Of a DNA stretch of 64,000 nt, positions 1-64,000 are shown in pieces. The stretch comes from Candidatus Cryptobacteroides avicola (GTDB lineage: Bacteria > Bacteroidota > Bacteroidia > Bacteroidales > UBA932), in assembly GCA_017695115.1 (NCBI GenBank), contig JADILV010000036.1, positions 56,453 through 120,452 of the forward strand, given 5' to 3'. Position 1 is the first letter of the stretch; each line of letters starts with the position of its first letter. Made by a program: the position numbers and the translations under genes. A model generated the notes under the pieces. It did no database searches. It saw only the letters and a list, made by a program, of their open reading frames with translations, and was not told the origin of the DNA.

Positions 1-1
1 A

Positions 2-610
2 AATGCCAGAAATGCATGCACAAATGCTCCCGGATGTTTGGTAGCGGCAAGACTTTATCAGAAATACGGTGTAGAGGCTTATCTGGATGATGCCGTTATG
101 CTGTATGATTACGTTGAGGGCAATCTTCTGTACGATGACGGGCGTGTTGAAGAGCCGCCTCTTTCATACACCCAGGGTACATTCGGGGAAGCCTGCCGGC
201 AACTGTATGATATTACAGGAGAAAGGAAGTACCTGCGTAAGGCAGACGCTGTGCTTCTTTATGCTATGACAAGCGGACGGTGTACAAACAACGGTTTGCT
301 CAGGGATGAAGGGACAAGTATGGACCAGAGCATATTCAAGGCTGTCCTTATCCCGTATGTCGTCAATTACATTATGTATGACAAAGCTACAGTCTCCACA
401 AAAGACAGACTCTACGAGCTACTTATGGATAATGCCGAAGCTCTTGATGCCAGTCTGGACAGGACGCTGTTCCCGCAGATGTATGCCAATTATTATTGGG
501 GAACACCGTTCAGTGGCGGAGTCGCTTCCATGGGGGCACAGACAAGCGGCGCTTCCCTTATGGAGGGCGTAGCGAGACTTGAGAAGTTTTTAAATGAAAA
601 CGCAGACTGA
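2..610 (+). CDS. GH76 family alpha-1,6-mannanase, C-terminal part
   Basis: Partial gene: the reading frame is open at the left edge, and about 202 codons are visible of a family that usually has 350-400. The visible part carries the family-typical N-A-C-T-N stretch just inside the edge, then repeated aromatic-rich helices of an alpha/alpha-barrel and a G-A-Q-T-S-G segment near the end. Family knowledge: GH76 enzymes are endo-alpha-1,6-mannanases acting on yeast-type mannan, usually at the cell surface or in the periplasm. The catalytic Asp pair and any signal peptide lie outside the window. The next gene, a SusE-like lipoprotein, starts one base after this stop, so the two belong to one transcript and probably one polysaccharide utilisation locus. 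Confidence 0.85.
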   Translation, partial: NARNACTNAPGCLVAARLYQKYGVEAYLDDAVMLYDYVEGNLLYDDGRVEEPPLSYTQGTFGEACRQLYDITGERKYLRKADAVLLYAMTSGRCTNNGLLRDEGTSMDQSIFKAVLIPYVVNYIMYDKATVSTKDRLYELLMDNAEALDASLDRTLFPQMYANYYWGTPFSGGVASMGAQTSGASLMEGVARLEKFLNENAD

Positions 611-611
611 T

Positions 612-2150
612 ATGAAACGGAAATATATTATTGTTCCTGCTTTGGCAGCCGGTATCCTTGCCGGCTGTACGGAGGAACAGCCCAACGGCGGCGGGCTGCT
701 TGATGAGCCTGCTATCGTGCAGACATTGGTTGCTCCGCAAGAAGGGGCCGAGATAAGTCTGGACAACATCGAGACGCTGGCATTTGAATGGTCAGCCGCA
801 GAATGGACCGGATATGGGGATGTTGAATATGATCTGGTGTTCGACTATGCAGAAGGAGATTTCTCCGAACCTGTCTATATTTTACCTGCCGAACAGTCCG
901 GTGTCACTAAGATCTTCATTCCTAAATCCATGCTGGATGAACTGTTCTATGCCGGAATTACGGACAACAAAGAGAGGATTTCAGTTTCCTGGGCTGTTAT
1001 CGCCCGGTCAGGATCAGGACTTTATTCCGAACTTTCATCCGAGATCCGTGATCTGATACTGACCAAGACTCCGGATCCTGCGATAGTGACAGATCTTCTC
1101 GCTCCGGCCAATGGCTATGATGTAGTAATGAAGAATCTGCAGGAATCTGAGACAGTGGATTTCTCGTGGGAGGCACCTGTATGGCTCGGGGAAGGAGACC
1201 TCAGCTATGAAGTGGTAATTGACAGACCGGACGGGGATTTCAGTGCTCCACTGTTTAAGTCACCACGTGTCAGCGAGACGTCCGTAGCGGTTTCCAGAGA
1301 AGACTTTGAGGCTATTCTGGAAACATTGGCTTCGGACGAATATTCAGTTTCTCTGAAATGGGCTGTCAATTCTTTTGCCGGAGACAATGCCTGGACTTCG
1401 TCAGTATCATCCGCATTGAATGTGGTGCAGCAGGCAAAACCTTTCGAGACAGGAGATCCTCTGTATATCGGAGGCGCCGGCTCGGAGACAGGGCAGCAGA
1501 CGGTGTATATTCCATCGGATTATTTCAACGTTTCTCTTGCCGACTTCGAAGATAAGGACTGCTCGAACAAGAAAGAGGTTGACTATAATTATGAAATATT
1601 TACAAAACTGCAGGCTGGGACTCCGTTCTACTTCTATGCCGGCTATGAGGATTATTTCTATACAGTCAGTGCTGACGGAAGTGCTTTCAAGGAAATTTCC
1701 GATGCATCCGAGGCTGAGGGTACTGTCCCTTCTGACGGCATTTACAGGATAAGGTTCAGTACAGAGACCGGTAAGGCGAAAGTACAGATTGTGACAAGAG
1801 TATACTGCAGGAATACTTCCAATGCAACGAATATAATGATGGATTACCAGGGTAACGGTCTGTGGGAAGTTAATAATGCTTCAGCGCCGTTCTCTGCAGG
1901 AAATACATATAAGTTCATGGTCACCGCAGGCGGCGAAGGAGATGGTTTCGACCAGCCGTACGGCGTTACATATCAGGGAACGCTTTCCCAGGATGCAGAC
2001 GAGAGTCTCTGGTATGTCCAGCCGGTAAGGAAGGGAGGCAATGTCCTTGTATACACTTATCCTTCCGGGCTTGGCAGCGGACTTCATGTAAGGCTTTATC
2101 TGAATAACGACAAGGGCCACTATACCCACGAATTCCTTAACTGGCAGTAA
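612..2150 (+). CDS. SusE/SusF-like outer membrane lipoprotein
   Basis: Secreted lipoprotein: a short positively charged start (MKRKY), a hydrophobic stretch and a lipobox L-A-G-C with Cys19. Two SusE-type immunoglobulin-like repeats follow (roughly residues 30-160 and 160-275); each begins with a V-x-x-L-x-A-P motif and contains F-x-W followed by Y-x-x-x-D. The C-terminal 240 residues look like two further beta-sandwich, starch-binding-like modules. An ATG six codons upstream (594) overlaps the GH76 gene; I prefer 612 because it gives a clean signal peptide. Family knowledge: SusE/SusF proteins sit on the cell surface and bind glycans for a SusC/SusD importer. With GH76 next to it the ligand is probably a mannan; this is inference. 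A strong terminator follows. Confidence 0.82.
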   Translation: MKRKYIIVPALAAGILAGCTEEQPNGGGLLDEPAIVQTLVAPQEGAEISLDNIETLAFEWSAAEWTGYGDVEYDLVFDYAEGDFSEPVYILPAEQSGVTKIFIPKSMLDELFYAGITDNKERISVSWAVIARSGSGLYSELSSEIRDLILTKTPDPAIVTDLLAPANGYDVVMKNLQESETVDFSWEAPVWLGEGDLSYEVVIDRPDGDFSAPLFKSPRVSETSVAVSREDFEAILETLASDEYSVSLKWAVNSFAGDNAWTSSVSSALNVVQQAKPFETGDPLYIGGAGSETGQQTVYIPSDYFNVSLADFEDKDCSNKKEVDYNYEIFTKLQAGTPFYFYAGYEDYFYTVSADGSAFKEISDASEAEGTVPSDGIYRIRFSTETGKAKVQIVTRVYCRNTSNATNIMMDYQGNGLWEVNNASAPFSAGNTYKFMVTAGGEGDGFDQPYGVTYQGTLSQDADESLWYVQPVRKGGNVLVYTYPSGLGSGLHVRLYLNNDKGHYTHEFLNWQ

Positions 2151-2179
2151 TATACTGTTCTGTACGGAACTGATTCGGA

Positions 2180-2240
2180 GAGGGTGACTAATCAAGGGTA
2201 GCGCAGAAAGTACCCTTTTTAGCCACCCTCTTATTTTGTC
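2180..2240 (+). terminator. Intrinsic terminator of the GH76/SusE operon
   Basis: An 11-bp outer stem (2180-2190 with 2220-2230, one G-U pair) encloses a 7-bp inner stem AAGGGTA/TACCCTT and a ten-base loop. A T-rich tail (TTATTTTGT) follows. It ends the polysaccharide operon before the unrelated gene at 2285. Confidence 0.85.
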
Positions 2241-2270
2241 ACGGAAGAATGCTGATCGGAAATTATTAGG

Positions 2271-2279
2271 TACATTTGC
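2271..2279 (+). promoter_or_regulatory. -7 promoter box TACATTTGC
   Basis: Exact match to the Bacteroidetes -7 consensus TAnnTTTG, ending seven bases before the ATG at 2285. With transcription expected a few bases after the box, the mRNA would be leaderless or nearly so. The -33 position has only AATG instead of TTTG. Confidence 0.6.
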
Positions 2280-2284
2280 ATCCC

Positions 2285-3298
2285 ATGAAAGAAAGAGTTT
2301 TCATCGATCCGGAAATAGGGCAGGTGCGCATAGTGAAAAGTGCGAGGAGCAGGCGCATCAGCATCAGGGTACATCCGCTCAGGGGAGTGGCGGTGAGCGT
2401 GCCGTATTTTCTGAAGTATGATGACGGAATAAGGTTTTTCCTGCAGAAAAAGGAGTGGGTGAAGGAGGCATTGGTCCGTCAGCGGCTCAGACAGGATGTT
2501 GCGGAAAAGGCGGGAGGCGCAGTAGGGGTGTTGCGCGACGGTGTGACAGTCAGGACATTGCTGTCGGAAATCCGGTTTCACCGTACTTCCGCCGTTCCGG
2601 GTGACAGCCGCTCCGGAATCCCGCCTGCCGTTCATGGCGGAGCCGGACGTCCTGTCCCGGATGCTGTGCCGGAGAGAGCCATAACCGTGACCTCGGCCCT
2701 TGTGGAAGATGTCAGGCAGACCGGACGGCTTTATCTGAGCCCGGATCTCCCGCTGTCCCGTAAAGACGTTGATTACCCGGATTCTATGCCGCCAGAGGAT
2801 TCTGCTGAACTGTCTTCCGTTTTGAATCAGGTACTTGTGAAAATACTCCGTGACGAGGCCCGCAGCCTGCTGCCGCAGAAACTGGCTTTTTTTGCCGGAA
2901 AGTACGGATTCTCATACGGAAAGGTGGTTATAAAACACAACTCCACCAACTGGGGCAGCTGTTCCACTCGGGGCAATATAAACCTGAATCTGAATCTCGT
3001 GCGCCTTCCGGAGCCTGTGTGCGATTACGTGTTGCTCCATGAATTGTCCCACCTGCGGCATCCTGACCACGGCCCCGAGTTCCATACCCTTCTGGAACGC
3101 CTGTGTTCCGACAATATGAAACGGCTTGCTTTTCTCGTGGATTCATTGCAGGCGTCGGACGGCGCTCCCGGCCATTCCGGGGTCAAGGCATCGAAAGAAT
3201 ATTTCCACGGCCTGCTCTCTGCCATGCGCCGCAGCCGTGCGAAATTCCCTGTGCATCATGTCCTGGAACAGGAGGTGAAGAAATACCGTCTTATATAG
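2285..3298 (+). CDS. YgjP/DUF45-family metal-dependent hydrolase
   Basis: The zinc-site motif H-E-L-S-H is followed by H-P-D-H-G-P-E-F-H in the last third. This is the arrangement of YgjP (DUF45, SprT-like metalloproteins). Before it are the family's N-S-T-N-W-G-S-C-S block and an N-terminal R-S-R-R-I-S-I-R strand. At 337 residues it is about 100 longer than usual. The extra length is a poorly conserved Pro/Gly-rich insert (roughly residues 80-170) and a basic C-terminal tail. I chose ATG 2285 over the TTG at 2276, which lies inside the promoter box. Substrate unknown; probably a cytoplasmic metallopeptidase or hydrolase. It converges on the MATE gene with five bases between the stops. Confidence 0.85.
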   Translation: MKERVFIDPEIGQVRIVKSARSRRISIRVHPLRGVAVSVPYFLKYDDGIRFFLQKKEWVKEALVRQRLRQDVAEKAGGAVGVLRDGVTVRTLLSEIRFHRTSAVPGDSRSGIPPAVHGGAGRPVPDAVPERAITVTSALVEDVRQTGRLYLSPDLPLSRKDVDYPDSMPPEDSAELSSVLNQVLVKILRDEARSLLPQKLAFFAGKYGFSYGKVVIKHNSTNWGSCSTRGNINLNLNLVRLPEPVCDYVLLHELSHLRHPDHGPEFHTLLERLCSDNMKRLAFLVDSLQASDGAPGHSGVKASKEYFHGLLSAMRRSRAKFPVHHVLEQEVKKYRLI

Positions 3299-3303
3299 GG
3301 ATT

Positions 3304-4641
3304 CTATACTGCCTTGCCTTTCCAACGGCCGCTCTTCAGATACAGTCCGCAGACAATGAGCATCGCCACGGCGTAGATCACTTCAGTAAACCACGCTACC
3401 CATACAGGCGGTTTAAGACCGTTTATAATGAGGACGCAGAAAGCGGTATATATGACCAGGACCACGGCTTCCAGCCCGAATGCGGTGCGGGTATTCCCTG
3501 TTCCGGAAATCGCATTGAAGCAGATAAGTGCCGGCGTGGTGAAGATGTATGCGCCGCACAGCACCCAAAGGGATGATACCGAACCGTCGGTTATACCGGG
3601 TATGTCGGTGTATATGCCGATTACGGTCTTCGGGAATATGCAGAAAAATACCAGCAGGGGAATAACCGGTACATAAGCCAGTTTGATTACCCTCCTGACC
3701 AGCCTCATTGCCGTATCCTGATGGCCTTCCCCGATGAGGTTGCTGACCAGAGAACTGCAAGTGGAGGAAAATGCCGATGCGAATACCCACACGAATCCTG
3801 AGATGCTGCGGACAACATTCGATACGGCCAGAGCCCTTTCCCCGAGGTGTTCCACGCACAGGAAGAATATGAACCAGACCGATACTGAAAGGAAGTTCTG
3901 TATCATCGTCCAGACAGAAATGGAGAGAATACCCCCGAGTTTGCTCCAGCTGAAGTCTATCCTGCGGTTGAGCCCGTATTTCTCACAGTCTGTCTTGTGT
4001 ATGGTATAGACAATGAAGAATATGAGCGAAACAAGCTCTGCAAGGGTAGAGCCTATCGCGGCACCGGCGATTCCCAGGGCCGGGAAGCCCAGGTGTCCGA
4101 ACACCAGGATCCAGTTGAACACGACATTGGAGAGGACCATGACGATAGAGTTCAGTGTCAGGGTCTTCGTCTGGGTCGTTCCGACATAGAAGGCCCGGAA
4201 CATTACCGTGACGAACGCGAATATGAACCCGACCAGTCTCCACCGTACATAATCCATTGCCGCATCGGCTATTTCCGGGGATGACACCATCCGGTGCAAT
4301 GCCCACGGGGAAATCATTTCCGACAGGGCTATGATGACTACGGCAAGTCCCAGGAGGAAGTATACTCCATGGTAGAAGATGTTGCCCGTTTCCTTGTAGT
4401 TCCCTTCTCCGTTCCTGCGGGCAATGATGATCTGGGAGCCGAGACCGAATCCCAGTCCGGCCACGAATATGGCCATGCAATATACTCCGGCTATGGCCGA
4501 CGCCCCGAGCTCGACTTCTCCGACCCTGCCAAGAAAGGCCGTGTCTGTCATTCCGATAAGCTGTTCCATGATCAGGCTTATCAGAATCGGGTATGCTACT
4601 TTCCAGATGTGATGGTATGAATAGGGGAGAGTCTTTACCAT
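3304..4641 (-). CDS. MATE family multidrug/Na+ (H+) antiporter
   Basis: A 445-residue polytopic membrane protein with about 12 hydrophobic segments in two repeats. The N-terminal half carries M-E-Q-L-I-G-M-x-D-T-A-F-L-G-R-V-G, a typical MATE first-helix motif, and a G-F-G-x-G-S-Q motif in helix 2. Family knowledge: these proteins export cationic drugs or metabolites in exchange for Na+ or H+ across the inner membrane. The specific substrate cannot be read from the sequence. It lies downstream of truB on the same strand with an 81-base gap that may hold its own promoter, and it converges on the YgjP gene. Confidence 0.9.
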   Translation of the reverse strand: MVKTLPYSYHHIWKVAYPILISLIMEQLIGMTDTAFLGRVGEVELGASAIAGVYCMAIFVAGLGFGLGSQIIIARRNGEGNYKETGNIFYHGVYFLLGLAVVIIALSEMISPWALHRMVSSPEIADAAMDYVRWRLVGFIFAFVTVMFRAFYVGTTQTKTLTLNSIVMVLSNVVFNWILVFGHLGFPALGIAGAAIGSTLAELVSLIFFIVYTIHKTDCEKYGLNRRIDFSWSKLGGILSISVWTMIQNFLSVSVWFIFFLCVEHLGERALAVSNVVRSISGFVWVFASAFSSTCSSLVSNLIGEGHQDTAMRLVRRVIKLAYVPVIPLLVFFCIFPKTVIGIYTDIPGITDGSVSSLWVLCGAYIFTTPALICFNAISGTGNTRTAFGLEAVVLVIYTAFCVLIINGLKPPVWVAWFTEVIYAVAMLIVCGLYLKSGRWKGKAV

Positions 4642-4668
4642 ATTAAGAAAAATCAGTATTTCGCGCCG

Positions 4669-4676
4669 CGAAGATA
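4669..4676 (-). promoter_or_regulatory. Weak -7 box TATCTTCG before the MATE gene
   Basis: The minus strand reads TATCTTCG, one mismatch from TAnnTTTG, 27 bases before the MATE start codon. No clear -33 element. The gene could instead be read from rpiB-truB. Confidence 0.3.
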
Positions 4677-4722
4677 CTGAAAAATTCTGTCATTGCTCTG
4701 GGGTTGGAATATGGGGCTGATT

Positions 4723-5646
4723 TCAGTCCCTCTCCTGTGACGGTATCCGGAACGGCAAGGCGGATACCGCATCCTCTACCCCGAGGCAGTCCTCCACCCG
4801 GAAGTCACCGCTGCGGCTGCGTACAAGGGAGCACAGATGCGCCCCGCTGTCCAGCGCTTCACCAAGGTCCCTGGCAAACGCCCGGATGTATGTGCCCTTG
4901 CTGCATTCTATGCGTATCTCCGCTGTCGGAAGATGCAGCCCTGAAGTGTCTGCGACATTGATCCTGAGATTCTTCCCCGACGTTTCCCCATTCAGGTTGA
5001 TGTCCCGGACCGGCTTCCCTTCCGGATAGAAATGCAGAAGTTCTATATCTGAAATCCTGATCTTTGCGGCCCTGATTACGGATTCTGCAGCGGTATCGAA
5101 AACTTTTGCGGCCGTGTCGGATCCGGGTACGGATTCACCGCCCGGGATCTGCTGTTGTTTCCTGTAGAGTTTCCTGGCCAGTTCGTATGCCCTGACTCCG
5201 TCCACTGACTTTGCCGAGAAAAGCGGCGCTATCTGCTCCTGTTCTCCCAGGAATCCGTTCAGTTGTTCCCGGATCCCGTCTTCTGTGATATGTTCATAAG
5301 GGTACCGGGCGTCGATATCCTTCTCCAGATCGTAAGAAGGTGTAGTCGCACCGAAAGTCACTCCTGCAATATATTCCTTGTCATGGCTTTGCAGCATTTC
5401 GGCCAGTTTTGTCGCATTTCCGATACACACCAGCAGGACTCCTGTCGCCAGAGGATCGAGCGTTCCTGCATGTCCTGCCTTCAGGTTCTTCTTGTGGAAA
5501 TGCCTTGTGGCGGCGAATTTGATTTTCCGTATAACGTCCGCCGATGTCCACCGGTAAGGTTTGTCCACCGGTATGATGATACCTCCCGGATAGTCTTCTA
5601 TACTATCCGAGAGGTGCATTCCTTTTCTCAGAATAACAGGATCCAT
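4723..5646 (-). CDS. truB: tRNA pseudouridine(55) synthase TruB
   Basis: Converts U55 to pseudouridine in the T-loop of tRNAs. The signature G-H-A-G-T-L-D-P is present with catalytic Asp64, followed by A-T-G-V-L-L-V-C-I-G and the K-x-Y-x-x-x-x-x-F-G strand. At 307 residues it is longer than the usual 230-250 of Bacteroidetes. A Gln/Gly/Ser-rich insert around residues 155-190 interrupts the A-R-K-L-Y helix that normally leads straight into the next strand, so the insert is probably a surface loop. It starts one base after the rpiB stop, so the two are cotranscribed. Confidence 0.95.
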   Translation of the reverse strand: MDPVILRKGMHLSDSIEDYPGGIIIPVDKPYRWTSADVIRKIKFAATRHFHKKNLKAGHAGTLDPLATGVLLVCIGNATKLAEMLQSHDKEYIAGVTFGATTPSYDLEKDIDARYPYEHITEDGIREQLNGFLGEQEQIAPLFSAKSVDGVRAYELARKLYRKQQQIPGGESVPGSDTAAKVFDTAAESVIRAAKIRISDIELLHFYPEGKPVRDINLNGETSGKNLRINVADTSGLHLPTAEIRIECSKGTYIRAFARDLGEALDSGAHLCSLVRSRSGDFRVEDCLGVEDAVSALPFRIPSQERD

Positions 5647-5647
5647 C

Positions 5648-6079
5648 CTATTTTATCGGAATCTTGTCGATTCGTCTCTGGTGTCTGCCTCCTTCGAATT
5701 CCGAGTCAAGCCAGACATCCGTAATCCTGCATACCATGTCGAACGGTATGAACCGGGCCGGCAGTACCAGCACGTTTGCATCGTTGTGCTGTTTCACCAG
5801 CTTTCCTATTTCTTCATTCCACGCAAGTCCTGCCCTGATTCCCTGATGCTTGTTGAGGGTCATTACCATCCCGTTCCCTGTCCCGCACATTGCAATCCCT
5901 TTTTCAACCTCACCGCTTTCCACGGCCTCCGCCAACGGATGCGCCACATCCGGATAGTCCATACTCTCGGAAGAATACGTCCCGAAATCCTTTATCTGAT
6001 ATTTTTTCTCTTCCAGGTAGGCTATGAGTCTTTGTTTGTAGTCAAACCCTGCATGGTCACAGCAAATGCCCAGTGTCAT
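5648..6079 (-). CDS. rpiB: RpiB/LacAB family sugar-phosphate isomerase
   Basis: A 143-residue protein with the family hallmarks: D-H-A-G near the start (residues 8-11), an active-site C-G-T-G-N-G with Cys65, and an N-x-A-N-V-L-V-L-P-A-R-F segment. Family knowledge: RpiB interconverts ribose 5-phosphate and ribulose 5-phosphate in the pentose phosphate pathway; some relatives act on other aldose phosphates. The usual motif is CGSGNG; Thr for Ser is common in Bacteroidetes copies. It leads the rpiB-truB transcript, with a good promoter at 6117-6147. Confidence 0.92.
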   Translation of the reverse strand: MTLGICCDHAGFDYKQRLIAYLEEKKYQIKDFGTYSSESMDYPDVAHPLAEAVESGEVEKGIAMCGTGNGMVMTLNKHQGIRAGLAWNEEIGKLVKQHNDANVLVLPARFIPFDMVCRITDVWLDSEFEGGRHQRRIDKIPIK

Positions 6080-6116
6080 ATTGATATGTTTTTAATGAAA
6101 ATTCCGTTTGCCGCGC

Positions 6117-6147
6117 CAAAGGTACTGATTATTGATGGAATATTAAA
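6117..6147 (-). promoter_or_regulatory. rpiB-truB promoter
   Basis: The minus strand reads TTTA, 19 bases, then TACCTTTG (6117-6124). The -7 box matches TAnnTTTG exactly, and the -33 box is one base from TTTG at the normal spacing. The box ends 37 bases before the rpiB start. Confidence 0.65.
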
Positions 6148-6247
6148 GCGGTTTCTTTCCTTCGGCCTTTCTGGCAATGTTGACCATGATCATGATGCCG
6201 ATGATGCCCCTGGTCTTGTCCAGTCTGTATATTTCCTTGAAAGTCAT
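6143..6247 (-). CDS. Possible 34-residue basic small protein
   Basis: An ATG-to-TAA frame of 34 codons with an amphipathic start, an I-I-G-I-M-I-M-V hydrophobic stretch and a basic tail (A-R-K-A-E-G-K-K). It lies 13 bases after the small membrane protein at 6261 and on the same strand, so they could be cotranscribed. I recognise no family. A frame this short can occur by chance, and its 3' end overlaps the -33 region of rpiB. Confidence 0.3.
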   Translation of the reverse strand: MTFKEIYRLDKTRGIIGIMIMVNIARKAEGKKPL

Positions 6248-6260
6248 GGTATCTGATATA

Positions 6261-6497
6261 TTAAAGTTGTTTCTGGCTTTTGCCGGGCTTCCGGAAGATG
6301 TTTGCCGTATTTATGATGCTGAAAGCAATGAACAGCAATCCCCAGATTATTTTGATGATGCCGATGAAAATCCCGGCTTCAGGACGGCAAAGGCCGATGA
6401 TGCTGTCAACGATGGAGTACAGTCCGTACCCGCCGAATATCAGTATTAACATTATGACAGCCGTCTTGTTCTTGGCTGACAGTTCAGAGAATTTCAT
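6261..6497 (-). CDS. Small two-helix membrane protein, unknown function
   Basis: A 78-residue protein. A short polar start (M-K-F-S-E-L-S) leads into a first hydrophobic helix (residues 12-37), a short loop, a second helix (43-63) and a basic tail ending K-P-G-K-S-Q-K-Q-L. It has the look of the unnamed small inner-membrane proteins common in Bacteroidales. The start is preceded on the minus strand by TATCTTTA, one mismatch from a -7 box. Nothing shows its role. The strongest argument that it is real is the clean helix-loop-helix profile with charges at both ends. Confidence 0.5.
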   Translation of the reverse strand: MKFSELSAKNKTAVIMLILIFGGYGLYSIVDSIIGLCRPEAGIFIGIIKIIWGLLFIAFSIINTANIFRKPGKSQKQL

Positions 6498-6629
6498 GAT
6501 ACCGGTTTTTAAAGGTTATGCAATGAATCCTTAAAGATATGATTTTTAATTTTGAATAGCAATCCTGTCAGGGAATATAAAAAAAAGAAAAAACATTAAG
6601 AAAAAGAAAAATCTGAATATGTTGCGTCA

Positions 6630-6637
6630 TATCTTTG
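6630..6637 (+). promoter_or_regulatory. -7 promoter box TATCTTTG
   Basis: Exact match to TAnnTTTG, 48 bases before the GTG start at 6686 in an A-rich region. No TTTG at the -33 position. Confidence 0.45.
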
Positions 6638-6685
6638 TTGTGCAGAATATGATTCTGTGTACATTCGCCGGAAAAACCAGTAGGT

Positions 6686-6877
6686 GTGTGGAGAGAGAAA
6701 ATAATCGATTATTTGTTGGATATATCGAAGTATAGTTTTACTGCTGTAGTCATTACGGCCATAATGGAAGACATGTCCGGATATAGATGGCTGGTATATG
6801 GTATCGGTATTTTAATTACCTTTATTGCGTTTTATGTCAGTATGAGACTGCATCGGAATATAAAAAACAGAAAGTAG
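6686..6877 (+). CDS. Small membrane protein (DUF6722-like)
   Basis: A 63-residue protein starting at GTG. The start W-R-E-K-I-I-D-Y-L-L-D-I-S-K-Y leads into two hydrophobic helices (about 17-30 and 35-52) and a basic tail R-L-H-R-N-I-K-N-R-K. From memory, short Bacteroidetes proteins with the same D-I-S-K-Y start are filed as DUF6722, function unknown. It is followed four bases later by a second very small membrane frame, and I have the impression that this pairing recurs in Bacteroides. Promoter box at 6630. Confidence 0.6.
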   Translation: MWREKIIDYLLDISKYSFTAVVITAIMEDMSGYRWLVYGIGILITFIAFYVSMRLHRNIKNRK

Positions 6878-6881
6878 GTGT

Positions 6882-6983
6882 ATGGGAGCAATTTTCGCAT
6901 TTTCAGCAATGGGGGTTTTCTGTATTGTGATATTGATAATATCAAAAACGGAAAAAGGACAGAAGTGGCTGGATGGTGAGTAA
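6882..6983 (+). CDS. 33-residue single-helix membrane peptide
   Basis: ATG-to-TAA frame: one transmembrane helix (residues 2-22, rich in Ile, Val and Phe) followed by the charged end T-E-K-G-Q-K-W-L. It starts four bases after the stop of the 63-residue gene, so the two are translationally close. The helix followed by T-x-x-G-x-K-W-L resembles tiny annotated Bacteroidetes peptides found after similar genes. Function unknown; the two may form a small membrane complex, which is inference. Confidence 0.5.
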   Translation: MGAIFAFSAMGVFCIVILIISKTEKGQKWLDGE

Positions 6984-7000
6984 AAAATAGCTTGATTAAA

Positions 7001-7091
7001 AGGACATCTGCCCGTTGATGAAGATCCTCCCCACCAAGCGGGTCCCCTCCCTTTTCGGGAGCCAATGTCCTCATCAACGGGCAGATGTCCT
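7001..7091. repeat. 21-bp perfect inverted repeat with structured core (element R1)
   Basis: Arms 7001-7021 and 7071-7091 are perfectly complementary over 21 bp. The 49-base centre is C/G-rich; it holds a CTCCC/GGGAG hairpin around TTTTC and a weaker CCC/GGG pairing before it. Folded, this is a long stem with two small hairpins, like a three-way junction. It sits between convergent genes (6983 and 7110). On the minus strand the second arm is followed by TTTTAAT, so it could also end gltX transcription. The core is shared with the element at 14998-15062. Confidence 0.7.
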
Positions 7092-7109
7092 GATTCTGAT
7101 ATGTAAGCC

Positions 7110-8765
7110 TTACATCAGGGTTTTTCTGATATTTTCTATACGCACTGCAAGTTCCTTCTTTCCGATAAGGGAGACGATGTCGGCGATACCCAGGCCGCTG
7201 GACGCACCTACAAGTGCGAGCCTCAGGCAGTTCATCACCTTGCCCATCGGCCACTCCCGGCTGCGGATGAATTCCTCCATCGGACCTTCGATCTGCTCAT
7301 GTGTGAACTCAGGGCCGGCAGGACCGTTTCCTCCGTCAAACCCCTCGATGAAATCCGCCACCTGGAACGCCAGAGTGTAATTCTCCTCTTTCCAGAACTT
7401 CGCCACATCTTTCTCGACATAAGTCTGAGGGGAAACGAAAAGATATGATGCGATATCCCAGAAGTCAGCTACGAAAGATGCCCTTTCCTTGATAAGCGAC
7501 ACGACCTTCTGTACATAGTCATGCGTGAATATCCGGTTCTTGAAATCCGCTCCCTGGACAGTGACTTCGGCTCCCGCCGTCAGGGCGCATTTCGGGCAGG
7601 CGACCACCTGTATGCCGTGCTCCTCGAGCACAGGTACGAAAAGGTCAGTGAGCTCGGCATCGCTTTTTGTGCGCAGGTACTCCTTGTTGTACCATTTCGC
7701 CTTTTCAGGGTTGAACCTTGCCCCTGACTTGATGACCCTCTCAAGAGAGAAAGCCCTGATCAGTTCGTCCATGGTGAAAAGCTCCCTGTCATCCCCCGGA
7801 TTCCACCCGAGCATGGCCAGCATGTTCACGAATGCCTCAGGGAAATAGCCGTCCTCGCGATATCCGCGTGAAACCTCGCCCTGGGCATTGGTCCATTTGA
7901 GCGGGAATACAGGGAAGCCGAGACGGTCTCCGTCCCTTTTGCTCAGCTTGCCTTTCCCGTCCGGTTTCAGAAGCAGTGACAGGTGGGCGAATCTCGGCTG
8001 TGAATCCTGCCAGCCGAATGCTTCATACAGGAGATAGTGCAGAGGCAGGGAAGGAAGCCATTCCTCTCCGCGTATGACCTCGGTGATTTCCATCAGATGG
8101 TCATCCACGATATTCGCCAGATGGTATGTAGGCAGCTCGTCAGCCCTTTTCCAGAGCACCTTGTCATCGAGAGTGTCGGTATTTACCTCGATGTGTCCGC
8201 GGATAAGATCGTCCATCTTCACCACACGGTTATCCGGCATCTTGAAGCGGATGGTCCAGTCGGTATGCGTCTCCAGAAGCGGCTTCCACTCGCTCTCCGG
8301 CATGGAGACGGAGTTGCGCAGTTCATTGCGTGTGATATGGTTGTAGATGAAGGTCCTGCCGGAAGCCTCGGCTTCGGCCCTCTTGGCCGCCAGTTCCTCG
8401 GCTGTGTCGAATGCATAGTATGCGTAGCCTTTCTCCACCAGTTCCTCTGCATACTTGCGGTAGATACCGCGCCTCTGGGACTGCCTGTAAGGAGCATGCG
8501 GATGTCTTTCCGACGGGGTCTCCACTACGTTGCCTTCCGCGTCCACCCCCTCGTCGGGGATGATGCCGCACCAGTTGAGTGCTTCTATGATATATTTCTC
8601 CGCTCCAGGGACGAACCTCTGGGAGTCGGTGTCTTCAATCCTTATGATGAAATCCCCTCCGTGCTGCTTGGCGTAGAGGTAGTTGTAAAGTGCCGTGCGG
8701 ACTCCTCCCATGTGCAGAGGTCCAGTAGGGGAGGGTGCAAATCTTACTCTTGTCTTGCGGTCCAT
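7110..8765 (-). CDS. gltX: Glutamyl-tRNA synthetase
   Basis: Class I aminoacyl-tRNA synthetase that charges tRNA-Glu (possibly tRNA-Gln as well). The HIGH-type motif appears as P-S-P-T-G-P-L-H-M-G-G at residues 11-21 and the KMSKS-type motif as K-L-S-K-R-D-G-D-R. At 551 residues it is slightly longer than the usual 470-510. I chose ATG 8765 because the upstream extension to 8831 lacks similarity and the family start R-V-R-F-A-P-S-P follows directly. It lies 83 bases after ftsZ on the same strand, at the end of the dcw cluster. The region after its stop holds element R1. Confidence 0.96.
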   Translation of the reverse strand: MDRKTRVRFAPSPTGPLHMGGVRTALYNYLYAKQHGGDFIIRIEDTDSQRFVPGAEKYIIEALNWCGIIPDEGVDAEGNVVETPSERHPHAPYRQSQRRGIYRKYAEELVEKGYAYYAFDTAEELAAKRAEAEASGRTFIYNHITRNELRNSVSMPESEWKPLLETHTDWTIRFKMPDNRVVKMDDLIRGHIEVNTDTLDDKVLWKRADELPTYHLANIVDDHLMEITEVIRGEEWLPSLPLHYLLYEAFGWQDSQPRFAHLSLLLKPDGKGKLSKRDGDRLGFPVFPLKWTNAQGEVSRGYREDGYFPEAFVNMLAMLGWNPGDDRELFTMDELIRAFSLERVIKSGARFNPEKAKWYNKEYLRTKSDAELTDLFVPVLEEHGIQVVACPKCALTAGAEVTVQGADFKNRIFTHDYVQKVVSLIKERASFVADFWDIASYLFVSPQTYVEKDVAKFWKEENYTLAFQVADFIEGFDGGNGPAGPEFTHEQIEGPMEEFIRSREWPMGKVMNCLRLALVGASSGLGIADIVSLIGKKELAVRIENIRKTLM

Positions 8766-8848
8766 TTTTATATGTTTTTGTCTTGTTTCCAATGTTCCTG
8801 GCAGATCCTTCGGCTCCGCCTGGGATGGCATTAAGCCATGTCCCCGAT

Positions 8849-10117
8849 TCAGTATACCTTATTTATGTTCGAATTGTTTCGTTTGGTTATCCTTCTTATT
8901 GACGGGGTTTGTTCAAGCTCTCCGAGGCTCTGGCCGGGCTCGACGTCGAGCACAGGCCTTTGGCCCTCTTCGAAATTGAACTTGCGGATATTGTCCGAAT
9001 TGTTGTAGCCGATTTTTGTCGGACTGTCCGTCTCTTCGTAGAGGCCGAATTCGAGGACTGCGGCAGACTGTGACCTGTCATATTTGAAGTCGCTGTCTAT
9101 CATTATGATATTGCCTGGGTTAATCATTGACGGTATGTCTTTCTTGAACCCTGTTGCGATTACCGTTATGCTCACCTTGTCCCCCCACTGCGGGTCTTCC
9201 TCCCATACGAGCCCTGTCTTGAAATTGTTCGCGTTCCCGGTGTATTCGGCAATCATCTCGTTGATCTTCTTTATGTCGTTGACATATAGCCCGTCCTTGT
9301 TCTTGCCGCCGGTGATGTTCACGATGAAGTTCTTGGCTGTCTTGAGGTTGTAGTCGTTCAGCAAAGGGGATTCGAGGGCGTTCTTCACCGCATCCTCGAT
9401 CCTTGTATCACCGGTGCCGACACCGCATCCCATGAGGGATATGCCGCCGTTGCGCATCATGGTCTTTATGTCGGCGAAGTCCACATTGATATAGCCCGGC
9501 TTGCTGATGATTTCGGTTATGCCCCTGACAGCCGTGGAGAGGATTTCGTCCGCTTTCGGGAATGCCTCGTGGGAGAGCATTTCGCCGAAATAGTCATACA
9601 GTTTCTCGTTGTTTATGAGCAGGAGGCTGTCGACATTCTTCTCCAGTTCGTTGATGCCGTCCATCGCCATGGCATAGCGGTCGGCGCCCTCGTTCTTGAA
9701 AGGGATCGTGACCACGCCGACAGTGAGTATGCCCTTTGCCTTGGCCATGCTTGCAATGACAGGAGAGGCACCCGTGCCCGTGCCGCCGCCCATCCCGGCG
9801 GTGATGAATACCATCTTGGTGTTGCTGTCGAGTATCCTGGCAATCTTTTCTTCTGATTCAATGGCCGCGTTCCTGCCTTTGGTAGGGTCGCATCCTGCCC
9901 CCAGGCCTGTCCCGAGCTGTATCTTTATCGGCACATCGCACCGCCCGAGGGCCTGTGCATCGGTGTTGCATACGATGAAGCAGCAGCCCTGCACCTTCTG
10001 GTTGTACATGTAGTTTACCGCGTTGCATCCTCCGCCCCCTACGCCGATAACCTTGATTATTGAGTTCTCGGCTGTCCAGTCTGTCGGGACTATCATATCG
10101 TCAAGTATTTCATCCAT
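8849..10117 (-). CDS. ftsZ: Cell division GTPase FtsZ
   Basis: Tubulin homologue that forms the cytokinetic ring at midcell. The GTP-binding signature G-G-G-T-G-T-G is at residues 110-116, the N-terminal V-G-G-G-G-C-N-A-V-N block at 26-35, and the synergy loop N-V-D-F-A-D-I-K follows in the second domain. A variable linker after about residue 330 ends in the conserved C-terminal peptide P-S-I-R-R-I, the expected contact site for FtsA, then a basic tail. It starts 13 bases after the ftsA stop and is the last division gene of the cluster. Confidence 0.98.
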   Translation of the reverse strand: MDEILDDMIVPTDWTAENSIIKVIGVGGGGCNAVNYMYNQKVQGCCFIVCNTDAQALGRCDVPIKIQLGTGLGAGCDPTKGRNAAIESEEKIARILDSNTKMVFITAGMGGGTGTGASPVIASMAKAKGILTVGVVTIPFKNEGADRYAMAMDGINELEKNVDSLLLINNEKLYDYFGEMLSHEAFPKADEILSTAVRGITEIISKPGYINVDFADIKTMMRNGGISLMGCGVGTGDTRIEDAVKNALESPLLNDYNLKTAKNFIVNITGGKNKDGLYVNDIKKINEMIAEYTGNANNFKTGLVWEEDPQWGDKVSITVIATGFKKDIPSMINPGNIIMIDSDFKYDRSQSAAVLEFGLYEETDSPTKIGYNNSDNIRKFNFEEGQRPVLDVEPGQSLGELEQTPSIRRITKRNNSNINKVY

Positions 10118-10130
10118 AGCGTGCCTCCTG

Positions 10131-11594
10131 TCAGATTTCTTCGTTGTTCATCTCTTCGTTCATATTGTACAGTGTCCCTGTGAACTTGTCTACGGCTTTC
10201 TGGATCTTTTTTTTCCATGATACTGCCTGACGCTGTTTTTTCGGCTGCGGAGTCTCATGGTGTCGGTTCCTTCCTGTCTCCTGCGGCACCTTTTCGTCAG
10301 GGAACAGGGTGCCGCTGTGTGTCTCCGCCCCGGCTTCCGTGCCCTCCGGCGCATTCCCGCTGCCCCCGGCCTCCTCCACGACAACTGTTGTCTTCGTCTT
10401 GCCGTCTTCAGGGACGGAGCAGTCCCCGCAGCTGTCCTTCGCCGCGGCGAGGATCATTCCTATGACTGTAGCCGCCTCTGCTTCGTGCACTCCTATGCAG
10501 CCTCCTCCGGAGAACATAGGCTTCGGATAGCCTATGCGGACCGAATAGCCTGAAAGCTCGGTGATGAAATTCCCGCAGTTGGCCAGGTTCGCCCCGCCAC
10601 CTGTGAGGACGACACCGCTCAGCAGCCTGTCAGCGAACCCGCTTTTCTGTATCTCGTACAGGATGGCCTCCATGATCTCCTGTACGCGGCAGGTGATGAC
10701 TTCGGAGAGGTATTTTACCGGCAGGTCCTTGTACTGGGCTGTCGTGCCGATGTTTATGCGCAGGATCTTCTCGTTCATGTTCTGCAGTTTCTCCGGCATG
10801 CAGATGCCGTGCGCGAGCTTTATGTTCTCGGCAAGGGTCTCGGAGAATATCTTGCACTCGGTGTCGATGTCATTGGTGATGGATTTCCCGCCGAACGGGA
10901 TTGCGGCGTAGTGCCTCATGATGCCCCCGGAGTAGACACTCACCGATGTGACCCCTGCTCCGAAGTCTATCAGCGCCACTCCTGTTTCCATCTCGGCATT
11001 TGTAAGCACTGCCTTGGCGGTAGTGTCAGGGTTGAAGTACTTGCCTGCGACGGCTATCTTCATGTTGTTGAATACCAAGTCGATATTCTGCAGGTATCGT
11101 TTGTTGCCGATGAAAATCTTGAAGTTTCCCTCTATCTTGTCACTGGCCATGCCGATGATGTCCTTCTCCACCAGCTGGAAGTCCTCCGATGTGGAGAACG
11201 ACTGTGCCACCGCCCCGAAAAGCACTTCCTTCGGGTCATCTAAAGGGTATTCCTGCTGGGCCATGTCCTTCAGATAGTTGATGTCATCGGCCGTGATGCA
11301 TTCGTCCGGGTTGAGCTTTATGCTTCCCTGGTTGGTCTCCTGCCTTACGCTGTATCTCGGCATGCCCACAACGGCCTGGGTAATCCTGATGTCGAGCTCC
11401 TTCTCCGCAGTTTCTATCGCGGGCTTCAGGGCGGATACCACCTGGGTCGGGTTGAAAATATAGCTGTACCTTATCCCGGCGGACGGCACTTCCCTGTAAT
11501 AGACTATCTGTATGTCCTCTCCGCTGACCCTTGCTATGGCCAGCGCGAATTTCGAGGTCCCGAGGTCAATCGCTACAATGTGTTTTTCGTCCAT
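10131..11594 (-). CDS. ftsA: Cell division protein FtsA
   Basis: Actin-like ATPase that tethers FtsZ to the membrane. The first phosphate motif A-I-D-L-G-T-S-K is near the start, a D-F-G-A-G-V-T-S motif in the middle, and G-V-V-L-T-G-G-G-A-N later. A long acidic and Gly/Glu-rich linker leads to the C-terminal end Q-A-V-S-W-K-K-K-I-Q-K-A-V-D-K-F, which fits an amphipathic membrane anchor. I chose ATG 11594 rather than the TTG at 11618, which would overlap ftsQ. A few further residues follow the anchor and end just before ftsZ. Confidence 0.97.
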   Translation of the reverse strand: MDEKHIVAIDLGTSKFALAIARVSGEDIQIVYYREVPSAGIRYSYIFNPTQVVSALKPAIETAEKELDIRITQAVVGMPRYSVRQETNQGSIKLNPDECITADDINYLKDMAQQEYPLDDPKEVLFGAVAQSFSTSEDFQLVEKDIIGMASDKIEGNFKIFIGNKRYLQNIDLVFNNMKIAVAGKYFNPDTTAKAVLTNAEMETGVALIDFGAGVTSVSVYSGGIMRHYAAIPFGGKSITNDIDTECKIFSETLAENIKLAHGICMPEKLQNMNEKILRINIGTTAQYKDLPVKYLSEVITCRVQEIMEAILYEIQKSGFADRLLSGVVLTGGGANLANCGNFITELSGYSVRIGYPKPMFSGGGCIGVHEAEAATVIGMILAAAKDSCGDCSVPEDGKTKTTVVVEEAGGSGNAPEGTEAGAETHSGTLFPDEKVPQETGRNRHHETPQPKKQRQAVSWKKKIQKAVDKFTGTLYNMNEEMNNEEI

Positions 11595-11601
11595 ATCCTG
11601 A

Positions 11602-12384
11602 TTACTTTCTGCAGACAATCTGTCCGTTGTATTTTACATTAACAGTAGAATAGTATCCTTCTCCTTTTGCCGGTACTATTCCGGTATAATATTTCTCCAT
11701 CCGGGAGAACTTGTCTTCAATGTTGTCCGGTTTCCCGAACAGGAACTTCTCTTTCCCCTGCCGCGGGACGAGTACCAGATCACCGTTGTCCCGGACCGTT
11801 ATCTGTACAATGTTTTCAGCCCACACCCCGCTCTTGTCCATGTAGTCCACCAGACTTATTATATCCTGTATCCATTTCTTTTCCTTTTCGCTGCCCGCCT
11901 CGCCCTTGTACGAGTCCGGGACGGTTACGGGGACAGCCCCGTCGACTACCGGGACGTATGCCGTATAGTTCTTCTGCAGCGGGAATATGTATCCCTCCTT
12001 GTCGGCATAGAAGCCGCCGTCTTTACTCTGGAACCGTACTGCAGGGCGGCGCTGCGTTACCGAAATGTTCAGCATGCCGTCTTTGGTGACGTATGCTTCG
12101 CTTTTGAGTACGGCGCTTTTCCCGTCTATTATGCGTTCCATTTTTACAAGGTCTATGCTGCCGAGCTTCTGTCCTATATATCCTCCCGATTCTGAATCGA
12201 GGTATTTCCTGATGTCGGATACGGAAACGAAGTTGTTTTCTAGGCTGTCCTTTATGGTGACTTCAAGTCCGGTACATGTCAATGCCTCCTTCTTCGCCGC
12301 GCTGGTGCCGAGGGCCGTCGCGAGACAGACCGCCATCAGGGCGATGAGGGACAGTGCAAGTATGTGCCGTACTATCGTTTTCAT
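11602..12384 (-). CDS. ftsQ: Cell division protein FtsQ
   Basis: A bitopic membrane protein: short cytoplasmic start, one transmembrane helix (residues 8-28), then a periplasmic region. The latter matches the POTRA-like and beta domains by the F-V-S-V-S-D-I-R-K-Y-L segment and the later R-R-P-A-V-R-F and G-G-F-Y-A-D-K-E-G-Y-I-F-P motifs. In Bacteroidetes FtsQ diverges strongly, so the call rests partly on position between murC and ftsA. Its ATG overlaps the murC stop as ATGA, which implies coupled translation. Confidence 0.93.
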   Translation of the reverse strand: MKTIVRHILALSLIALMAVCLATALGTSAAKKEALTCTGLEVTIKDSLENNFVSVSDIRKYLDSESGGYIGQKLGSIDLVKMERIIDGKSAVLKSEAYVTKDGMLNISVTQRRPAVRFQSKDGGFYADKEGYIFPLQKNYTAYVPVVDGAVPVTVPDSYKGEAGSEKEKKWIQDIISLVDYMDKSGVWAENIVQITVRDNGDLVLVPRQGKEKFLFGKPDNIEDKFSRMEKYYTGIVPAKGEGYYSTVNVKYNGQIVCRK

Positions 12385-13751
12385 TGTGTTCTTGTCTTTA
12401 TGCGGTTTTCCAGCATTTCCGTTATCGGACCTGTAAATCTGTCGATGTTTCCCGCTCCGAAAGTGATGAGCACGTCCACATGCTCGTCTTTCAGGTAATC
12501 CATCAGCTGCTCTTTTTTCAGAAGGACTTTCTCGGGAGCGGTCACTTTCCGGAATATCATCTCCGAAGTCACACCCGGGAGAGGTTCTTCCCGGGCAGGG
12601 TATATGTCCAGGAGTATCAGTTTGTCCACGCGGCTCAACGCCTGTGCGAATTCATCGGCGAAATCCCGCGTTCTCGTATAGAGATGCGGCTGGAATATGG
12701 CCGTGAGTTTCCTTCCCGGGAACATTTCCCGTATCGAGCTGACGGCTGTGGCGATTTCTTTCGGATGATGGGCATAGTCGTCAATATACGAGCATTCCGG
12801 AGTGTTCAGGTGGATGTCGAACCTCCTTTTCACTCCCTGGAACGAGCCTAATGCCTTTTTTATTTCCTTCGGTTCCAGTCCGTAGGCCAGTGCCACGGCG
12901 GCAGCCGCGACTCCGTTCTCTACGTTTACCCATCCTGGAATGCCCATGCGGCAGTTTTCTATTTTTCCATGAGGGAAGTTGAGGGTGAATGTGAGATATC
13001 CGCATTCATCATGAAGGAGGTCGGATGCATAGAAATCGGCCCTGGGATCATCGTATGAATATCTGAGTATTCTTGCTTCGGTGTCATCCGGCGTGATGTC
13101 CAGTCCGAGTTTTGCTATGACTGTGCCGCTCACCTGTGAAGCGAATTCCCTGAATGCCGCCTTTACGTGCTCCAGATCGGAATATATGTCCAGATGGTCG
13201 GCGTCCATTGCCGTGATAACGGCGATTTCAGGGTGCAGCTGCAGGAAAGAGCGGTCGAACTCGTCCGCTTCAGCCACTATTACGTTGTTCCTGCTTATAA
13301 GCAGGTTTGTCCCGTAATTCTTTGATATACCGCCGAGAAATGCAGAACAGCCCTCTCCGCTTGACCGGAAGATATGGGCAAGAAGGGTGCTGGTAGTGGT
13401 TTTCCCGTGTGTGCCGGCAACGGCCAGGCATCTTTGCCCCGATGAAATCTCTCCGAGGATGCGTGATCTCTTGACTGTCCTGTAGCCGTGTTCCATTACA
13501 TACACCAGTTCACCCATGTCGTGCGGTATGGCAGGCGTGTAGACGACAAGTGTGCTGCCCGCGTCTTTGGGGATGAAGTCCGTGTTGTCTTCATAATGGA
13601 TCTTTATCCCTTCATTCTCAAGCTCATGCGTCAGTTCGGAAGGAGTCCTGTCATATCCGGATACTTCATACCCCTTGGCATGGCAGTATCTGGCGATCGC
13701 GCTCATTCCGATGCCTCCGATACCTATAAAATATATATTCCTGTATGTCAT
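12381..13751 (-). CDS. murC: UDP-N-acetylmuramate--L-alanine ligase MurC
   Basis: Adds L-alanine to UDP-MurNAc with ATP, the first amino acid of the peptidoglycan stem peptide. Visible motifs are the N-terminal Rossmann G-I-G-G-I-G-M-S, the ATP loop G-T-H-G-K-T-T-T, the central E-A-D-E-F-D-R-S-F, and D-D-Y-A-H-H-P in the C-terminal half. Length 456, as expected. ATGA overlap with murG upstream and with ftsQ downstream, so the three form a tightly coupled block. Confidence 0.98.
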   Translation of the reverse strand: MTYRNIYFIGIGGIGMSAIARYCHAKGYEVSGYDRTPSELTHELENEGIKIHYEDNTDFIPKDAGSTLVVYTPAIPHDMGELVYVMEHGYRTVKRSRILGEISSGQRCLAVAGTHGKTTTSTLLAHIFRSSGEGCSAFLGGISKNYGTNLLISRNNVIVAEADEFDRSFLQLHPEIAVITAMDADHLDIYSDLEHVKAAFREFASQVSGTVIAKLGLDITPDDTEARILRYSYDDPRADFYASDLLHDECGYLTFTLNFPHGKIENCRMGIPGWVNVENGVAAAAVALAYGLEPKEIKKALGSFQGVKRRFDIHLNTPECSYIDDYAHHPKEIATAVSSIREMFPGRKLTAIFQPHLYTRTRDFADEFAQALSRVDKLILLDIYPAREEPLPGVTSEMIFRKVTAPEKVLLKKEQLMDYLKDEHVDVLITFGAGNIDRFTGPITEMLENRIKTRTQ

Positions 13752-14878
13752 ACCAGTCTGTAGATTTCATCAACAATGGCTTTCGCAGCTTCCGGCCGTG
13801 CAAAGGTAGCTATATTCTTTTCTAGTTCTGCAATCCGGTCCCTGTCCTTTATCAGCCTGCATGCTTTTTCCATAAGTTTCTGCGGAGCTTCCGCGTCTGT
13901 CACTATCTCTGCCGCGTTTTCTTTTACAAGGGCCATGGCATTATGCGTCTGGTGGTCTTCTGCGACATTCGGGGACGGGACAAAAATAACGGCTTTGTGC
14001 ACTGCGGCGAGTTCCGATACCGAACTTGCCCCGGAACGTGAAATCACCACATCTGCAGCCGAGTATGCCAGATCCATCCTTTTGATGAAATCGAAATGAC
14101 GGATATGGCGCAGCGTATTCCCGCCGAGTCCTTTTGCTGCAGCGTCTTCCATAAAGGCGTCTACGGAAGACTTGTAGTATTTGCCGCATTGCCAAAGTAT
14201 TTCGACATTGTCGCCTCCCGGACAGCCGGCTTCAATCCATTCCATGACAGACCTGTTGAGGGTTCCGCTACCTAGGCTCCCGCCTACAATGAACATGCAT
14301 TCCCTCTCGGGATCCAGGGCGTAGCACTCTATTGCATCGGCCTTCATCTTCGCTGATGCAGGGACGATGCCTTTCCTGATAGGATTGCCTGTCTTCACTA
14401 TTTTCTCTGCAGGGAAAAATCTTTCCATTCCGTCGTAAGCGACACATATCCTGTCGACCTTCTTTCCCAGAATCTTGTTGGTGAGCCCCGCGTAGCCGTT
14501 CTGCTCCTGGATCAGGGTAGGGATTCCCTTCCGGCATGCACTCCACAGCAGCGGAGCGCTGGCATAGCCTCCTACGCCAATGGCGATGTCCGGCCTGAAT
14601 CCGTCGATTATCTTTCCGGCCATCCTTATGCTCTTGAGCACTTTGAACGGGAGGGCAAGGTTTGAAACGGTGAGCCTCCTCTGCAGTCCTGCCACAGGCA
14701 GACCCACTATCCTGTATCCTGCAGCAGGGACTTTCTCCATTTCCATCCTTCCTTCAGCCCCTACAAACAGGATTTCATTCTCCGGATTCGCTTCCATAAG
14801 CTGCCCGGCAATGGCTACTGCCGGAAATATGTGCCCCCCGGTTCCGCCGCCTGATATTATTGCACGTATCCTTTTCAT
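13748..14878 (-). CDS. murG: UDP-GlcNAc:lipid I transferase MurG
   Basis: Peripheral inner-membrane glycosyltransferase that makes lipid II from lipid I. Motifs: G-G-G-T-G-G-H-I-F-P at the start, G-V-G-G-Y-A-S-A-P, G-G-S-L-G-S near the domain boundary and S-R-S-G-A-S-S-V-S-E-L in the nucleotide-binding domain. Length 376. The ftsW stop lies 184 bases upstream, the largest gap inside the cluster, and this gap holds two inverted repeats. Confidence 0.98.
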   Translation of the reverse strand: MKRIRAIISGGGTGGHIFPAVAIAGQLMEANPENEILFVGAEGRMEMEKVPAAGYRIVGLPVAGLQRRLTVSNLALPFKVLKSIRMAGKIIDGFRPDIAIGVGGYASAPLLWSACRKGIPTLIQEQNGYAGLTNKILGKKVDRICVAYDGMERFFPAEKIVKTGNPIRKGIVPASAKMKADAIECYALDPERECMFIVGGSLGSGTLNRSVMEWIEAGCPGGDNVEILWQCGKYYKSSVDAFMEDAAAKGLGGNTLRHIRHFDFIKRMDLAYSAADVVISRSGASSVSELAAVHKAVIFVPSPNVAEDHQTHNAMALVKENAAEIVTDAEAPQKLMEKACRLIKDRDRIAELEKNIATFARPEAAKAIVDEIYRLV

Positions 14879-14907
14879 TGTATCCTTTAATTTATTTTCC
14901 TCCTCAG

Positions 14908-14928
14908 ATTCCGGATCAGGTCCGGAAT
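14908..14928. repeat. Palindrome ATTCCGGA-N5-TCCGGAAT
   Basis: Perfect 8-bp arms around TCAGG in the ftsW-murG gap. Palindromes of the form ATTCCGG...CCGGAAT next to TGAC are common dispersed intergenic repeats in bacteria. Here it would be transcribed within the dcw mRNA. Confidence 0.55.
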
Positions 14929-14997
14929 GACCTCCAGTTGTTTTTTATGGCCCTGAACACTACCGCCAAGTCCTTCTTCTGCGTGGGGCAGGGGATT

Positions 14998-15062
14998 GGA
15001 TTACAGGAAACGTTGCGCCCGCACAGGGAGGGCCCCACGGAGTGGGAGGGTTTCCTGGAATC
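14998..15062. repeat. Inverted repeat with structured core (element R2)
   Basis: Arms 14999-15011 and 15050-15062 pair over 13 bp with one mismatch. The centre, read on the minus strand, is CCTCCCACTCCGTGGGG followed by CCCTCCCTGTGCGGG. It forms a CCCAC/GTGGG hairpin and a CCC/GGG hairpin. It resembles the plus-strand core of R1 at 7026-7063, although the arms of the two elements are unrelated. It begins directly after the ftsW stop and lies inside the dcw transcript. Confidence 0.65.
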
Positions 15063-16442
15063 TTATCCCCTTCCGGATTCGAAATCATCCAGTTCCGCCA
15101 GCGTGTCCTGCACATTTTCATCCTGGATGCCCAACCCTTCTACCAACGGTTCGGACTCTTCTTCTTCCTTACGTATTTTCGCTTTTGCCATCTTGCTGAT
15201 AGACAGCAGCACCCCGAATGCGATACTGAAAGCGAAAAACGAACTTTTGCCGTGGCTGATCATCGGCAGGGTCTGTCCGGTCAGCGGCCCCAGATCGGCA
15301 TTTATGAACATGTGCATCAGCGCCTGTCCGCTTATCAGCACGGCGAGTCCTGCCACGGCTGTCTTTGCGAATTCGTTGTCACAGGCTCTCACTATGAGCG
15401 AAGCTCTTGCCAGCAGGCTGACATACAGCATTATGACTATGATTCCGCCGATCATTCCGTATTCTTCTATAATGAAACTGAACATATAGTCGCTGAACAT
15501 CAGCGGAACCGTATATTTCTGGGTGCTGTTTCCGGGACCTTTACCGAACAGGCCTCCCTCGTGGATGGCTATCTTTGCACTTGCCGGCTGCTTGATGGCG
15601 TCAAGCGCTTCCTGGAATTCTATCGACCCGGGACGCAGGTCCTTGATGTCCTGATGTTTCTCGTCCATCGTCAGCCTGCTGAGGGCGGTGCCGAACCTTC
15701 CGAATACCTTGCCGCCCGATATGGCGTATATCCCTACGCACAAGCCTGCTGCTACAACGCATAGCAGGGCCGGTGCCAGTATATCCTTGATTTTTATCCC
15801 GCCGATCAGGATGGTGATGAACATTATCCCTCCGATGAAAACGGTGCTGGAGAAACTGCCGAACAGTATCCCTATGCATACAATCAGTATCGGGGCGAAA
15901 ATATAGATGAATCTCTTCCATCCCGGTCTTGCCAGAAAGGCCAGGCTGCCGAATCTCGATGACAGGATACCGGCTATCTTGAAAGAGTCGTTCTTGTATG
16001 CATGGACCGCCCATGCCAGATACATTATCATCGCCACTTTCGTCACCTCGTATGCATGCACCTGTACCGGCCCGAGCTGTATGGCCCTTACCGCACCGTT
16101 CACTTCCACTCCGAGAGGAGTGTGCAGCAGGATGAGAATCAGGGCCGACACGATAAAGCCGAACTGTGAGAAGAACCTGAATATCCAGATCTTGGGTATA
16201 AGATAGCATATAGCTATTATGGCTACCCCGGCAAGTACTGTCACCATCTGCTCCTTGAAAATGTCCAGACGGCTGACTTCCGCACTTGCGAGGAGCGACG
16301 TAGATGAGAATATCGCGACGATCGAGAACATGATGAGGAAGGTGATAATGATAAGTATCACCTTGTCGCCCTGGATGTTGTCCACAAAATTCCAGAACCA
16401 TGACTTCTTTTCGGATATCCTGTCTTCCTCCATGATGCCCAT
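15063..16442 (-). CDS. ftsW: Lipid II polymerase FtsW
   Basis: SEDS-family inner-membrane glycosyltransferase that polymerises septal glycan strands, paired with the ftsI product. About ten hydrophobic segments are visible. Family motifs include the first-helix F-S-S-T, the later R-P-G-S-I-E-F segment, the D-Y-M-F-S-F-I-I-E-E-Y-G motif and the C-terminal G-L-L-P-type region, here L-P-M-I-S-H-G-K-S-S-F. Many FtsW proteins have S-Y-G-G-S at that place; S-H-G-K-S is the variant seen in Bacteroidetes. The acidic C-terminal tail is about 35 residues. It starts six bases after murD. Confidence 0.95.
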   Translation of the reverse strand: MGIMEEDRISEKKSWFWNFVDNIQGDKVILIIITFLIMFSIVAIFSSTSLLASAEVSRLDIFKEQMVTVLAGVAIIAICYLIPKIWIFRFFSQFGFIVSALILILLHTPLGVEVNGAVRAIQLGPVQVHAYEVTKVAMIMYLAWAVHAYKNDSFKIAGILSSRFGSLAFLARPGWKRFIYIFAPILIVCIGILFGSFSSTVFIGGIMFITILIGGIKIKDILAPALLCVVAAGLCVGIYAISGGKVFGRFGTALSRLTMDEKHQDIKDLRPGSIEFQEALDAIKQPASAKIAIHEGGLFGKGPGNSTQKYTVPLMFSDYMFSFIIEEYGMIGGIIVIMLYVSLLARASLIVRACDNEFAKTAVAGLAVLISGQALMHMFINADLGPLTGQTLPMISHGKSSFFAFSIAFGVLLSISKMAKAKIRKEEEESEPLVEGLGIQDENVQDTLAELDDFESGRG

Positions 16443-16448
16443 GTCCTT

Positions 16449-17789
16449 CTATAGATTCCTTACAGCTTCCTTGAACTGCCTGCCCCTGTCTTCGTAGTTC
16501 TTGAAAAGGTCGAAACTTGCGCAGCACGGGGACAGCAGGACCACATCTCCGGCAACGGCGAGTCCGCTTGCCGTCTTCACCGCCTCTTCGGCAGATCCGA
16601 CATCAATGATGGTCGGTACCGCATTTTTGAAGGACTCGTGGAATTTCCTGTTGTCCAGTCCCATACATACCATAGCCTTGACCTTTTCCTTTGCCAGCGG
16701 GACAAGAGGGGTGTAGTCATTGCCTTTGTCCGTACCTCCTACTATCCAGATTACAGGTCTTGTCTGGCATTCGAGTGCATACCATGCGGCATCCACGTTT
16801 GTAGCCTTGGAGTCATTGATATAAAGTACATCCTTGATGCTCAATACCTTTTCGAGCCTGTGCTCTACTGCCTGGAACGAAGACAGGCTCTTGCGGATCA
16901 CCTCATTGTCTATGTCCATGACCTTTGCTGCAATGGCCGCAGCCATGGAGTTGTAGACATTGTGTTTTCCTCCCAGAGCCAGTTCCTGAAGATATATGTC
17001 GCATTCGCTTTCGCGATACTTGACCACCATTCTCTCGTCCTTTATGAAAGCACCCTGTTTTTCTTCATGTTTCTGTGAGAACGGGAGCATCTGCGCCTTG
17101 AGCACTATCTGGCTCAGGTGGTTGATGGTGATTTCGTCATCGGAACAGAAAATGAAGCAGTCGTCCTTGTCCATGTTGCGCGTAATGCGGAACTTGGCCT
17201 TCACGTAGTTCTCCATGTTGTGGTCGTACCTGTCCAGATGGTCCGGAGTGATATTGGTGATGATGGCGATGTCGGCCTTGAAGTCATACATGTTGTCAAG
17301 CTGGAAACTGCTGATTTCCAGAACATAAATATCATGATGCGCAGTTGCTACCTGATATGCGTAGCTTTTCCCTATGTTCCCTCCCAGTCCTACATCAAGA
17401 CCGGCCTGCTGGAGAAGGTAGTATATGAGTGATGTCGTGGTGGTTTTCCCGTTGCTTCCCGTTATGCATATCTTCCGGGCGGTGTCGTACCTTCCCGCAA
17501 ACTCTATTTCCGATATGATATGTATTCCTTTTCCTATGATTTTCTGGATCATCGGGGCTGAAACAGGTATGCCGGGACTCTTTATCACTTCATCGGCATT
17601 GAGGATAAGTTCTTCCGTATGCTGTCCCTGCTCAAAGGGTATTTCCCATGTGCGCAGCATTTCCGCATAGCTGTCCCCGATCTTCCCCTTGTCGGAAAGG
17701 AAGACGTCGAATCCTTTGAGTTTCGCAAGTACGGCGGCGCCTACACCGCTTTCTCCTCCTCCGAGAACCACGATACGTTTGTTCATCAT
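16449..17789 (-). CDS. murD: UDP-N-acetylmuramoylalanine--D-glutamate ligase MurD
   Basis: Adds D-glutamate to UDP-MurNAc-L-Ala with ATP. The N-terminal G-G-G-E-S-G-V-G-A nucleotide fold, the ATP loop G-S-N-G-K-T-T-T, the E-I-S-S-F-Q-L segment and the N-D-S-K-A-T-N-V-D-A motif identify it. Length 446. The start is a double ATG (17789 or 17786). It begins three bases after the mraY stop and is followed six bases later by ftsW. Confidence 0.98.
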   Translation of the reverse strand: MMNKRIVVLGGGESGVGAAVLAKLKGFDVFLSDKGKIGDSYAEMLRTWEIPFEQGQHTEELILNADEVIKSPGIPVSAPMIQKIIGKGIHIISEIEFAGRYDTARKICITGSNGKTTTTSLIYYLLQQAGLDVGLGGNIGKSYAYQVATAHHDIYVLEISSFQLDNMYDFKADIAIITNITPDHLDRYDHNMENYVKAKFRITRNMDKDDCFIFCSDDEITINHLSQIVLKAQMLPFSQKHEEKQGAFIKDERMVVKYRESECDIYLQELALGGKHNVYNSMAAAIAAKVMDIDNEVIRKSLSSFQAVEHRLEKVLSIKDVLYINDSKATNVDAAWYALECQTRPVIWIVGGTDKGNDYTPLVPLAKEKVKAMVCMGLDNRKFHESFKNAVPTIIDVGSAEEAVKTASGLAVAGDVVLLSPCCASFDLFKNYEDRGRQFKEAVRNL

Positions 17790-17792
17790 ATA

Positions 17793-19115
17793 TTATCTTA
17801 TTTTTAAAAGAGCTATCGTAAGTACTGCCAGTATGATTCCTATAATCCAGAACCGGGTGACGATTTTGGCTTCGGGCAGGGCCTTTGCCGGTGACGTTAT
17901 GACAGCCGGAATGCCTTCTTTCTGGAAATGATGGTGCAGAGGCGTCATCTTGAACACCCTGCGCCCTGTCCCGTATTTCCGCTTTGTGTATTTGAAATAG
18001 AACCTTTGTATTATTACGGAAAGGCTTTCCACGAAGAATACTCCGCACAGGATAGGCAGCAGCAGTTCTTTTCTGATCAGAATCGCGCAGACTCCGATGA
18101 TACCGCCGATCGCAAGGCTTCCCGTGTCGCCCATGAACACCTGTGCAGGGAAAGCGTTGTACCAGAGGAATCCGACAAGAGCTCCGACGAAGGCTGCCAT
18201 GAACACGGCTATTTCCCCTGTTCCCGGGATATACATTATATTGAGGTAGTCGGCGTTGATGATATTGCCGGAGAGCCATGCGAATATTCCCAGTACCACT
18301 CCGACTATGGCAGAAGTGCCCGTTGCCAGCCCGTCCATTCCGTCTGTGAGGTTGGTGCCGTTGGAGCATGCCGTTATTACGAGTACGATCATCAGCACAT
18401 AGATCCCCCATTTGCAGTACCATCCCCATTTCCCTTTGAACGGTGACAGCCATTTATAGTCGAACTCGTGGTTCTTGACAAACGGTATCGTGGTCTTGGT
18501 GCTTTTTACCACGTCATGCCCTTTCTGTTTCGGCGATTGTCCGGTATCTGGGTATTCAAGTCTGGCAGTATTGCCGGCGGATGCTGCAGTGCCGGCGGAG
18601 ACCACTACTCCGGACGATTCTTCCCCGGCCTGAAGTTCCTCTCTGATCACGATATGCTCGTTGAAGCATACTGTCACCCCGATTACGAGTCCCATGATGA
18701 CCTGCCCGATGAGCTTGCTGCGTTCGCTCATGCCTTCCTTGTTGTGCCTGAACACTTTGATGAAATCATCCGCAAATCCTAAGAAACCGAACCATACTGT
18801 ACTTATGATGAGCAGTATGGTGTATATGTTGGTGAGGTCGCAGAAAAGGAGTGCGGCGATCAGGATGGCGAGCAGGATGATGATGCCTCCCATTGTAGGG
18901 GTGCCTTTTTTCTGCATCTGTCCTTCCAGGCCCAGGTCGCGGATTTCTTCTCCGATCTGTTTTTTCTGCAGCCACCGGATGATCCTTTTTCCGATGAACA
19001 CTGCGATGAGCAGGGAGGTGACACTGGCGAATATGGCCCTGAAGGAGAGGTACTGCATCAGCCCCGCTCCCGGTATGTTGAAGTCTTTTAAATAATCGAA
19101 TAGATGGTACAGCAT
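17793..19115 (-). CDS. mraY: Phospho-MurNAc-pentapeptide translocase MraY
   Basis: Inner-membrane enzyme that transfers phospho-MurNAc-pentapeptide to undecaprenyl phosphate, giving lipid I. Motifs: G-T-P-T-M-G-G, F-L-G-F-A-D-D-F-I-K with the catalytic Asp pair, N-L-T-D-G-M-D-G-L-A and M-G-D-T-G-S-L-A. Length 440; the extra length over the 360 of E. coli comes mainly from an insert between helices around residues 165-220, which other Bacteroidetes proteins also have. I chose ATG 19115, at the family start M-L-Y-H-L-F. It lies 49 bases after murE. Confidence 0.97.
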   Translation of the reverse strand: MLYHLFDYLKDFNIPGAGLMQYLSFRAIFASVTSLLIAVFIGKRIIRWLQKKQIGEEIRDLGLEGQMQKKGTPTMGGIIILLAILIAALLFCDLTNIYTILLIISTVWFGFLGFADDFIKVFRHNKEGMSERSKLIGQVIMGLVIGVTVCFNEHIVIREELQAGEESSGVVVSAGTAASAGNTARLEYPDTGQSPKQKGHDVVKSTKTTIPFVKNHEFDYKWLSPFKGKWGWYCKWGIYVLMIVLVITACSNGTNLTDGMDGLATGTSAIVGVVLGIFAWLSGNIINADYLNIMYIPGTGEIAVFMAAFVGALVGFLWYNAFPAQVFMGDTGSLAIGGIIGVCAILIRKELLLPILCGVFFVESLSVIIQRFYFKYTKRKYGTGRRVFKMTPLHHHFQKEGIPAVITSPAKALPEAKIVTRFWIIGIILAVLTIALLKIR

Positions 19116-19164
19116 AATGTTTTTCTTTGTTTGCCTGCGGGATTCCCTGTCCGGAACGGCATTG

Positions 19165-20667
19165 CTACATTTCTTTGAATATTTCCGCAACTATTTCTTT
19201 TTCATCGAAACGGTGTTTTTCCGTCCCGATGATCTGGTAGGTCTCGTGCCCTTTCCCTGCAAGAAGCACGGTGGCTCCCGGACCGGCCATCATGATTGCC
19301 GCCCGTATGGCTTCTTTCCTGTCTTCTATGAAAAGTGTCCTGGCCCTGCCTTTCGCGTCCATTCCCGCTTTTATGTCCTCCATGATGTCGGAAGTGCGTT
19401 CCGTACGGCTGTTGTCTGATGTCACTATTATCCTGTCTGCGAGCCTTTGGGCTACCTGTGCCATTTCAGGCCTTTTGGTCTTGTCCCTGTCTCCTCCGCA
19501 CCCGAACAGACAGATCAGTTCCCTTTCCGGTGCTATGTCGCGCAGTGTGGTGAGCACATTTTCCAAAGCATCGGGAGTATGTGCATAGTCTATCACCACG
19601 GACAGGTCTTTCGGACCGCGCAGTGTCTCCAGTCTTCCCGGTGCGGACTCCAGCCTGCTTATGGCGACCAGAGCTTCTTCCGGCTGTACGCCGAGAGTGA
19701 CTGCAGTAGAATATATCGCGAGGATGTTGTATGCGTTGTGCCGGCCTGTCAGCCTGGTCCAGCTTTCGGTGCCGTCTATTCTCAGCAGCATTCCGTCAAA
19801 ACTTTCCTCCATGATCCGGCAGGTGTGGTCGGCAATGCTTTTGCACGAGTATGTAATGACCCGGGCTGCAGTGTTCTGCACCATCACAGTCCCGTTTTTG
19901 TCATCTGTGTTCGTGATTGCAAATGCATCGGCAGGAAGCATGTCGAAGAACAGTTTCTTGCAGCGCAGGTATTCGGCGAAAGTCTTGTGATAGTCAAGAT
20001 GGTCATGCGTGAGGTTGGAAAAGATGCCGACCTTGAATTTGAGGCCTGCAATCCTTTCCTGCTGCACTCCTATGGAGCTTACTTCCATGAAGCAGTATTC
20101 GCATCCTTCATCCACCATTCCGGCGAGCAGGGAGTTTATGGTAATAGGGTCCGAAGTGGTGTTTACGGCTTCGTACTTCCTCTCACCTACATAGTTCGCT
20201 ATGGTGGACAGAAGTCCGCAGTGATATCCCAGGCCGGTAAACAGCCTGTAGAGAAGGGTGACGGTCGTGGTTTTCCCGTTTGTTCCCGTTATGCCGACCA
20301 GGGTGAGCTGTTCCGATGGGCGCCCGTAGAAATTGGACGCTATGATGGCAAGGGCATGTCTGGAAGATCCGGTCTTTATGAAAACATGTCCCTTTTCCAG
20401 TGATATCCGCTCTATGTCCCCGTTCCCGTAAATGCTTTCCAGCTCTTTCCCGAGTGTGGCCCGGTCTTCATAGACGATGGCCGAGGCTCCGCTCAGGAGG
20501 GCTTTCCCTATGAAAGTGTGCCCGTCTCCGGCGAATCCCCTGACGGCAATGAACATCGCTCCTGCAGCGGCTTTCCTCGAGTCGCTGCAGACTGACGTGA
20601 CTTCCGTCTCACGGTTCCCGGTTACGGAAACCGCTCCGCAATCTTTGATTATGTCTTTTATCTTCAT
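19165..20667 (-). CDS. murE: UDP-MurNAc-tripeptide ligase MurE
   Basis: Adds the third residue, expected to be meso-diaminopimelate, to UDP-MurNAc-L-Ala-D-Glu. Motifs: the S-D-S-R-K-A-A-A-G-A-M-F-I-A uridine-binding block, the ATP loop G-T-N-G-K-T-T-T, the H-D-H-L-D-Y-H motif and Y-A-H-T-P-D-A-L. The specificity region reads D-N-S-R-T-E, while typical diaminopimelate enzymes have D-N-P-R; this Ser deserves a check. The ATG at 20667 overlaps the ftsI stop as ATGA, which fixes this start and excludes the longer frame to 20760. Confidence 0.96.
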   Translation of the reverse strand: MKIKDIIKDCGAVSVTGNRETEVTSVCSDSRKAAAGAMFIAVRGFAGDGHTFIGKALLSGASAIVYEDRATLGKELESIYGNGDIERISLEKGHVFIKTGSSRHALAIIASNFYGRPSEQLTLVGITGTNGKTTTVTLLYRLFTGLGYHCGLLSTIANYVGERKYEAVNTTSDPITINSLLAGMVDEGCEYCFMEVSSIGVQQERIAGLKFKVGIFSNLTHDHLDYHKTFAEYLRCKKLFFDMLPADAFAITNTDDKNGTVMVQNTAARVITYSCKSIADHTCRIMEESFDGMLLRIDGTESWTRLTGRHNAYNILAIYSTAVTLGVQPEEALVAISRLESAPGRLETLRGPKDLSVVIDYAHTPDALENVLTTLRDIAPERELICLFGCGGDRDKTKRPEMAQVAQRLADRIIVTSDNSRTERTSDIMEDIKAGMDAKGRARTLFIEDRKEAIRAAIMMAGPGATVLLAGKGHETYQIIGTEKHRFDEKEIVAEIFKEM

Positions 20668-22787
20668 TTCAATGTCAGTTTTACAGTCCCGCCTTTTTGC
20701 AAGGGTGTCCCTGGAGCCGGGGACTGGCTTGTCACATGTCCGCTTCCGCTGTATACGCACCTGTAACCGCAGTTTTCTATGGAATACAGGGCGTCCTTCA
20801 GTCCGAGTCCTTTCATGTCGGGTACTTCACCGAGCCTGTCAAGCCCGGTTTCTATTCCGTCCTGTTCCATCTCCCGGACGTGACCGTATGTTTTTATCTC
20901 GTTCCCCCATTGCGGGTCGAGCGTATATACGTTGTCTACTATTTTCCTCAATACCGGTGCCGCGTAGGCGGCTCCGTAGAAATTGGCCTTGGAAAGTTTC
21001 GAATATACCACTACTATAGCCGTGTACTGCGGGTCATCGGCCGGAAAGAAACCTACGAAAGTGGCCTGGTGCTTCTTTCTTCCGGAGTCGTCCTGGTATC
21101 CGATGATCTGCCGTCCGTTCCTTTCGAATTCAAAGGCTATCCTTGCCGTGCCTGTCTTTCCTGCCACCGCACAGGCCGCGTTCCTGAATGCATATCTGCC
21201 GGTGCCCTCCGTGACGACTTTCTTAAGCGCCCTGGTCAGGGTGTCGGCAGTGGCTTTGGAGCATATTGATCCGTTGAGTACGGTAGGGCCGAGCCTTTTT
21301 TCCACCTTGCCGTTTTTCTCTATGGATTCTACCAGATAAGGCTTCATGAGCTTTCCGTTGTTGGCTATGCCGTTGTAGAACATGAGGATGTGCAGCGGTG
21401 TTTCACTGATGCTGTATCCTACGGCCACCGATTCCAGAGTGGTTCCGCTCCATATTCTGGTGTCCGCTCCGGGAGAAGGGATATCGGGTGCGGCAAGTCC
21501 TGCTATATCGAAATCGAACCTTTCATTGAGCTTGTATTCGTAGAGCTTGTCAATGAAGTGCCTCGGCCTGTCTCCGTAATTTTCCCTGACAAGATACCTG
21601 AACACATTGTTGGAAGATATTTTCAATGCGTCGGAAATACTTATTTCATTCTTTCCCCATTCTTTAAGATACGGGTCATCGGGAATCTTCTCGTCTTTGT
21701 ACGGCCATTTCCCGCGGAAGGTAGGGACCTTGTCTTCGAGCCTGACCTTTCCCTCTTCCACGAGTGTCATAAGAGAGGCAAGTTTGAATACGGAGCCCGG
21801 TTCCCCTGCCGTTCCGATAGCGTAATTGTAGATTTCCCGCAGGTTTCCTTCCTCGTCGCGCTTGAGGTTCGTCATCGCACGGATGGCTCCGGTCTGCACG
21901 TCCATCACTATGGCGCATCCGCCTTCCACATCTTCCACATCCTGTATCCTTTCTCTCAGGGCCTTGTCGGCAATGTCCTGTATGTCTATGTCTATGGTGG
22001 TCCTTATGTCCTTCCCGTCGGTTACCCTTACTACCGTGCTGTCATAGTCTACGATCCAGCCGTGGTTGTCGGTGCGGCGGAGCCACTGGACGCCTTCACG
22101 TCCGTGTAGGAGGTAGTTGTATTTGCCTTCCAGTCCGATGAGGTTGTTCCCGGACATTACATTGTTGTCCTTGACATATCCTATCGTACGTCTTGCCAAA
22201 GAACCGTAAGGATATTGGCGGGTGTCGATTTTCTCTATGATTATGCCTCCCTTGAATCCTCCTTCATTGAACAGAGGCAGGGATTTCACCTTCTGGAGCA
22301 CCCCGTGGTCTATCTGATATCCGATCTTTACATACATCCTTCCGTCACGGCGTCCGCGGCTGATCAGTCTGTAGTATTCTTCGGCAGACCTGTCCATGTA
22401 TATGGAAGCGAGGCCGGCAGACAGTTCCCGGGCTTTGTCCAGCCATTCTTTTTCTTTGATTTCCCCCTTCCTGCCTTCGGAACTGAATTTCTTTTTCTGG
22501 ACAGTGCAGTCCATGTATATCTGGTACATTGGGGTGGATGATGCCAGAAGCCGGCCGTCCATCGCCATTATCGAACCTCTAACAGGGTCCGTGAGTTCTT
22601 TCCTGACTGAAGAAGTGAGGTATTTTTCAAGTTCCGGATCGGGCTTGTAGATCCACTGTATGTAAGCTATCCGGAGGACCAGGACTATGGCCAGACACAA
22701 TGCGCCGAAGTGCAGCACAGAAAGGATTACCCCTGTCCTGTCACGGTTGCGTTTTCCGTCTTTGTCTTTGTCCTGTGCCATAGGCAT
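20664..22787 (-). CDS. ftsI: Septal penicillin-binding protein FtsI with C-terminal PASTA domain
   Basis: Class B transpeptidase that cross-links septal peptidoglycan with FtsW. Layout: basic cytoplasmic start, one transmembrane helix (about 19-46), dimerisation domain with R-G-S-I-M-A-x-D-G-R, then the transpeptidase domain. The active site shows S-V-F-K (around residue 332), S-S-N, and K-T-G-T (around 543). The last 60 residues form one PASTA repeat starting V-P-D-M-K-G-L, usual for Bacteroidetes FtsI. Length 707. It starts six bases after ftsL and overlaps murE. Confidence 0.97.
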   Translation of the reverse strand: MPMAQDKDKDGKRNRDRTGVILSVLHFGALCLAIVLVLRIAYIQWIYKPDPELEKYLTSSVRKELTDPVRGSIMAMDGRLLASSTPMYQIYMDCTVQKKKFSSEGRKGEIKEKEWLDKARELSAGLASIYMDRSAEEYYRLISRGRRDGRMYVKIGYQIDHGVLQKVKSLPLFNEGGFKGGIIIEKIDTRQYPYGSLARRTIGYVKDNNVMSGNNLIGLEGKYNYLLHGREGVQWLRRTDNHGWIVDYDSTVVRVTDGKDIRTTIDIDIQDIADKALRERIQDVEDVEGGCAIVMDVQTGAIRAMTNLKRDEEGNLREIYNYAIGTAGEPGSVFKLASLMTLVEEGKVRLEDKVPTFRGKWPYKDEKIPDDPYLKEWGKNEISISDALKISSNNVFRYLVRENYGDRPRHFIDKLYEYKLNERFDFDIAGLAAPDIPSPGADTRIWSGTTLESVAVGYSISETPLHILMFYNGIANNGKLMKPYLVESIEKNGKVEKRLGPTVLNGSICSKATADTLTRALKKVVTEGTGRYAFRNAACAVAGKTGTARIAFEFERNGRQIIGYQDDSGRKKHQATFVGFFPADDPQYTAIVVVYSKLSKANFYGAAYAAPVLRKIVDNVYTLDPQWGNEIKTYGHVREMEQDGIETGLDRLGEVPDMKGLGLKDALYSIENCGYRCVYSGSGHVTSQSPAPGTPLQKGGTVKLTLK

Positions 22788-22793
22788 GTGCCG

Positions 22794-23135
22794 TTATTTT
22801 ATTTTGTCTGCCGGTTTTTCGGGGACCGTCAGGGCCGACCCGTTCTTTTCAAGAAGATCTTCTACTGTACTCAGCCTGTCCAGGCTCACCAGTTCGCAGG
22901 TCTTCTGGGCGTGGTATATTTTCAGCTCTTCCAGCCTTGCCTTGTTCTTTTCTTCATTGAGCATGGTCTGCTCTATTTCCAATGTCATCCATATATTGAG
23001 GGCACACAGCACGAAAAAGTATATGATATGTATGAACCACCTGTCAAACCTCAGCCTCAGGAGGAATTCCCCTCTGAGGGTGGCTTTGAAGCTGTTCCTG
23101 ATGAACTCCCATATTTTGCTCCAGTCCGGTTTCAT
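22794..23135 (-). CDS. ftsL: FtsL-like cell division protein
   Basis: A 113-residue bitopic protein: 34 basic cytoplasmic residues, one transmembrane helix (about 35-52), then a periplasmic helix rich in Glu, Lys and Leu that can form a coiled coil. Sequence similarity within this family is low, and the call rests on topology and position between rsmH and ftsI. Family knowledge: FtsL joins FtsB and FtsQ in the divisome complex that activates FtsW-FtsI. Its ATG overlaps the rsmH stop as ATGA. Confidence 0.88.
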   Translation of the reverse strand: MKPDWSKIWEFIRNSFKATLRGEFLLRLRFDRWFIHIIYFFVLCALNIWMTLEIEQTMLNEEKNKARLEELKIYHAQKTCELVSLDRLSTVEDLLEKNGSALTVPEKPADKIK

Positions 23136-24037
23136 ATCTTTTCCGCTATACGCATTTTCGCGCTGCGGGCGCGTGTGTTGGCCGCTATCTCGCTTTCCTG
23201 GGGAAGCACCGGTTTGCGGTTTACCGCCCTGAGCGGAGCTGTAACGGCCCCGTACAGGTCTTTCTCCATTTTCCCGTCTATGTTGCCGCTCTTGATGAAG
23301 TTCTTCACCATCCGGTCTTCAAGGGAATGGTATGTGATTACCACCAGCCTGCCTCCGCTTTTAAGCGACTTCACCGCACCGTCCAGAAACTTTTCAAGCG
23401 ACCGCATCTCCTGGTTCACCTCGATTCTCAGTGCCTGGTAGACCTTTGCCAGGGATTTATGGGCTGCGAATTTCGGGAGCATGCCTTCTATCGCCTTGTC
23501 CAGCTGCGCAGTGGTGTTGATAGGGGACTGCTCTCTGGCCGCGCAGATCATCCTGGCCATCCTTCTGCTTCCATCCACTTCTCCATAGAGCCTGAGTATT
23601 CTTTCCAGCTCGTCTTCGCTGCTGGAGTTGATGATGTCGGCGGCCGTCGTCTCCGCTTCCTTGTTCATTCTCATGTCCAGCGGGGCGTCGTATCTGAAAG
23701 AGAAACCCCTTTCCGCCGTGTCGAACTGGTGCGATGATACGCCGAGGTCCGCGAGGATGCCGTCTATGCCGTCCCGGTAGCCTTCATACATGACGAAATT
23801 GTATATAAACCGGAAGTTGTTGTGTATGAGGGTCAGCCGCTTGTCGTCGGGCTTGTTGCCAAGAGCGTCCGCGTCACGGTCGAACGCCAGGACCCTTCCC
23901 TGCGGCGAGAGCCTGGACAGTATCTCAGAAGTATGTCCGCCCCCTCCGAAAGTGGCGTCGGCATAGACTCCGGAGACGTTTCCAATGAGGGCGGTCACGC
24001 TCTCGTCAAGCAGCACTGGTATATGGTACTCTGACAT
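23132..24037 (-). CDS. rsmH: 16S rRNA m4C1402 methyltransferase RsmH
   Basis: SAM-dependent enzyme that methylates N4 of C1402 in 16S rRNA. The start M-S-E-Y-H-I-P-V-L-L-D-E is typical. It is followed by the SAM loop D-A-T-F-G-G-G-G-H-T, the L-A-D-L-G-V-S-S-H-Q-F-D motif, and I-T-Y-H-S-L-E-D-R near the end. Length 301. I chose ATG 24037; the longer frame to 24076 would run into mraZ. Second gene of the dcw transcript. Confidence 0.97.
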   Translation of the reverse strand: MSEYHIPVLLDESVTALIGNVSGVYADATFGGGGHTSEILSRLSPQGRVLAFDRDADALGNKPDDKRLTLIHNNFRFIYNFVMYEGYRDGIDGILADLGVSSHQFDTAERGFSFRYDAPLDMRMNKEAETTAADIINSSSEDELERILRLYGEVDGSRRMARMICAAREQSPINTTAQLDKAIEGMLPKFAAHKSLAKVYQALRIEVNQEMRSLEKFLDGAVKSLKSGGRLVVITYHSLEDRMVKNFIKSGNIDGKMEKDLYGAVTAPLRAVNRKPVLPQESEIAANTRARSAKMRIAEKI

Positions 24038-24048
24038 GCACGGCCCTC

Positions 24049-24504
24049 CTATCTGATGTCCGGCAATATGTCGCATGTGAGGGCAAGGAATTCCTCTCCG
24101 GAGATGGAAGATGCTTCATATTTTTCTTTCGCCCATACTTCGATCTTATGGTCGCTTCCGCTGAAAACCACTTCCCTGACGACTCCTATCGACTCAAGGA
24201 GCTTCTTGGGAACGGACAGACGCCCGAATCTGGAATCCGGTTCTACCACTGCGCGGTTGCGCATGTATTCACGCCAGAAAGCGGCATGCTTGCGGTTGAA
24301 GAAATTCAGTTTTGCCTTCACTTCTTCCGACTGCCTTTCCCATTCCTGATAGGTGTACATCTCGAGACATTCCTCGTAGATGTCCTTCTTGATGACGAAT
24401 CTCATGTCTCCATCCGGCGGCATGAGGGCCTTGAACGCCGAAGGGAAGATTATCCTGCCCTTGTCGTCCACTTTTCCGCTGTATTCGCCGATGAATTTGA
24501 CCAT
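24049..24504 (-). CDS. mraZ: Transcriptional regulator MraZ
   Basis: A 151-residue DNA-binding protein with two SpoVT/AbrB-like halves. The first contains F-I-G-E-Y-S-G-K-V-D-D-K-G-R-I; the second contains D-S-R-F-G-R-L-S-V-P-K-K-L. Family knowledge: MraZ forms a ring and binds direct repeats upstream of its own gene, acting mostly as a repressor of the dcw operon. The predicted operator, four boxes at 10-bp spacing, is at 24546-24580. I chose ATG 24504 as the family start; the frame to 24531 would run into the promoter box. Confidence 0.96.
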   Translation of the reverse strand: MVKFIGEYSGKVDDKGRIIFPSAFKALMPPDGDMRFVIKKDIYEECLEMYTYQEWERQSEEVKAKLNFFNRKHAAFWREYMRNRAVVEPDSRFGRLSVPKKLLESIGVVREVVFSGSDHKIEVWAKEKYEASSISGEEFLALTCDILPDIR

Positions 24505-24528
24505 ATTGCAAGTATCCGCTATCCGGCG

Positions 24529-24536
24529 CAAAATTA
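24529..24536 (-). promoter_or_regulatory. dcw operon -7 box TAATTTTG
   Basis: The minus strand reads TAATTTTGC, an exact TAnnTTTG match, ending 24 bases before the mraZ ATG. The expected -33 position lies inside the TGGAA repeats next to it. Confidence 0.65.
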
Positions 24537-24545
24537 GGAATTATT

Positions 24546-24580
24546 TTCCATTTTCTTCCACTCTTTTCCAAAATTTTCCA
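24546..24580 (-). promoter_or_regulatory. Probable MraZ operator: four TGGAA boxes, 10-bp period
   Basis: The plus strand has TTCCA at 24546-24550, 24556-24560, 24566-24570 and 24576-24580, so the minus strand reads four TGGAA boxes spaced exactly ten bases apart. E. coli MraZ binds TGGGN boxes at the same 10-bp period upstream of mraZ. The array lies across the expected -33 region, so bound MraZ would block RNA polymerase. Inference from position, period and box similarity. Confidence 0.75.
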
Positions 24581-24668
24581 CAAAGTTGTAAACAGTTGCA
24601 GTTCATGTGATTTTAGCCTGCCCTTTTAAAAAAATGCATAAAATTTCCGGAGGCCATGCAAAAAGAAT

Positions 24669-24676
24669 TAAATTTG
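24669..24676 (+). promoter_or_regulatory. -7 promoter box TAAATTTG
   Basis: Exact TAnnTTTG match 28 bases before the deoxynucleoside kinase ATG at 24705. No TTTG at the -33 position. It is divergent from the dcw promoter, about 140 bases away. Confidence 0.55.
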
Positions 24677-24704
24677 TCTCCGTTAAAGCAAAAATTCTTC
24701 GGTC

Positions 24705-25328
24705 ATGCATATCGCCATAGCAGGTAATATCGGCAGCGGAAAGACTACTCTGACCAAGATGCTGGCTGCCCGTTATAATTGGACTCCGAGATTCGAATCG
24801 GTTGATTATAATCCATATCTGGCTGATTTCTATGAAGATATGGAACGATGGTCGTTCAACCTCCAGATTTATTTTCTGAACAGGAGATTCAAGGATGTCG
24901 TCGAGATATCGCAGCGTAAGGATGTCGTTATCCAGGACAGGACCATCTATGAGGATGCGCGCATCTTCGCCCCCAACCTTCATGCCATGGGGCTCATGAG
25001 TACAAGGGACTTCGAGAATTACTCGGACCTTTTCGACCTGATGATGTCTCTTGTCAATCCTCCGGACCTGCTCATCTATCTCAGGTCTTCAATCCCCAAT
25101 CTGATCGCCCAGATACAGAAACGCGGACGCGAGTATGAGAAAAGCATCCGCATCGATTATATTACAGGCCTTAACGAGCGCTATGAAAGCTGGATTTCAT
25201 CTTACCGGCACAGGCTTCTCGTCATTGATGTAGACAGGATCAAGTTCGAGAACAGGCCGGAGGATTTCCAGCAGATTACAGACAAGATAGACGCCGAGCT
25301 GTTCGGCCTTTTCTCCGACAGCAAGTAG
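24705..25328 (+). CDS. Deoxynucleoside kinase (dAdo/dGuo kinase type)
   Basis: Cytoplasmic salvage enzyme that phosphorylates deoxynucleosides with ATP. The P-loop G-N-I-G-S-G-K-T-T is at residues 7-15, the substrate motif Q-D-R-T-I-Y-E-D near residue 72, and the lid region R-G-R-E-Y-E-K-S near 145. Length 207 is normal for the dNK family. Whether it prefers purine or pyrimidine deoxynucleosides cannot be decided by eye; Bacteroidetes copies are usually called deoxyadenosine/deoxyguanosine kinases. Transcribed away from the dcw cluster. Confidence 0.9.
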   Translation: MHIAIAGNIGSGKTTLTKMLAARYNWTPRFESVDYNPYLADFYEDMERWSFNLQIYFLNRRFKDVVEISQRKDVVIQDRTIYEDARIFAPNLHAMGLMSTRDFENYSDLFDLMMSLVNPPDLLIYLRSSIPNLIAQIQKRGREYEKSIRIDYITGLNERYESWISSYRHRLLVIDVDRIKFENRPEDFQQITDKIDAELFGLFSDSK

Positions 25329-25401
25329 GCAGGCGGTACCGGTCCGGCTTCGCTTGAAATGACAGGCAGATTATAAATACTAATAACTAATACTATTGTT
25401 T

Positions 25402-26181
25402 ATGAAGAAGTTCTTTATGCTTATCCTGCTTGCCTGCGTGGCGCTGGATCTTTTCGGATGGGGCCGTTTGGGTCATGATGCCATAGCCTACATCGCTGAG
25501 TGCAACCTGACTCCCAAGGCGAAGAAGATTATTTCGGAGTATCTTGACGGCAAGTCAATTGTCTATTATTCTTCCTGGATGGACGATGTGCGCAGGACTC
25601 CGGAGTACAAGTTTTCTACCAGCTGGCATGTGGCGTATGTCGACGGGCAAGGCGAGCCCTGCCTGGGGAAAAATTTCCCTGAGGGCAAATACAAAGGGGA
25701 CGCCCTTCTTGAAATACTCCGTCTTACAGACAAGCTCGGGAACTACCGTGAACTGAGCGATTCTACTGTAGCTGTAGGCATAAAGATGCTTGTACATCTG
25801 GTCGGTGACATGCACTGTCCGGGCCATGTATATTATCCCGGACAGAGCAATTCTTTCAAGGTCAGATTCGGCGGACGCGAGGTCTCTTACCATTCCGTAT
25901 GGGATGACGGCTTTATCGGCAGTATACACAAATGGAGCTATATGGAATATAACCATCAGTTGGGGAATCTGGACAGAAAGGAAGCCGCGGCTATTGTGGC
26001 CGGGACCCCGGTGGACTGGGAGCGTGAGAATGCCCGTAACTGTAAGGTCATATATGACTGGGCGGCTCCAGGGGCCGTGCTCGGCGACGATTTCAAGCTT
26101 GCAGCGTGGTCTCTTGCGGATTCTCAGATCCAGAAGGCCGGATACAGGCTTGCAAGTGTGCTGAACGCCATTTTCAAATAA
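25402..26181 (+). CDS. S1/P1-family secreted nuclease
   Basis: Zinc-dependent single-strand nuclease of the S1/P1 family, expected in the periplasm. The signal peptide (M-K-K-F-F-M-L-I-L-L-A-C) ends so that the mature protein begins W-G-R-L-G-H. Family knowledge: the mature N-terminal Trp is itself a zinc ligand. Other ligands visible in order are S-W-M-D-D, S-W-H-V-A-Y, L-V-H-L-V-G-D-M-H-C-P-G-H and S-Y-H-S-V-W-D. Length 260. I chose ATG 25402 rather than the TTG two codons earlier. Likely role: digestion of nucleic acid for nucleoside salvage, which fits the upstream kinase. Confidence 0.92.
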   Translation: MKKFFMLILLACVALDLFGWGRLGHDAIAYIAECNLTPKAKKIISEYLDGKSIVYYSSWMDDVRRTPEYKFSTSWHVAYVDGQGEPCLGKNFPEGKYKGDALLEILRLTDKLGNYRELSDSTVAVGIKMLVHLVGDMHCPGHVYYPGQSNSFKVRFGGREVSYHSVWDDGFIGSIHKWSYMEYNHQLGNLDRKEAAAIVAGTPVDWERENARNCKVIYDWAAPGAVLGDDFKLAAWSLADSQIQKAGYRLASVLNAIFK

Positions 26182-26203
26182 TGCCTGAAACATTTAAAAC
26201 CGC

Positions 26204-28120
26204 ATGATTATGATGACACCGAGACTGACAATCATACAGTTCGTAGACAAGTACGTGGACAAATTCTCCTCAAATGTATTTCTTTGGGAGAAAAAAGGTA
26301 AGGAATGGACCAGAACCACTTTCCTGCAGACGCGGGAGGAAGGAAAACGCATCGGAGCCGGTCTGATGGCTCTCGGACTGCAGAAAGGAGAGAAGGTTTC
26401 CCTGCTTTCCGAAGGACGCAATCTTTGGGTGACCGGAGAGCTCGGCATCCTCTATGCCGGAGCGGTCAATGTCCCTCTGTCAGTCAAGCTGGAAGAGAGC
26501 AACGATCTGGTATTCAGGATAAGGCATTCTGATTCCAAGTATGTGATGGTTTCCGCCCAGCAGCTCCCGAAGATCAGGAAAATACTTCCCGAACTTCCTT
26601 TGGTGGAGAAAGTGATTGTCCTTGATGAACTCCCTGAGTATCAAGAGAAAGAGATTCCGATATCGGAAATAATGGAAATGGGGGACAGTTTCCTGTCGGA
26701 GAACGGTGAAATGTTCCGTCAGAGGTATGAGTCAGTGGGACCGGATGACTATGCGACCATCAGCTATACTTCCGGCACGACTGCCGATCCGAAAGGCATC
26801 CTCCTGACTCACAGGAACTATACGGCCAATGTGGAGCAGGCGCAGTCTGTAATCGGCGTGACGCCCGAGGACAGGATGCTCATCATTCTGCCTCTCGACC
26901 ATTGTTTCGCCCATGTCGCTGGATTCTATACCATGATGTCATACGGAGCTTCGATAGGTACGGTTCCGGCCGGACGCACTCCGATGGAGGCTTTGAGGAA
27001 TATCCCTATGAGCATACAGGAACTGAAGCCTACCGTGATGCTGAGCGTACCGGCTCTCGCAAAGAATTTCAAGAAGAACATCGAGGCCGGGGTGAAGGCC
27101 AAAGGCCCTAAAGTGGAGAGGCTGTATCATACGGCTCTGAAGATGGCGATAGAGTATAATAAGGAAGGGTACAATAAGGGCGGTTTTTCCCAGGCATGGA
27201 AGAAGCCTTTGCTGGCCCTGTTTGACAAGCTGATTTTCAAGAATGTGCGTCAGGCCCTCGGAGGACAGATGAAGTTCTTTGTGGGTGGCGGTGCCCTGCT
27301 CGACATAGACCTGCAGAGGTATTATTATGCTATCGGTATCCCTATGTATCAGGGCTACGGGCTGTCGGAGGCTACTCCTATCATTTCCGCGAATGCTCCG
27401 GCCAGGCATATCCTGGGCTCGTCCGGCTGTGTAGTGAAGCCTATGGACATAAAGATCTGCGATGCTGACGGCAATGAGCTGACTTACGGCGAGAAGGGGG
27501 AAATCGTCATAAGAGGCGAGAACGTGATGGCCGGCTACTGGAAAAACCCGAAAGCCACGGCAGAGACAGTCGTCGACGGCTGGCTGCATACAGGTGACAT
27601 GGGGTATATGAGGGACAAGGACTTCCTTTATGTGGTGGGAAGATTCAAATCTCTTCTTATCAGTGCCGATGGGGAAAAATACAGTCCTGAAGGAATCGAG
27701 GAGTCTCTGGTCGAAAACTCAAAATACATAGACCAGGTGGTGCTTCACAACAGTCAGGACCCGTACACGATAGCCCTTCTGGTGCCTAACAAGGACGCTC
27801 TCAAGGCTTATGTCAGGGAAACGGCTCCAGGAATCGCACCTGATTCGGATGAAGCCCGGAAAATGATGCTTGAAAAGATCCAGGATGAAGTCAATTCATA
27901 CCGGAAAGGAGGAAAGAACTACGGGGCGTTCCCTGAGAGGTGGCTTCCTGCGGCAGTCTGCGTGCTTCCTGAACCTTTCACCGAGCAGAACCACATGGTG
28001 AACAGCACCATGAAGATTGTCCGCGGAAAGGTGGAGCAGGCATATCAGGACCGCATGGCGTACGCCTATACACCTGAAGGCAAGAATATCGTCAATGCAA
28101 TGAATCTCAGTTCGCTATAA
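26204..28120 (+). CDS. AMP-forming long-chain acyl-CoA synthetase
   Basis: Adenylate-forming enzyme that activates fatty acids to acyl-CoA. Motifs: Y-T-S-G-T-T-A-D-P-K-G (ATP loop), Y-Q-G-Y-G-L-S-E-A-T-P, G-W-L-H-T-G-D-M-G-Y, and the C-terminal hinge V-G-R-F-K-S-L-L-I. The catalytic Lys is not identified here with certainty. Length 638, the usual size of Bacteroidetes FadD-like proteins, with an extra helical segment around residues 290-345. It starts 22 bases after the nuclease stop. The AraC regulator follows without any spacer. Confidence 0.9.
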   Translation: MIMMTPRLTIIQFVDKYVDKFSSNVFLWEKKGKEWTRTTFLQTREEGKRIGAGLMALGLQKGEKVSLLSEGRNLWVTGELGILYAGAVNVPLSVKLEESNDLVFRIRHSDSKYVMVSAQQLPKIRKILPELPLVEKVIVLDELPEYQEKEIPISEIMEMGDSFLSENGEMFRQRYESVGPDDYATISYTSGTTADPKGILLTHRNYTANVEQAQSVIGVTPEDRMLIILPLDHCFAHVAGFYTMMSYGASIGTVPAGRTPMEALRNIPMSIQELKPTVMLSVPALAKNFKKNIEAGVKAKGPKVERLYHTALKMAIEYNKEGYNKGGFSQAWKKPLLALFDKLIFKNVRQALGGQMKFFVGGGALLDIDLQRYYYAIGIPMYQGYGLSEATPIISANAPARHILGSSGCVVKPMDIKICDADGNELTYGEKGEIVIRGENVMAGYWKNPKATAETVVDGWLHTGDMGYMRDKDFLYVVGRFKSLLISADGEKYSPEGIEESLVENSKYIDQVVLHNSQDPYTIALLVPNKDALKAYVRETAPGIAPDSDEARKMMLEKIQDEVNSYRKGGKNYGAFPERWLPAAVCVLPEPFTEQNHMVNSTMKIVRGKVEQAYQDRMAYAYTPEGKNIVNAMNLSSL

Positions 28121-28924
28121 TTGTTTCACAATCCTCATACCGCTGTATCCCGGCCTTTTGTCATCAGAAGGCTGGATACGGACGGATATAAACTGAACCG
28201 GCAGATTCCGGCTTCGGCGTTCCTGACTGATAGTTTCCTTTACCTGACAGAAGGTGAGGTGCTTACAGATGTGGGGACTGAACCTTTCCTTGTGGGAGAA
28301 GGCAAATTCCTGTTTATTCCGGAAGGGATTCCGTTTTCCATAAAATATTATAACGGGAGCAAAGGCTATATGGGCGCTTTCTCCCGTTCTTTTCTCAAAA
28401 GTCCCATTCTCGGTATCCTGTACTGCCGCACGCCGCTGCTGGTGGATATTCCGGAAGAGGAAAGCGGGTTTGTGGCGTCTCTGGCGGAGAAGCTTTTCCG
28501 CGAGCAGCAGAACGGTAACCTGTCCGGAGAATTGCTGTCGGGCACTCTGGACCTTTTCCTGAGGCAGATAGCCTCTCTTGCGGAAGACAGCCGTGGCCGT
28601 GTGCAGAATGATCTGTGCAGCAGGTTTCTCGATATGGTATTTGACAGGGATGCGGTAGTGACGGGTGTATCGGCTTATGCTGTAAAACTGGGTGTTTCCC
28701 CGAACCACCTTAACCGGGTGGTGAAGAACGGGACAGGACGCAGTGCCGGAAAGTGGATTGACATATCCAGGGTCACTTTGTCCAAACAGCTTCTCCGCCA
28801 GAGCGGTATGCCGGTAATCGACATAGCTTCCCGCTGCGGTTTTGATGACCAGTCATATTTTTCCCGTTTTTTCAAGAAGTGCACCGGCATGACCCCTTCG
28901 GAATTCCGTTCTTCACAGGAATGA
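28121..28924 (+). CDS. AraC-family transcriptional regulator
   Basis: A 267-residue regulator: a cupin-like N-terminal sensing region (about 1-150) and a C-terminal double helix-turn-helix (about 165-265). The second helix shows D-I-A-S-R-C-G-F-D-D-Q-S-Y-F-S-R-F-F-K, the AraC signature. The start is uncertain. The only candidate before the conserved region is TTG 28121, which follows the acyl-CoA synthetase stop TAA with no base between and in the same frame; the first ATG (about residue 84) would cut the sensing domain. Effector and target unknown; the synthetase operon or the neighbouring receptor are possible. Confidence 0.82.
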   Translation: MFHNPHTAVSRPFVIRRLDTDGYKLNRQIPASAFLTDSFLYLTEGEVLTDVGTEPFLVGEGKFLFIPEGIPFSIKYYNGSKGYMGAFSRSFLKSPILGILYCRTPLLVDIPEEESGFVASLAEKLFREQQNGNLSGELLSGTLDLFLRQIASLAEDSRGRVQNDLCSRFLDMVFDRDAVVTGVSAYAVKLGVSPNHLNRVVKNGTGRSAGKWIDISRVTLSKQLLRQSGMPVIDIASRCGFDDQSYFSRFFKKCTGMTPSEFRSSQE

Positions 28925-28940
28925 CAGGAGGATTCTGTCA
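28922..28940. terminator. Small hairpin across two convergent stop codons
   Basis: TGACAG at 28922-28927 pairs with CTGTCA at 28935-28940 around seven bases. It includes the stop codons of both the AraC gene and the minus-strand AlbA_2 gene. There is no clear U-run on either side, so terminator activity is uncertain. Confidence 0.35.
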
Positions 28941-30374
28941 GTCATGCTCTTGTGTGCCGATGATTTCCCAATATCCGCCTTTGTCAGGACCGGTTCTTTT
29001 GATGAGATTCCTTTCCTGGAGCTTGTTTAGGTCGCGCTGGACTGTCCTTGCGGTTGTGCGGCACATATCTGCAAGTTGTACGGCGGAGATGTTTCTGTCA
29101 TTCCGTATGGCGTTTAATATGGTTTTCATCCTTGGCGGGAGTTTTTCTACGACATTTTCTACGACATTTTCTACGACATTTTCTACGACATCCTTTTCCA
29201 GCATTAATGTGACTAAAGCGTAATCCCTTTCATTTCTTATGGTTACATCCATTCCTGTAAGCTGTTTCCAGCTGCGGAGCTTGTCAAGTCCGAATCCTGC
29301 ATTTTCGGAAATTCTGGCAAACCTGAACAGTTTGGCTATAGTCGGATTGCGTGACTGGGAAAAGAATGTGCCATAGATACGCTCCGGTGATATAGGGAAG
29401 CATCCGGCATTGATAAACTCTATCCTGTTGGAAAAAACATGGATGCAGGATCTGAACGGGCTGAAATGGTCGGTATGCATGAGCATGTTGATCCATGCTT
29501 CCCTGAGGATTTCCATTTGCCGGTTGTCATCTACGGCAATTCCCATTCTGTTCAGTCTGAAAGGCGTGTCCACCAAGCTCCTTAGCCTTCTTATAACTAC
29601 CTGGTAGACTTCCCATAAATTTTCCTGCTCCGGAATACGGTAGGTATATCTGGTGTCAGCTTCGGCAACGCTTTTTCCCGGGATTTCGATATAATCCATG
29701 CAGAAAGTCGGAATATACCTGAGAACATCGGCTCCGCTGCCGAACATCAGCAGACCGGCGTATGTGAGATTCCCGCTCCGGGTGCATATATTCATTCTTT
29801 TACAGAATCCGCTGTCATCCAGCTCCTCATAAACTGAAAGGGGGTTGTATGCTTTCAGGTACTGTCTGTAGCTGTGAAGCGAGTTCGCATTGAGCATCGA
29901 TATGTCAGTGTCGGCAATCTCCAGTTCGGATCTTATCCCGAACGACTGGTCATGATACATTGCCATGATTTCGCTGTCGGTGGCTTTCTGGTCTCCACTG
30001 CCCATTCTTATGAATGTATTTCCCGGAGATCCGAAATATACGGGCTTCTGTTGGGAGGACGGAATGTAGAATGCAATGATTTTCTTTCCGTCTATCTCGT
30101 ACAGTTTCGATCTTGCCGATAGCCGCGTGTTGAATTTCTGGGATCTTAAAGTGCCCAGAAAATCCTGTTCCAGTTTTTCGGGGTTTTCTGTCCCCCGGAT
30201 TTCAAAAGTTTTTCCTGTCTGCCGTATGCCCAATACTATCCATCCTCCGGCAGAATTTGAAAATGCGCTTACGGTTTCCCAGATGTTTTTCGGAAGCTCG
30301 TTTTTTGCCTCTTTGACTTCAAAATCATCCCATTCTATGTCTTGAAGCCTTTGCATCAGTTCTGATTTTTTCAT
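28938..30374 (-). CDS. AlbA_2 (Schlafen-type) domain protein with C-terminal helix-turn-helix
   Basis: A 478-residue protein of the COG2865 type, often annotated as RNA-binding or ATP-binding regulator. Residues 15-130 form the AlbA_2 domain (F-E-V-K-E-A-K, then F-S-N-S-A-G-G-W-I-V-L-G-I). The middle part (about 190-390) matches the HATPase-like region following AlbA_2 in this family. Residues 425-475 are a winged helix (S-A-V-Q-L-A-D-M-C-R-T-T-A-R-T-V). Between them lies V-V-E-N repeated three times and then V-V-E-K, encoded by a perfect 12-bp tandem repeat. Function is not established for the family; a regulatory role is inferred from the winged helix. Monocistronic and perhaps accessory between two unrelated operons. 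Confidence 0.85.
   Translation of the reverse strand: MKKSELMQRLQDIEWDDFEVKEAKNELPKNIWETVSAFSNSAGGWIVLGIRQTGKTFEIRGTENPEKLEQDFLGTLRSQKFNTRLSARSKLYEIDGKKIIAFYIPSSQQKPVYFGSPGNTFIRMGSGDQKATDSEIMAMYHDQSFGIRSELEIADTDISMLNANSLHSYRQYLKAYNPLSVYEELDDSGFCKRMNICTRSGNLTYAGLLMFGSGADVLRYIPTFCMDYIEIPGKSVAEADTRYTYRIPEQENLWEVYQVVIRRLRSLVDTPFRLNRMGIAVDDNRQMEILREAWINMLMHTDHFSPFRSCIHVFSNRIEFINAGCFPISPERIYGTFFSQSRNPTIAKLFRFARISENAGFGLDKLRSWKQLTGMDVTIRNERDYALVTLMLEKDVVENVVENVVENVVEKLPPRMKTILNAIRNDRNISAVQLADMCRTTARTVQRDLNKLQERNLIKRTGPDKGGYWEIIGTQEHD
29143..29190. repeat. 12-bp tandem repeat, four perfect copies, in frame
   Basis: The unit TTTTCTACGACA occurs four times without a mismatch. It encodes V-V-E-N/K on the minus strand around residues 395-411 of the AlbA_2 protein. 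As the unit is a multiple of three, copy-number change would lengthen or shorten the linker without breaking the frame. Confidence 0.95.
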
Positions 30375-30412
30375 TATGCCTGTTCAGTTTTTATAAATCC
30401 GGCAAAGCTATA

Positions 30413-30420
30413 ACCTTATT
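30413..30420 (-). promoter_or_regulatory. -7 promoter box TAGCTTTG before the AlbA_2 gene
   Basis: The minus strand reads TAGCTTTG, exact TAnnTTTG, 38 bases before the ATG at 30374. No TTTG at -33. Confidence 0.5.
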
Positions 30421-30502
30421 TTCCGGGTTTGGTTGTTTTACGTAGTGTTGATGTCTGGATTTTTCTTTTTCTTAATGATTTTATGTTTTTTTTATGCCGA
30501 TG

Positions 30503-30578
30503 CAGGCAGTATACCTTGGGATATCATTCCGGACGAGGTCCTTTGTCCCTGGCAGGGAATCTGCCTGTCTTTGGTATA
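30503..30578. other. Intergenic segment with crossing inverted repeats
   Basis: In the 290-base gap between the AlbA_2 gene and the TonB receptor. CAGGCAG (30503-30509) pairs with CTGCCTG (30561-30567). TATACC (30510-30515) pairs with GGTATA (30573-30578), which crosses the first stem as a pseudoknot would. Two hairpins lie inside: GGAC/GTCC (30531-30541) and TCCCT/AGGGA (30546-30558). The rest of the gap is AT-rich and holds the two flanking promoters. No known riboswitch family is recognised. Confidence 0.45.
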
Positions 30579-30630
30579 AAAAATCCTAAATGCGAAACTT
30601 TTTATCCTAAAATTTCATAGTAGGAAATGG

Positions 30631-30638
30631 TAATTTTG
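30631..30638 (+). promoter_or_regulatory. -7 promoter box TAATTTTG before the TonB receptor
   Basis: Exact TAnnTTTG match, 26 bases before the chosen ATG at 30665. There is no TTTG at -33; instead ATCCTAAA occurs twice upstream (about 30583 and 30604) and TAGGA follows in inverted orientation, a possible regulator site. Confidence 0.55.
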
Positions 30639-30664
30639 CAGCCTTGATTTTGAAAAGGACCGAA

Positions 30665-33049
30665 ATGCTGTTTACTTTTATATTTTCCATGTTGCTTTCC
30701 GTTTCCGGCGGGACTATTATGCCGGGATGCGGTATTCCCGGTAATCCTGGACAGGAACGAGCTGAACTTGAGACACCGGAATTCGGGCAGGAGACCGTGC
30801 TGTCGGATACTCTTTCCCGTTCCGTGCTTGTGACCTCTTTCAAACAGGTGCAGCCTCTGGAGAAACTGGCTTCCCCGGTGACTGTGGTATTCCTTAAGGA
30901 TATGGAAAATAGAGGGTTGAAAAATCCTAAAGACTTCTCGTCCATCATACCGAATCTGCATATTCCGGATTATGGCTCGGCCATGACATCGACGATTTAC
31001 CTGCGCGGATTCGGTTCCAGGATAGACAATCCGGTGATAGGTCTGTACATAGACGATGTGCCGGTTCTGAACAAGAACAGCTATGACCTGGACATGTATG
31101 ATGTCCGCAGGGCGGATTTCCTGAGCGGACCTCAGGGAACGGTCTACGGCAGGAATGCCATGTGCGGAGTCCTGTCCCTCACCACATTGTCTCCTATGGC
31201 TTATCAGGGAATACGTGCAGGGGTAGAATACGGCTCCGCCAATACGGTCTCGGCAAGGGCAGGATATTATCACAGGACCGAAAAGGGGACAGGTACCGGA
31301 CTTTCACTTAATTACCGTCATTCCGACGGGTTCTATACAAATTCATATACTGGAAAGAAATGCGATCCGTACGACGCCCTTTCCCTGCGGTTCCGGGCCG
31401 GAAGGGATTTTATCTCCGGTTTCAGCATAGAAAACATCCTGTGGGCATCCGCTCTTGACCAGGGCGGTTATCCGTACCGGCTGTACGATGACCAGAGCGG
31501 CAGCCTTGCTCCTGTCAGCTATAATGACGGAAGTTCCTACCGCAGGCTCAACATCACCGAGGCTCTGAAAATGAAATACCGCACTGATGATTTTTCGTTG
31601 AGTTCCGTGACCAGCTGGCAGTTTCTCCTGGACAGGATGGATCTTGACCAGGATTTCACGCCCGCATCGATGTTCACCATGACCCAGAGCCAGAAAGAGC
31701 ATGCCGTAACCCAGGAAGTCATATTGAAGCCGCAAGGTTCATGGCATACGGACTGGTGGACGTGGCAGACGGGGCTTTACGGTTTCTATAAACACAACGA
31801 CATGTCGGCTCCTGTTACCATGAAACAGGACGGGATCGACGAGCTGATTCTCGGCAACGAAGCCATCCCCGACATGGTGCGCCGCATGCTTTCGTTCAGG
31901 GAGACAGAATTTCCCATAGAGAGCGATTTCATCATGCAGACATACGGGGCTGCCATATACCATGAGTCTTACTTCACTGCCGGACGATGGAACTTCATAG
32001 CAGGTATCAGACTTGATTATGAAGGGAACGCCATGCGTTACGACAGCAGGGCTACAGTCCATTACAGATTCGCTCCGATGATCCCTGATTTCAGGGAAGT
32101 AAGCACTGTATTCAAGGGCAAGACGGAAAACACCTATCTGGAGGCTCTACCGAAAGTGTCCGTCCTGTACGATTTCGGGAATTTCGGAGGGAAAGGGGCG
32201 CTGAAACTATATGCTACATTCTCCAAAGGCTACAAGTCCGGAGGGTTCAATACCCAGATTTTCTCGGACATCCTCCAGAATATGATGATAAGCGACCTTA
32301 TGTCAGATGCCATGGGGGCTTTGATTCCCGGCGGGGGCATGCCTGGGGCGGGAACATCCGTGACGGACGGAAACTCTGCCGGCGGCACGTCTGCCGATGA
32401 CACTTCATACCTTCCGGAAACCAGTTACAATTACGAACTCGGAGGAAATTTCGGCTTCGACCTTCCCGGTGAGAATCACCGGATTGCAGGTGCGGCGTCA
32501 TTATTCTATATCGACTGCAGGAACCAGCAGATAACCGTCTTCCCGGAGGGCAAAGGCACAGGCAGGATGATGGCCAATGCGGGGCATTCGGGCAGCGCCG
32601 GTGTCGAAGCGCAGCTTTCATATAAGATAAAAGGCTTTTCCGCTTCTGCCTCCTACGGCTATACGGACGCAAGGTTCTTAACATACAATGACGGCCAGTC
32701 CGACTACAGCGGAAACCATATCCCGTATTCTCCTTCCAATACATTCAATCTCAGGGCCGGCTACAGATTCGGTCTGGGATCTGATATCGTCCGGGGCCTT
32801 TCCGTCTCGGCCGACCTTTCCGGAACGGGAAAGATATGGTGGGATGAGGCCAATACGCTGTCCCAACCATTCTATGCCGTTCTGGGAGCGGACATCCGGC
32901 TGGAATTCAAATGGTTTGATCTGTTCTTAAGAGGGGATAACCTTACGGATGCCGATTACAACGTGTTTTACTTCAAATCCGTCGGAAACTCTTTCTTCCA
33001 GAGCGGAAAGCCGGCCAGATTTACGGCCGGGCTGTCGTTCGACATGTAA
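30665..33049 (+). CDS. TonB-dependent outer membrane receptor
   Basis: A 794-residue receptor that imports a ligand through the outer membrane using TonB energy. After a hydrophobic signal segment comes the plug domain: S-P-V-T-V-V-F-L-K-D-M, then Y-L-R-G-F-G-S-R, G-L-Y-I-D-D-V-P-V and G-P-Q-G-T-V-Y-G-R-N. The remaining 600 residues are alternating aromatic beta strands of a 22-stranded barrel, ending F-T-A-G-L-S-F-D-M. There is no N-terminal carboxypeptidase-like domain and no SusD gene beside it, so it is not a SusC. I chose ATG 30665 because the TTG at 30644 lies too close to the -7 box. Ligand unknown; the rhamnose region after it suggests a rhamnosylated small molecule, a weak inference. 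Confidence 0.9.
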   Translation: MLFTFIFSMLLSVSGGTIMPGCGIPGNPGQERAELETPEFGQETVLSDTLSRSVLVTSFKQVQPLEKLASPVTVVFLKDMENRGLKNPKDFSSIIPNLHIPDYGSAMTSTIYLRGFGSRIDNPVIGLYIDDVPVLNKNSYDLDMYDVRRADFLSGPQGTVYGRNAMCGVLSLTTLSPMAYQGIRAGVEYGSANTVSARAGYYHRTEKGTGTGLSLNYRHSDGFYTNSYTGKKCDPYDALSLRFRAGRDFISGFSIENILWASALDQGGYPYRLYDDQSGSLAPVSYNDGSSYRRLNITEALKMKYRTDDFSLSSVTSWQFLLDRMDLDQDFTPASMFTMTQSQKEHAVTQEVILKPQGSWHTDWWTWQTGLYGFYKHNDMSAPVTMKQDGIDELILGNEAIPDMVRRMLSFRETEFPIESDFIMQTYGAAIYHESYFTAGRWNFIAGIRLDYEGNAMRYDSRATVHYRFAPMIPDFREVSTVFKGKTENTYLEALPKVSVLYDFGNFGGKGALKLYATFSKGYKSGGFNTQIFSDILQNMMISDLMSDAMGALIPGGGMPGAGTSVTDGNSAGGTSADDTSYLPETSYNYELGGNFGFDLPGENHRIAGAASLFYIDCRNQQITVFPEGKGTGRMMANAGHSGSAGVEAQLSYKIKGFSASASYGYTDARFLTYNDGQSDYSGNHIPYSPSNTFNLRAGYRFGLGSDIVRGLSVSADLSGTGKIWWDEANTLSQPFYAVLGADIRLEFKWFDLFLRGDNLTDADYNVFYFKSVGNSFFQSGKPARFTAGLSFDM

Positions 33050-33056
33050 GGATGCG

Positions 33057-33947
33057 TTACCTCATCCTGTTGCGCTCCCTGAATTCACTCGGGGATATGC
33101 CTTCCCTGTTCTTGAAGAAGATGGAGAACTGGCACGGATTGTCGAATTTCAGTGTATATGAGATTTCCGAAATGTTCATCATCGATGAAGTCAGCAGTTC
33201 CTTCGCTTTGGACAGTTTCTGCTGGAGCCGGTACTGCGTAGGCGGTACCCCTGTATATTCCTTGAATATCTTCCGGAACTTCGAATACCCTATGCCTACA
33301 GATTCTGCGATGCCTTCCGTGCTCAACCGGCATTCCGGGTCTTTCATGAGCATGCGGGCTTCATTGATTTTCTCTATTGTGGCGGTGTCCGCATAGGAAA
33401 GGTTCTTTTCCTTGAAATATATGGAGCCGAGTATGTGTATTATTATGCTGGCGACCAGCTGGAGATGTCCCGGCTTTTCGTGCTGTAGCACGGATATTAT
33501 TTCTTCGTACAGGCTGATTATGCCTGTGCTTATTCCGATATTATGAACCGGATCTTCTTTGGTGAACGACCGTTTTGCTATGATGCTGTCTATGTGCCTG
33601 CTCCTGAATCCGACCCAGTATTCTTCCCATCCGGTTTCCTTGTCGGGGCTGTAGGTATGCCATTCATCCGGGAAAAGGAACAGGACGGACCCTGAAGTAA
33701 CTTTCCTCGGCGGTCTGTTTCCCGAGCAGAAGGTCCCGCTTCCGTTCACTATATATACTATCTGGTATTCGTTCAGGATGCGTCCTTTCTGGGTGGAGAA
33801 AAGGTAGTCTGCAGGATGGGACCGCAGCGGATAGCCCGAACCGGGCAAGACGGTCTGTTTGCCGGCGGTCGTCACTGTCATTCCCCATATTTCATCATGG
33901 CCCCCGGTGCCAGGGTAGCACAGGGTATTGTTCCGGTCAAGTGTCAT
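33057..33947 (-). CDS. AraC-family regulator, probable rhamnose regulator
   Basis: Cupin-type sensing domain (about 20-150, with a G-S-V-L-F-L-F-P-D-E-W-H-T-Y core) followed by the AraC DNA-binding domain (about 195-295). The second helix-turn-helix appears as I-S-E-I-S-Y-T-L-K-F-D-N-P-C-Q-F-S-I-F-F-K. It is transcribed divergently from the rhaB operon across about 100 bases. Family knowledge: in B. thetaiotaomicron an AraC-family protein encoded with the rhamnose operon activates it in response to L-rhamnose. I therefore infer a rhamnose-responsive activator. Start: ATG 33947; the adjacent TTG at 33950 is less likely. It converges on the TonB receptor with seven bases between the stops. Confidence 0.85.
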   Translation of the reverse strand: MTLDRNNTLCYPGTGGHDEIWGMTVTTAGKQTVLPGSGYPLRSHPADYLFSTQKGRILNEYQIVYIVNGSGTFCSGNRPPRKVTSGSVLFLFPDEWHTYSPDKETGWEEYWVGFRSRHIDSIIAKRSFTKEDPVHNIGISTGIISLYEEIISVLQHEKPGHLQLVASIIIHILGSIYFKEKNLSYADTATIEKINEARMLMKDPECRLSTEGIAESVGIGYSKFRKIFKEYTGVPPTQYRLQQKLSKAKELLTSSMMNISEISYTLKFDNPCQFSIFFKNREGISPSEFRERNRMR

Positions 33948-33955
33948 CAATTATG

Positions 33956-34018
33956 TCAGATTATAAAAGTATAATATCAGAATATGTAATCTGAATATTG
34001 TGATAGTGGATAAATTTG
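33956..34018 (+). promoter_or_regulatory. Rhamnose operon control region
   Basis: TCAGATTA (33956-33963) and TAATCTGA (33987-33994) form a perfect 8-bp inverted repeat. It ends 16 bases before the -7 box TAAATTTG (34011-34018) and covers the expected -33 site, where TTTG is absent. This is the layout expected for an activator-dependent promoter. A second pair of repeats, TGTACAAA (34017 and 34046), flanks the transcription start region. Confidence 0.5.
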
Positions 34019-34051
34019 TACAAAAATATAAAATCCTGTAAACCTGTACAA

Positions 34052-35485
34052 ATGGCTGACCACAGATTCCTTGCTTTTGATATAGGCGCGACCAGCGGAA
34101 GGTCCGTCCTGTCATGTCTTGAAGGAGGCAGGCTGTCGGTAAGGGAGATAAAGCGTTTCCCGAACCGCATGATACGCCTTCAGAATAAATTCTATTGGGA
34201 CATATATGCCCTGTATGCCGAAATCCTGGACAGTCTGAAGATATGTGTCAGGGAAGGCATACATCCGGACTCTCTGGGTATAGATACCTGGGGTGTCGAT
34301 TTCGGCTTTATAATGGCTGACGGCAGTCTTGCGGGTCTGCCGAGATCCTACCGGGATCCTTTTACGGCCGGGATGCCTGAAGAATTCTTCAGGAAAATGT
34401 CCCGTGAAGAAGTGTACGGGAGGACCGGTATCCAGATAATGGATTTCAATACCCTGTACCAGCTCTATGCGATGAAAAAAGAGGGGAGTTCCGCCCTGGG
34501 ATGTGCGTCCGGAATGCTTTTTATCCCGGACCTGCTTTCGTATATGCTGACAGGCAGACAGGTATGTGAATATACGGTGGCGTCTACGTCGCAGATGTTG
34601 GACCCGGTGGCCAGGACTTTCGATTTGGACCTGGCTTCCCTGGCCGGTATGCCCGGCGCCGGTTCTGCAGCGGTGCCTGTCGTGATGCCAGGAACCGTCA
34701 TCGGAGAGCTGTCCGATTCGGTATGTGCCGAGACGGGAGCCGGCCGGATTCCTGTCGTGGCCGTTGCCGGTCATGATACGGCTTCTGCGGTGGCTGCCGT
34801 GCCGGCCAGTGACGAAAAGTTCGCCTATCTGAGCAGCGGGACCTGGAGTCTGATGGGAGTGGAGACCGATTCACCGGTGTTGACGGATGAGGCTTTCCGC
34901 AATAATTTTACCAACGAAGGAGGGGTGGAAGGTACTGTACGTTTTCTCAGGAACATAACCGGCATGTGGCTTCTGGAGCAGTGCCGGAAAGAGTGGGCTG
35001 CTGAAAGCCGGGAATATGACTATGGCAGTATCGTGGCCATGGCCGGAGAGAAAGCGCCGGAATGTCCGGCAATCAATCCGGATGATCCGTCCCTTGCAAA
35101 TCCGGAGTCCATGACCGGGGCCATATCCGCACTGTGCGAACGGCAGGGCGGTCCTGTCCCTGCAGATGACAGTGCGTTTGTCAGATGCATATTCAAGAGC
35201 CTTTCACAGAGATACAGGGATGTCCTCGAGATGCTTACAGACATGTCTCCCGTATCTGTGCAAAGACTGCACATAATAGGAGGAGGAGCCAGAAACGCCC
35301 TTCTGAACCAGTGGACTGCGGATGCTATAGGCATGCCTGTCATAGCCGGTCCGGCAGAAGCTACCGCCATAGGAAACTGTATGGTCCAGGCCCAGGCGGC
35401 AGGACTTGTAAAGGACAGGTGGGAATACAGGCGTCTTATAGCCGGGACATTCCCTCCGGAAGTTTTCCTTCCGGGAACGAAATGA
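34052..35485 (+). CDS. rhaB: L-rhamnulokinase
   Basis: FGGY-family sugar kinase that phosphorylates L-rhamnulose at C1 with ATP in the cytoplasm. The phosphate-1 motif A-F-D-I-G-A-T-S-G-R-S is at the start, I-D-T-W-G-V-D-F-G near residue 80, G-H-D-T-A-S-A-V and S-S-G-T-W-S-L in the middle, and H-I-I-G-G-G-A-R-N-A in the C-terminal half. Length 477. I chose ATG 34052, as the longer frame to 34016 begins inside the promoter. First gene of the rhamnose operon. Confidence 0.95.
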   Translation: MADHRFLAFDIGATSGRSVLSCLEGGRLSVREIKRFPNRMIRLQNKFYWDIYALYAEILDSLKICVREGIHPDSLGIDTWGVDFGFIMADGSLAGLPRSYRDPFTAGMPEEFFRKMSREEVYGRTGIQIMDFNTLYQLYAMKKEGSSALGCASGMLFIPDLLSYMLTGRQVCEYTVASTSQMLDPVARTFDLDLASLAGMPGAGSAAVPVVMPGTVIGELSDSVCAETGAGRIPVVAVAGHDTASAVAAVPASDEKFAYLSSGTWSLMGVETDSPVLTDEAFRNNFTNEGGVEGTVRFLRNITGMWLLEQCRKEWAAESREYDYGSIVAMAGEKAPECPAINPDDPSLANPESMTGAISALCERQGGPVPADDSAFVRCIFKSLSQRYRDVLEMLTDMSPVSVQRLHIIGGGARNALLNQWTADAIGMPVIAGPAEATAIGNCMVQAQAAGLVKDRWEYRRLIAGTFPPEVFLPGTK

Positions 35486-35518
35486 TATATAATGAACACA
35501 CTAAAAACAAATAATCGT

Positions 35519-36778
35519 ATGGTTAAAGAAGCACAGATTGAAAAAGCCTATGCGGCTGCATCGGAAAGCTATGCCGCCCTTGGCGTGGATACAGAAAAGG
35601 TCCTGAAAGACATGGACAAGGTTTCACTTTCGCTCCACTGCTGGCAGACGGATGACGTGAAAGGCTTTGAAAGCCTCGGAGAATCTCTTTCCGGCGGCAT
35701 CCAGGTGACCGGAAACCATCCCGGACGGGCCCGCAACATTGACGAGGTAAGGGCCGATATTCTTGAGGCCCTGAAATATATCCCGGGCAGCCATCGTCTC
35801 AGCCTCCATGAGATCTACGGAGATTTCGGCGGGAAGCCGGTAGACCGCAACGAAGTGGAGCCGGAGCATTTCAGGAGCTGGATGGAATGGGCCGCCGAAA
35901 ACGGTCTGAAACTGGATTTCAACAGTACATCGTTCTCCCATCCGAAAAGCGGCAATCTTACTCTGGCCAATCCGGATGAAGGCATCCGGCGTTTCTGGAT
36001 CGAGCATACCGAAAGGTGCCGCCTCATAAGCGAGGAAATGGGAAAATTCCAGGGCGATCCGTGCATGCTGAACATCTGGATTCATGACGGCAGCAAGGAA
36101 GTGCCGGCCAATCGTCTGAAATACAGGCAGATTCTTGAGAAGTCGCTGGATGAGATATTTTCAACGCAGTATGAACACATGAAAGACTGTATCGAGGCCA
36201 AGCTGTTCGGTATCGGTCTCGAAAACTATACGGTCGGCTCTTATGATTTCTATTTGGGCTACGGTGCCAGAAAGGGGAAGATCGTGACACTGGATACGGG
36301 CCATTTCCATCTTACTGAAAGTATAGCCGACAAGATTTCCTCTCTGCTCCTGTTCACTCCGGAGATAATGCTGCATGTAAGCCGTCCGGTACGCTGGGAC
36401 AGTGACCACGTGGTGATAATGAATGATGACATCATGGACCTGGCAAGAGAGGTTATCCGCTGCAAAGCTCTGGACAGGGTCCATGTGGGACTTGACTATT
36501 TCGATGCTACGATCAACAGGGTAGGCGCATACGTCATCGGAAGCCGTGCTACTCAGAAATGTTTCCTGCAGGCATTGCTTGAGCCGGCATCCACGCTTGA
36601 AAAACTGGAGGCGGAAGACCGCGGATTCGAGAAACTGGCCCTTCAGGAAGAACTGAAGTCCATGCCGTGGGGAGCCGTATGGGATATGTACTGCCTCAGA
36701 CACGATGTCCCGGCCGGAGCCGGCTATATCAATGGCGTCCATTCGTACGGACTGGAAGTGGCAGCCTCAAGGAAATAG
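35519..36778 (+). CDS. rhaI: L-rhamnose isomerase
   Basis: Metal-dependent isomerase converting L-rhamnose to L-rhamnulose. Motifs: S-L-H-C-W-Q-T-D-D-V near residue 40, S-L-H-E-I-Y-G-D-F, L-D-F-N-S-T-S-F-S-H-P, the D-G-S-K-E segment and V-T-L-D-T-G-H-F-H, with several His, Glu and Asp residues that bind the metals. Length 419, normal. I prefer ATG 35519 (M-V-K-E-A-Q), which matches the usual family start; the in-frame ATG at 35492 adds nine unconserved residues. It follows rhaB closely and is in the same transcript. Confidence 0.95.
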   Translation: MVKEAQIEKAYAAASESYAALGVDTEKVLKDMDKVSLSLHCWQTDDVKGFESLGESLSGGIQVTGNHPGRARNIDEVRADILEALKYIPGSHRLSLHEIYGDFGGKPVDRNEVEPEHFRSWMEWAAENGLKLDFNSTSFSHPKSGNLTLANPDEGIRRFWIEHTERCRLISEEMGKFQGDPCMLNIWIHDGSKEVPANRLKYRQILEKSLDEIFSTQYEHMKDCIEAKLFGIGLENYTVGSYDFYLGYGARKGKIVTLDTGHFHLTESIADKISSLLLFTPEIMLHVSRPVRWDSDHVVIMNDDIMDLAREVIRCKALDRVHVGLDYFDATINRVGAYVIGSRATQKCFLQALLEPASTLEKLEAEDRGFEKLALQEELKSMPWGAVWDMYCLRHDVPAGAGYINGVHSYGLEVAASRK

Positions 36779-36798
36779 ACTGATGAACTGACATTACA

Positions 36799-37812
36799 AT
36801 GGAAATTCTGATAGGTCTTCTGATTATTGCCGCCGGAAGTTTCGGACAGAGCAGCTCATACGTCCCGATACGGAAGGTCAGGGAATGGAGCTGGGAGAGT
36901 TTCTGGCTTGTACAGGGAATATTCGCATGGATAATCTTCCCTCTTGCAGGAGCTCTGGCGGCGGTCCCTGAAGGACATACCCTTGCGGACGTGTTGGGGA
37001 TTGATCCGAAGGCGGCCCTGTCGGCAGCCGGCTACGGTGTGCTCTGGGGTGTCGGCGGGCTGACTTTCGGCCTGAGCATGAGATATCTGGGCGTGTCCAT
37101 GGGCCAGTCCATATCACTCGGCACCTGTGCCGCTTTCGGGACTCTTTTCCCTGCAATCATGGCGGGTACCGACCTGTTCCATGGGGATGGGCTGATCCTT
37201 CTTGCAGGAGTCTGCATCACCCTCGCAGGCATATCCGTGATAGGCTATGCCGGCAGCTTGAGGTCAAAAGGTCTGCCGGAGGAGGAACGCAAGGCAGCCA
37301 TAGTGGATTATTCGCTTACGAAAGGTCTGGCCGTAGCTCTTCTCGCAGGAGTCATGAGCGCGTGTTTCGCCCTCGGGCTCGACGCCGGGAAACCTCTTCA
37401 GACAGAAGGGATGAAGCCGCTTGTAAAGACCCTTCCTGCGACATTCATGGTGACATGCGGCGGATTCCTGACCAATATCGTATATTGTCTGTTCCAGAAT
37501 TTCAGGAACAGGACATTTTCTGACTATACCAGGTGGAATGTCTGGCCGGGCAACCTGTTTTTCTGTGCGCTGGCGGGACTTTTATGGTATTCCCAGTTTT
37601 TCGGTCTGGGGGCCGGAGTCAGCTTTTTCGAGCCCGGATCCGCGCTGACTGCATTTGCGTGGTGCATACTTATGTCTCTGAATGTAGTGTTCAGCAATGT
37701 ATGGGGGCTTATCCTGAAAGAATGGAAAGGCGTTTCGGGAAAGACTGTCTCCGTTCTCATTGCAGGGATTGCCATATTGATTTTCTCCCTTGTCTTTCCG
37801 AGTATTGTCTGA
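36799..37812 (+). CDS. rhaT: L-rhamnose-proton symporter
   Basis: Inner-membrane carrier of the RhaT family with about ten hydrophobic helices in 337 residues. Helix 1 leads into G-S-F-G-Q-S-S-S-Y-V-P-I, and G-V-S-M-G-Q-S-I-S-L-G occurs in the third or fourth helix, both typical. It brings rhamnose released in the periplasm into the cytoplasm with protons. It lies 20 bases after the isomerase. The order kinase, isomerase, permease, aldolase is that of the B. thetaiotaomicron operon. Confidence 0.94.
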   Translation: MEILIGLLIIAAGSFGQSSSYVPIRKVREWSWESFWLVQGIFAWIIFPLAGALAAVPEGHTLADVLGIDPKAALSAAGYGVLWGVGGLTFGLSMRYLGVSMGQSISLGTCAAFGTLFPAIMAGTDLFHGDGLILLAGVCITLAGISVIGYAGSLRSKGLPEEERKAAIVDYSLTKGLAVALLAGVMSACFALGLDAGKPLQTEGMKPLVKTLPATFMVTCGGFLTNIVYCLFQNFRNRTFSDYTRWNVWPGNLFFCALAGLLWYSQFFGLGAGVSFFEPGSALTAFAWCILMSLNVVFSNVWGLILKEWKGVSGKTVSVLIAGIAILIFSLVFPSIV

Positions 37813-37841
37813 ACTGTAAAATGATTTTAAAATAATTCGAA

Positions 37842-38663
37842 ATGGTAATAAATGACAATTCGGTCCTGTCCTCACGTCCGGCTCTTGCCGATGAAATCGG
37901 CAAGGTCGCCGAGGTGGCCGGATATCTGTGGGAAAAAGGATGGGCCGAGCGCAACGGCGGCAATATAACGGTGAATATTACGGAATTCGTAGATGATGCC
38001 CTGGCATCTGTGCCGCCTGTCGGCGGACCTGTGGCAATCGGTGCGGAAGTGCCGCTTCTGAAAGGGGAGTTCTTTTTCTGCAAAGGCACCAACAGGAGGA
38101 TGCGTGACCTTGCCTCGGATCCCATGTCCGGAGGCTCTATAATCAGGGTAATGGAGGACGGGCTCAGCTATGAGATTGTCGCGGACGCGGCAGTGAAGCC
38201 GACTTCGGAACTGCCTTCGCATCTTTCCGTCCACAACTGGTTCAAGGCCAAAGGTCTCCCGTACAAGGCCTCGCTGCATACCCACCCTATAGAACTGGTG
38301 GCAATGTCCCATCACAGGCCGTTCCTTGAAAAGGACGTACTGACATATCTGCTCTGGAGCATGATTCCTGAAACGAAGGCGTTCTGCCCGAAAGGACTCG
38401 GAATCGTTCCGTATGAACTGCCGGGATCTCTGAAACTTGCAGAAGGTACAATCCGCGAGCTTGAAGATTATGACGTGGTGATGTGGGAGAAGCACGGAGT
38501 GTTCGCTGTCGATGAAGATATAATGAAAGCTTTCGATCAGGTGGATGTGCTCAACAAGGCGGCCCAGATCTATATGAGTGCCAGAGCAATGGGATTCGAG
38601 CCCGCCGGTATGACCAGGGCCCAGATGGCTGAGATATCGGAAGTGTTCCATCTGCCTAAATGA
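37842..38663 (+). CDS. rhaD: L-rhamnulose-1-phosphate aldolase
   Basis: Class II zinc aldolase that splits L-rhamnulose 1-phosphate into dihydroxyacetone phosphate and L-lactaldehyde. Visible: N-G-G-N-I-T near residue 42, P-T-S-E-L-P-S-H-L near residue 125 with the catalytic Glu, the zinc motif H-T-H-P-I-E-L, and the M-W-E-K-H-G-V-F-A segment with the third His. Length 273. No lactaldehyde reductase or dehydrogenase is in the window, so the fate of lactaldehyde is decided elsewhere. Its stop overlaps the next ATG (ATGA). Confidence 0.95.
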   Translation: MVINDNSVLSSRPALADEIGKVAEVAGYLWEKGWAERNGGNITVNITEFVDDALASVPPVGGPVAIGAEVPLLKGEFFFCKGTNRRMRDLASDPMSGGSIIRVMEDGLSYEIVADAAVKPTSELPSHLSVHNWFKAKGLPYKASLHTHPIELVAMSHHRPFLEKDVLTYLLWSMIPETKAFCPKGLGIVPYELPGSLKLAEGTIRELEDYDVVMWEKHGVFAVDEDIMKAFDQVDVLNKAAQIYMSARAMGFEPAGMTRAQMAEISEVFHLPK

Positions 38664-40480
38664 TTATGGAATTTCGTGGGATTTCAAGGGTGGCGGCTGC
38701 AGTTTTCGCTGTAGTGCTGGCTGCAAGAGGGCTCTGCAGTGCCGGTATCCCTCCTGTCTGGAACGGAGATGAAGACAGGATTGTCCGGGACGGCAGGGCT
38801 AAAGTGTACATTGCGCCCGGGAAGGTGCTGTGGAAAAGTTCTTCTTCTCCTGCCGTGATCGGCGGGGAGGATTTCCTTTTGGGGCGGGGTGACGGTCAGG
38901 CCGTCCTCGGGGCTTCCGACGTCTGCCGTATGGTGAGCAGAGGGGACTCGACGGCATCGCTCCTGCTGGATTTCGGACGCGAACTCCAGGGCGGCATAAG
39001 GATAGTGACAGGCCAGTATCCGTCCGGCAGGCCGTTAAAGGTAAGGGTCAGATTCGGTGAGTCCGCTTCGGAAGCGATGTGTGAGATGGACGGTGTGAAC
39101 GGAGCCTGCAATGACCATGCGATACGCGATATGGAAATTGTCCTGCCTTGGCTCGGGACACTGGAAACCGGGAATTCCGGGTTCCGGTTTGTCCGCATAG
39201 ATCTGTTGGACAGGGACGTGGAACTGTATCTAAAGGAAGTATGCGCATATATGGTCTATCAGGATATCCCGTATGCAGGGTCTTTCCGCTCCAGTGACAG
39301 CCGTCTGGATTCTATATGGATGACAGGGGCGTACACCGTTCATCTGAATCTCCAGAACTACCTTACCGAGGGAGTAAAGCGCGACCGTCTGGTATGGGTG
39401 GGCGACCTGCATCCTGAAGTCATGACCGTATGCTCGGTTTTCGGGTACAATGAAGCCGTGCCGCGCAGTCTTGACCTGAGCCGCGACACCAACCCTCTGC
39501 CGGCATGGATGAACGGAATCAGTTCCTATTCTATCTGGTGGCTTCTCATCCAGCTGGACTGGTACATGCATACCGGAGATCTGGAATACCTTTCCGGACA
39601 GAAAGACTATGTGGCCGGACTGCTGGATCTGCTTATGTCCAAAGTCGATGGAAACGGGAAGGAGCACCTTGACGGGATGAGATTCCTGGACTGGCCGTCC
39701 GAACCTAACAGAAAAGCGGTAGATGCCGGCCTGCACTCCCTTATGGTCATGGCCATGGATGCAGGGGCGCGGCTTTGCGATATACTTGAAGACGGCGTCA
39801 GAGCGGACAGATGCAGGGAAGTCCTTCATAGACTTGAAGCTTCATCCGGAGCGTCCGCATGGCTGGAAAGCCTTTCTTCCGGCGTCCCTTCGGCTTCCGG
39901 AAACAAGCAGGCGGCCGCCCTTATGGCCCTTTCCGGAGAAGTCCCGGCGGATGAGGCGTGCGGAAAATGCATCTTGTCCGGAGGTGCCGCCGGCTTTTCG
40001 ACTTTCTACGGCTATTATATGCTGGAAGCTCTGGCCGCAGCAGGAAAATATCAGGAAGCTGTGGATATTATAAAGGAATATTGGGGAGGTATGCTGGATC
40101 TGGGTGCGACAACATTCTGGGAGGATTTCAACCTTTCCTGGAAAGAGAATGCGGCCAGGATAGATTCTCTGGTACCGGAAGGGAAGACCGATGTCCATAA
40201 GGACTACGGAGGATACTGCTATAAGGGATTCAGACACAGCCTGTGTCACGGCTGGGCTTCCGGCCCGACATCGTGGTTGAGCCGGCATGTCCTGGGAATA
40301 GAGATTCTGGCTCCCAGCTGCAGCAGGATAAGGGTGACGCCGCATCTCGGCAGTCTTGAATGGGCGGAAGGTACATTTCCTACCCCATACGGTCCGGTAT
40401 ATGTCCGCCATGAGAAGGACGGGTCCGGCAAAGTGATATCGGAAATAAAGGCACCGAAGGGTGTAAAGGTGATAAAATAG
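38660..40480 (+). CDS. GH78-like alpha-L-rhamnosidase homologue with altered active-site motif
   Basis: A 606-residue secreted protein (signal peptide to about residue 29). It has an N-terminal beta-sandwich (to about 200), an alpha/alpha six-hairpin barrel (about 215-510) and a C-terminal beta domain. It resembles GH78 enzymes but is some 300 residues shorter than its two neighbours. Where GH78 proteins read D-C-P-Q-R-(D)E-x-x-G-W-x-G-D, this one reads E-G-V-K-R-D-R-L-V-W-V-G-D (about 237-249), so the expected catalytic Glu aligns with Asp. Translation is coupled to rhaD. It may be a rhamnosidase with different linkage specificity, a separate family, or an inactive binding protein. The ATG at 38666 is also possible. 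Confidence 0.75.
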   Translation: MIMEFRGISRVAAAVFAVVLAARGLCSAGIPPVWNGDEDRIVRDGRAKVYIAPGKVLWKSSSSPAVIGGEDFLLGRGDGQAVLGASDVCRMVSRGDSTASLLLDFGRELQGGIRIVTGQYPSGRPLKVRVRFGESASEAMCEMDGVNGACNDHAIRDMEIVLPWLGTLETGNSGFRFVRIDLLDRDVELYLKEVCAYMVYQDIPYAGSFRSSDSRLDSIWMTGAYTVHLNLQNYLTEGVKRDRLVWVGDLHPEVMTVCSVFGYNEAVPRSLDLSRDTNPLPAWMNGISSYSIWWLLIQLDWYMHTGDLEYLSGQKDYVAGLLDLLMSKVDGNGKEHLDGMRFLDWPSEPNRKAVDAGLHSLMVMAMDAGARLCDILEDGVRADRCREVLHRLEASSGASAWLESLSSGVPSASGNKQAAALMALSGEVPADEACGKCILSGGAAGFSTFYGYYMLEALAAAGKYQEAVDIIKEYWGGMLDLGATTFWEDFNLSWKENAARIDSLVPEGKTDVHKDYGGYCYKGFRHSLCHGWASGPTSWLSRHVLGIEILAPSCSRIRVTPHLGSLEWAEGTFPTPYGPVYVRHEKDGSGKVISEIKAPKGVKVIK

Positions 40481-40489
40481 ATTCGACGT

Positions 40490-43400
40490 ATGAAAACGAA
40501 TTTGTATCCGGCTATTTTCAGTTGCGCGGCGTGTCTCGGCATTCTTGCCCCCGTGTCCGCCGCATCGGCTCCGCTCTGTGATGTCAAAACAGCGGAATGT
40601 CTGCAGCAGGGCTTCCGGGAGATACCGGACAGTATACAGACAGCAGTCTATTGGTACTGGATATCGGACAATATTTCCAAAGACGGGGTCATAAAAGACC
40701 TTCATGCCATGAAGGATGCCGGGATAAACAGGGCCTTTCTGGGAAGCATGGGAGTGGATGGCGTTCCTTACGGGGACGTGAAGTTCCTTTCGGACGAATG
40801 GTGGGATATCACCAGGGCAGCGCTTAAGACAGCATCCGACCTGGGGATAGAGATAGGTATTTTCAACAGTCCCGGATGGAGCCAGTCTGGAGGCCCGTGG
40901 GTGAAGCCGGAGCAGGCAATGAGGTACGTCAGGACCGATACCCTGACGGTTACCGGTGACGGTACTGTCCGGAAAATCGGACTGAAGGCCCCTTCTGATG
41001 ACGCATCCCTGTTCAGGGTGCTGGCCTACCCTGCGGTTTCCGGCCGTTCACGGACATGGACACTGGAAAAGGAAGAGGGCAGGCCGCTGGAAGCTCTTCT
41101 CGATTCCGTCGGCTTTCCTGTCAGGAGCCTTTCGGTAAAGGCTTTCTCTCCGATCCGTACTCAGTGCGAATTGGAAACGGTTTCCGGAGAGGTTCAGGAG
41201 CCGGCTGCTTCATTCCTGTTCGACAGGAGCAATCCGGCCCTTAATGTCGGATTCACTCCGTATGCACCGACAGTGATTTCAATGCCCGGATTGAATTCCG
41301 GAAGATTCTTGTTCTCGACTGGGAATGAAGGCTCTGGCAAGATAGAAGTTACCTTGTCGGAAATCCCGCAAGTGGAACGTTATGCGGAAAAGACCCTTGC
41401 AAAGATGTTCCAGTACCCGCTGCCGATGTGGGATGAATATATGTGGAAGACCCCTGACAACAGCGGATATGCCGCCGGAGTCATCAGGATGTCTGAAATA
41501 CAGGATATAACGGATCAGGTGCAGGACAATGCCGTTGTCTGGAGTGTTCCGGAAGGGAAGTGGTGCATAATGGCTGCATACATGGTGCCTACCGGGGTCA
41601 CCAACTCCCCGGCCGTACCTGAGGCGACCGGGCTGGAGGTGGACAAGATGAGCAAAGAACATGTCAGGGCTCATTTCGATGCATATATCGGGAAAATACT
41701 GGAAAGGATACCAGAGCGGGACAGGAAGACATTCAAAGTCGTCGTACAGGACAGTTATGAAACCGGAGGCACCAACTGGACCGATGACATGGAAGAGGCC
41801 TTCAAGACAGAATACGGATATGATCCGGTGCCGTTCCTTCCTGTATTCCAGGGCAGTGTGGTCGGCAGTGAGGATATGTCGGAACGTTTCCTGTGGGACC
41901 TCAGGCGTCTTGTCGCCGACAGGGTCGCGTATGATTATGTGGGAGGCCTGAGGGAGGTATGTCACGAACATGGTCTTGAAACATGGCTCGAGAATTACGG
42001 ACATTGGGGATTTCCGGGCGAGTTCCTGATGTACGGCGGACAGTCGGACCAGATATCCGGCGAGTTCTGGAGCGAGGGTACATTGGGAGATATTGAGAAC
42101 AGAGCCGCTTCTTCATGCGGTCACATCTACGGAAAAAGGCAGATATGGGCCGAATCCTGCACTTCAGGAGGACCGGCATTCTCCCGTTATCCGAGGCTGA
42201 TGAAACAGAGGGTGGACAGGTTCTTTACGGAAGGGATCAACAGCACATTGCTCCATCTTTATATCCAGCAGCCTGATGACAGGAAACCGGGCCTGGATGC
42301 ATGGTTCGGGAACGAGTTCAACAGGAACAATACATGGTTCGGCTATATGGACCTTTTCACTTCCTATCTGAAAAGGTGCAACTTTATGCTGCAGCAGGGC
42401 AGGTATGTCGCCGATGTAGCCTATTTCATAGGAGAAGATGCCCCTAAGATGACAGGGGCGTGCAATCCTCCGCTGCCTTTCGGCTATTCATTCGATTATA
42501 TCAATGCTGAAGTCCTTATGAAGCATTCCCGCGTGGAGAACGGCAGGCTCGTCCTGGACAGCGGGATGGAATACCGTATACTGGTGCTTCCTGACCAGGA
42601 GACGATGCGTCCGGAACTGCTGGGGAAGATAAAGTCCCTGGTTGCCGGCGGTCTTGTAATTACAGGTCCCGCGCCTGTACGCTCTCCGAGTATGGAAGAC
42701 TACCCCGTGGCTGATGCGAAGGTCCGGGATATGGCTGCAGAAATGTGGGGCGGTTCTTCTTCGCCTCGCGATTTCGGCAAGGGAAAGGTCTATCCTTCAG
42801 GGACATCCCTCGAAACGATATTCAAGGATATGGAGGTGGCCCCTGATTTTTCCCTGGCTCGAGGGCAGGGCGATATCCTTTTCATACACAGGACTCTTGA
42901 TGAGAACGGTACTGCTCCGGATGCAGGGGAAATATGGTTCGTGTCCAACCAGAGGGACGGGGAAAACCACATAGATATGTCGTTCAGGGTCTCAGGTATG
43001 GTGCCTCAGTTCTGGAATCCGGTTACAGGAGAGTGTGTGCCGGCCGGATATACGGCCCGGGACGGCAGGATCCATGTCCATGCCGATCTGGAACCGCTTG
43101 AAAGTGTCTTCGTTGTCTTCGGCAAGGACAAAGGTCCCGATCATATATACGGAACAGAGGATGTCATGCCTGTACATACCCCATGGGAAGTGACATTCAA
43201 TCAGGATGCGGAATTCTGCGCTGACGGCAAGGACACATCGGGAGCGTTCTCCGTTGAATATGACTTCCCGGAAGACTGGTCTCTGTCCGATGACGAAAGG
43301 ATAAAGTATTATTCGGGGACTGCGGTCTACAGGACGGATGTGGAAGTGGAGAAGAAAGCGGGATGCAGGTATGTCCTCGATCTGGGAAAAGTCATGGTCA

Positions 43401-43678
43401 TGGCCAAAGTGAAAGTGAACGGGAAATATGCCGGAGGTGTCTGGACGGATCCGTACAGTCTGGATGTTACCGATTTTATCCGGGACGGCAGAAACAAGAT
43501 AGAAATATCCGTGGCCAACAACTGGATGAACCGTCTGGTGAAGGATGCTTCCATGCCGGAAGATGAACGCCGGACCTGGACAAACATAAATCCTTACGGC
43601 CCGGACTCTCCTCTCCAGCCTTCGGGACTGATAGGTCCGGTTGTGTTGAGACCGTACTCTGTCACACCTCTCAAGTAA
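40490..43678 (+). CDS. GH106 family alpha-L-rhamnosidase
   Basis: A 1062-residue protein with a signal peptide (cleavage near residue 26). The GH106 barrel begins with the G-V-I-K-D-L-x-x-M-K-D-A-G-I-N-R segment and the motif S-P-G-W-S-Q-S-G-G-P-W-V. The middle holds the V-V-Q-D-S-Y-E-T-G-G-T-N-W and A-E-S-C-T-S-G-G-P segments with acidic residues suited for catalysis. The last 170 residues form a galactose-binding-like beta sandwich ending in the usual W-T-N-I-N-P-Y-G-P region. Family knowledge: GH106 enzymes are inverting rhamnosidases acting on rhamnogalacturonans and plant rhamnosides. It lies nine bases after the GH78-like gene. Confidence 0.92.
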   Translation: MKTNLYPAIFSCAACLGILAPVSAASAPLCDVKTAECLQQGFREIPDSIQTAVYWYWISDNISKDGVIKDLHAMKDAGINRAFLGSMGVDGVPYGDVKFLSDEWWDITRAALKTASDLGIEIGIFNSPGWSQSGGPWVKPEQAMRYVRTDTLTVTGDGTVRKIGLKAPSDDASLFRVLAYPAVSGRSRTWTLEKEEGRPLEALLDSVGFPVRSLSVKAFSPIRTQCELETVSGEVQEPAASFLFDRSNPALNVGFTPYAPTVISMPGLNSGRFLFSTGNEGSGKIEVTLSEIPQVERYAEKTLAKMFQYPLPMWDEYMWKTPDNSGYAAGVIRMSEIQDITDQVQDNAVVWSVPEGKWCIMAAYMVPTGVTNSPAVPEATGLEVDKMSKEHVRAHFDAYIGKILERIPERDRKTFKVVVQDSYETGGTNWTDDMEEAFKTEYGYDPVPFLPVFQGSVVGSEDMSERFLWDLRRLVADRVAYDYVGGLREVCHEHGLETWLENYGHWGFPGEFLMYGGQSDQISGEFWSEGTLGDIENRAASSCGHIYGKRQIWAESCTSGGPAFSRYPRLMKQRVDRFFTEGINSTLLHLYIQQPDDRKPGLDAWFGNEFNRNNTWFGYMDLFTSYLKRCNFMLQQGRYVADVAYFIGEDAPKMTGACNPPLPFGYSFDYINAEVLMKHSRVENGRLVLDSGMEYRILVLPDQETMRPELLGKIKSLVAGGLVITGPAPVRSPSMEDYPVADAKVRDMAAEMWGGSSSPRDFGKGKVYPSGTSLETIFKDMEVAPDFSLARGQGDILFIHRTLDENGTAPDAGEIWFVSNQRDGENHIDMSFRVSGMVPQFWNPVTGECVPAGYTARDGRIHVHADLEPLESVFVVFGKDKGPDHIYGTEDVMPVHTPWEVTFNQDAEFCADGKDTSGAFSVEYDFPEDWSLSDDERIKYYSGTAVYRTDVEVEKKAGCRYVLDLGKVMVMAKVKVNGKYAGGVWTDPYSLDVTDFIRDGRNKIEISVANNWMNRLVKDASMPEDERRTWTNINPYGPDSPLQPSGLIGPVVLRPYSVTPLK

Positions 43679-43700
43679 TAGGTTTTCAATGTATTTATAG

Positions 43701-43708
43701 TATTTTTG
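43701..43708 (+). promoter_or_regulatory. -7 promoter box TATTTTTG inside the rhamnosidase series
   Basis: Exact TAnnTTTG match, 24 bases before ATG 43733. The gap after the GH106 stop is only 54 bases, but this box would allow the last three hydrolases to be read separately from the rha genes. Confidence 0.5.
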
Positions 43709-43732
43709 TATTTGATGGGATTGACCGATTCT

Positions 43733-46396
43733 ATGAAGAAAGTTGTTTTGGCGGCACTTGCCGTTGTGCTTCCGTTCACTGTAATGGCAATGGAAGACAG
43801 GAATATTCAGAAAATGCAATGCGAGCATCTTGATTCCCCTGTGGGGATAGATGCGGGGACCCCGCGCCTTTCATGGATGCTCCCTGACGGTGTGGTAAAG
43901 CAGACCGGCTATCAGGTAGTCGTAGGGACAGACTCGGCCGGAGTGGCTTCTTTTGAAGGCAATATGTGGAATTCAGGGATAGTCGAATCCGATGATGTCC
44001 TTGTGCGGTATTCAGGGATTCCTCTTGAACCTTTTACCAGATATTTCTGGAAAGTGACGGCATGGGATCAGGACCAGACGGCCATAGAGTCCGGGGTGGA
44101 CTTCTTCGAGACCGGTATGATGGGAACTGAAAACTGGCAGGGATGCTGGATCGGTGACGGGCATGACAGGGAATACAAGCCGGCCCCGTATTTCAGAAAG
44201 GAATTTTCTGTCGGGAAAGGAATAAGGGCCGCTCGTGCGTATATTGCCGTCGGAGGCCTGTATGAATTGTACATAAACGGAGAACGGATAGGCGACCACA
44301 GACTGGATCCCATGTACACCAGGTTCGACAGAAGGAATCTGTATGTTACTTATGATGTTACCGACCGTCTTCAGGAAGGGGCGAATGCCGTGGGAGTCCT
44401 TCTCGGGAACGGATGGTACAACCATCAGTCCGGGGCGGTATGGGATTTTGACAATGCCCCGTGGCGCAACAGGCCGGCTTTCTGCCTGGATCTGCGTATC
44501 GAATACGAGGACGGGACGTCCGAAGTGGTGAAGACCGATCTTGACTGGAAGACATCGGAAGGTCCGCTGAGGTTCAACAGTATCTATACTTCCGAGCATT
44601 ATGATGCACGCCTGGAACAGGACGGCTGGGCGGAACCGGGATTCGATGATTCCGCATGGCAGGGAGTCCGTTACAGGAGTGCTCCGTCCCGGAACATAAC
44701 CGCACAGCAGACAGTCCCTATAAGGAATGTCACAGAGTACCGTCCGGTAGAGGTGCGCAGGCTGGATGACCGGAGCGTGCTTTTCGATTTCGGACAGAAC
44801 ATGGCCGGCGTCACCAGGCTCAGGCTCTCAGGGGAAGAAGGGACTGAAGTCAGGCTGATCCATTCCGAAAGGATTCATGAGGACGGGCATGCGGATCTTT
44901 CCAATATCGACGTATATTTCAGGCCTAAGGACAATGAGGATTTCTTCCAGACCGATATCATCACCCTCAGCGGGAAAGGTCAGGATGAATTTATGGCGAA
45001 GTTCAACTACAAAGGATTCAGATATGTAGAAGTAGTCACCGACCGTCCTGTGGAAATCCCCGATACGGCCCTTACGGCTTTCTTCATGCACAGCGATGTG
45101 GCTCCGGCAGGAGACCTGCGTTCTTCCTCTGACCTTATCGGGAAACTGTGGAAGGCAACGAACATGGCATATCTCTCCAACCTGATGGGTTATCCTACCG
45201 ACTGCCCTCAACGCGAGAAGAACGGCTGGACCGGGGACGGGCATCTGGCCATCGAGACCGCCTTGTACAATTATGACGGCATTACCGTATACGAAAAATG
45301 GCTGGCCGACCACCGGGACGAGCAGCAGCCGAACGGCGTTCTGCCGGATATTGTCCCTACAGGCGGCTGGGGATACGGTACGGACAATGGTCTTGACTGG
45401 ACAAGCACCATTGCCATCATCCCGTGGAATCTCTATCTTTTCTACGGCGACACCAAGCCTCTGGAAGACTGCTATGAAAGCATAAAGCGATATGTCGACT
45501 ATGTGGACAGACGCAGTCCAGGACATCTGACTTCATACGGCAGGGGAGACTGGGTGCCGGTCAAGTCCCGTTCGGACAAGGAACTGACATCATCGGTCTA
45601 TTTTTATACCGATGCGCGTATATTGTCAGAGGCTGCGGCCATTTTCGGCAATGAAGAGGACAGAAAGCACTATGGAGAGCTGGCAGGGAAAATCAGGGAT
45701 GCCATCAACGGAAAATATCTTGATATGGAAACCGGCATTTATGCTTCCGGTACCCAGACGGAACTGAGCGTGCCTCTGTTCTGGGGAGTGGTCCCGGAGG
45801 AAGTAAGGCCATTGACAGCGGCTGCCCTTGCCGCAAAAGTCGCCGAGGCCGATTATCATATAGATTGCGGAGTGCTCGGCGCGAAAGCCTTGCTGAACGC
45901 ACTGTCCGAGAACGGCTATGCCGAAGTTGCATATAAAGTGGCGACACAGGATACATACCCTTCATGGGGATGGTGGGTAGTCAACGGAGCCACTACACTG
46001 CTCGAGAACTGGGATCTGGAAGCGACCCGGGACATTTCCGACAACCACATGATGTTCGGGGAGATCGGGGCATGGCTTTTCAAGGGGCTCGGCGGAATCC
46101 GGCCTGACCCTTCCGACCCCGGATTCAAGCATATAATACTGACTCCTTTGTTTGCTGACGGTCTGGACAGGTTCGAGGCAAGCCATTTGGCTCCTGACGG
46201 TATCATCACTTCATCCTGGACAAGGAAAGGCAACAAGGTGACATATACGGTAAAGGTTCCGTCCAATACTTCCGCGACCCTTTCCGTTCAGGCAAAACGG
46301 GTGCAGTGCCCAGGACTCAATCCTGAAAAGACCGGGGACGGCATCTGGAAGACCGGGATACCTGCCGGCACATGGAAATTTTCAATAGCATTATAA
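43733..46396 (+). CDS. GH78 alpha-L-rhamnosidase
   Basis: An 887-residue secreted enzyme (signal peptide M-K-K-V-V-L-A-A-L ending near A-M-A). Domains in order: Ig-like start with P-R-L-S-W (to about 125), beta-sandwich with W-x-G-C-W-I-G and F-R-K-E-F (to about 300), the concanavalin-like L-F-D-F-G-Q-N-M-A-G module, then the six-hairpin barrel. The active-site motif T-D-C-P-Q-R-E-K-N-G-W-T-G-D is complete (about 489-502), with the general acid Glu. Family knowledge: inverting exo-rhamnosidase releasing terminal alpha-L-rhamnose. I chose ATG 43733 for the signal peptide; in-frame ATG 43715 lies next to the promoter. Confidence 0.94.
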   Translation: MKKVVLAALAVVLPFTVMAMEDRNIQKMQCEHLDSPVGIDAGTPRLSWMLPDGVVKQTGYQVVVGTDSAGVASFEGNMWNSGIVESDDVLVRYSGIPLEPFTRYFWKVTAWDQDQTAIESGVDFFETGMMGTENWQGCWIGDGHDREYKPAPYFRKEFSVGKGIRAARAYIAVGGLYELYINGERIGDHRLDPMYTRFDRRNLYVTYDVTDRLQEGANAVGVLLGNGWYNHQSGAVWDFDNAPWRNRPAFCLDLRIEYEDGTSEVVKTDLDWKTSEGPLRFNSIYTSEHYDARLEQDGWAEPGFDDSAWQGVRYRSAPSRNITAQQTVPIRNVTEYRPVEVRRLDDRSVLFDFGQNMAGVTRLRLSGEEGTEVRLIHSERIHEDGHADLSNIDVYFRPKDNEDFFQTDIITLSGKGQDEFMAKFNYKGFRYVEVVTDRPVEIPDTALTAFFMHSDVAPAGDLRSSSDLIGKLWKATNMAYLSNLMGYPTDCPQREKNGWTGDGHLAIETALYNYDGITVYEKWLADHRDEQQPNGVLPDIVPTGGWGYGTDNGLDWTSTIAIIPWNLYLFYGDTKPLEDCYESIKRYVDYVDRRSPGHLTSYGRGDWVPVKSRSDKELTSSVYFYTDARILSEAAAIFGNEEDRKHYGELAGKIRDAINGKYLDMETGIYASGTQTELSVPLFWGVVPEEVRPLTAAALAAKVAEADYHIDCGVLGAKALLNALSENGYAEVAYKVATQDTYPSWGWWVVNGATTLLENWDLEATRDISDNHMMFGEIGAWLFKGLGGIRPDPSDPGFKHIILTPLFADGLDRFEASHLAPDGIITSSWTRKGNKVTYTVKVPSNTSATLSVQAKRVQCPGLNPEKTGDGIWKTGIPAGTWKFSIAL

Positions 46397-46426
46397 AAAA
46401 TCGTTACACTATAATTAATAACCGAC

Positions 46427-49207
46427 ATGTTAAAAAAGGCAATGATGGCAGCGGTTTCCCTGCTGCTCTTTTCTTCAGCAATGTTGTCCGCCGGAGACGG
46501 TAAGATTACCGTCGGGGACTTGAAGTGCAATATGCAGTCTGATCCGATGGGGGTAGGCGAAGACGGCGTTTTCCTGAGCTGGATACTTGATTCGGATGCC
46601 AGGAATGTCCGCCAGACAGCCTACCGCATCCAGGTAGGGTCGTCCCGCGAGGCCCTTTCAGCCGGAAAGGCGGACAAATGGGATTCGGGATGGGTGAAAT
46701 CGTCTGAAACAGTGTATATCCCTTATGGCGGGGATCCGCTTGAAAGCAGGGAGACCTGCTATTGGAGAGTCCAGGTGAAGACCAATGCCGGAAAGACCGG
46801 CTGGTCGCCTGTTTCCATGTGGACTATGGCGCTGCTTTCTGAAAATGACTGGAAAGCGCAGTGGATAGGGCTGGATGCCTGTGCGGAAGATGAAAAGACT
46901 GAAGGATGTACCAGACTGGCCGCGAGATATTTCAGGAAGGATTTCACCGCTTCCGGGAAGGATGCCGGTGAAGTTGAAAAAGCGGTGCTTTACATAAGCG
47001 GCCTTGGTATGTACGAGGCATTTGTCAACGGACATCATGTCGGTGACCATGTCCATTCTCCGGTAGTGAGTGACTATGGAAAGTCAGTGAATTACAATAC
47101 TTTCGACGTGACATCCCTTATAGAGCCGGGAAAAGAGAATACGATAGGTGCGGTAGTCGGGAACGGGCTTTTCTTCGCACCGAGGAATCCCGGTCTCCGT
47201 CATTTCGGATACCCGAGGCTTCTCGCACAGCTTGAAATCACATACGGTGACGGGAGTGTCCAGACAGTGGTCAGCGACGGGACCTGGAAAGTCTCGACAG
47301 ACGGTCCGATAAGGGCCAACAATTATTATGACGGTGAGGAATATGATTCCAGGAAAGAGATTCCGGGCTGGGCGGAACCTGGATTTTCTGAAAATCCGTC
47401 TACGGATATGGGAAAGAGATGGAGCGCTGCAAGGCTTGTTTCTGCACCTTCAGGAAAGCTTCAGGCGCAGCAGAATCCTCCGATAAAGGTCATGCATACT
47501 GTCAGGCCCGTGTCAGTCAGGGAACTGAAGCCCGGGACATATATTCTGGACATGGGCCAGAACATGGTCGGATGGGTAAAGATGTCCGGGAAGATTCCGG
47601 CAGGACAGGAAGTCCGTCTCCGTTTTGCAGAGATTCTGAACCCTGACGGTTCCCTTTATACGGCCAATCTCAGGACGGCTGCATGTACGGATGTTGTCAT
47701 CGGGAACGGCAGGGAGTTTACCTGGAAGCCGTCTTTTGTCTTCCACGGGTTCAGGTATGTCGAGGTTTCCGGATATCCCGGAGTCCCTGATCCTGAAGAT
47801 TTCACAGGAGAAGTGATATATGACAGCATGCCTTTCTCAGGCAGCTTCTCTACATCCGACACCATTGTCAACAGCATATACAGGAATGCCACCTGGGGTA
47901 TAAGGGGCAACTATCATGGAATGCCTACCGACTGCCCGCAGAGGGACGAGAGACTCGGGTGGCTCGGGGACAGGACTACCGGCGCATTCGGGGAAAGCTA
48001 TGTTTTCGACAATAATCTCCTGTATGCCAAATGGCTGCAGGACATAGCGGAAACACAGAGGGAAGACGGGGCGGTTTCTGATGTGAGCCCTAATTTCTGG
48101 CAGCTTTACAACAATGACGTGACGTGGCCGAGCGCCTACTTCAACGTGGCTCTGATGCTTTACGAGCGGTATGGCAATCTGGGGCCGATACAGAAGCACT
48201 ATGAGTCAATGAAAAAATGGATGGATTTCATGGCTTCGGACTGCATGTCGGACGGCATAATCCCGAATGATACGTACGGCGACTGGTGCATGCCTCCTGA
48301 GTCTCCGCAGCTCATCCATTCCCAGGATCCGGCCCGCAAGACTGACGGCCGGCTTCTGAGTACCGCCACCTATTACTATCTGCTTGGCGTGATGGAACGT
48401 TTCGCAGCCCTTACCGGGCATGATGCCGATATAGATGCGTTCCGCAGCATGGCAGCCACCGTCAAGGAAGCGTATAACCGTGAATTCATGCACCGGTCCG
48501 ATTCCGGAACCGATGTATGGTACGGGAACAATACGGTTACAGCCAATCTTCTTTCCCTTGTCTACGGACTTGTGCCGGAAGGCTGCGAGGAGTCTGTGTT
48601 CGGACATATCGTGGATAAGACAGTGAATGATTTTGACGGCCATGTGAGTACCGGAGTGATAGGTATCTGCCATCTCATGAGGACCCTCACAAGATACGGC
48701 AGGGCGGACCTGGCGTGGAGGCTTGCCACCAATACGGATTATCCGAGCTGGGGGTATATGGTCAGGCGCGGGGCTACGACCATTTGGGAGCTATGGAACG
48801 GAGATACTGCTGACCCGGCCATGAATTCAGCGAACCATGTCATGCTTCTCGGTGACCTGCTGATATGGTTCTACGAAGATCTGGCTGGAATAAAGACAGC
48901 TCCGGGGGCTTTGGCATTCAACAGCCTGCAGATGAAACCGTATCCGGTAGAAGGCCTGGATCATGTAGATGCTTCATACGATTCGGTAAGAGGCAGGATC
49001 GCAAGTGCCTGGAAAAAGACGGAAAACGGTATGTTCGAATGGGATGTGACCCTGCCGGCAAATACTTCGGCCGAGATATGGGTGCCTTCGGCAGAAGGAA
49101 AAGCTGAAGAAGTATCCGGAAAAGCCGTATTTTTGCGCAGCGAGCCCGGCTATTCTGTCTACAAGGTCGGATCCGGACACTGGAACTTCGTGTCGAGGCT
49201 CCCGTAA
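46427..49207 (+). CDS. GH78 alpha-L-rhamnosidase, second copy
   Basis: A 926-residue secreted enzyme (signal peptide to about A-G-D near residue 24) with the same domain order as the preceding gene but clearly diverged, so not a recent duplication. The active-site motif reads T-D-C-P-Q-R-D-E-R-L-G-W-L-G-D (about 500-514), complete. The C-terminal beta domain contains the W-E-L-W-N-G motif shortly before it. It probably removes rhamnose from a different linkage or aglycone than its neighbour. It starts 30 bases after the first GH78 stop. Confidence 0.94.
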   Translation: MLKKAMMAAVSLLLFSSAMLSAGDGKITVGDLKCNMQSDPMGVGEDGVFLSWILDSDARNVRQTAYRIQVGSSREALSAGKADKWDSGWVKSSETVYIPYGGDPLESRETCYWRVQVKTNAGKTGWSPVSMWTMALLSENDWKAQWIGLDACAEDEKTEGCTRLAARYFRKDFTASGKDAGEVEKAVLYISGLGMYEAFVNGHHVGDHVHSPVVSDYGKSVNYNTFDVTSLIEPGKENTIGAVVGNGLFFAPRNPGLRHFGYPRLLAQLEITYGDGSVQTVVSDGTWKVSTDGPIRANNYYDGEEYDSRKEIPGWAEPGFSENPSTDMGKRWSAARLVSAPSGKLQAQQNPPIKVMHTVRPVSVRELKPGTYILDMGQNMVGWVKMSGKIPAGQEVRLRFAEILNPDGSLYTANLRTAACTDVVIGNGREFTWKPSFVFHGFRYVEVSGYPGVPDPEDFTGEVIYDSMPFSGSFSTSDTIVNSIYRNATWGIRGNYHGMPTDCPQRDERLGWLGDRTTGAFGESYVFDNNLLYAKWLQDIAETQREDGAVSDVSPNFWQLYNNDVTWPSAYFNVALMLYERYGNLGPIQKHYESMKKWMDFMASDCMSDGIIPNDTYGDWCMPPESPQLIHSQDPARKTDGRLLSTATYYYLLGVMERFAALTGHDADIDAFRSMAATVKEAYNREFMHRSDSGTDVWYGNNTVTANLLSLVYGLVPEGCEESVFGHIVDKTVNDFDGHVSTGVIGICHLMRTLTRYGRADLAWRLATNTDYPSWGYMVRRGATTIWELWNGDTADPAMNSANHVMLLGDLLIWFYEDLAGIKTAPGALAFNSLQMKPYPVEGLDHVDASYDSVRGRIASAWKKTENGMFEWDVTLPANTSAEIWVPSAEGKAEEVSGKAVFLRSEPGYSVYKVGSGHWNFVSRLP

Positions 49208-49237
49208 CGGAAAGGACCTGACCCGGTCCTGATTCCG
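49208..49237 (+). other. Hairpin between GH78 and GH127 genes
   Basis: CGGAA-AGGACC pairs with GGTCCT-(GA)-TTCCG, an 11-bp stem with a two-base bulge and a six-base loop, starting right after the GH78 stop. There is no U-run behind it, so it may stabilise or process the mRNA rather than end it. About 45 bases later TAACTTCG (49282-49289) is a weak -7 box for GH127. Confidence 0.45.
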
Positions 49238-49313
49238 GTAGTCAATAGTAAAACATTGAATATTAGAATAATATAATTAAATAACTTCGTCGGATTGACG
49301 TCAATTGAGTATT

Positions 49314-51365
49314 ATGAATATAAAGAACCTGACAATCTTATTGTCCTGCTCTGCAGCCCTTGCGCTCTGCTCGTGCTCTTCGGGGGAAGGACAGACGAAA
49401 GTGACGGTAGTGGGCAGACCGGATGTTTCACAGACAAATGTGAATTATGTGTCCAACAGGGCTCCGCTCCGGCCTCTTAATTTCATAAAGCTGCCGGTAG
49501 GTGACGTGCAGCCGGAAGGATGGGTCAGAAAATATCTTGAACTCCAGCGGGACGGTCTTACCGGACATCTGGGAGAGATAAGCGCATGGCTCGAGAAAGA
49601 CGGCAATGCCTGGCTTTCGGATGGCGGTGACCACGGATGGGAAGAGGTGCCGTACTGGCTCAAAGGCTACGGCAATCTGGCCTATATCCTTAATGATGAG
49701 GATATGATAGAGGAGACAAAGGTCTGGATAGAAGGCGCTCTGGCTTCGGCCCGTCCTGACGGATATTTCGGCCCTGTGAATATGAGGAACGGCAAAAAGG
49801 AACTGTGGGCGCAGATGATAATGCTCTGGTGCCTGCAGTCTTATTATGAATATTCCGGAGATGAACGGGTGATAAAGCTCATGACGGATTATTTCAGGTG
49901 GCAGCTGTCCGTGCCTGACGGGGATTTCCTCGAGGACTACTGGGAGAACAGCAGGGGAGGCGACAATCTCCTGAGCGTCTACTGGCTTTACAACCGTACC
50001 GGAGATGATTTCCTGCTTGAGCTTGCTGAAAAGATTCACCGCAATACGGCGGACTGGACGCAGCCGACCTCACTGCCCAACTGGCATAATGTCAATATCG
50101 CCCAGTGCTTCCGCGAACCTGCGGAATATTACATGCTGACAGGCGACTCGACTATGCTCCATGCTTCATACAACGTGCATGACCTTATCCGCCGCACTTT
50201 CGGTCAGGTGCCCGGCGGCATGTTCGGGTCGGACGAAAATGCCAGGCTCGGATACATCGACCCACGGCAGGGCGTGGAGACCTGCGGCATAGTGGAGCAG
50301 ATGGCTTCCGATGAGATAATGCTCAGGATGACAGGAGACCCTTTCTGGGCCGGGCATTGCGAGGAGGTGGCTTTCAATACTTATCCGGCTGCAGTCATGC
50401 CTGATTTCAAGGCCCTCAGATATATAACTTCTCCGAATCATGCGGTCAGCGATTCCGAGAACCACCACCCGGGTATAGCCAACGCAGGACCGTTCCTTTC
50501 TATGAATCCGTTCAGCAGCCGGTGCTGCCAGCATAACCATGCTTTCGGATGGCCTTATTTTGCCGAAAACCTGATATACGCCACTCCTGACAATGGTGTT
50601 GCCGCGGTAATTTACTCTGCATGCAGGGCTACAGTGAAAGTGGCGGACGGTCATGAAATCGTCCTGCATGAGCAGACACGGTATCCTTTCGACGAGACTA
50701 TAGATTTTACTGTATCCACCGCATCTGAGGCGGCTTTCCCGATGTATTTCCGCATACCTTCATGGGCGGAAGGGGCGACAGTGGCTGTCAACGGCAGGAA
50801 AGCAGGCCGTCCCGTTCCGGGCAGATACGTGAAGATCGACCGTGTCTGGAAAGACGGTGACAGGATAACTCTTGAATTCCCTATGTCTCTGGGCATGAGG
50901 ACATGGCAGGTAAACAAGAACAGTGTAAGCGTGGATTACGGTCCTCTGACCCTGTCTCTGAAGATCGATGAGAAGTATGTGCAGAGGAACAGCGCCGAAA
51001 CAGCCATCTGGGATTCCAAGTGGCAGAAAGACGCAGACCCTTCCAAATGGCCTACTACCGAGATTTATCCGGACAGCCCATGGAACTATGCGTTGGTGCT
51101 GTCCGGCTCGGGAGACCCTCTTTCCGGTATAGAGGTAGTGCGCAAGGACTGGCCTGCGGATGATTTCCCGTTTACTCTTGAAAGTGTCCCTTTGGAGTTC
51201 AAGGCTACCGGCCGCAGGGTTCCGTCATGGACTCTGGATGAGACGGGACTGTGTGCCGTACTTCCGGATGAAGGGGTACAGACAGGTCCGGACGAGCATG
51301 TGACACTTGTCCCTATGGGGGCTGCCAGGCTCAGGATTTCCGCCTTCCCGAATGTAACGGAATAA
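49314..51365 (+). CDS. GH127-type beta-L-arabinofuranosidase (DUF1680), lipoprotein
   Basis: A 683-residue lipoprotein: signal peptide with lipobox L-C-S-C (Cys22 by this start). The six-hairpin barrel carries the W-L-K-G-Y-G-N-L-A-Y and M-F-G-S-D-E motifs. The zinc and catalytic centre of GH127 is conserved: Glu322 and Cys324 in V-E-T-C, and Cys404-Cys405 in S-R-C-C-Q. In the known Bifidobacterium enzyme three Cys and one Glu bind zinc and one Cys is the nucleophile. Related DUF1680 families act on other arabinosides, so exact linkage is open. I chose ATG 49314. It is the last gene of the hydrolase series, and its stop is one base from that of convergent metK. Confidence 0.88.
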   Translation: MNIKNLTILLSCSAALALCSCSSGEGQTKVTVVGRPDVSQTNVNYVSNRAPLRPLNFIKLPVGDVQPEGWVRKYLELQRDGLTGHLGEISAWLEKDGNAWLSDGGDHGWEEVPYWLKGYGNLAYILNDEDMIEETKVWIEGALASARPDGYFGPVNMRNGKKELWAQMIMLWCLQSYYEYSGDERVIKLMTDYFRWQLSVPDGDFLEDYWENSRGGDNLLSVYWLYNRTGDDFLLELAEKIHRNTADWTQPTSLPNWHNVNIAQCFREPAEYYMLTGDSTMLHASYNVHDLIRRTFGQVPGGMFGSDENARLGYIDPRQGVETCGIVEQMASDEIMLRMTGDPFWAGHCEEVAFNTYPAAVMPDFKALRYITSPNHAVSDSENHHPGIANAGPFLSMNPFSSRCCQHNHAFGWPYFAENLIYATPDNGVAAVIYSACRATVKVADGHEIVLHEQTRYPFDETIDFTVSTASEAAFPMYFRIPSWAEGATVAVNGRKAGRPVPGRYVKIDRVWKDGDRITLEFPMSLGMRTWQVNKNSVSVDYGPLTLSLKIDEKYVQRNSAETAIWDSKWQKDADPSKWPTTEIYPDSPWNYALVLSGSGDPLSGIEVVRKDWPADDFPFTLESVPLEFKATGRRVPSWTLDETGLCAVLPDEGVQTGPDEHVTLVPMGAARLRISAFPNVTE

Positions 51366-51366
51366 T

Positions 51367-52704
51367 TCAGGACAGTCCGAACTCTTTCCGGATTCTTTCT
51401 ACGGAGTCGAGAAGCTCCCATCCGAAAAACTGCACGTATTCCTGGGATTTCCTGCCGTGGCGGCATATTTCCACATAGTCCTGATACGGTTTGCGTCCTA
51501 CATGCCCGTATGCCGCAGTAGGTTCGTAGATAGGTTTTTTCAACTGGAATTTCTCGATGATCTTGGCCGGTCGCAGATCGAACATGCTGCCGATATGTTC
51601 TGCTATCTCCGCGTCGCCCAGCTGTCTGCCGTTCTTGTCACATGCCGCGGTGCCGTATGTGTTCACGAAGATGCTTACAGGCTGGGCTACGCCTATAGCA
51701 TAGGCCAGCTGGACAAGCATTTCCCGGGCGACACCGGCAGCGACCATGTTTTTGGCGATGTATCTTGCGGCATAAGCTGCAGACCTGTCTACTTTTGAAG
51801 GGTCTTTCCCGGAAAATGCACCGCCTCCGTGCGCTCCTTTGCCGCCGTAGGTGTCCACGATGATTTTCCGTCCTGTGAGTCCTGTGTCCCCGTGCGGACC
51901 TCCGATGACGAATTTCCCGGTCGGGTTCACATGAAGGATATAGTCATCCTTGAAAAGTGCCGCCGTCTCCGGGTGCAGTTCTTCTATCAGCATCGGTATC
52001 AGTATGTTCTGCACATCTTTCCGGATCTTTGCCTGCATGGCGGCGTCCACCCTGTCCTGTCCGTACTGGTCGCAGGCCTCCCTGTATGTCATGTGTCCGA
52101 GTTCTTCCGCTACGAACTCGTCATGCTGGGTGGATATTACGATGGTGTGCACTCTTACCGGTTTGCCCGTATCTCCGTCGTATTCTATAGTGAACTGGGA
52201 CTTGGAGTCTGGGCGCAGGTATGGCATCAGTTCCGGCATTTCCTTACGTATCCGCGCAAGTATCTGCAGGGCCTTATGCGAAAGCGCCAGTGGCAGGGGC
52301 ATATATTCATCCGTGTCACAGCATGCATAGCCGAACATCATTCCCTGGTCTCCGGCTCCCTGCTCTTCAGGGTCGGCTACATCTACGCCCCTGTTTATGT
52401 CCTGGCTCTGCTCGTGCAGGGCGGAGAGCACTCCGCATGAGTTCCCGTCGAACATGTATTCCGCCTTGTTGTACCCTATCCTGTTGATGACCCTTCTCGC
52501 GACGCTCTGGATGTCCACATACGCATCTTCCGAGCGGACTTCCCCTCCTACGACCACCAGGCCTGTGCTGCAGAAAGTCTCGCATGCGACTTTCGCTTCC
52601 GGGTCCTGTTTCAGGAATTCGTCGAGGATTGCATCCGAAATCTGGTCGGCCACCTTGTCAGGATGGCCCTCTGATACTGATTCTGAAGTAAATAGATAAT
52701 TCAT
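51367..52704 (-). CDS. metK: S-adenosylmethionine synthetase
   Basis: Makes S-adenosylmethionine from methionine and ATP in the cytoplasm. Motifs: [13 protein letters not shown] at the start, [12 protein letters not shown] near residue 115, and [16 protein letters not shown]. Length 445 rather than the 380-390 of E. coli, as in other Bacteroidetes. I chose ATG 52704; the longer frame to 52758 reads through the terminator hairpin of the leader. The leader (52705-52858) looks like a SAM-sensing riboswitch followed by an intrinsic terminator, so the gene should be shut off when its product is abundant. Confidence 0.97.
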
Positions 52705-52711
52705 AATATGT

Positions 52712-52744
52712 AAAATAAAAAAGCCGTCAGCGGAAAGCTGCGGC
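52712..52744 (-). terminator. Intrinsic terminator (attenuator) in the metK leader
   Basis: On the minus strand GCCGCAGC (52737-52744) pairs with GCTGACGGC (52723-52731, one bulged A) around five bases. TTTTTTATTTT follows, and the metK ATG comes eight bases later. A terminator directly before the gene it precedes only makes sense as a conditional one. Confidence 0.8.
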
Positions 52745-52794
52745 CTGCACGAACACAAATATTGATTTTTATCGCCGGCATTACAGCCGACAGG

Positions 52795-52858
52795 TATGTC
52801 AACATTTTAGCATTTTTTTAAGTGGTTGCAAGCAGCCAAATCTTTCCACATGTATTTC
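52795..52858 (-). ncRNA. SAM-II-like riboswitch aptamer upstream of metK
   Basis: The minus strand holds, in order, GTGG, GATTT, CTTGCAA, CCAC, an A-rich stretch and ATGCTAAAA. Order and spacing match the SAM-II pseudoknot: stem P1 is GTGG/CCAC (52846-52849 with 52822-52825), and TTGCA in the loop can pair with the TGCTA before the conserved AAAA. The location before metK, and the terminator after it, fit SAM feedback. GCTGC in the aptamer (within 52832-52836) is complementary to GCAGC in the terminator's 5' arm, a possible antiterminator. Assigned by eye; no covariance search was done. Related SAM-V elements look similar. Confidence 0.65.
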
Positions 52859-52864
52859 CGGCTG

Positions 52865-52894
52865 CAAAGGTAATACAAAAAATCGAATTCCAAA
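52865..52894 (-). promoter_or_regulatory. metK promoter
   Basis: The minus strand reads TTTG (52891-52894), 18 bases, TACCTTTG (52865-52872). Both Bacteroidetes consensus boxes are exact, making this the best promoter in the window. It starts directly after the sulfatase stop and gives a leader of about 150 bases. Confidence 0.8.
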
Positions 52895-52900
52895 CATAAT

Positions 52901-54436
52901 TTACGGCAGAGTGACATCGGGCAGGGTTACCTTGAAAAGTTCGCTTTCCCGGTGCTCCCTGTATATGATGTCTGTCATCTTCTTTACAATGTCGGGATGC
53001 TCCGTAGAGATGTCATGGTCTTCATGGATGTCGGAAGCCAGATCATACAGGTGCGGTATCCCTTTGATAACGACAAGTTTCCAGTCTCCCATACGGACGG
53101 CTATCTGGTCGGTTTCGTGGAATTCCCAGTACAGATAACCGTGCTTTTCCTGTCCTTCACCGTTTCCCAGAAGGGTCGGGGCGAATGATATGCCGTCGAA
53201 GCAGTCCCCTTCAAGGTCTTTGTTTATGTATTTCTTCGGGAACCTTCTGTCTCCCGCAAGGTCGCAGAATGTAGGCAGGATGTCATAGAATGCCAGCTGA
53301 TGGTCATTCACGGTGCCGGCCGGAACCTGTCCAGGCCACCATGCTATGAACGGCACCCTTATGCCTCCTTCGTAGCACTGGCGTTTGATCCCTCTCAGTT
53401 TCCCGTCACGTCCGAAGAATTCCGGGTCAGCTCCTCCTTCCTCATGAGGCCCGTTGTCGCTGCTGAACAGTACCAGCGTGTTTTTATCAAGGCCTTTTTC
53501 CTTCAGTTTTGCCATTATTTCACCCACGTATGCGTCCAGACGCGTAATCATGGCCGCAAATTCGGCGTGGGTATGTTCGACAGGGTTGTACCGGTTGCCT
53601 TCACTGCCTCCCCAGGTCTTGTCTTCAAAGAACCTTCCTTTGTAGAACTGCAATATGGAATCTTCGGGCTGGGCCAGCTCCGCATGAGGGAGAGTATAGG
53701 TGAAGAATCCGAAGAAAGGCTCTTCTCCGTCCTGGCTGTCAAGCCATGCAAGGGCCTCCCTGTGTATCAGGTCGGCTGAATACTGCGGACGCTTCCTGTA
53801 GTCGTCACCGTACATCGGGTAGCCGATATTGTCTTCAAGTGTGATGCGCACGGTACAGGTGTCTCCTTTTGACCTGCTGTATCTGTTGAGGAAGTTCGGA
53901 TAGTAGAGATGTGCCTGGAACTGGCAGATGTAGCCGTAGAATTCATCTATCCCCCTCTTGTCGGGAGTAGAGCAGGAACTCTCGTAACCTCCTGCCCACT
54001 TGCCGAACATTCCCGTAGTGTATCCGTTCTGTTTCAGTATTTCAGGAAGGATGATATGTTCAGGATCGTAAGGCTCCTGTCCCACTGTGGAATAGTCGTC
54101 ATTCTCCCCGTATTTTACTGAAGGAGACCCCGGCCAGTATTCCTTGTTGCCCCTTACATGTCCGTGTCCGGAGTGCTGTCCGGTCATGATTGCGGCTCTT
54201 GACGGGGCGCTTACCGGGCTTCCTGCGTATGCCTGGGTGAAACGCATGCCTTCCTCGGCCATCCTGTCTATGTTCGGGGTGAGTATATATTTCTGCCCGT
54301 AGCAGGCGAGGTCCCCGTAACCCATGTCATCGCAGAGTATGAAGATGATGTTCGGCCTGTCGCATTTCGGGGCTGCGGCGAGCGCAGAGACCGACAGTAT
54401 TGCGGCGCCGGAGCAGAGGATGGATTTGGATTTCAT
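52901..54436 (-). CDS. Sulfatase of family S1, Ser-type
   Basis: A 511-residue secreted sulfatase (signal peptide ending near A-L-A-A-A). Calcium ligands are in C-D-D-M-G-Y-G-D (Asp36, Asp37). The formylglycine site reads S-P-V-S-A-P-S-R, so Ser76 must be oxidised by an anaerobic sulfatase-maturating radical SAM enzyme; none is in the window. The G-P-H-E-E-G motif follows later. Family knowledge: S1 sulfatases remove sulfate from host or algal glycans or from small sulfate esters; the substrate cannot be told here. It starts one base after the U32 gene, so it is cotranscribed with ispB-like and U32 genes, an odd pairing. I chose ATG 54436; the longer frame overlaps U32. Confidence 0.92.
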   Translation of the reverse strand: MKSKSILCSGAAILSVSALAAAPKCDRPNIIFILCDDMGYGDLACYGQKYILTPNIDRMAEEGMRFTQAYAGSPVSAPSRAAIMTGQHSGHGHVRGNKEYWPGSPSVKYGENDDYSTVGQEPYDPEHIILPEILKQNGYTTGMFGKWAGGYESSCSTPDKRGIDEFYGYICQFQAHLYYPNFLNRYSRSKGDTCTVRITLEDNIGYPMYGDDYRKRPQYSADLIHREALAWLDSQDGEEPFFGFFTYTLPHAELAQPEDSILQFYKGRFFEDKTWGGSEGNRYNPVEHTHAEFAAMITRLDAYVGEIMAKLKEKGLDKNTLVLFSSDNGPHEEGGADPEFFGRDGKLRGIKRQCYEGGIRVPFIAWWPGQVPAGTVNDHQLAFYDILPTFCDLAGDRRFPKKYINKDLEGDCFDGISFAPTLLGNGEGQEKHGYLYWEFHETDQIAVRMGDWKLVVIKGIPHLYDLASDIHEDHDISTEHPDIVKKMTDIIYREHRESELFKVTLPDVTLP

Positions 54437-54437
54437 A

Positions 54438-55715
54438 TTATTCGGTTTTTGTATCGGTATTTTCCCAGATATAGACCTTGTCGGAGCGTCGGAGTTTCCC
54501 TCCGCAAGACTCCAACAGGGCCGCTTCAACAGGTATCGAACAGTAAATGCCTTTGTCGGCTTGCGCCGCTTCTTTCAGGTCCACCCTGATTTCGGGGACG
54601 GTCATTTCCACGACTCCTGTAGAAGGGCCGATAATGAGTATCCTGTCTCCTTTTTTCAGGCTGGCGGACTCGACGAGGATTTCGGCCACTCCGAGTTTTC
54701 CGAACCAGTTCGTGACTTTTCCGCTGTAGACTTTCTTCCTTGTGGCCTTGCTGCCGTAGACCTCGCTCCACTGTCCGAGCCGCGCACCCTGGTAGTACCC
54801 GTCCCAGAATCCGCGGTTGAACACTTCCGACAGTTCCTTTTTCAGTCCTGCGGCAAATTCCGGAGTGTAGGAGCCTTCGCACACGGCATCAGCGGCACGC
54901 CGGTAGCAGGAGGCCACACGTTTTACGTATTCTGCCGACCGTGCCCTCCCTTCTATCTTGAATACGGTCACGCCCGCATCTATGATCTTGTCCATGAATT
55001 CGATGGTACACAGGTCTTTAGGTGACATTATATACTTGTTGTCCACTACGAGCCTGTTCCCGGTCTCCAGGTCCGTGACCTCATAGCCGCGCCGGCATAT
55101 CTGATAGCATGAGCCCCGGTTGGCCGAAGCCCCGTATTCATGCAGGCTGAGGTAGCACTTCCCGGATATGGCCATGCAGAGCGCCCCGTGCGCGAACATC
55201 TCTATCCGCACCGGCTTTCCTGACGGCCCTGTGATGCCCTCCCTGTCTATGATGTCCTTTATTTCCTTGACCTGATGGAGATTCAGCTCGCGGGCGAGCA
55301 CTATTACATCTGCGTATTGTGCGTAGAAACGCAGCGCTTCGGAGTTTGATATGCTCAACTGTGTGGAAATATGCACTTCCACCCCTATCTGTCTGGCGTA
55401 GATGATGGCCGCCATGTCGGATGCTATTACGGCCGTCACGCCGGCTGCCTTTGCCGCATCGAGAGTGCGGCGCATATCTTCCAGGTCCTCATTGTACAGC
55501 ACTATATTCAGCGTCAGGTATGTCTCTACCCCGTGCTCCCGGCAGATGTCGCAGATTTCCTGCAGGTCCGTCATCTTGAAATTGTTGGCCGAGTGGGAGC
55601 GCATATTGAGTTTCTCCACCCCGAAATACACCGAGTCCGCTCCTCCCTGGATAGCTGCGTGCAGGCATTCGAAATTGCCCGCAGGGGCCATTATGTTGAT
55701 GTCTTTCTTTTCCAT
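54438..55715 (-). CDS. U32-family peptidase / tRNA hydroxylation protein (TrhP-like)
   Basis: A 425-residue protein with the U32 signature E-M-F-A-H-G-A-L-C-M-A-I-S-G-K-C (around residues 170-190). The start M-A-P-A-G-N-F-E and the R-G-S-C-Y-Q-I-C-R-R segment have the Cys spacing known from the family. Once called collagenases, members such as YegQ/TrhP and RlhA are now linked to hydroxylation of uridine in tRNA or cytidine in 23S rRNA, with prephenate-derived chemistry and probably an iron-sulfur cluster. The TrhP role is more likely for this short form. It starts nine bases after the ispB-like gene. Confidence 0.88.
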   Translation of the reverse strand: MEKKDINIMAPAGNFECLHAAIQGGADSVYFGVEKLNMRSHSANNFKMTDLQEICDICREHGVETYLTLNIVLYNEDLEDMRRTLDAAKAAGVTAVIASDMAAIIYARQIGVEVHISTQLSISNSEALRFYAQYADVIVLARELNLHQVKEIKDIIDREGITGPSGKPVRIEMFAHGALCMAISGKCYLSLHEYGASANRGSCYQICRRGYEVTDLETGNRLVVDNKYIMSPKDLCTIEFMDKIIDAGVTVFKIEGRARSAEYVKRVASCYRRAADAVCEGSYTPEFAAGLKKELSEVFNRGFWDGYYQGARLGQWSEVYGSKATRKKVYSGKVTNWFGKLGVAEILVESASLKKGDRILIIGPSTGVVEMTVPEIRVDLKEAAQADKGIYCSIPVEAALLESCGGKLRRSDKVYIWENTDTKTE

Positions 55716-55724
55716 CCCCGGAGA

Positions 55725-56741
55725 TTATTTCGTCCTTCCCAGAAGACGATCTGCATAGCGGTGGAGCATTTCATAGCGTACGCGCGGCAGCCCGATCATA
55801 CCGGCAAAGTCCATTGCCTGTGCGTGCTGCTTGATTATCTCGTATTTCGCGTCCTCGTCTATGCCAAGCTCCACATAGATGCTTTTTACTTTTTCTATTT
55901 TGGCGTTCCTTTCCGCTTCATTGCCGGTTTTCATGGCCATAGCCGCCTGGAGGGCTGTCTTGCCGATGCTGTGGGAAATCACTCCGGATTTCTCCATTTC
56001 CCCGCTTTTTTCGATGGCCCTTGTGAGCAGCCAGCTTTTCTTGTTGTTTATGATGTCACCGCCGATTTTCTTTCCGAAGACATTCGTATCACCGAATGTG
56101 TCCAGATAGTCATCCGCAATCTGGAATGCAAGTCCGAGGCTGTATCCGAACCTGTAGAGGTAGTCGCAAGTCCTTTCGTCCGCCCCGGCGATCAGCGCCC
56201 CGAGTTTTGCGGAACAGGCCAGAAGGACTGCCGTTTTCAGACCTATCATTTTCATATAGTCTTCCATAGGTACTTCCTTCATCTCCTCGAAATTCATGTC
56301 ATACTGCTGTCCCTCACATACTTGCGCGGCTGTGGCGGTAAACAGTTCCAATACTTGCGGCAGTACTTTCACAGGCGCCTTGGCGATTCTGCGGTAACTG
56401 TCGATGCACATCACGTCACCGGACAGGATAGCCGTATTCCCGTTCCATTTTTTCCATACCGTAGGCTGGCTGCGGCGCATGTCGGAGTTGTCCATGATGT
56501 CGTCATGGATGAGCGTGAAAGTATGGAAGACCTCGAGGGCTGCGGCCGGCTGCAGGATCTCATCCGAAAAACTGTCCTTGAACAGAGAATAGGCTGTCAG
56601 GCACAGTCTTGGCCTGACACGCTTGCCGCCGATTCCTATCATATATCTGAGCGGGTCATACAGTCCGGCCGGCTCGGCTGCAAAGCCCGGGTTTTCAAAA
56701 AGCCCGTTCAGGGTTTCTTCGATTTGCGCTTCGTTGATCAT
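55725..56741 (-). CDS. Polyprenyl (isoprenyl) diphosphate synthase
   Basis: Condenses isopentenyl diphosphate with allylic diphosphates. The first Asp-rich motif is D-D-I-M-D and the second D-D-Y-L-D, with G-G-K-R-V-R-P near residue 40. The residues before D-D-I-M-D (F-H-T-F-T-L-I-H) set chain length. They have a Phe at the position often found in short-chain (geranyl or farnesyl) synthases, so the product may be C15-C20 rather than the long quinone chain; that is inference. Length 338. First gene of a three-gene transcript, divergent from rsgA. Confidence 0.9.
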   Translation of the reverse strand: MINEAQIEETLNGLFENPGFAAEPAGLYDPLRYMIGIGGKRVRPRLCLTAYSLFKDSFSDEILQPAAALEVFHTFTLIHDDIMDNSDMRRSQPTVWKKWNGNTAILSGDVMCIDSYRRIAKAPVKVLPQVLELFTATAAQVCEGQQYDMNFEEMKEVPMEDYMKMIGLKTAVLLACSAKLGALIAGADERTCDYLYRFGYSLGLAFQIADDYLDTFGDTNVFGKKIGGDIINNKKSWLLTRAIEKSGEMEKSGVISHSIGKTALQAAMAMKTGNEAERNAKIEKVKSIYVELGIDEDAKYEIIKQHAQAMDFAGMIGLPRVRYEMLHRYADRLLGRTK

Positions 56742-56763
56742 GGCAGAAAGGTTTACAATCCTG

Positions 56764-56771
56764 CAAAAGTA
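56764..56771 (-). promoter_or_regulatory. -7 box TACTTTTG for the isoprenyl synthase operon
   Basis: Exact TAnnTTTG on the minus strand, 22 bases before the ATG at 56741. No -33 match. Confidence 0.5.
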
Positions 56772-56792
56772 AATATTTATTTGAATTTTTGC

Positions 56793-56800
56793 TACATTTG
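56793..56800 (+). promoter_or_regulatory. -7 box TACATTTG for rsgA
   Basis: Exact TAnnTTTG, ending eight bases before the rsgA ATG. As with the gene at 2285, the transcript would have almost no leader. It is 21 bases from the divergent box at 56764. Confidence 0.55.
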
Positions 56801-56808
56801 CCCTCCGT

Positions 56809-57813
56809 ATGGAAGCGATAGTAGTAAAACATACCGGAAGCCATTATCTTCTGACCGTACCTCCGGGATGGAACCTTTTCCCTGCAGTGCTCAGGGGCAG
56901 GATCCGCCAGAAAGGAAGCACGTCTACCAACCCGGTCGCCGTCGGTGACAGGGTTCTCGTCACTTTGCCTGAAATGTCCGAATCCTGTGCATGTCGTGAT
57001 GTATCCTGTCCGGAAGACAATATCTCCCGGGACGGGGTCTCCGGTATCGCTACGGTGGAGAGTCCCGCCCTCATTACGGACATCCTTCCGAGAAGGAACT
57101 ATATCATCCGCCGTTCCACAAACCTTTCCCGCCAGTCCCATATCATAGCCGCCAATGTCGACATGGCATTCATCGTCGTGACGATAGATTTTCCCGAGGT
57201 GAAACTCCCGTTTTTGGACAGGATATTGGTGACATGCGAGGTGTACGGTGTCCCGGCTACGATAGTGCTCAACAAGTCAGACCTTTACGGTGAGGAACAC
57301 CGGGAGGGGGTGGCTGCATTCCATAATATATATGAAGGTGCCGGCTATCCTGTGATTGATGTTTCGGCAGTTACCGGTGCAGGGGTCGGGACTCTGCGCG
57401 ATGCCTGCAAGGATAAGGTCTGTCTGTTTTCCGGCGTTTCCGGTGTGGGAAAGTCTTCTCTGATAAAGGCTCTGGATCCGTCTCTGGACCCTCGTACAGG
57501 GGAGATATCCAGGTCGCACCAGCAGGGAAAGCACACGACTACCTTCTATGAGATGTACAGGCTTTCATCCGGCGGCTATATTATAGATACTCCAGGTATC
57601 AGAGGGTTCGGGCTGGTCGATGTCGGAAAGGACGAGATCGCACTGTATTTCCCCGAAATGCTCAAGGCCTCCGAGGGCTGCCGCTTCACTCCCTGTACCC
57701 ATACCCACGAACCCGGCTGTGCAGTAAAAGCCGCCGTAGAGTCCGGTGCCATCAGCTACGAACGCTATTCTTCCTATCTCGGCATGCTGGAGGAAGAACA
57801 GAAATACAGGTAA
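56809..57813 (+). CDS. rsgA: Ribosome small subunit GTPase RsgA
   Basis: Circularly permuted GTPase that helps mature the 30S subunit. Layout: OB-fold (about 1-95), then the G motifs in permuted order, N-K-S-D (G4), G-V-S-G-V-G-K-S-S (G1), D-T-P-G-I-R-G-F-G (G3), followed by a zinc site C-R-F-T-P-C-T-H-T-H-E-P-G-C. Length 334, slightly above the usual 290-310. The extra residues are in the OB-fold loop around 55-80, which is unusually rich in Cys and Ser. It precedes a MATE gene by five bases. Confidence 0.96.
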   Translation: MEAIVVKHTGSHYLLTVPPGWNLFPAVLRGRIRQKGSTSTNPVAVGDRVLVTLPEMSESCACRDVSCPEDNISRDGVSGIATVESPALITDILPRRNYIIRRSTNLSRQSHIIAANVDMAFIVVTIDFPEVKLPFLDRILVTCEVYGVPATIVLNKSDLYGEEHREGVAAFHNIYEGAGYPVIDVSAVTGAGVGTLRDACKDKVCLFSGVSGVGKSSLIKALDPSLDPRTGEISRSHQQGKHTTTFYEMYRLSSGGYIIDTPGIRGFGLVDVGKDEIALYFPEMLKASEGCRFTPCTHTHEPGCAVKAAVESGAISYERYSSYLGMLEEEQKYR

Positions 57814-57818
57814 TCCGG

Positions 57819-59258
57819 GTGTCTGTCAACCGTAACATATTGTCTCTTGCCGTTCCCAGTATTCTGGCCAATATAACCGTGCCTCTGGTAGGCATGGTAG
57901 ATCTTGCCGTAGCCGGCCACATGGACGTTTCCTCATCGGGAGTGTCTTCAGGGGCGACTCTTATCGGCGGCGTTGCGATAGGTACCATGCTTTTTGACCT
58001 TCTTTACTGGAACTTCGGTTTTCTTCGCATAGGGACCGGAGGCCTTACGGCCCAGGCATGCGGACGCGGGGATATGGGAGAGTGCGCGAGGATCCTGAGC
58101 CGCTCGGTGGGAATAGCCCTGGCCTGCGCCTTTGCCCTGATTGCCATGCAATGGCTGTTCCTCAAGGCCGCGTTCCTGGTCGTAGAATGCACTCCGGAAG
58201 TGCAGGCTCTTGCGGAGCGTTATTTCTATATCCGTATTTGGGCGGCTCCGGCTACGCTCAGCCTGATGGCTTTCAAGGGCTGGTTCATCGGAATGCAGGA
58301 CGGCGTGAGCCCTATGGCTGCCGACCTGACGGTAAATATACTCAATGCCGTGTCGAGTGCGGTACTTGCTCTGGGGCTCAGGGTAGGAGACTTCCATTAT
58401 GAAGGAATGGGATTCCAGGGCATAGCCGCCGGGACCGTTGCCGCACAGTATACAGGTCTTGTAGCTGCCGTATCCATCGTTTTCATGAAATACCGCAGAC
58501 GTGTATTCGGCGGGACTGCCATGCGTGTGCTCCGGACTGCATTCAAGGGAGGGGAGACAAGGAAGTTCTTCAGCATGAACACTGACCTGTTCATACGTTC
58601 CATGTGTTTTATAGGCATATATATAGGTTTTACGATGCTTGCCGCCAGACAGGGAGACCTCATTCTTGCATGCGGCTCCATCATCATGAAGATAATGATG
58701 CTGTTCTCTTATTTTACGGACGGCTTCGCGTATGCCGGAGAGGCCTTGTCCGGAAGATACATAGGAGAGAGGAACAGGGAGGCGTTCCGCCGTACTGTAA
58801 GGTATGTCTTTATCTGGAGCATGGGCATTGCGGCCCTGTTCATGGTACTTTATGCTGCAGCCGGGACCCCGCTGCTGAAGATGATGACCGATGATGCGGA
58901 TGTCATCGGCCTGGGACAGGAATACCTTCCGTGGCTTCTGGTGATGCCTCTTGTCGGATGCGCCGCCTTCACGTGGGACGGAATCTATGTCGGGGCTACG
59001 GCATCTGGAAGCATGCGCAATGCCGGCCTGCTTTCCCTTGCGGGATTCTTTGCCGCCTATTTTCTGGGGCTTGCCTTTTCCGGCGGACCTGAAACGGCCG
59101 TCGGCATGGAGCGCACAGGAGTTTCAGCATACGGCATGACAGTCCTCCATATCCTTCTTGCCGCCTATTTTGTCCACCTTCTTGTGAGGACAGTCTATAT
59201 GTCCGTCCGTTACCGTCCGGTCATTTCCGGAAGGTTCCAGGGACAATCCGCCGGATGA
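57819..59258 (+). CDS. MATE family efflux transporter (DinF-like)
   Basis: A 479-residue membrane protein with about 12 helices, starting at GTG. The first-helix motif I-L-S-L-A-V-P-S-I-L-A-N-I is followed by G-M-V-D-L-A-V-A-G-H, then W-N-F-G-F-L-R-I-G-T-G-G-L-T-A-Q-A, the DinF-branch equivalent of the G-F-G-x-G-S-Q motif. It is not closely similar to the MATE protein at 3304. Substrate unknown. Cotranscribed with rsgA (five-base spacer). It converges on malQ with four bases between the stops. Confidence 0.88.
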   Translation: MSVNRNILSLAVPSILANITVPLVGMVDLAVAGHMDVSSSGVSSGATLIGGVAIGTMLFDLLYWNFGFLRIGTGGLTAQACGRGDMGECARILSRSVGIALACAFALIAMQWLFLKAAFLVVECTPEVQALAERYFYIRIWAAPATLSLMAFKGWFIGMQDGVSPMAADLTVNILNAVSSAVLALGLRVGDFHYEGMGFQGIAAGTVAAQYTGLVAAVSIVFMKYRRRVFGGTAMRVLRTAFKGGETRKFFSMNTDLFIRSMCFIGIYIGFTMLAARQGDLILACGSIIMKIMMLFSYFTDGFAYAGEALSGRYIGERNREAFRRTVRYVFIWSMGIAALFMVLYAAAGTPLLKMMTDDADVIGLGQEYLPWLLVMPLVGCAAFTWDGIYVGATASGSMRNAGLLSLAGFFAAYFLGLAFSGGPETAVGMERTGVSAYGMTVLHILLAAYFVHLLVRTVYMSVRYRPVISGRFQGQSAG

Positions 59259-59262
59259 AAAG

Positions 59263-61317
59263 TCATCTTCCTGCAGTCTTTACCATCTCTTTCAGCATGG
59301 CATTGAATTCCGTTGCTCCGAGCAGGTCTTCCAGTTTCAGATGCATGCGGTAACGCCAGTAGTGGGATGGGTCCGACGGGTCATTGATGCGTTCTGCGCA
59401 AGGGTCCGGATGTCTCAGTTTCCCGTCTGCGGCCAGCCAGTCCTGGATAGGAAGGACTGCCAGAAGGGAAGGGGAGTCCAGATGCATCTTTATTGTCATC
59501 CTGCATATCCGGGGCTCGCATTCCTGAGGGGTTTCCCCGCTTTCTCCGAGCACTTCATGATAGAATTTTGCAGTCAGTTTCCTGTCTTCTTTCCACCAGG
59601 CCCTGAGCGGATTCATGTCATGTGTCGAGGTAGAGCAGACAGACATATAGGGGTAGTGCCGGACATCGGCAAAGGTTTCTCCCGGGAGTTTGGGCATGCG
59701 CTGGATTTCCAGCGAAAGGATATGCAGCTCTTTCATGACTTCCGGCACGCAGTCCGGAATCATGCCCAGATCTTCGCCGCAGGCCTGCATCTGTGTGGAA
59801 GCCAGCAGCTCAGGAAGCTTCTTCATCGCCGATTCTTTCCAGAACCCGTTGTGTCTGCGGTAAAAAAAATCATTGTAAAGCCTGTCGTATGTGTCTTTGG
59901 CATGTTTGTCGAGACTCTTGTAGACCTTTGTGTCCTGAGCCGATATTCTCGGATGCCAGTATCCTTTGGCACGGGGGTCTGCCACGAACAGCACGTTTTC
60001 CGATACCGGCACTGACGGGCCCGTATCGGGCAGGTCGAATCCGAGACCTCTCAGATACCCTGTCGTGTACGGCAATGCCGGACTGAAATGCCCCAGCAGG
60101 CCGCTTCCGGCCCCGAGCGGAATTTCCCATATCCTGAAAAAGCCGAGAATATGGTCAATGCGGAAAGCATCGAAATATTGTTCCATATTCTTCATGCGTG
60201 CTTTCCACCAGGAGTACCCGTCCTGTGCCATCCTTTCCCAGTTGTAGGTGGGCAGGCCCCAGTTCTGTCCTTTGGCGGCAAAGGCGTCGGGAGGCGCTCC
60301 TGCCTCCGAATCGAGGTGGAACAGTTCCGGAGACGCCCAAGCATCGGCACTGTCCGGACTGATACCTATAGGCAGATCCCCTTTCAGATATACCCCGAGC
60401 CCGTGTGCATAGTCGCGTGCCGCCTTTAATTGCAGGTGGAGATGGAACTGGACGAAACAATGATAGTTGAATTCCTTTTTTTCTTTTTCCAGCAGTCCGG
60501 ATACTTTTTCCGCGTCATAGACGGCATATTCCCCCCATTTCGTGAAACAGGCTGTCCCGTATTTGCGGGTAAGTATCCTGAAAGCGGCATACGGCATGAG
60601 CCAGTGGAGATTTTCACGGAAAAACCGTTTGAAGTCCTTTGTTGCGCAGGTACGTCTCCATCCGGACAGGAAAGCCTTCCTCAGCAGCCTGTCCTTTTCT
60701 GTATTGACCCTTTCATAATCCACTCCGGGAAGGGCGTCCAGTTCTTTCTGCAAGGCCCTGTATTCTTCATCCGTCTCAACTCCGGCGTCCGGAAGATGAA
60801 TGAACTGTGGGTGAAGGGCATAGATGGAAACGGCCCGGTATGGATAGGAATCCGCCCATGTCCCGGTCATCGTCGTGTCATTTACAGGAAGAAGCTGTAT
60901 TAACTTCTGTCCGGTCGCTGCCGCCCAGTCCGCCAGTTTTCTTATATCGTTGAATTCGCCTGTACCGAAACTTTCCGCAGTCCTTAAAGAGAACACCGGT
61001 ACGGCCGTACCGGCACATCGGGGCATCATCAGCCAGCTGTCTTTCACTTCCATACTGCAGCCGTTTTCCGGCAGTGCCGCCGGATTGCCGGTCCCTATGG
61101 AATGGAACATCCATTCTCTCCGTTCGAAGCGTCCGTCTTTTTCTACCTCGTAATGGTAGCAGGCAAAATCCCGGACCCCGGCATCGGCTATCAGCACTTC
61201 CCATGTCCCGTCAGAGCCGTTGATACATCGCATCGCGGCCTTTTCCCCGTTCCCGTAGTGCAGAAACAGGTTTTCACCCCATTCGGTACGGTAATTTATT
61301 GTAAATCGTATCTGCAT
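59263..61317 (-). CDS. malQ: 4-alpha-glucanotransferase (GH77) with one N-terminal CBM20-like domain
   Basis: A 684-residue amylomaltase that rearranges malto-oligosaccharides. Residues 1-95 look like one starch-binding CBM20 domain (M-Q-I-R-F-T-I-N-Y, W-x-x-x-I). The GH77 barrel follows with L-I-Q-L-L-P-V-N-D-T, the nucleophile region D-A-F-R-I-D-H-I-L-G-F, the acid region C-G-E-D-L-G-M-I-P and S-T-S-T-H-D-M-N. Better-known Bacteroides MalQ proteins are near 890 residues with two CBM20 domains, so this is a short form. I chose ATG 61317 over the TTG at 61338. It lies 17 bases after the transporter gene on the same strand. Confidence 0.92.
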   Translation of the reverse strand: MQIRFTINYRTEWGENLFLHYGNGEKAAMRCINGSDGTWEVLIADAGVRDFACYHYEVEKDGRFERREWMFHSIGTGNPAALPENGCSMEVKDSWLMMPRCAGTAVPVFSLRTAESFGTGEFNDIRKLADWAAATGQKLIQLLPVNDTTMTGTWADSYPYRAVSIYALHPQFIHLPDAGVETDEEYRALQKELDALPGVDYERVNTEKDRLLRKAFLSGWRRTCATKDFKRFFRENLHWLMPYAAFRILTRKYGTACFTKWGEYAVYDAEKVSGLLEKEKKEFNYHCFVQFHLHLQLKAARDYAHGLGVYLKGDLPIGISPDSADAWASPELFHLDSEAGAPPDAFAAKGQNWGLPTYNWERMAQDGYSWWKARMKNMEQYFDAFRIDHILGFFRIWEIPLGAGSGLLGHFSPALPYTTGYLRGLGFDLPDTGPSVPVSENVLFVADPRAKGYWHPRISAQDTKVYKSLDKHAKDTYDRLYNDFFYRRHNGFWKESAMKKLPELLASTQMQACGEDLGMIPDCVPEVMKELHILSLEIQRMPKLPGETFADVRHYPYMSVCSTSTHDMNPLRAWWKEDRKLTAKFYHEVLGESGETPQECEPRICRMTIKMHLDSPSLLAVLPIQDWLAADGKLRHPDPCAERINDPSDPSHYWRYRMHLKLEDLLGATEFNAMLKEMVKTAGR

Positions 61318-61334
61318 GATCTTGAAACGCTTTC

Positions 61335-62738
61335 TCAATTTTGCGGATCAGTGTCAATCCTGTTGTTTTCCGGCCTCATTTTCTTCCAGCAGATTACAGG
61401 CAGGATAAAAGCGATGAGAGTCGCCGCAAGCCAGAATACCGATACGGGACCGAAATCGTATGAAGCGGTGCTGATGTCTTCCGCTCCTTTCGTGTAGCCC
61501 TGGATCAGATAACCGCTTGCTATATCCTGTATGCCGGCTGCGACGTAGCTGGATATGCCCACGATTCCAAGTGCGGCTCCGGTCGCTTTGCGCGGGACGA
61601 TGTCGACCGCCATCAGTCCTGCCACTATGCAGTACAGGACCCCTGTCGCCAGACTGAACAGGGCGACATAAAATATATTCACCATGTAGCTTCCCTCTGT
61701 GAAAAGGAAAAGGTCCAGCGATATGAAGCTCAGAATCCCGGAAACGATGGCCGGTTTCACTCTGTCTCCTTTGAACACTTTGTCTGAAAGCCATCCTGCC
61801 AGCACTGTCCCCACTACTCCGAATGCGGCGGAAAAGGCAATGATCTGTGTCGCGTTTTCCAGAGAAAAGTCCTTTGCTTTCTGCAGGAAAAGCACTCCCC
61901 ATCCTGCCACGGCATATTTGGCTATGTAGACGAATGCGCTCGAAGCCGCGATTATCCATATCCCTGCATGCCTTAGAACGAATTTCTGTACCTGTGCGGT
62001 AGGCATGGTGTCCATTTTCCGCATTTTTTCTCCGGAAAGGACCTGCACTGACGGAAGTCCTTTGCTTTCAGGTGTGTCGCTCATGAAAACCAGGATGATC
62101 GCTGCTCCGGCAAGACCTCCGACGGCGGAGAATATGAATCCGTATTCCCACCCGAAGGCGGATACCACGATTCCTGTTATTATAAAGGAAAGGAATTCCC
62201 CCAGATAGGGTGTCGCACTGAAGATGCTGTAGAATGTCCCTCTTTTGGACAGCGGGAACCAGCGGGAGAGATTGATGATTCCCGGAGGCGAGCCCATTGA
62301 CTGCATCCAGCCGTTGATACCCCACAATACGGCGAAGATGATGAACAGCAGCATCGTAGACAGCCCGATGGTACTGTAGAAAAGCCCGGCCATACCCATC
62401 AGCAGGTTGACTGCAGCGGAGACGAGCAGCCCCGTAGCCATGAAACGCCGGATGTTGCAGTAATCGGCAATGAATCCGTTCATGAATTTCCCTACAGCAT
62501 AGACGAAAAGCAGGGCCGAGCCGATTATGCCCAGCTGCCCGGCCGTAAGTGTACCGCTGTCGATAAGCGGCTGCTTCACGACGCTCAGGCTCATACGGCA
62601 GACATAGTACAGGCTGTATGCCGCCGTCGCTCCCCAGAACGTCTTGTTCCGCAGTGATTTGTATGTGCTCTGGATTTTGTCTTCCGGAACGCGTTCCGCT
62701 GAAGGCTTGCTGATCCGGTAGAATGTGTACAGACTCAT
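61335..62738 (-). CDS. Organophosphate-antiporter-type MFS transporter (GlpT/UhpT family)
   Basis: A 467-residue MFS protein with 12 helices. Early motifs K-T-F-W-G-A-T-A-A-Y-S-L-Y-Y-V-C-R and W-G-I-N-G-W-M-Q-S-M-G-S-P-P, together with R-W-F-P-L-S-K-R-G-T-F-Y-S-I, are those of the glycerol-3-phosphate and hexose-phosphate antiporters (OPA family), which exchange for inorganic phosphate. Conserved Arg residues in helices 1 and 7 bind phosphate in known members; the helix 1 Arg is visible. With malQ as the next gene, a sugar phosphate is a reasonable guess for the substrate, but GlpT-like use is equally possible. Confidence 0.88.
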   Translation of the reverse strand: MSLYTFYRISKPSAERVPEDKIQSTYKSLRNKTFWGATAAYSLYYVCRMSLSVVKQPLIDSGTLTAGQLGIIGSALLFVYAVGKFMNGFIADYCNIRRFMATGLLVSAAVNLLMGMAGLFYSTIGLSTMLLFIIFAVLWGINGWMQSMGSPPGIINLSRWFPLSKRGTFYSIFSATPYLGEFLSFIITGIVVSAFGWEYGFIFSAVGGLAGAAIILVFMSDTPESKGLPSVQVLSGEKMRKMDTMPTAQVQKFVLRHAGIWIIAASSAFVYIAKYAVAGWGVLFLQKAKDFSLENATQIIAFSAAFGVVGTVLAGWLSDKVFKGDRVKPAIVSGILSFISLDLFLFTEGSYMVNIFYVALFSLATGVLYCIVAGLMAVDIVPRKATGAALGIVGISSYVAAGIQDIASGYLIQGYTKGAEDISTASYDFGPVSVFWLAATLIAFILPVICWKKMRPENNRIDTDPQN

Positions 62739-62771
62739 TTAATTGCAGGATTTCAAAAAAATTCAACCGCA

Positions 62772-62802
62772 CAAAGGTACTATTTTCAATGGAAAGGGCA
62801 AT
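62772..62802 (-). promoter_or_regulatory. Promoter of the transporter-malQ operon
   Basis: The minus strand reads ATTG (62799-62802), 19 bases, TACCTTTG (62772-62779). Both boxes fit the Bacteroidetes pattern at normal spacing. The -7 box ends 33 bases before the transporter start. Confidence 0.65.
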
Positions 62803-62855
62803 AATTGTTAAATTCGCATGCTGAAATATCTTGAAAACCGATAAATCGTAAAATT

Positions 62856-63956
62856 ATGAAACGGATCAGACTTCTTTCTGCGGCATCGATGCTGTTTCTT
62901 GCCGTATCCGCGCTTTCCGCCCGGACCCCCGAAAACGTAGAGTATGTATTTACCGAGGCTTCCGACCTGACCTTGACAGGGAAGATACTGGAGGATACAC
63001 CGAATCCGTACCACCGTGTGGATACCTGCAGGTACAAAGGTTTCACAAGCGGGGAGAATATCCAGGTGCGCTGTTCTGCCGGCCTGGCAGTGCTGTTCGA
63101 GACGAATTCATCGACCATTTCGGTAAAGCCTGAATACGGTTACATGAACAGGGCAGGCAATACCATGGGGATTTCGCTACGCGGATACGACCTTTATATA
63201 ATGAAAGACGGGGAGTGGCTGTATGCGGCATCCAAAGTCCCTGCGGACGGCAAGGAAGAGAACAATCTGGTACTTATCAAGGACATGGCTCCGGGAGTGA
63301 AGAAATGCATGCTTTATCTCCCGATCTACAGCGAACTCTATTCCCTGAAAGTAGGAGTGGAGAAAGGCTCGGAAATCTCGCCGATGGAGTCACCTTTCAG
63401 ATACAGGGTCGGAATTTTCGGTTCCAGCTTTACCCAGGGGATCAGTACGAGCCGTCCCGGCATGAGCTATCCGATGCAGTTCATGCGGCATACCGGCATT
63501 CAGATTCTGAGTCTGGGATGCAGCGGCAACTGCAAGATGCAGCCGTATTTTGCCGATGTCCTTTGCGATGCCGATGTGGACGCCCTGATATTCGATGCCT
63601 TTTCAAACCCATCCGCCCGGATGATCGAGGAACGTCTGTTCCCGTTCATAGAGAAGGTCCGCAAGGCCCATCCTGACATCCCGCTGATTTTCATGCAGAC
63701 AATCTACAGGGAAAGCCGTAATTTCAGTGTCAGCAGCGATGCATTCGAGAAGGCCAAAATGGAAATGGCGGCGAAACTCATGGCCGAGGCTGTAAAGAAG
63801 TATGACAACGTATATTTCATCCGGACCGATACCGGCCGCAACGCTCATGAGAGTTCGGTAGACGGTACCCATCCGTCCGATATGGGATACCTCGGCTGGG
63901 CGGAATCCATTGAGAAGCCTGTAATGAAGATACTGCGGAAATATGGTATAAAATAA
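62856..63956 (+). CDS. Secreted SGNH/GDSL-type hydrolase
   Basis: A 366-residue protein with a signal peptide ending at L-S-A near residue 22. An N-terminal beta-rich region (about 25-165) is followed by an SGNH hydrolase domain: block I G-S-S-F-T-Q-G with the nucleophile Ser, block II L-G-C-S-G-N, an F-D-A-F-S-N segment at block III, and block V D-G-T-H-P-S-D with catalytic Asp and His. Such two-domain proteins act as carbohydrate or acyl esterases in Bacteroidetes, probably in the periplasm; the substrate is unknown. It is divergent from the transporter-malQ operon. Behind it (63957-64000) I see only AT-rich sequence. Confidence 0.85.
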   Translation: MKRIRLLSAASMLFLAVSALSARTPENVEYVFTEASDLTLTGKILEDTPNPYHRVDTCRYKGFTSGENIQVRCSAGLAVLFETNSSTISVKPEYGYMNRAGNTMGISLRGYDLYIMKDGEWLYAASKVPADGKEENNLVLIKDMAPGVKKCMLYLPIYSELYSLKVGVEKGSEISPMESPFRYRVGIFGSSFTQGISTSRPGMSYPMQFMRHTGIQILSLGCSGNCKMQPYFADVLCDADVDALIFDAFSNPSARMIEERLFPFIEKVRKAHPDIPLIFMQTIYRESRNFSVSSDAFEKAKMEMAAKLMAEAVKKYDNVYFIRTDTGRNAHESSVDGTHPSDMGYLGWAESIEKPVMKILRKYGIK

Positions 63957-64000
63957 TCAAACCGATTTCCGGGAAATTATGATTTATTATAATTTTATTT

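Follow-up and report, generated by a model that had tools for sequence, protein, structure and literature searches.

How can a SAM-II aptamer control a gene in a phylum described as rarely using Shine-Dalgarno sequences? The question is raised by the leader of metK, encoding SAM synthetase, in the window (the whole 64 kb stretch of DNA analysed here). On the minus strand, the roughly 190 bases upstream of the metK start codon begin with a promoter, continue with a SAM-II aptamer, and end with an intrinsic terminator (Table 1). Very probably, the aptamer belongs to a riboswitch whose output stage is most likely this terminator: SAM would cause termination, and lack of SAM antitermination.

The metK leader

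The landmarks listed in an earlier note on this DNA (promoter, GATTT, CTTGCAA, GCTAAA, GTGG/CCAC, terminator, and T-run) are all present on the minus strand.

Table 1. Parts of the metK leader, in window coordinates
Feature	Position	Strand	Basis
Promoter, -33-like TTTG	52891..52894	-	sequence
Promoter, -7-like TACCTTTG	52865..52872	-	sequence; TAnnTTTG in relatives' leaders
SAM-II aptamer	52797..52855	-	RF01726, 62.7 bits
P1 5' strand, GUGG	52846..52849	-	sequence and Rfam match
P1 3' strand, CCAC	52822..52825	-	sequence and Rfam match
GATTT landmark	52838-52842	-	sequence
CTTGCAA landmark	52826-52832	-	sequence
GUGGAAAG, predicted antiterminator strand 1, overlapping P1	52842..52849	-	folding
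L1 core GCUUGCA, predicted antiterminator strand 2	52827..52833	-	folding, clade comparison
Pseudoknot core, 3' strand, conserved GCUAAA	52806..52811	-	sequence, Rfam match, relatives
AAAUGUUGA, pairs with downstream UCAAUAUUU in the minimum-energy fold	52799..52807	-	folding
Spacer hairpin GUCGGC/GCCGGC	52774..52791	-	folding
UCAAUAUUU, partner of 52799-52807	52757..52765	-	folding
UGCAGGC, complement of the L1 core, overlapping the start of the terminator 5' arm	52743..52749	-	folding, clade comparison
CUUUCCGC, complement of GUGGAAAG, within terminator arms and loop	52730..52737	-	folding
Terminator hairpin, -12.0 kcal/mol	52723..52744	-	sequence and folding
Terminator T-run TTTTTTATTTT	52712..52722	-	sequence
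metK, SAM synthetase, 445 aa (ATG 52702-52704)	51367..52704	-	sequence, metK comparison

The promoter elements resemble the Bacteroidota-type consensus. The motif TAnnTTTG lies 5' of the aptamer in 130 of 139 relatives' leaders, versus 3.4% of mononucleotide shuffles. The terminator hairpin reads GCCGCAGC-TTTCC-GCTG-A-CGGC, with a stem of eight pairs and one bulge, and its T-run ends 7 bases before the metK ATG. The closest named relative of this metK, at 94%, is that of Candidatus Cryptobacteroides faecipullorum; another relative reaches 98%. Upstream, a sulfatase-like reading frame (named by eye; 52901-54529, minus strand) ends about 6 bases before the -33 element.

A 34-codon reading frame (52701-52805, minus strand) has its ATG directly after GCTAAA and a TGA that overlaps the metK ATG. 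Similar frames are found in loci L013 and L082 and are absent from L083 and L084. It was considered as a translated coupler and treated as chance. Among the 30 listed of 53 upstream frames of at least 20 codons, 6 end within 4 nt of metK.

The Rfam model RF01726 (SAM-II, long loop) matches the leader with E 1.1e-9, well above its cut-off of 44 bits, in agreement with the SAM-II class that the earlier note had proposed. It is the sole gathering-level Rfam match within the window, and the host genome holds just this one RF01726 match. Of 400 genomes sampled from the window's genus, 366 have a match to the model (356 above the cut-off), as do 143 of 150 good-quality ones. Another sample, which includes the host genome, gave 51 of 61 (other families, 16 of 24), and a family-wide draw gave 34 of 39. 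Some genomes have two matches. The core letters GAUUUG, UUGCAA, and GCUAAA are retained in the window and its relatives, whose loci were found in part by a pattern demanding most of those letters. Among 80 loci fetched by the aptamer (L001-L080), 78 have metK 3' of it; in another locus, L213, the aptamer has no recognisable metK start behind it. Earlier literature already describes SAM-II with terminators, and SAM-II in Bacteroidetes; judged by its sequence, the window element belongs with the terminator-type SAM-II riboswitches.

Two arrangements in one genus

In all, 158 metK loci were read, leaving 142 once duplicates were removed. By genome handle, 60 distinct loci were assigned to the window's genus, with Candidatus Cryptobacteroides as closest named relatives. 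These fall into two classes, with nothing intermediate: in 25 loci the start codon lies 1-5 nt after GCUAA (direct class), and in 35 it lies 50-279 nt away (long, or terminator, class). A further 66 distinct loci, the nearest metK matches, are of unproven genus; they comprise 3 direct loci, 61 long ones (67-476 nt), and two (L135 and L136) assigned to the direct class by eye, which the pattern missed because of their longer L1. Upstream of metK, both of these carry a longer, hairpin-like L1 insert, and the start codon directly follows the aptamer. Over 110 nt, the leader of L151 does not differ from that of L206, a locus from another genus of the family. Loci from other families have long leaders in 16 of 16 cases.

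A strict pattern for the direct class matches at least 118 of 400 genus genomes, a lower bound because the pattern fixes the first codons; among the matches listed, the reversed control pattern has none. Across the order, the direct arrangement was sought in 247 genomes, with four pattern matches, none SAM-II-like by eye, and two matches to the reversed control. In the direct class, a start codon so close to GCUAA leaves no room for a terminator, and the same aptamer would act directly on translation.

Trees of the metK protein bear on the number of class changes, not on their direction, and that number may shift, since a single gene underlies them and some branches are long. Each tree needs five changes. 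At least three are forced by well supported branches among 118 rows, and at least four among 136 rows, where a single direct clade is rejected (AU p 0.006). With the genus loci by handle plus four outgroups (68 rows), at least three are forced and the single direct clade is again rejected (AU p 0.0009). Within one genus, then, this riboswitch seems to have switched its output stage more than once, and probably several times.

P1 differs between the classes. Over 27 direct-class rows, 96.9% of P1 cells are paired versus 76.5% when shuffled, with 30 double-changed cells versus 8.1; slid controls reach at most 58.1%. The covariation that the earlier note had proposed to look for in this stem is therefore present in the direct class; in the terminator class GUGG/CCAC is nearly invariant. 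With a standard cap, the median P1 stability is -9.35 kcal/mol in direct loci (48 contexts) versus -6.1 in long leaders (52 contexts; Mann-Whitney p 4e-13, uncorrected for kinship). The weak P1 of the terminator class fits a strand that would be surrendered to an antiterminator; in other families, without visible terminators, P1 is weak too (-5.25). For the distal pseudoknot helix, P2b, no support was found in either class of the genus, nor for a role there as the switching element. In other families support is weak: P2b cells are 73% paired versus 66%, and 36 of 1000 shuffles are as high. The core part of the pseudoknot is invariant and hence uninformative.

Terminators and their aptamer complements

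A simple consensus scan found no terminator in the window leader, probably because the stem has a bulge. A folding scan tolerant of bulges took its place; it covered the first 320 nt of each leader and was applied to 96 distinct long leaders (35 from the genus by handle and 61 from the nearest-metK set). A terminator-like hairpin of -8 kcal/mol or better is present in 94 of the 96, versus 19.8% of shuffles, and one of -10 or better in 86 (9.4%). Among the 35 by-handle leaders, the numbers are 35 (16.4% of shuffles) and 32 (8.1%). At -8 or better, just 1 of the 16 other-family loci has such a hairpin, which makes it probable that the order also uses other outputs. The SAM-II metK leaders L002, L005-L008, L017, L019, L021, L034, L037, and L038, all from other families, have no terminator-like hairpin; where measured, the gap in other-family leaders is 59-91 nt. 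The scan chose a different, longer hairpin in the window, L013, L082, L102, L104, L107, and some others; the terminators of the window, L013, and L082 were therefore named by hand. For the window, this is the hairpin and T-run that the earlier note had read as an intrinsic terminator before metK.

The usual terminator arms are CUCCGCAU...GUGGGG. Their 5' arm is complementary to AUGUGGAG, which comprises the P1 5' strand and its upstream flank. Five P1-flank positions were compared with the arm at 78 usable loci of 96 (the window and 17 others were excluded): 78.7% of cells are paired versus 69.0% with arms swapped, the maximum of 2000 shuffles being 74.6% and slid registers giving 40-51%. Reduced to 52 distinct combinations, the values are 71.9% versus 64.4%, with a maximum of 72.7% in 5000 shuffles. 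In a hand-chosen alignment of 33 rows, 94.1% of these cells are paired versus 88.4%, a level reached by none of 500 shuffles; 20 cells are double-changed versus 9.9, three pairs have changed on both sides, and slid controls reach at most 58.6%. The P1 strand and the terminator arm covary, then, in most terminator-type relatives.

Pairing energies agree. For 90 distinct P1/arm duplexes, the native mean is -13.6 versus -11.8 for swapped strands, a difference matched in none of 5000 swaps. The native strand is within the best 10% in just 17 of the 90 loci, because P1 is nearly identical everywhere. Against shuffled leaders, complementarity between the P1 strand and the downstream leader has p<=0.05 in 75 of 96 loci, compared with 7 of 95 for a control promoter segment and 1 of 16 in other families. 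(That last count lends no support to the idea that such complementarity is ancestral in the order.) The remaining 21 loci, with p>0.05, include the window (0.069), L082, L083, L084, L151, and L155. RNAalifold, which returns one structure and so cannot display two alternative states, gave P1 and the terminator for the 33-row alignment and left out the antiterminator. The prediction for most terminator leaders is that the P1 5' strand pairs with the terminator arm as an antiterminator, which SAM binding would break.

The window and its four relatives L013, L082, L083, and L084 form one clade in the metK tree (the window is L001). Here the complement of the L1 core GCUUGCA, UGCARGC, runs from just ahead of the terminator 5' arm into that arm. 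It is present in 5 of the 96 long leaders, exactly this clade, versus 1.8% of shuffles; it is known from this one clade of five related loci. In two of the window's near relatives, L083 and L084, the P1-strand complementarity is largely absent. Folding of the window leader puts the antiterminated state at the energy minimum (-47.5 kcal/mol, z -3.3, equalled by 1 of 200 shuffles). Enforcing P1 and the terminator gives -40.6 kcal/mol, a value that excludes pseudoknot and ligand energy. The minimum-energy fold combines GCUUGCA/UGCAGGC, GUGGAAAG/CUUUCCGC, and AAAUGUUGA/UCAAUAUUU. The earlier note had suggested that GCTGC in the aptamer pairs with GCAGC in the terminator arm to give a ligand-dependent choice. 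The two-state choice between aptamer and terminator-arm pairing holds up, but in a slightly different register: the clade's L1-core complement and the minimum-energy fold point to GCUUGCA/UGCAGGC together with GUGGAAAG/CUUUCCGC.

These elements suggest how the switch would work. With SAM bound, P1 and the pseudoknot would be held, the terminator would form, and metK would be shut off. Without SAM, aptamer strands would pair with the terminator arms, allowing readthrough. For the window, the predicted antiterminator would consist of the P1 5' strand, the L1 core, and AAAUGUUGA, each with its downstream partner. That the ligand is SAM, that the switch runs in this direction, and that transcription reads through without SAM are points that we infer.

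Alternative explanations

The terminator might instead be a constitutive attenuator or partial block, with SAM acting on translation or RNA stability alone. The metA leader of Sinorhizobium is partly reported to be of this kind: no SAM response is predicted for its terminator, and translation and stability are described as controlled (Scheuer 2022, PMC9373788). Also in favour is the absence of a terminator-like hairpin at -8 kcal/mol or better from 15 of the 16 other-family loci. However, a constitutive terminator needs no complementarity to the aptamer, and in most relatives' terminator leaders the arm is complementary to aptamer strands, with covariation. Constitutive attenuation is accordingly unlikely, at perhaps a small fraction of the weight given to a SAM-responsive terminator.

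It is improbable that the aptamer is real and answers to a related compound, such as SAH or both, rather than SAM. In its favour, the consensus P2b is unsupported in the genus; against it stand the retained GAUUUG, UUGCAA, and GCUAAA (most of which the search pattern demanded) and the metK gene behind the aptamer in nearly all of the 80 aptamer-fetched loci. Least credible of all is that the terminator and the complementarities arose by chance in a GC-richer leader. The window's own P1 complementarity falls short of p 0.05, and its hairpin, cut down to a 25-nt piece, scores z -1.1, with 28 of 200 shuffles as good. Nevertheless, the hairpin is kept in nearly all relatives' long leaders, and swapped-strand and slid controls do worse than native pairings; these comparative counts already largely refute chance. 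The preferred reading remains a SAM-II riboswitch in which SAM would favour the terminator.

Possible antisense copies of aptamer pieces

From other genera of the family, 28 loci were fetched and 24 were readable. Four are direct (gap 1-4) and one has a gap of 12; among 19 long leaders, 7 pass the -8 kcal/mol threshold for a terminator-like hairpin. Complements of different aptamer pieces recur in these sets, in counts uncorrected for kinship. CAAAUC, the complement of GAUUUG, is found in 8 of the 19 sister-genus long leaders versus 5.4% of shuffles, and in 2 of the 96 main-set leaders (L151 and L155). UCC[AG]C, the complement of GUGGA, is found in 75 of 96 (shuffles 16.4%), 7 of 19 sister-genus (14.3%), and 4 of 16 other-family leaders (12.8%). 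For UUUAGC, the complement of GCUAAA, the numbers are 22 of 96 (6.1%), 2 of 19 (6.7%), and 1 of 16 (5.9%), and this motif may reflect one terminator family.

This suggests that the terminator arm is often an antisense copy of some aptamer piece, the piece varying by clade. We lean slightly towards a general form of the idea, in which arms would repeatedly evolve antisense to a clade-specific piece: the P1 5' strand in most of the genus; the L1 core GCUUGCA in the window's clade; GAUUUG in sister genera; and GCUAAA in another clade. Clades would also repeatedly drop the output stage and set the start codon against the aptamer.

Relation to known systems

The earlier note took most described SAM-II elements to mask the ribosome site and therefore saw a platform change in one that works by a terminator. 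That view finds no support in the literature, in which SAM-II terminators have been described since 2005. Many representatives were then reported with putative terminators, Bacteroides thetaiotaomicron included (Corbino 2005, PMC1273637). Barrick and Breaker (2007, PMC2258182) describe SAM-II as the only riboswitch most often linked to terminators in alpha- and beta-Proteobacteria, by mechanisms then unproven. SAM-II terminators are also reported from Sinorhizobium, in a study that includes experiments (Scheuer 2022, PMC9373788), and the long-loop group RF01726 is listed for Bacteroidetes and marine sequences (Weinberg 2010). SAM-II with a terminator, and RF01726 in Bacteroidetes, were already known, and the claimed novelty is mostly gone.

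The window element shares with long-loop SAM-II its sequence match, P1 position, L1 and GCUAAA core, SAM-related gene, and phylum; it differs in that the consensus P2b is unsupported in this genus and the predicted antiterminators are clade-specific. Terminator-type SAM-II elements of Proteobacteria, including that of S. meliloti metZ, likewise place an intrinsic terminator after the aptamer, with OFF logic proposed; they are described as best known before metA and metZ, whereas this one precedes metK. For Barrick and Breaker, the distal pseudoknot interfaces with the platform; here the P1 5' strand and the L1 core are the predicted switching strands. The S. meliloti metA element, with AUG1 downstream of the aptamer, resembles the direct class in its nearby start codon; unlike what is usual in Bacteroidota, it has a Shine-Dalgarno sequence. 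Among the open-licence PubMed Central papers listed, judged by title and start of abstract, none concerns a within-genus change of SAM-II output or clade-specific antiterminators; no paper was found there on Cryptobacteroides and a riboswitch, and on SAM-II and metK in this phylum Weinberg 2010 alone was found. The SAM-I (S-box) metK leaders of Firmicutes also form a SAM OFF switch with terminator and antiterminator, as proposed here, and their aptamer fold is unrelated.

Implications

Riboswitch expression platforms are described as diverging fast (PMC13273304), which makes their origin and change hard to study. Here one gene and one aptamer class, across hundreds of species, present both outputs with several changes between them, which makes it possible to follow a change of output and to test it with matched constructs. 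If terminator arms do evolve as antisense copies of aptamer pieces, this orthologous metK riboswitch would be a natural series of platform births and losses, transcriptional versus translational, within genus and family. Even where Shine-Dalgarno sequences are rare, as in this phylum, SAM-II could thus be put to use in either of two ways: with a terminator, or with the start codon against the aptamer.
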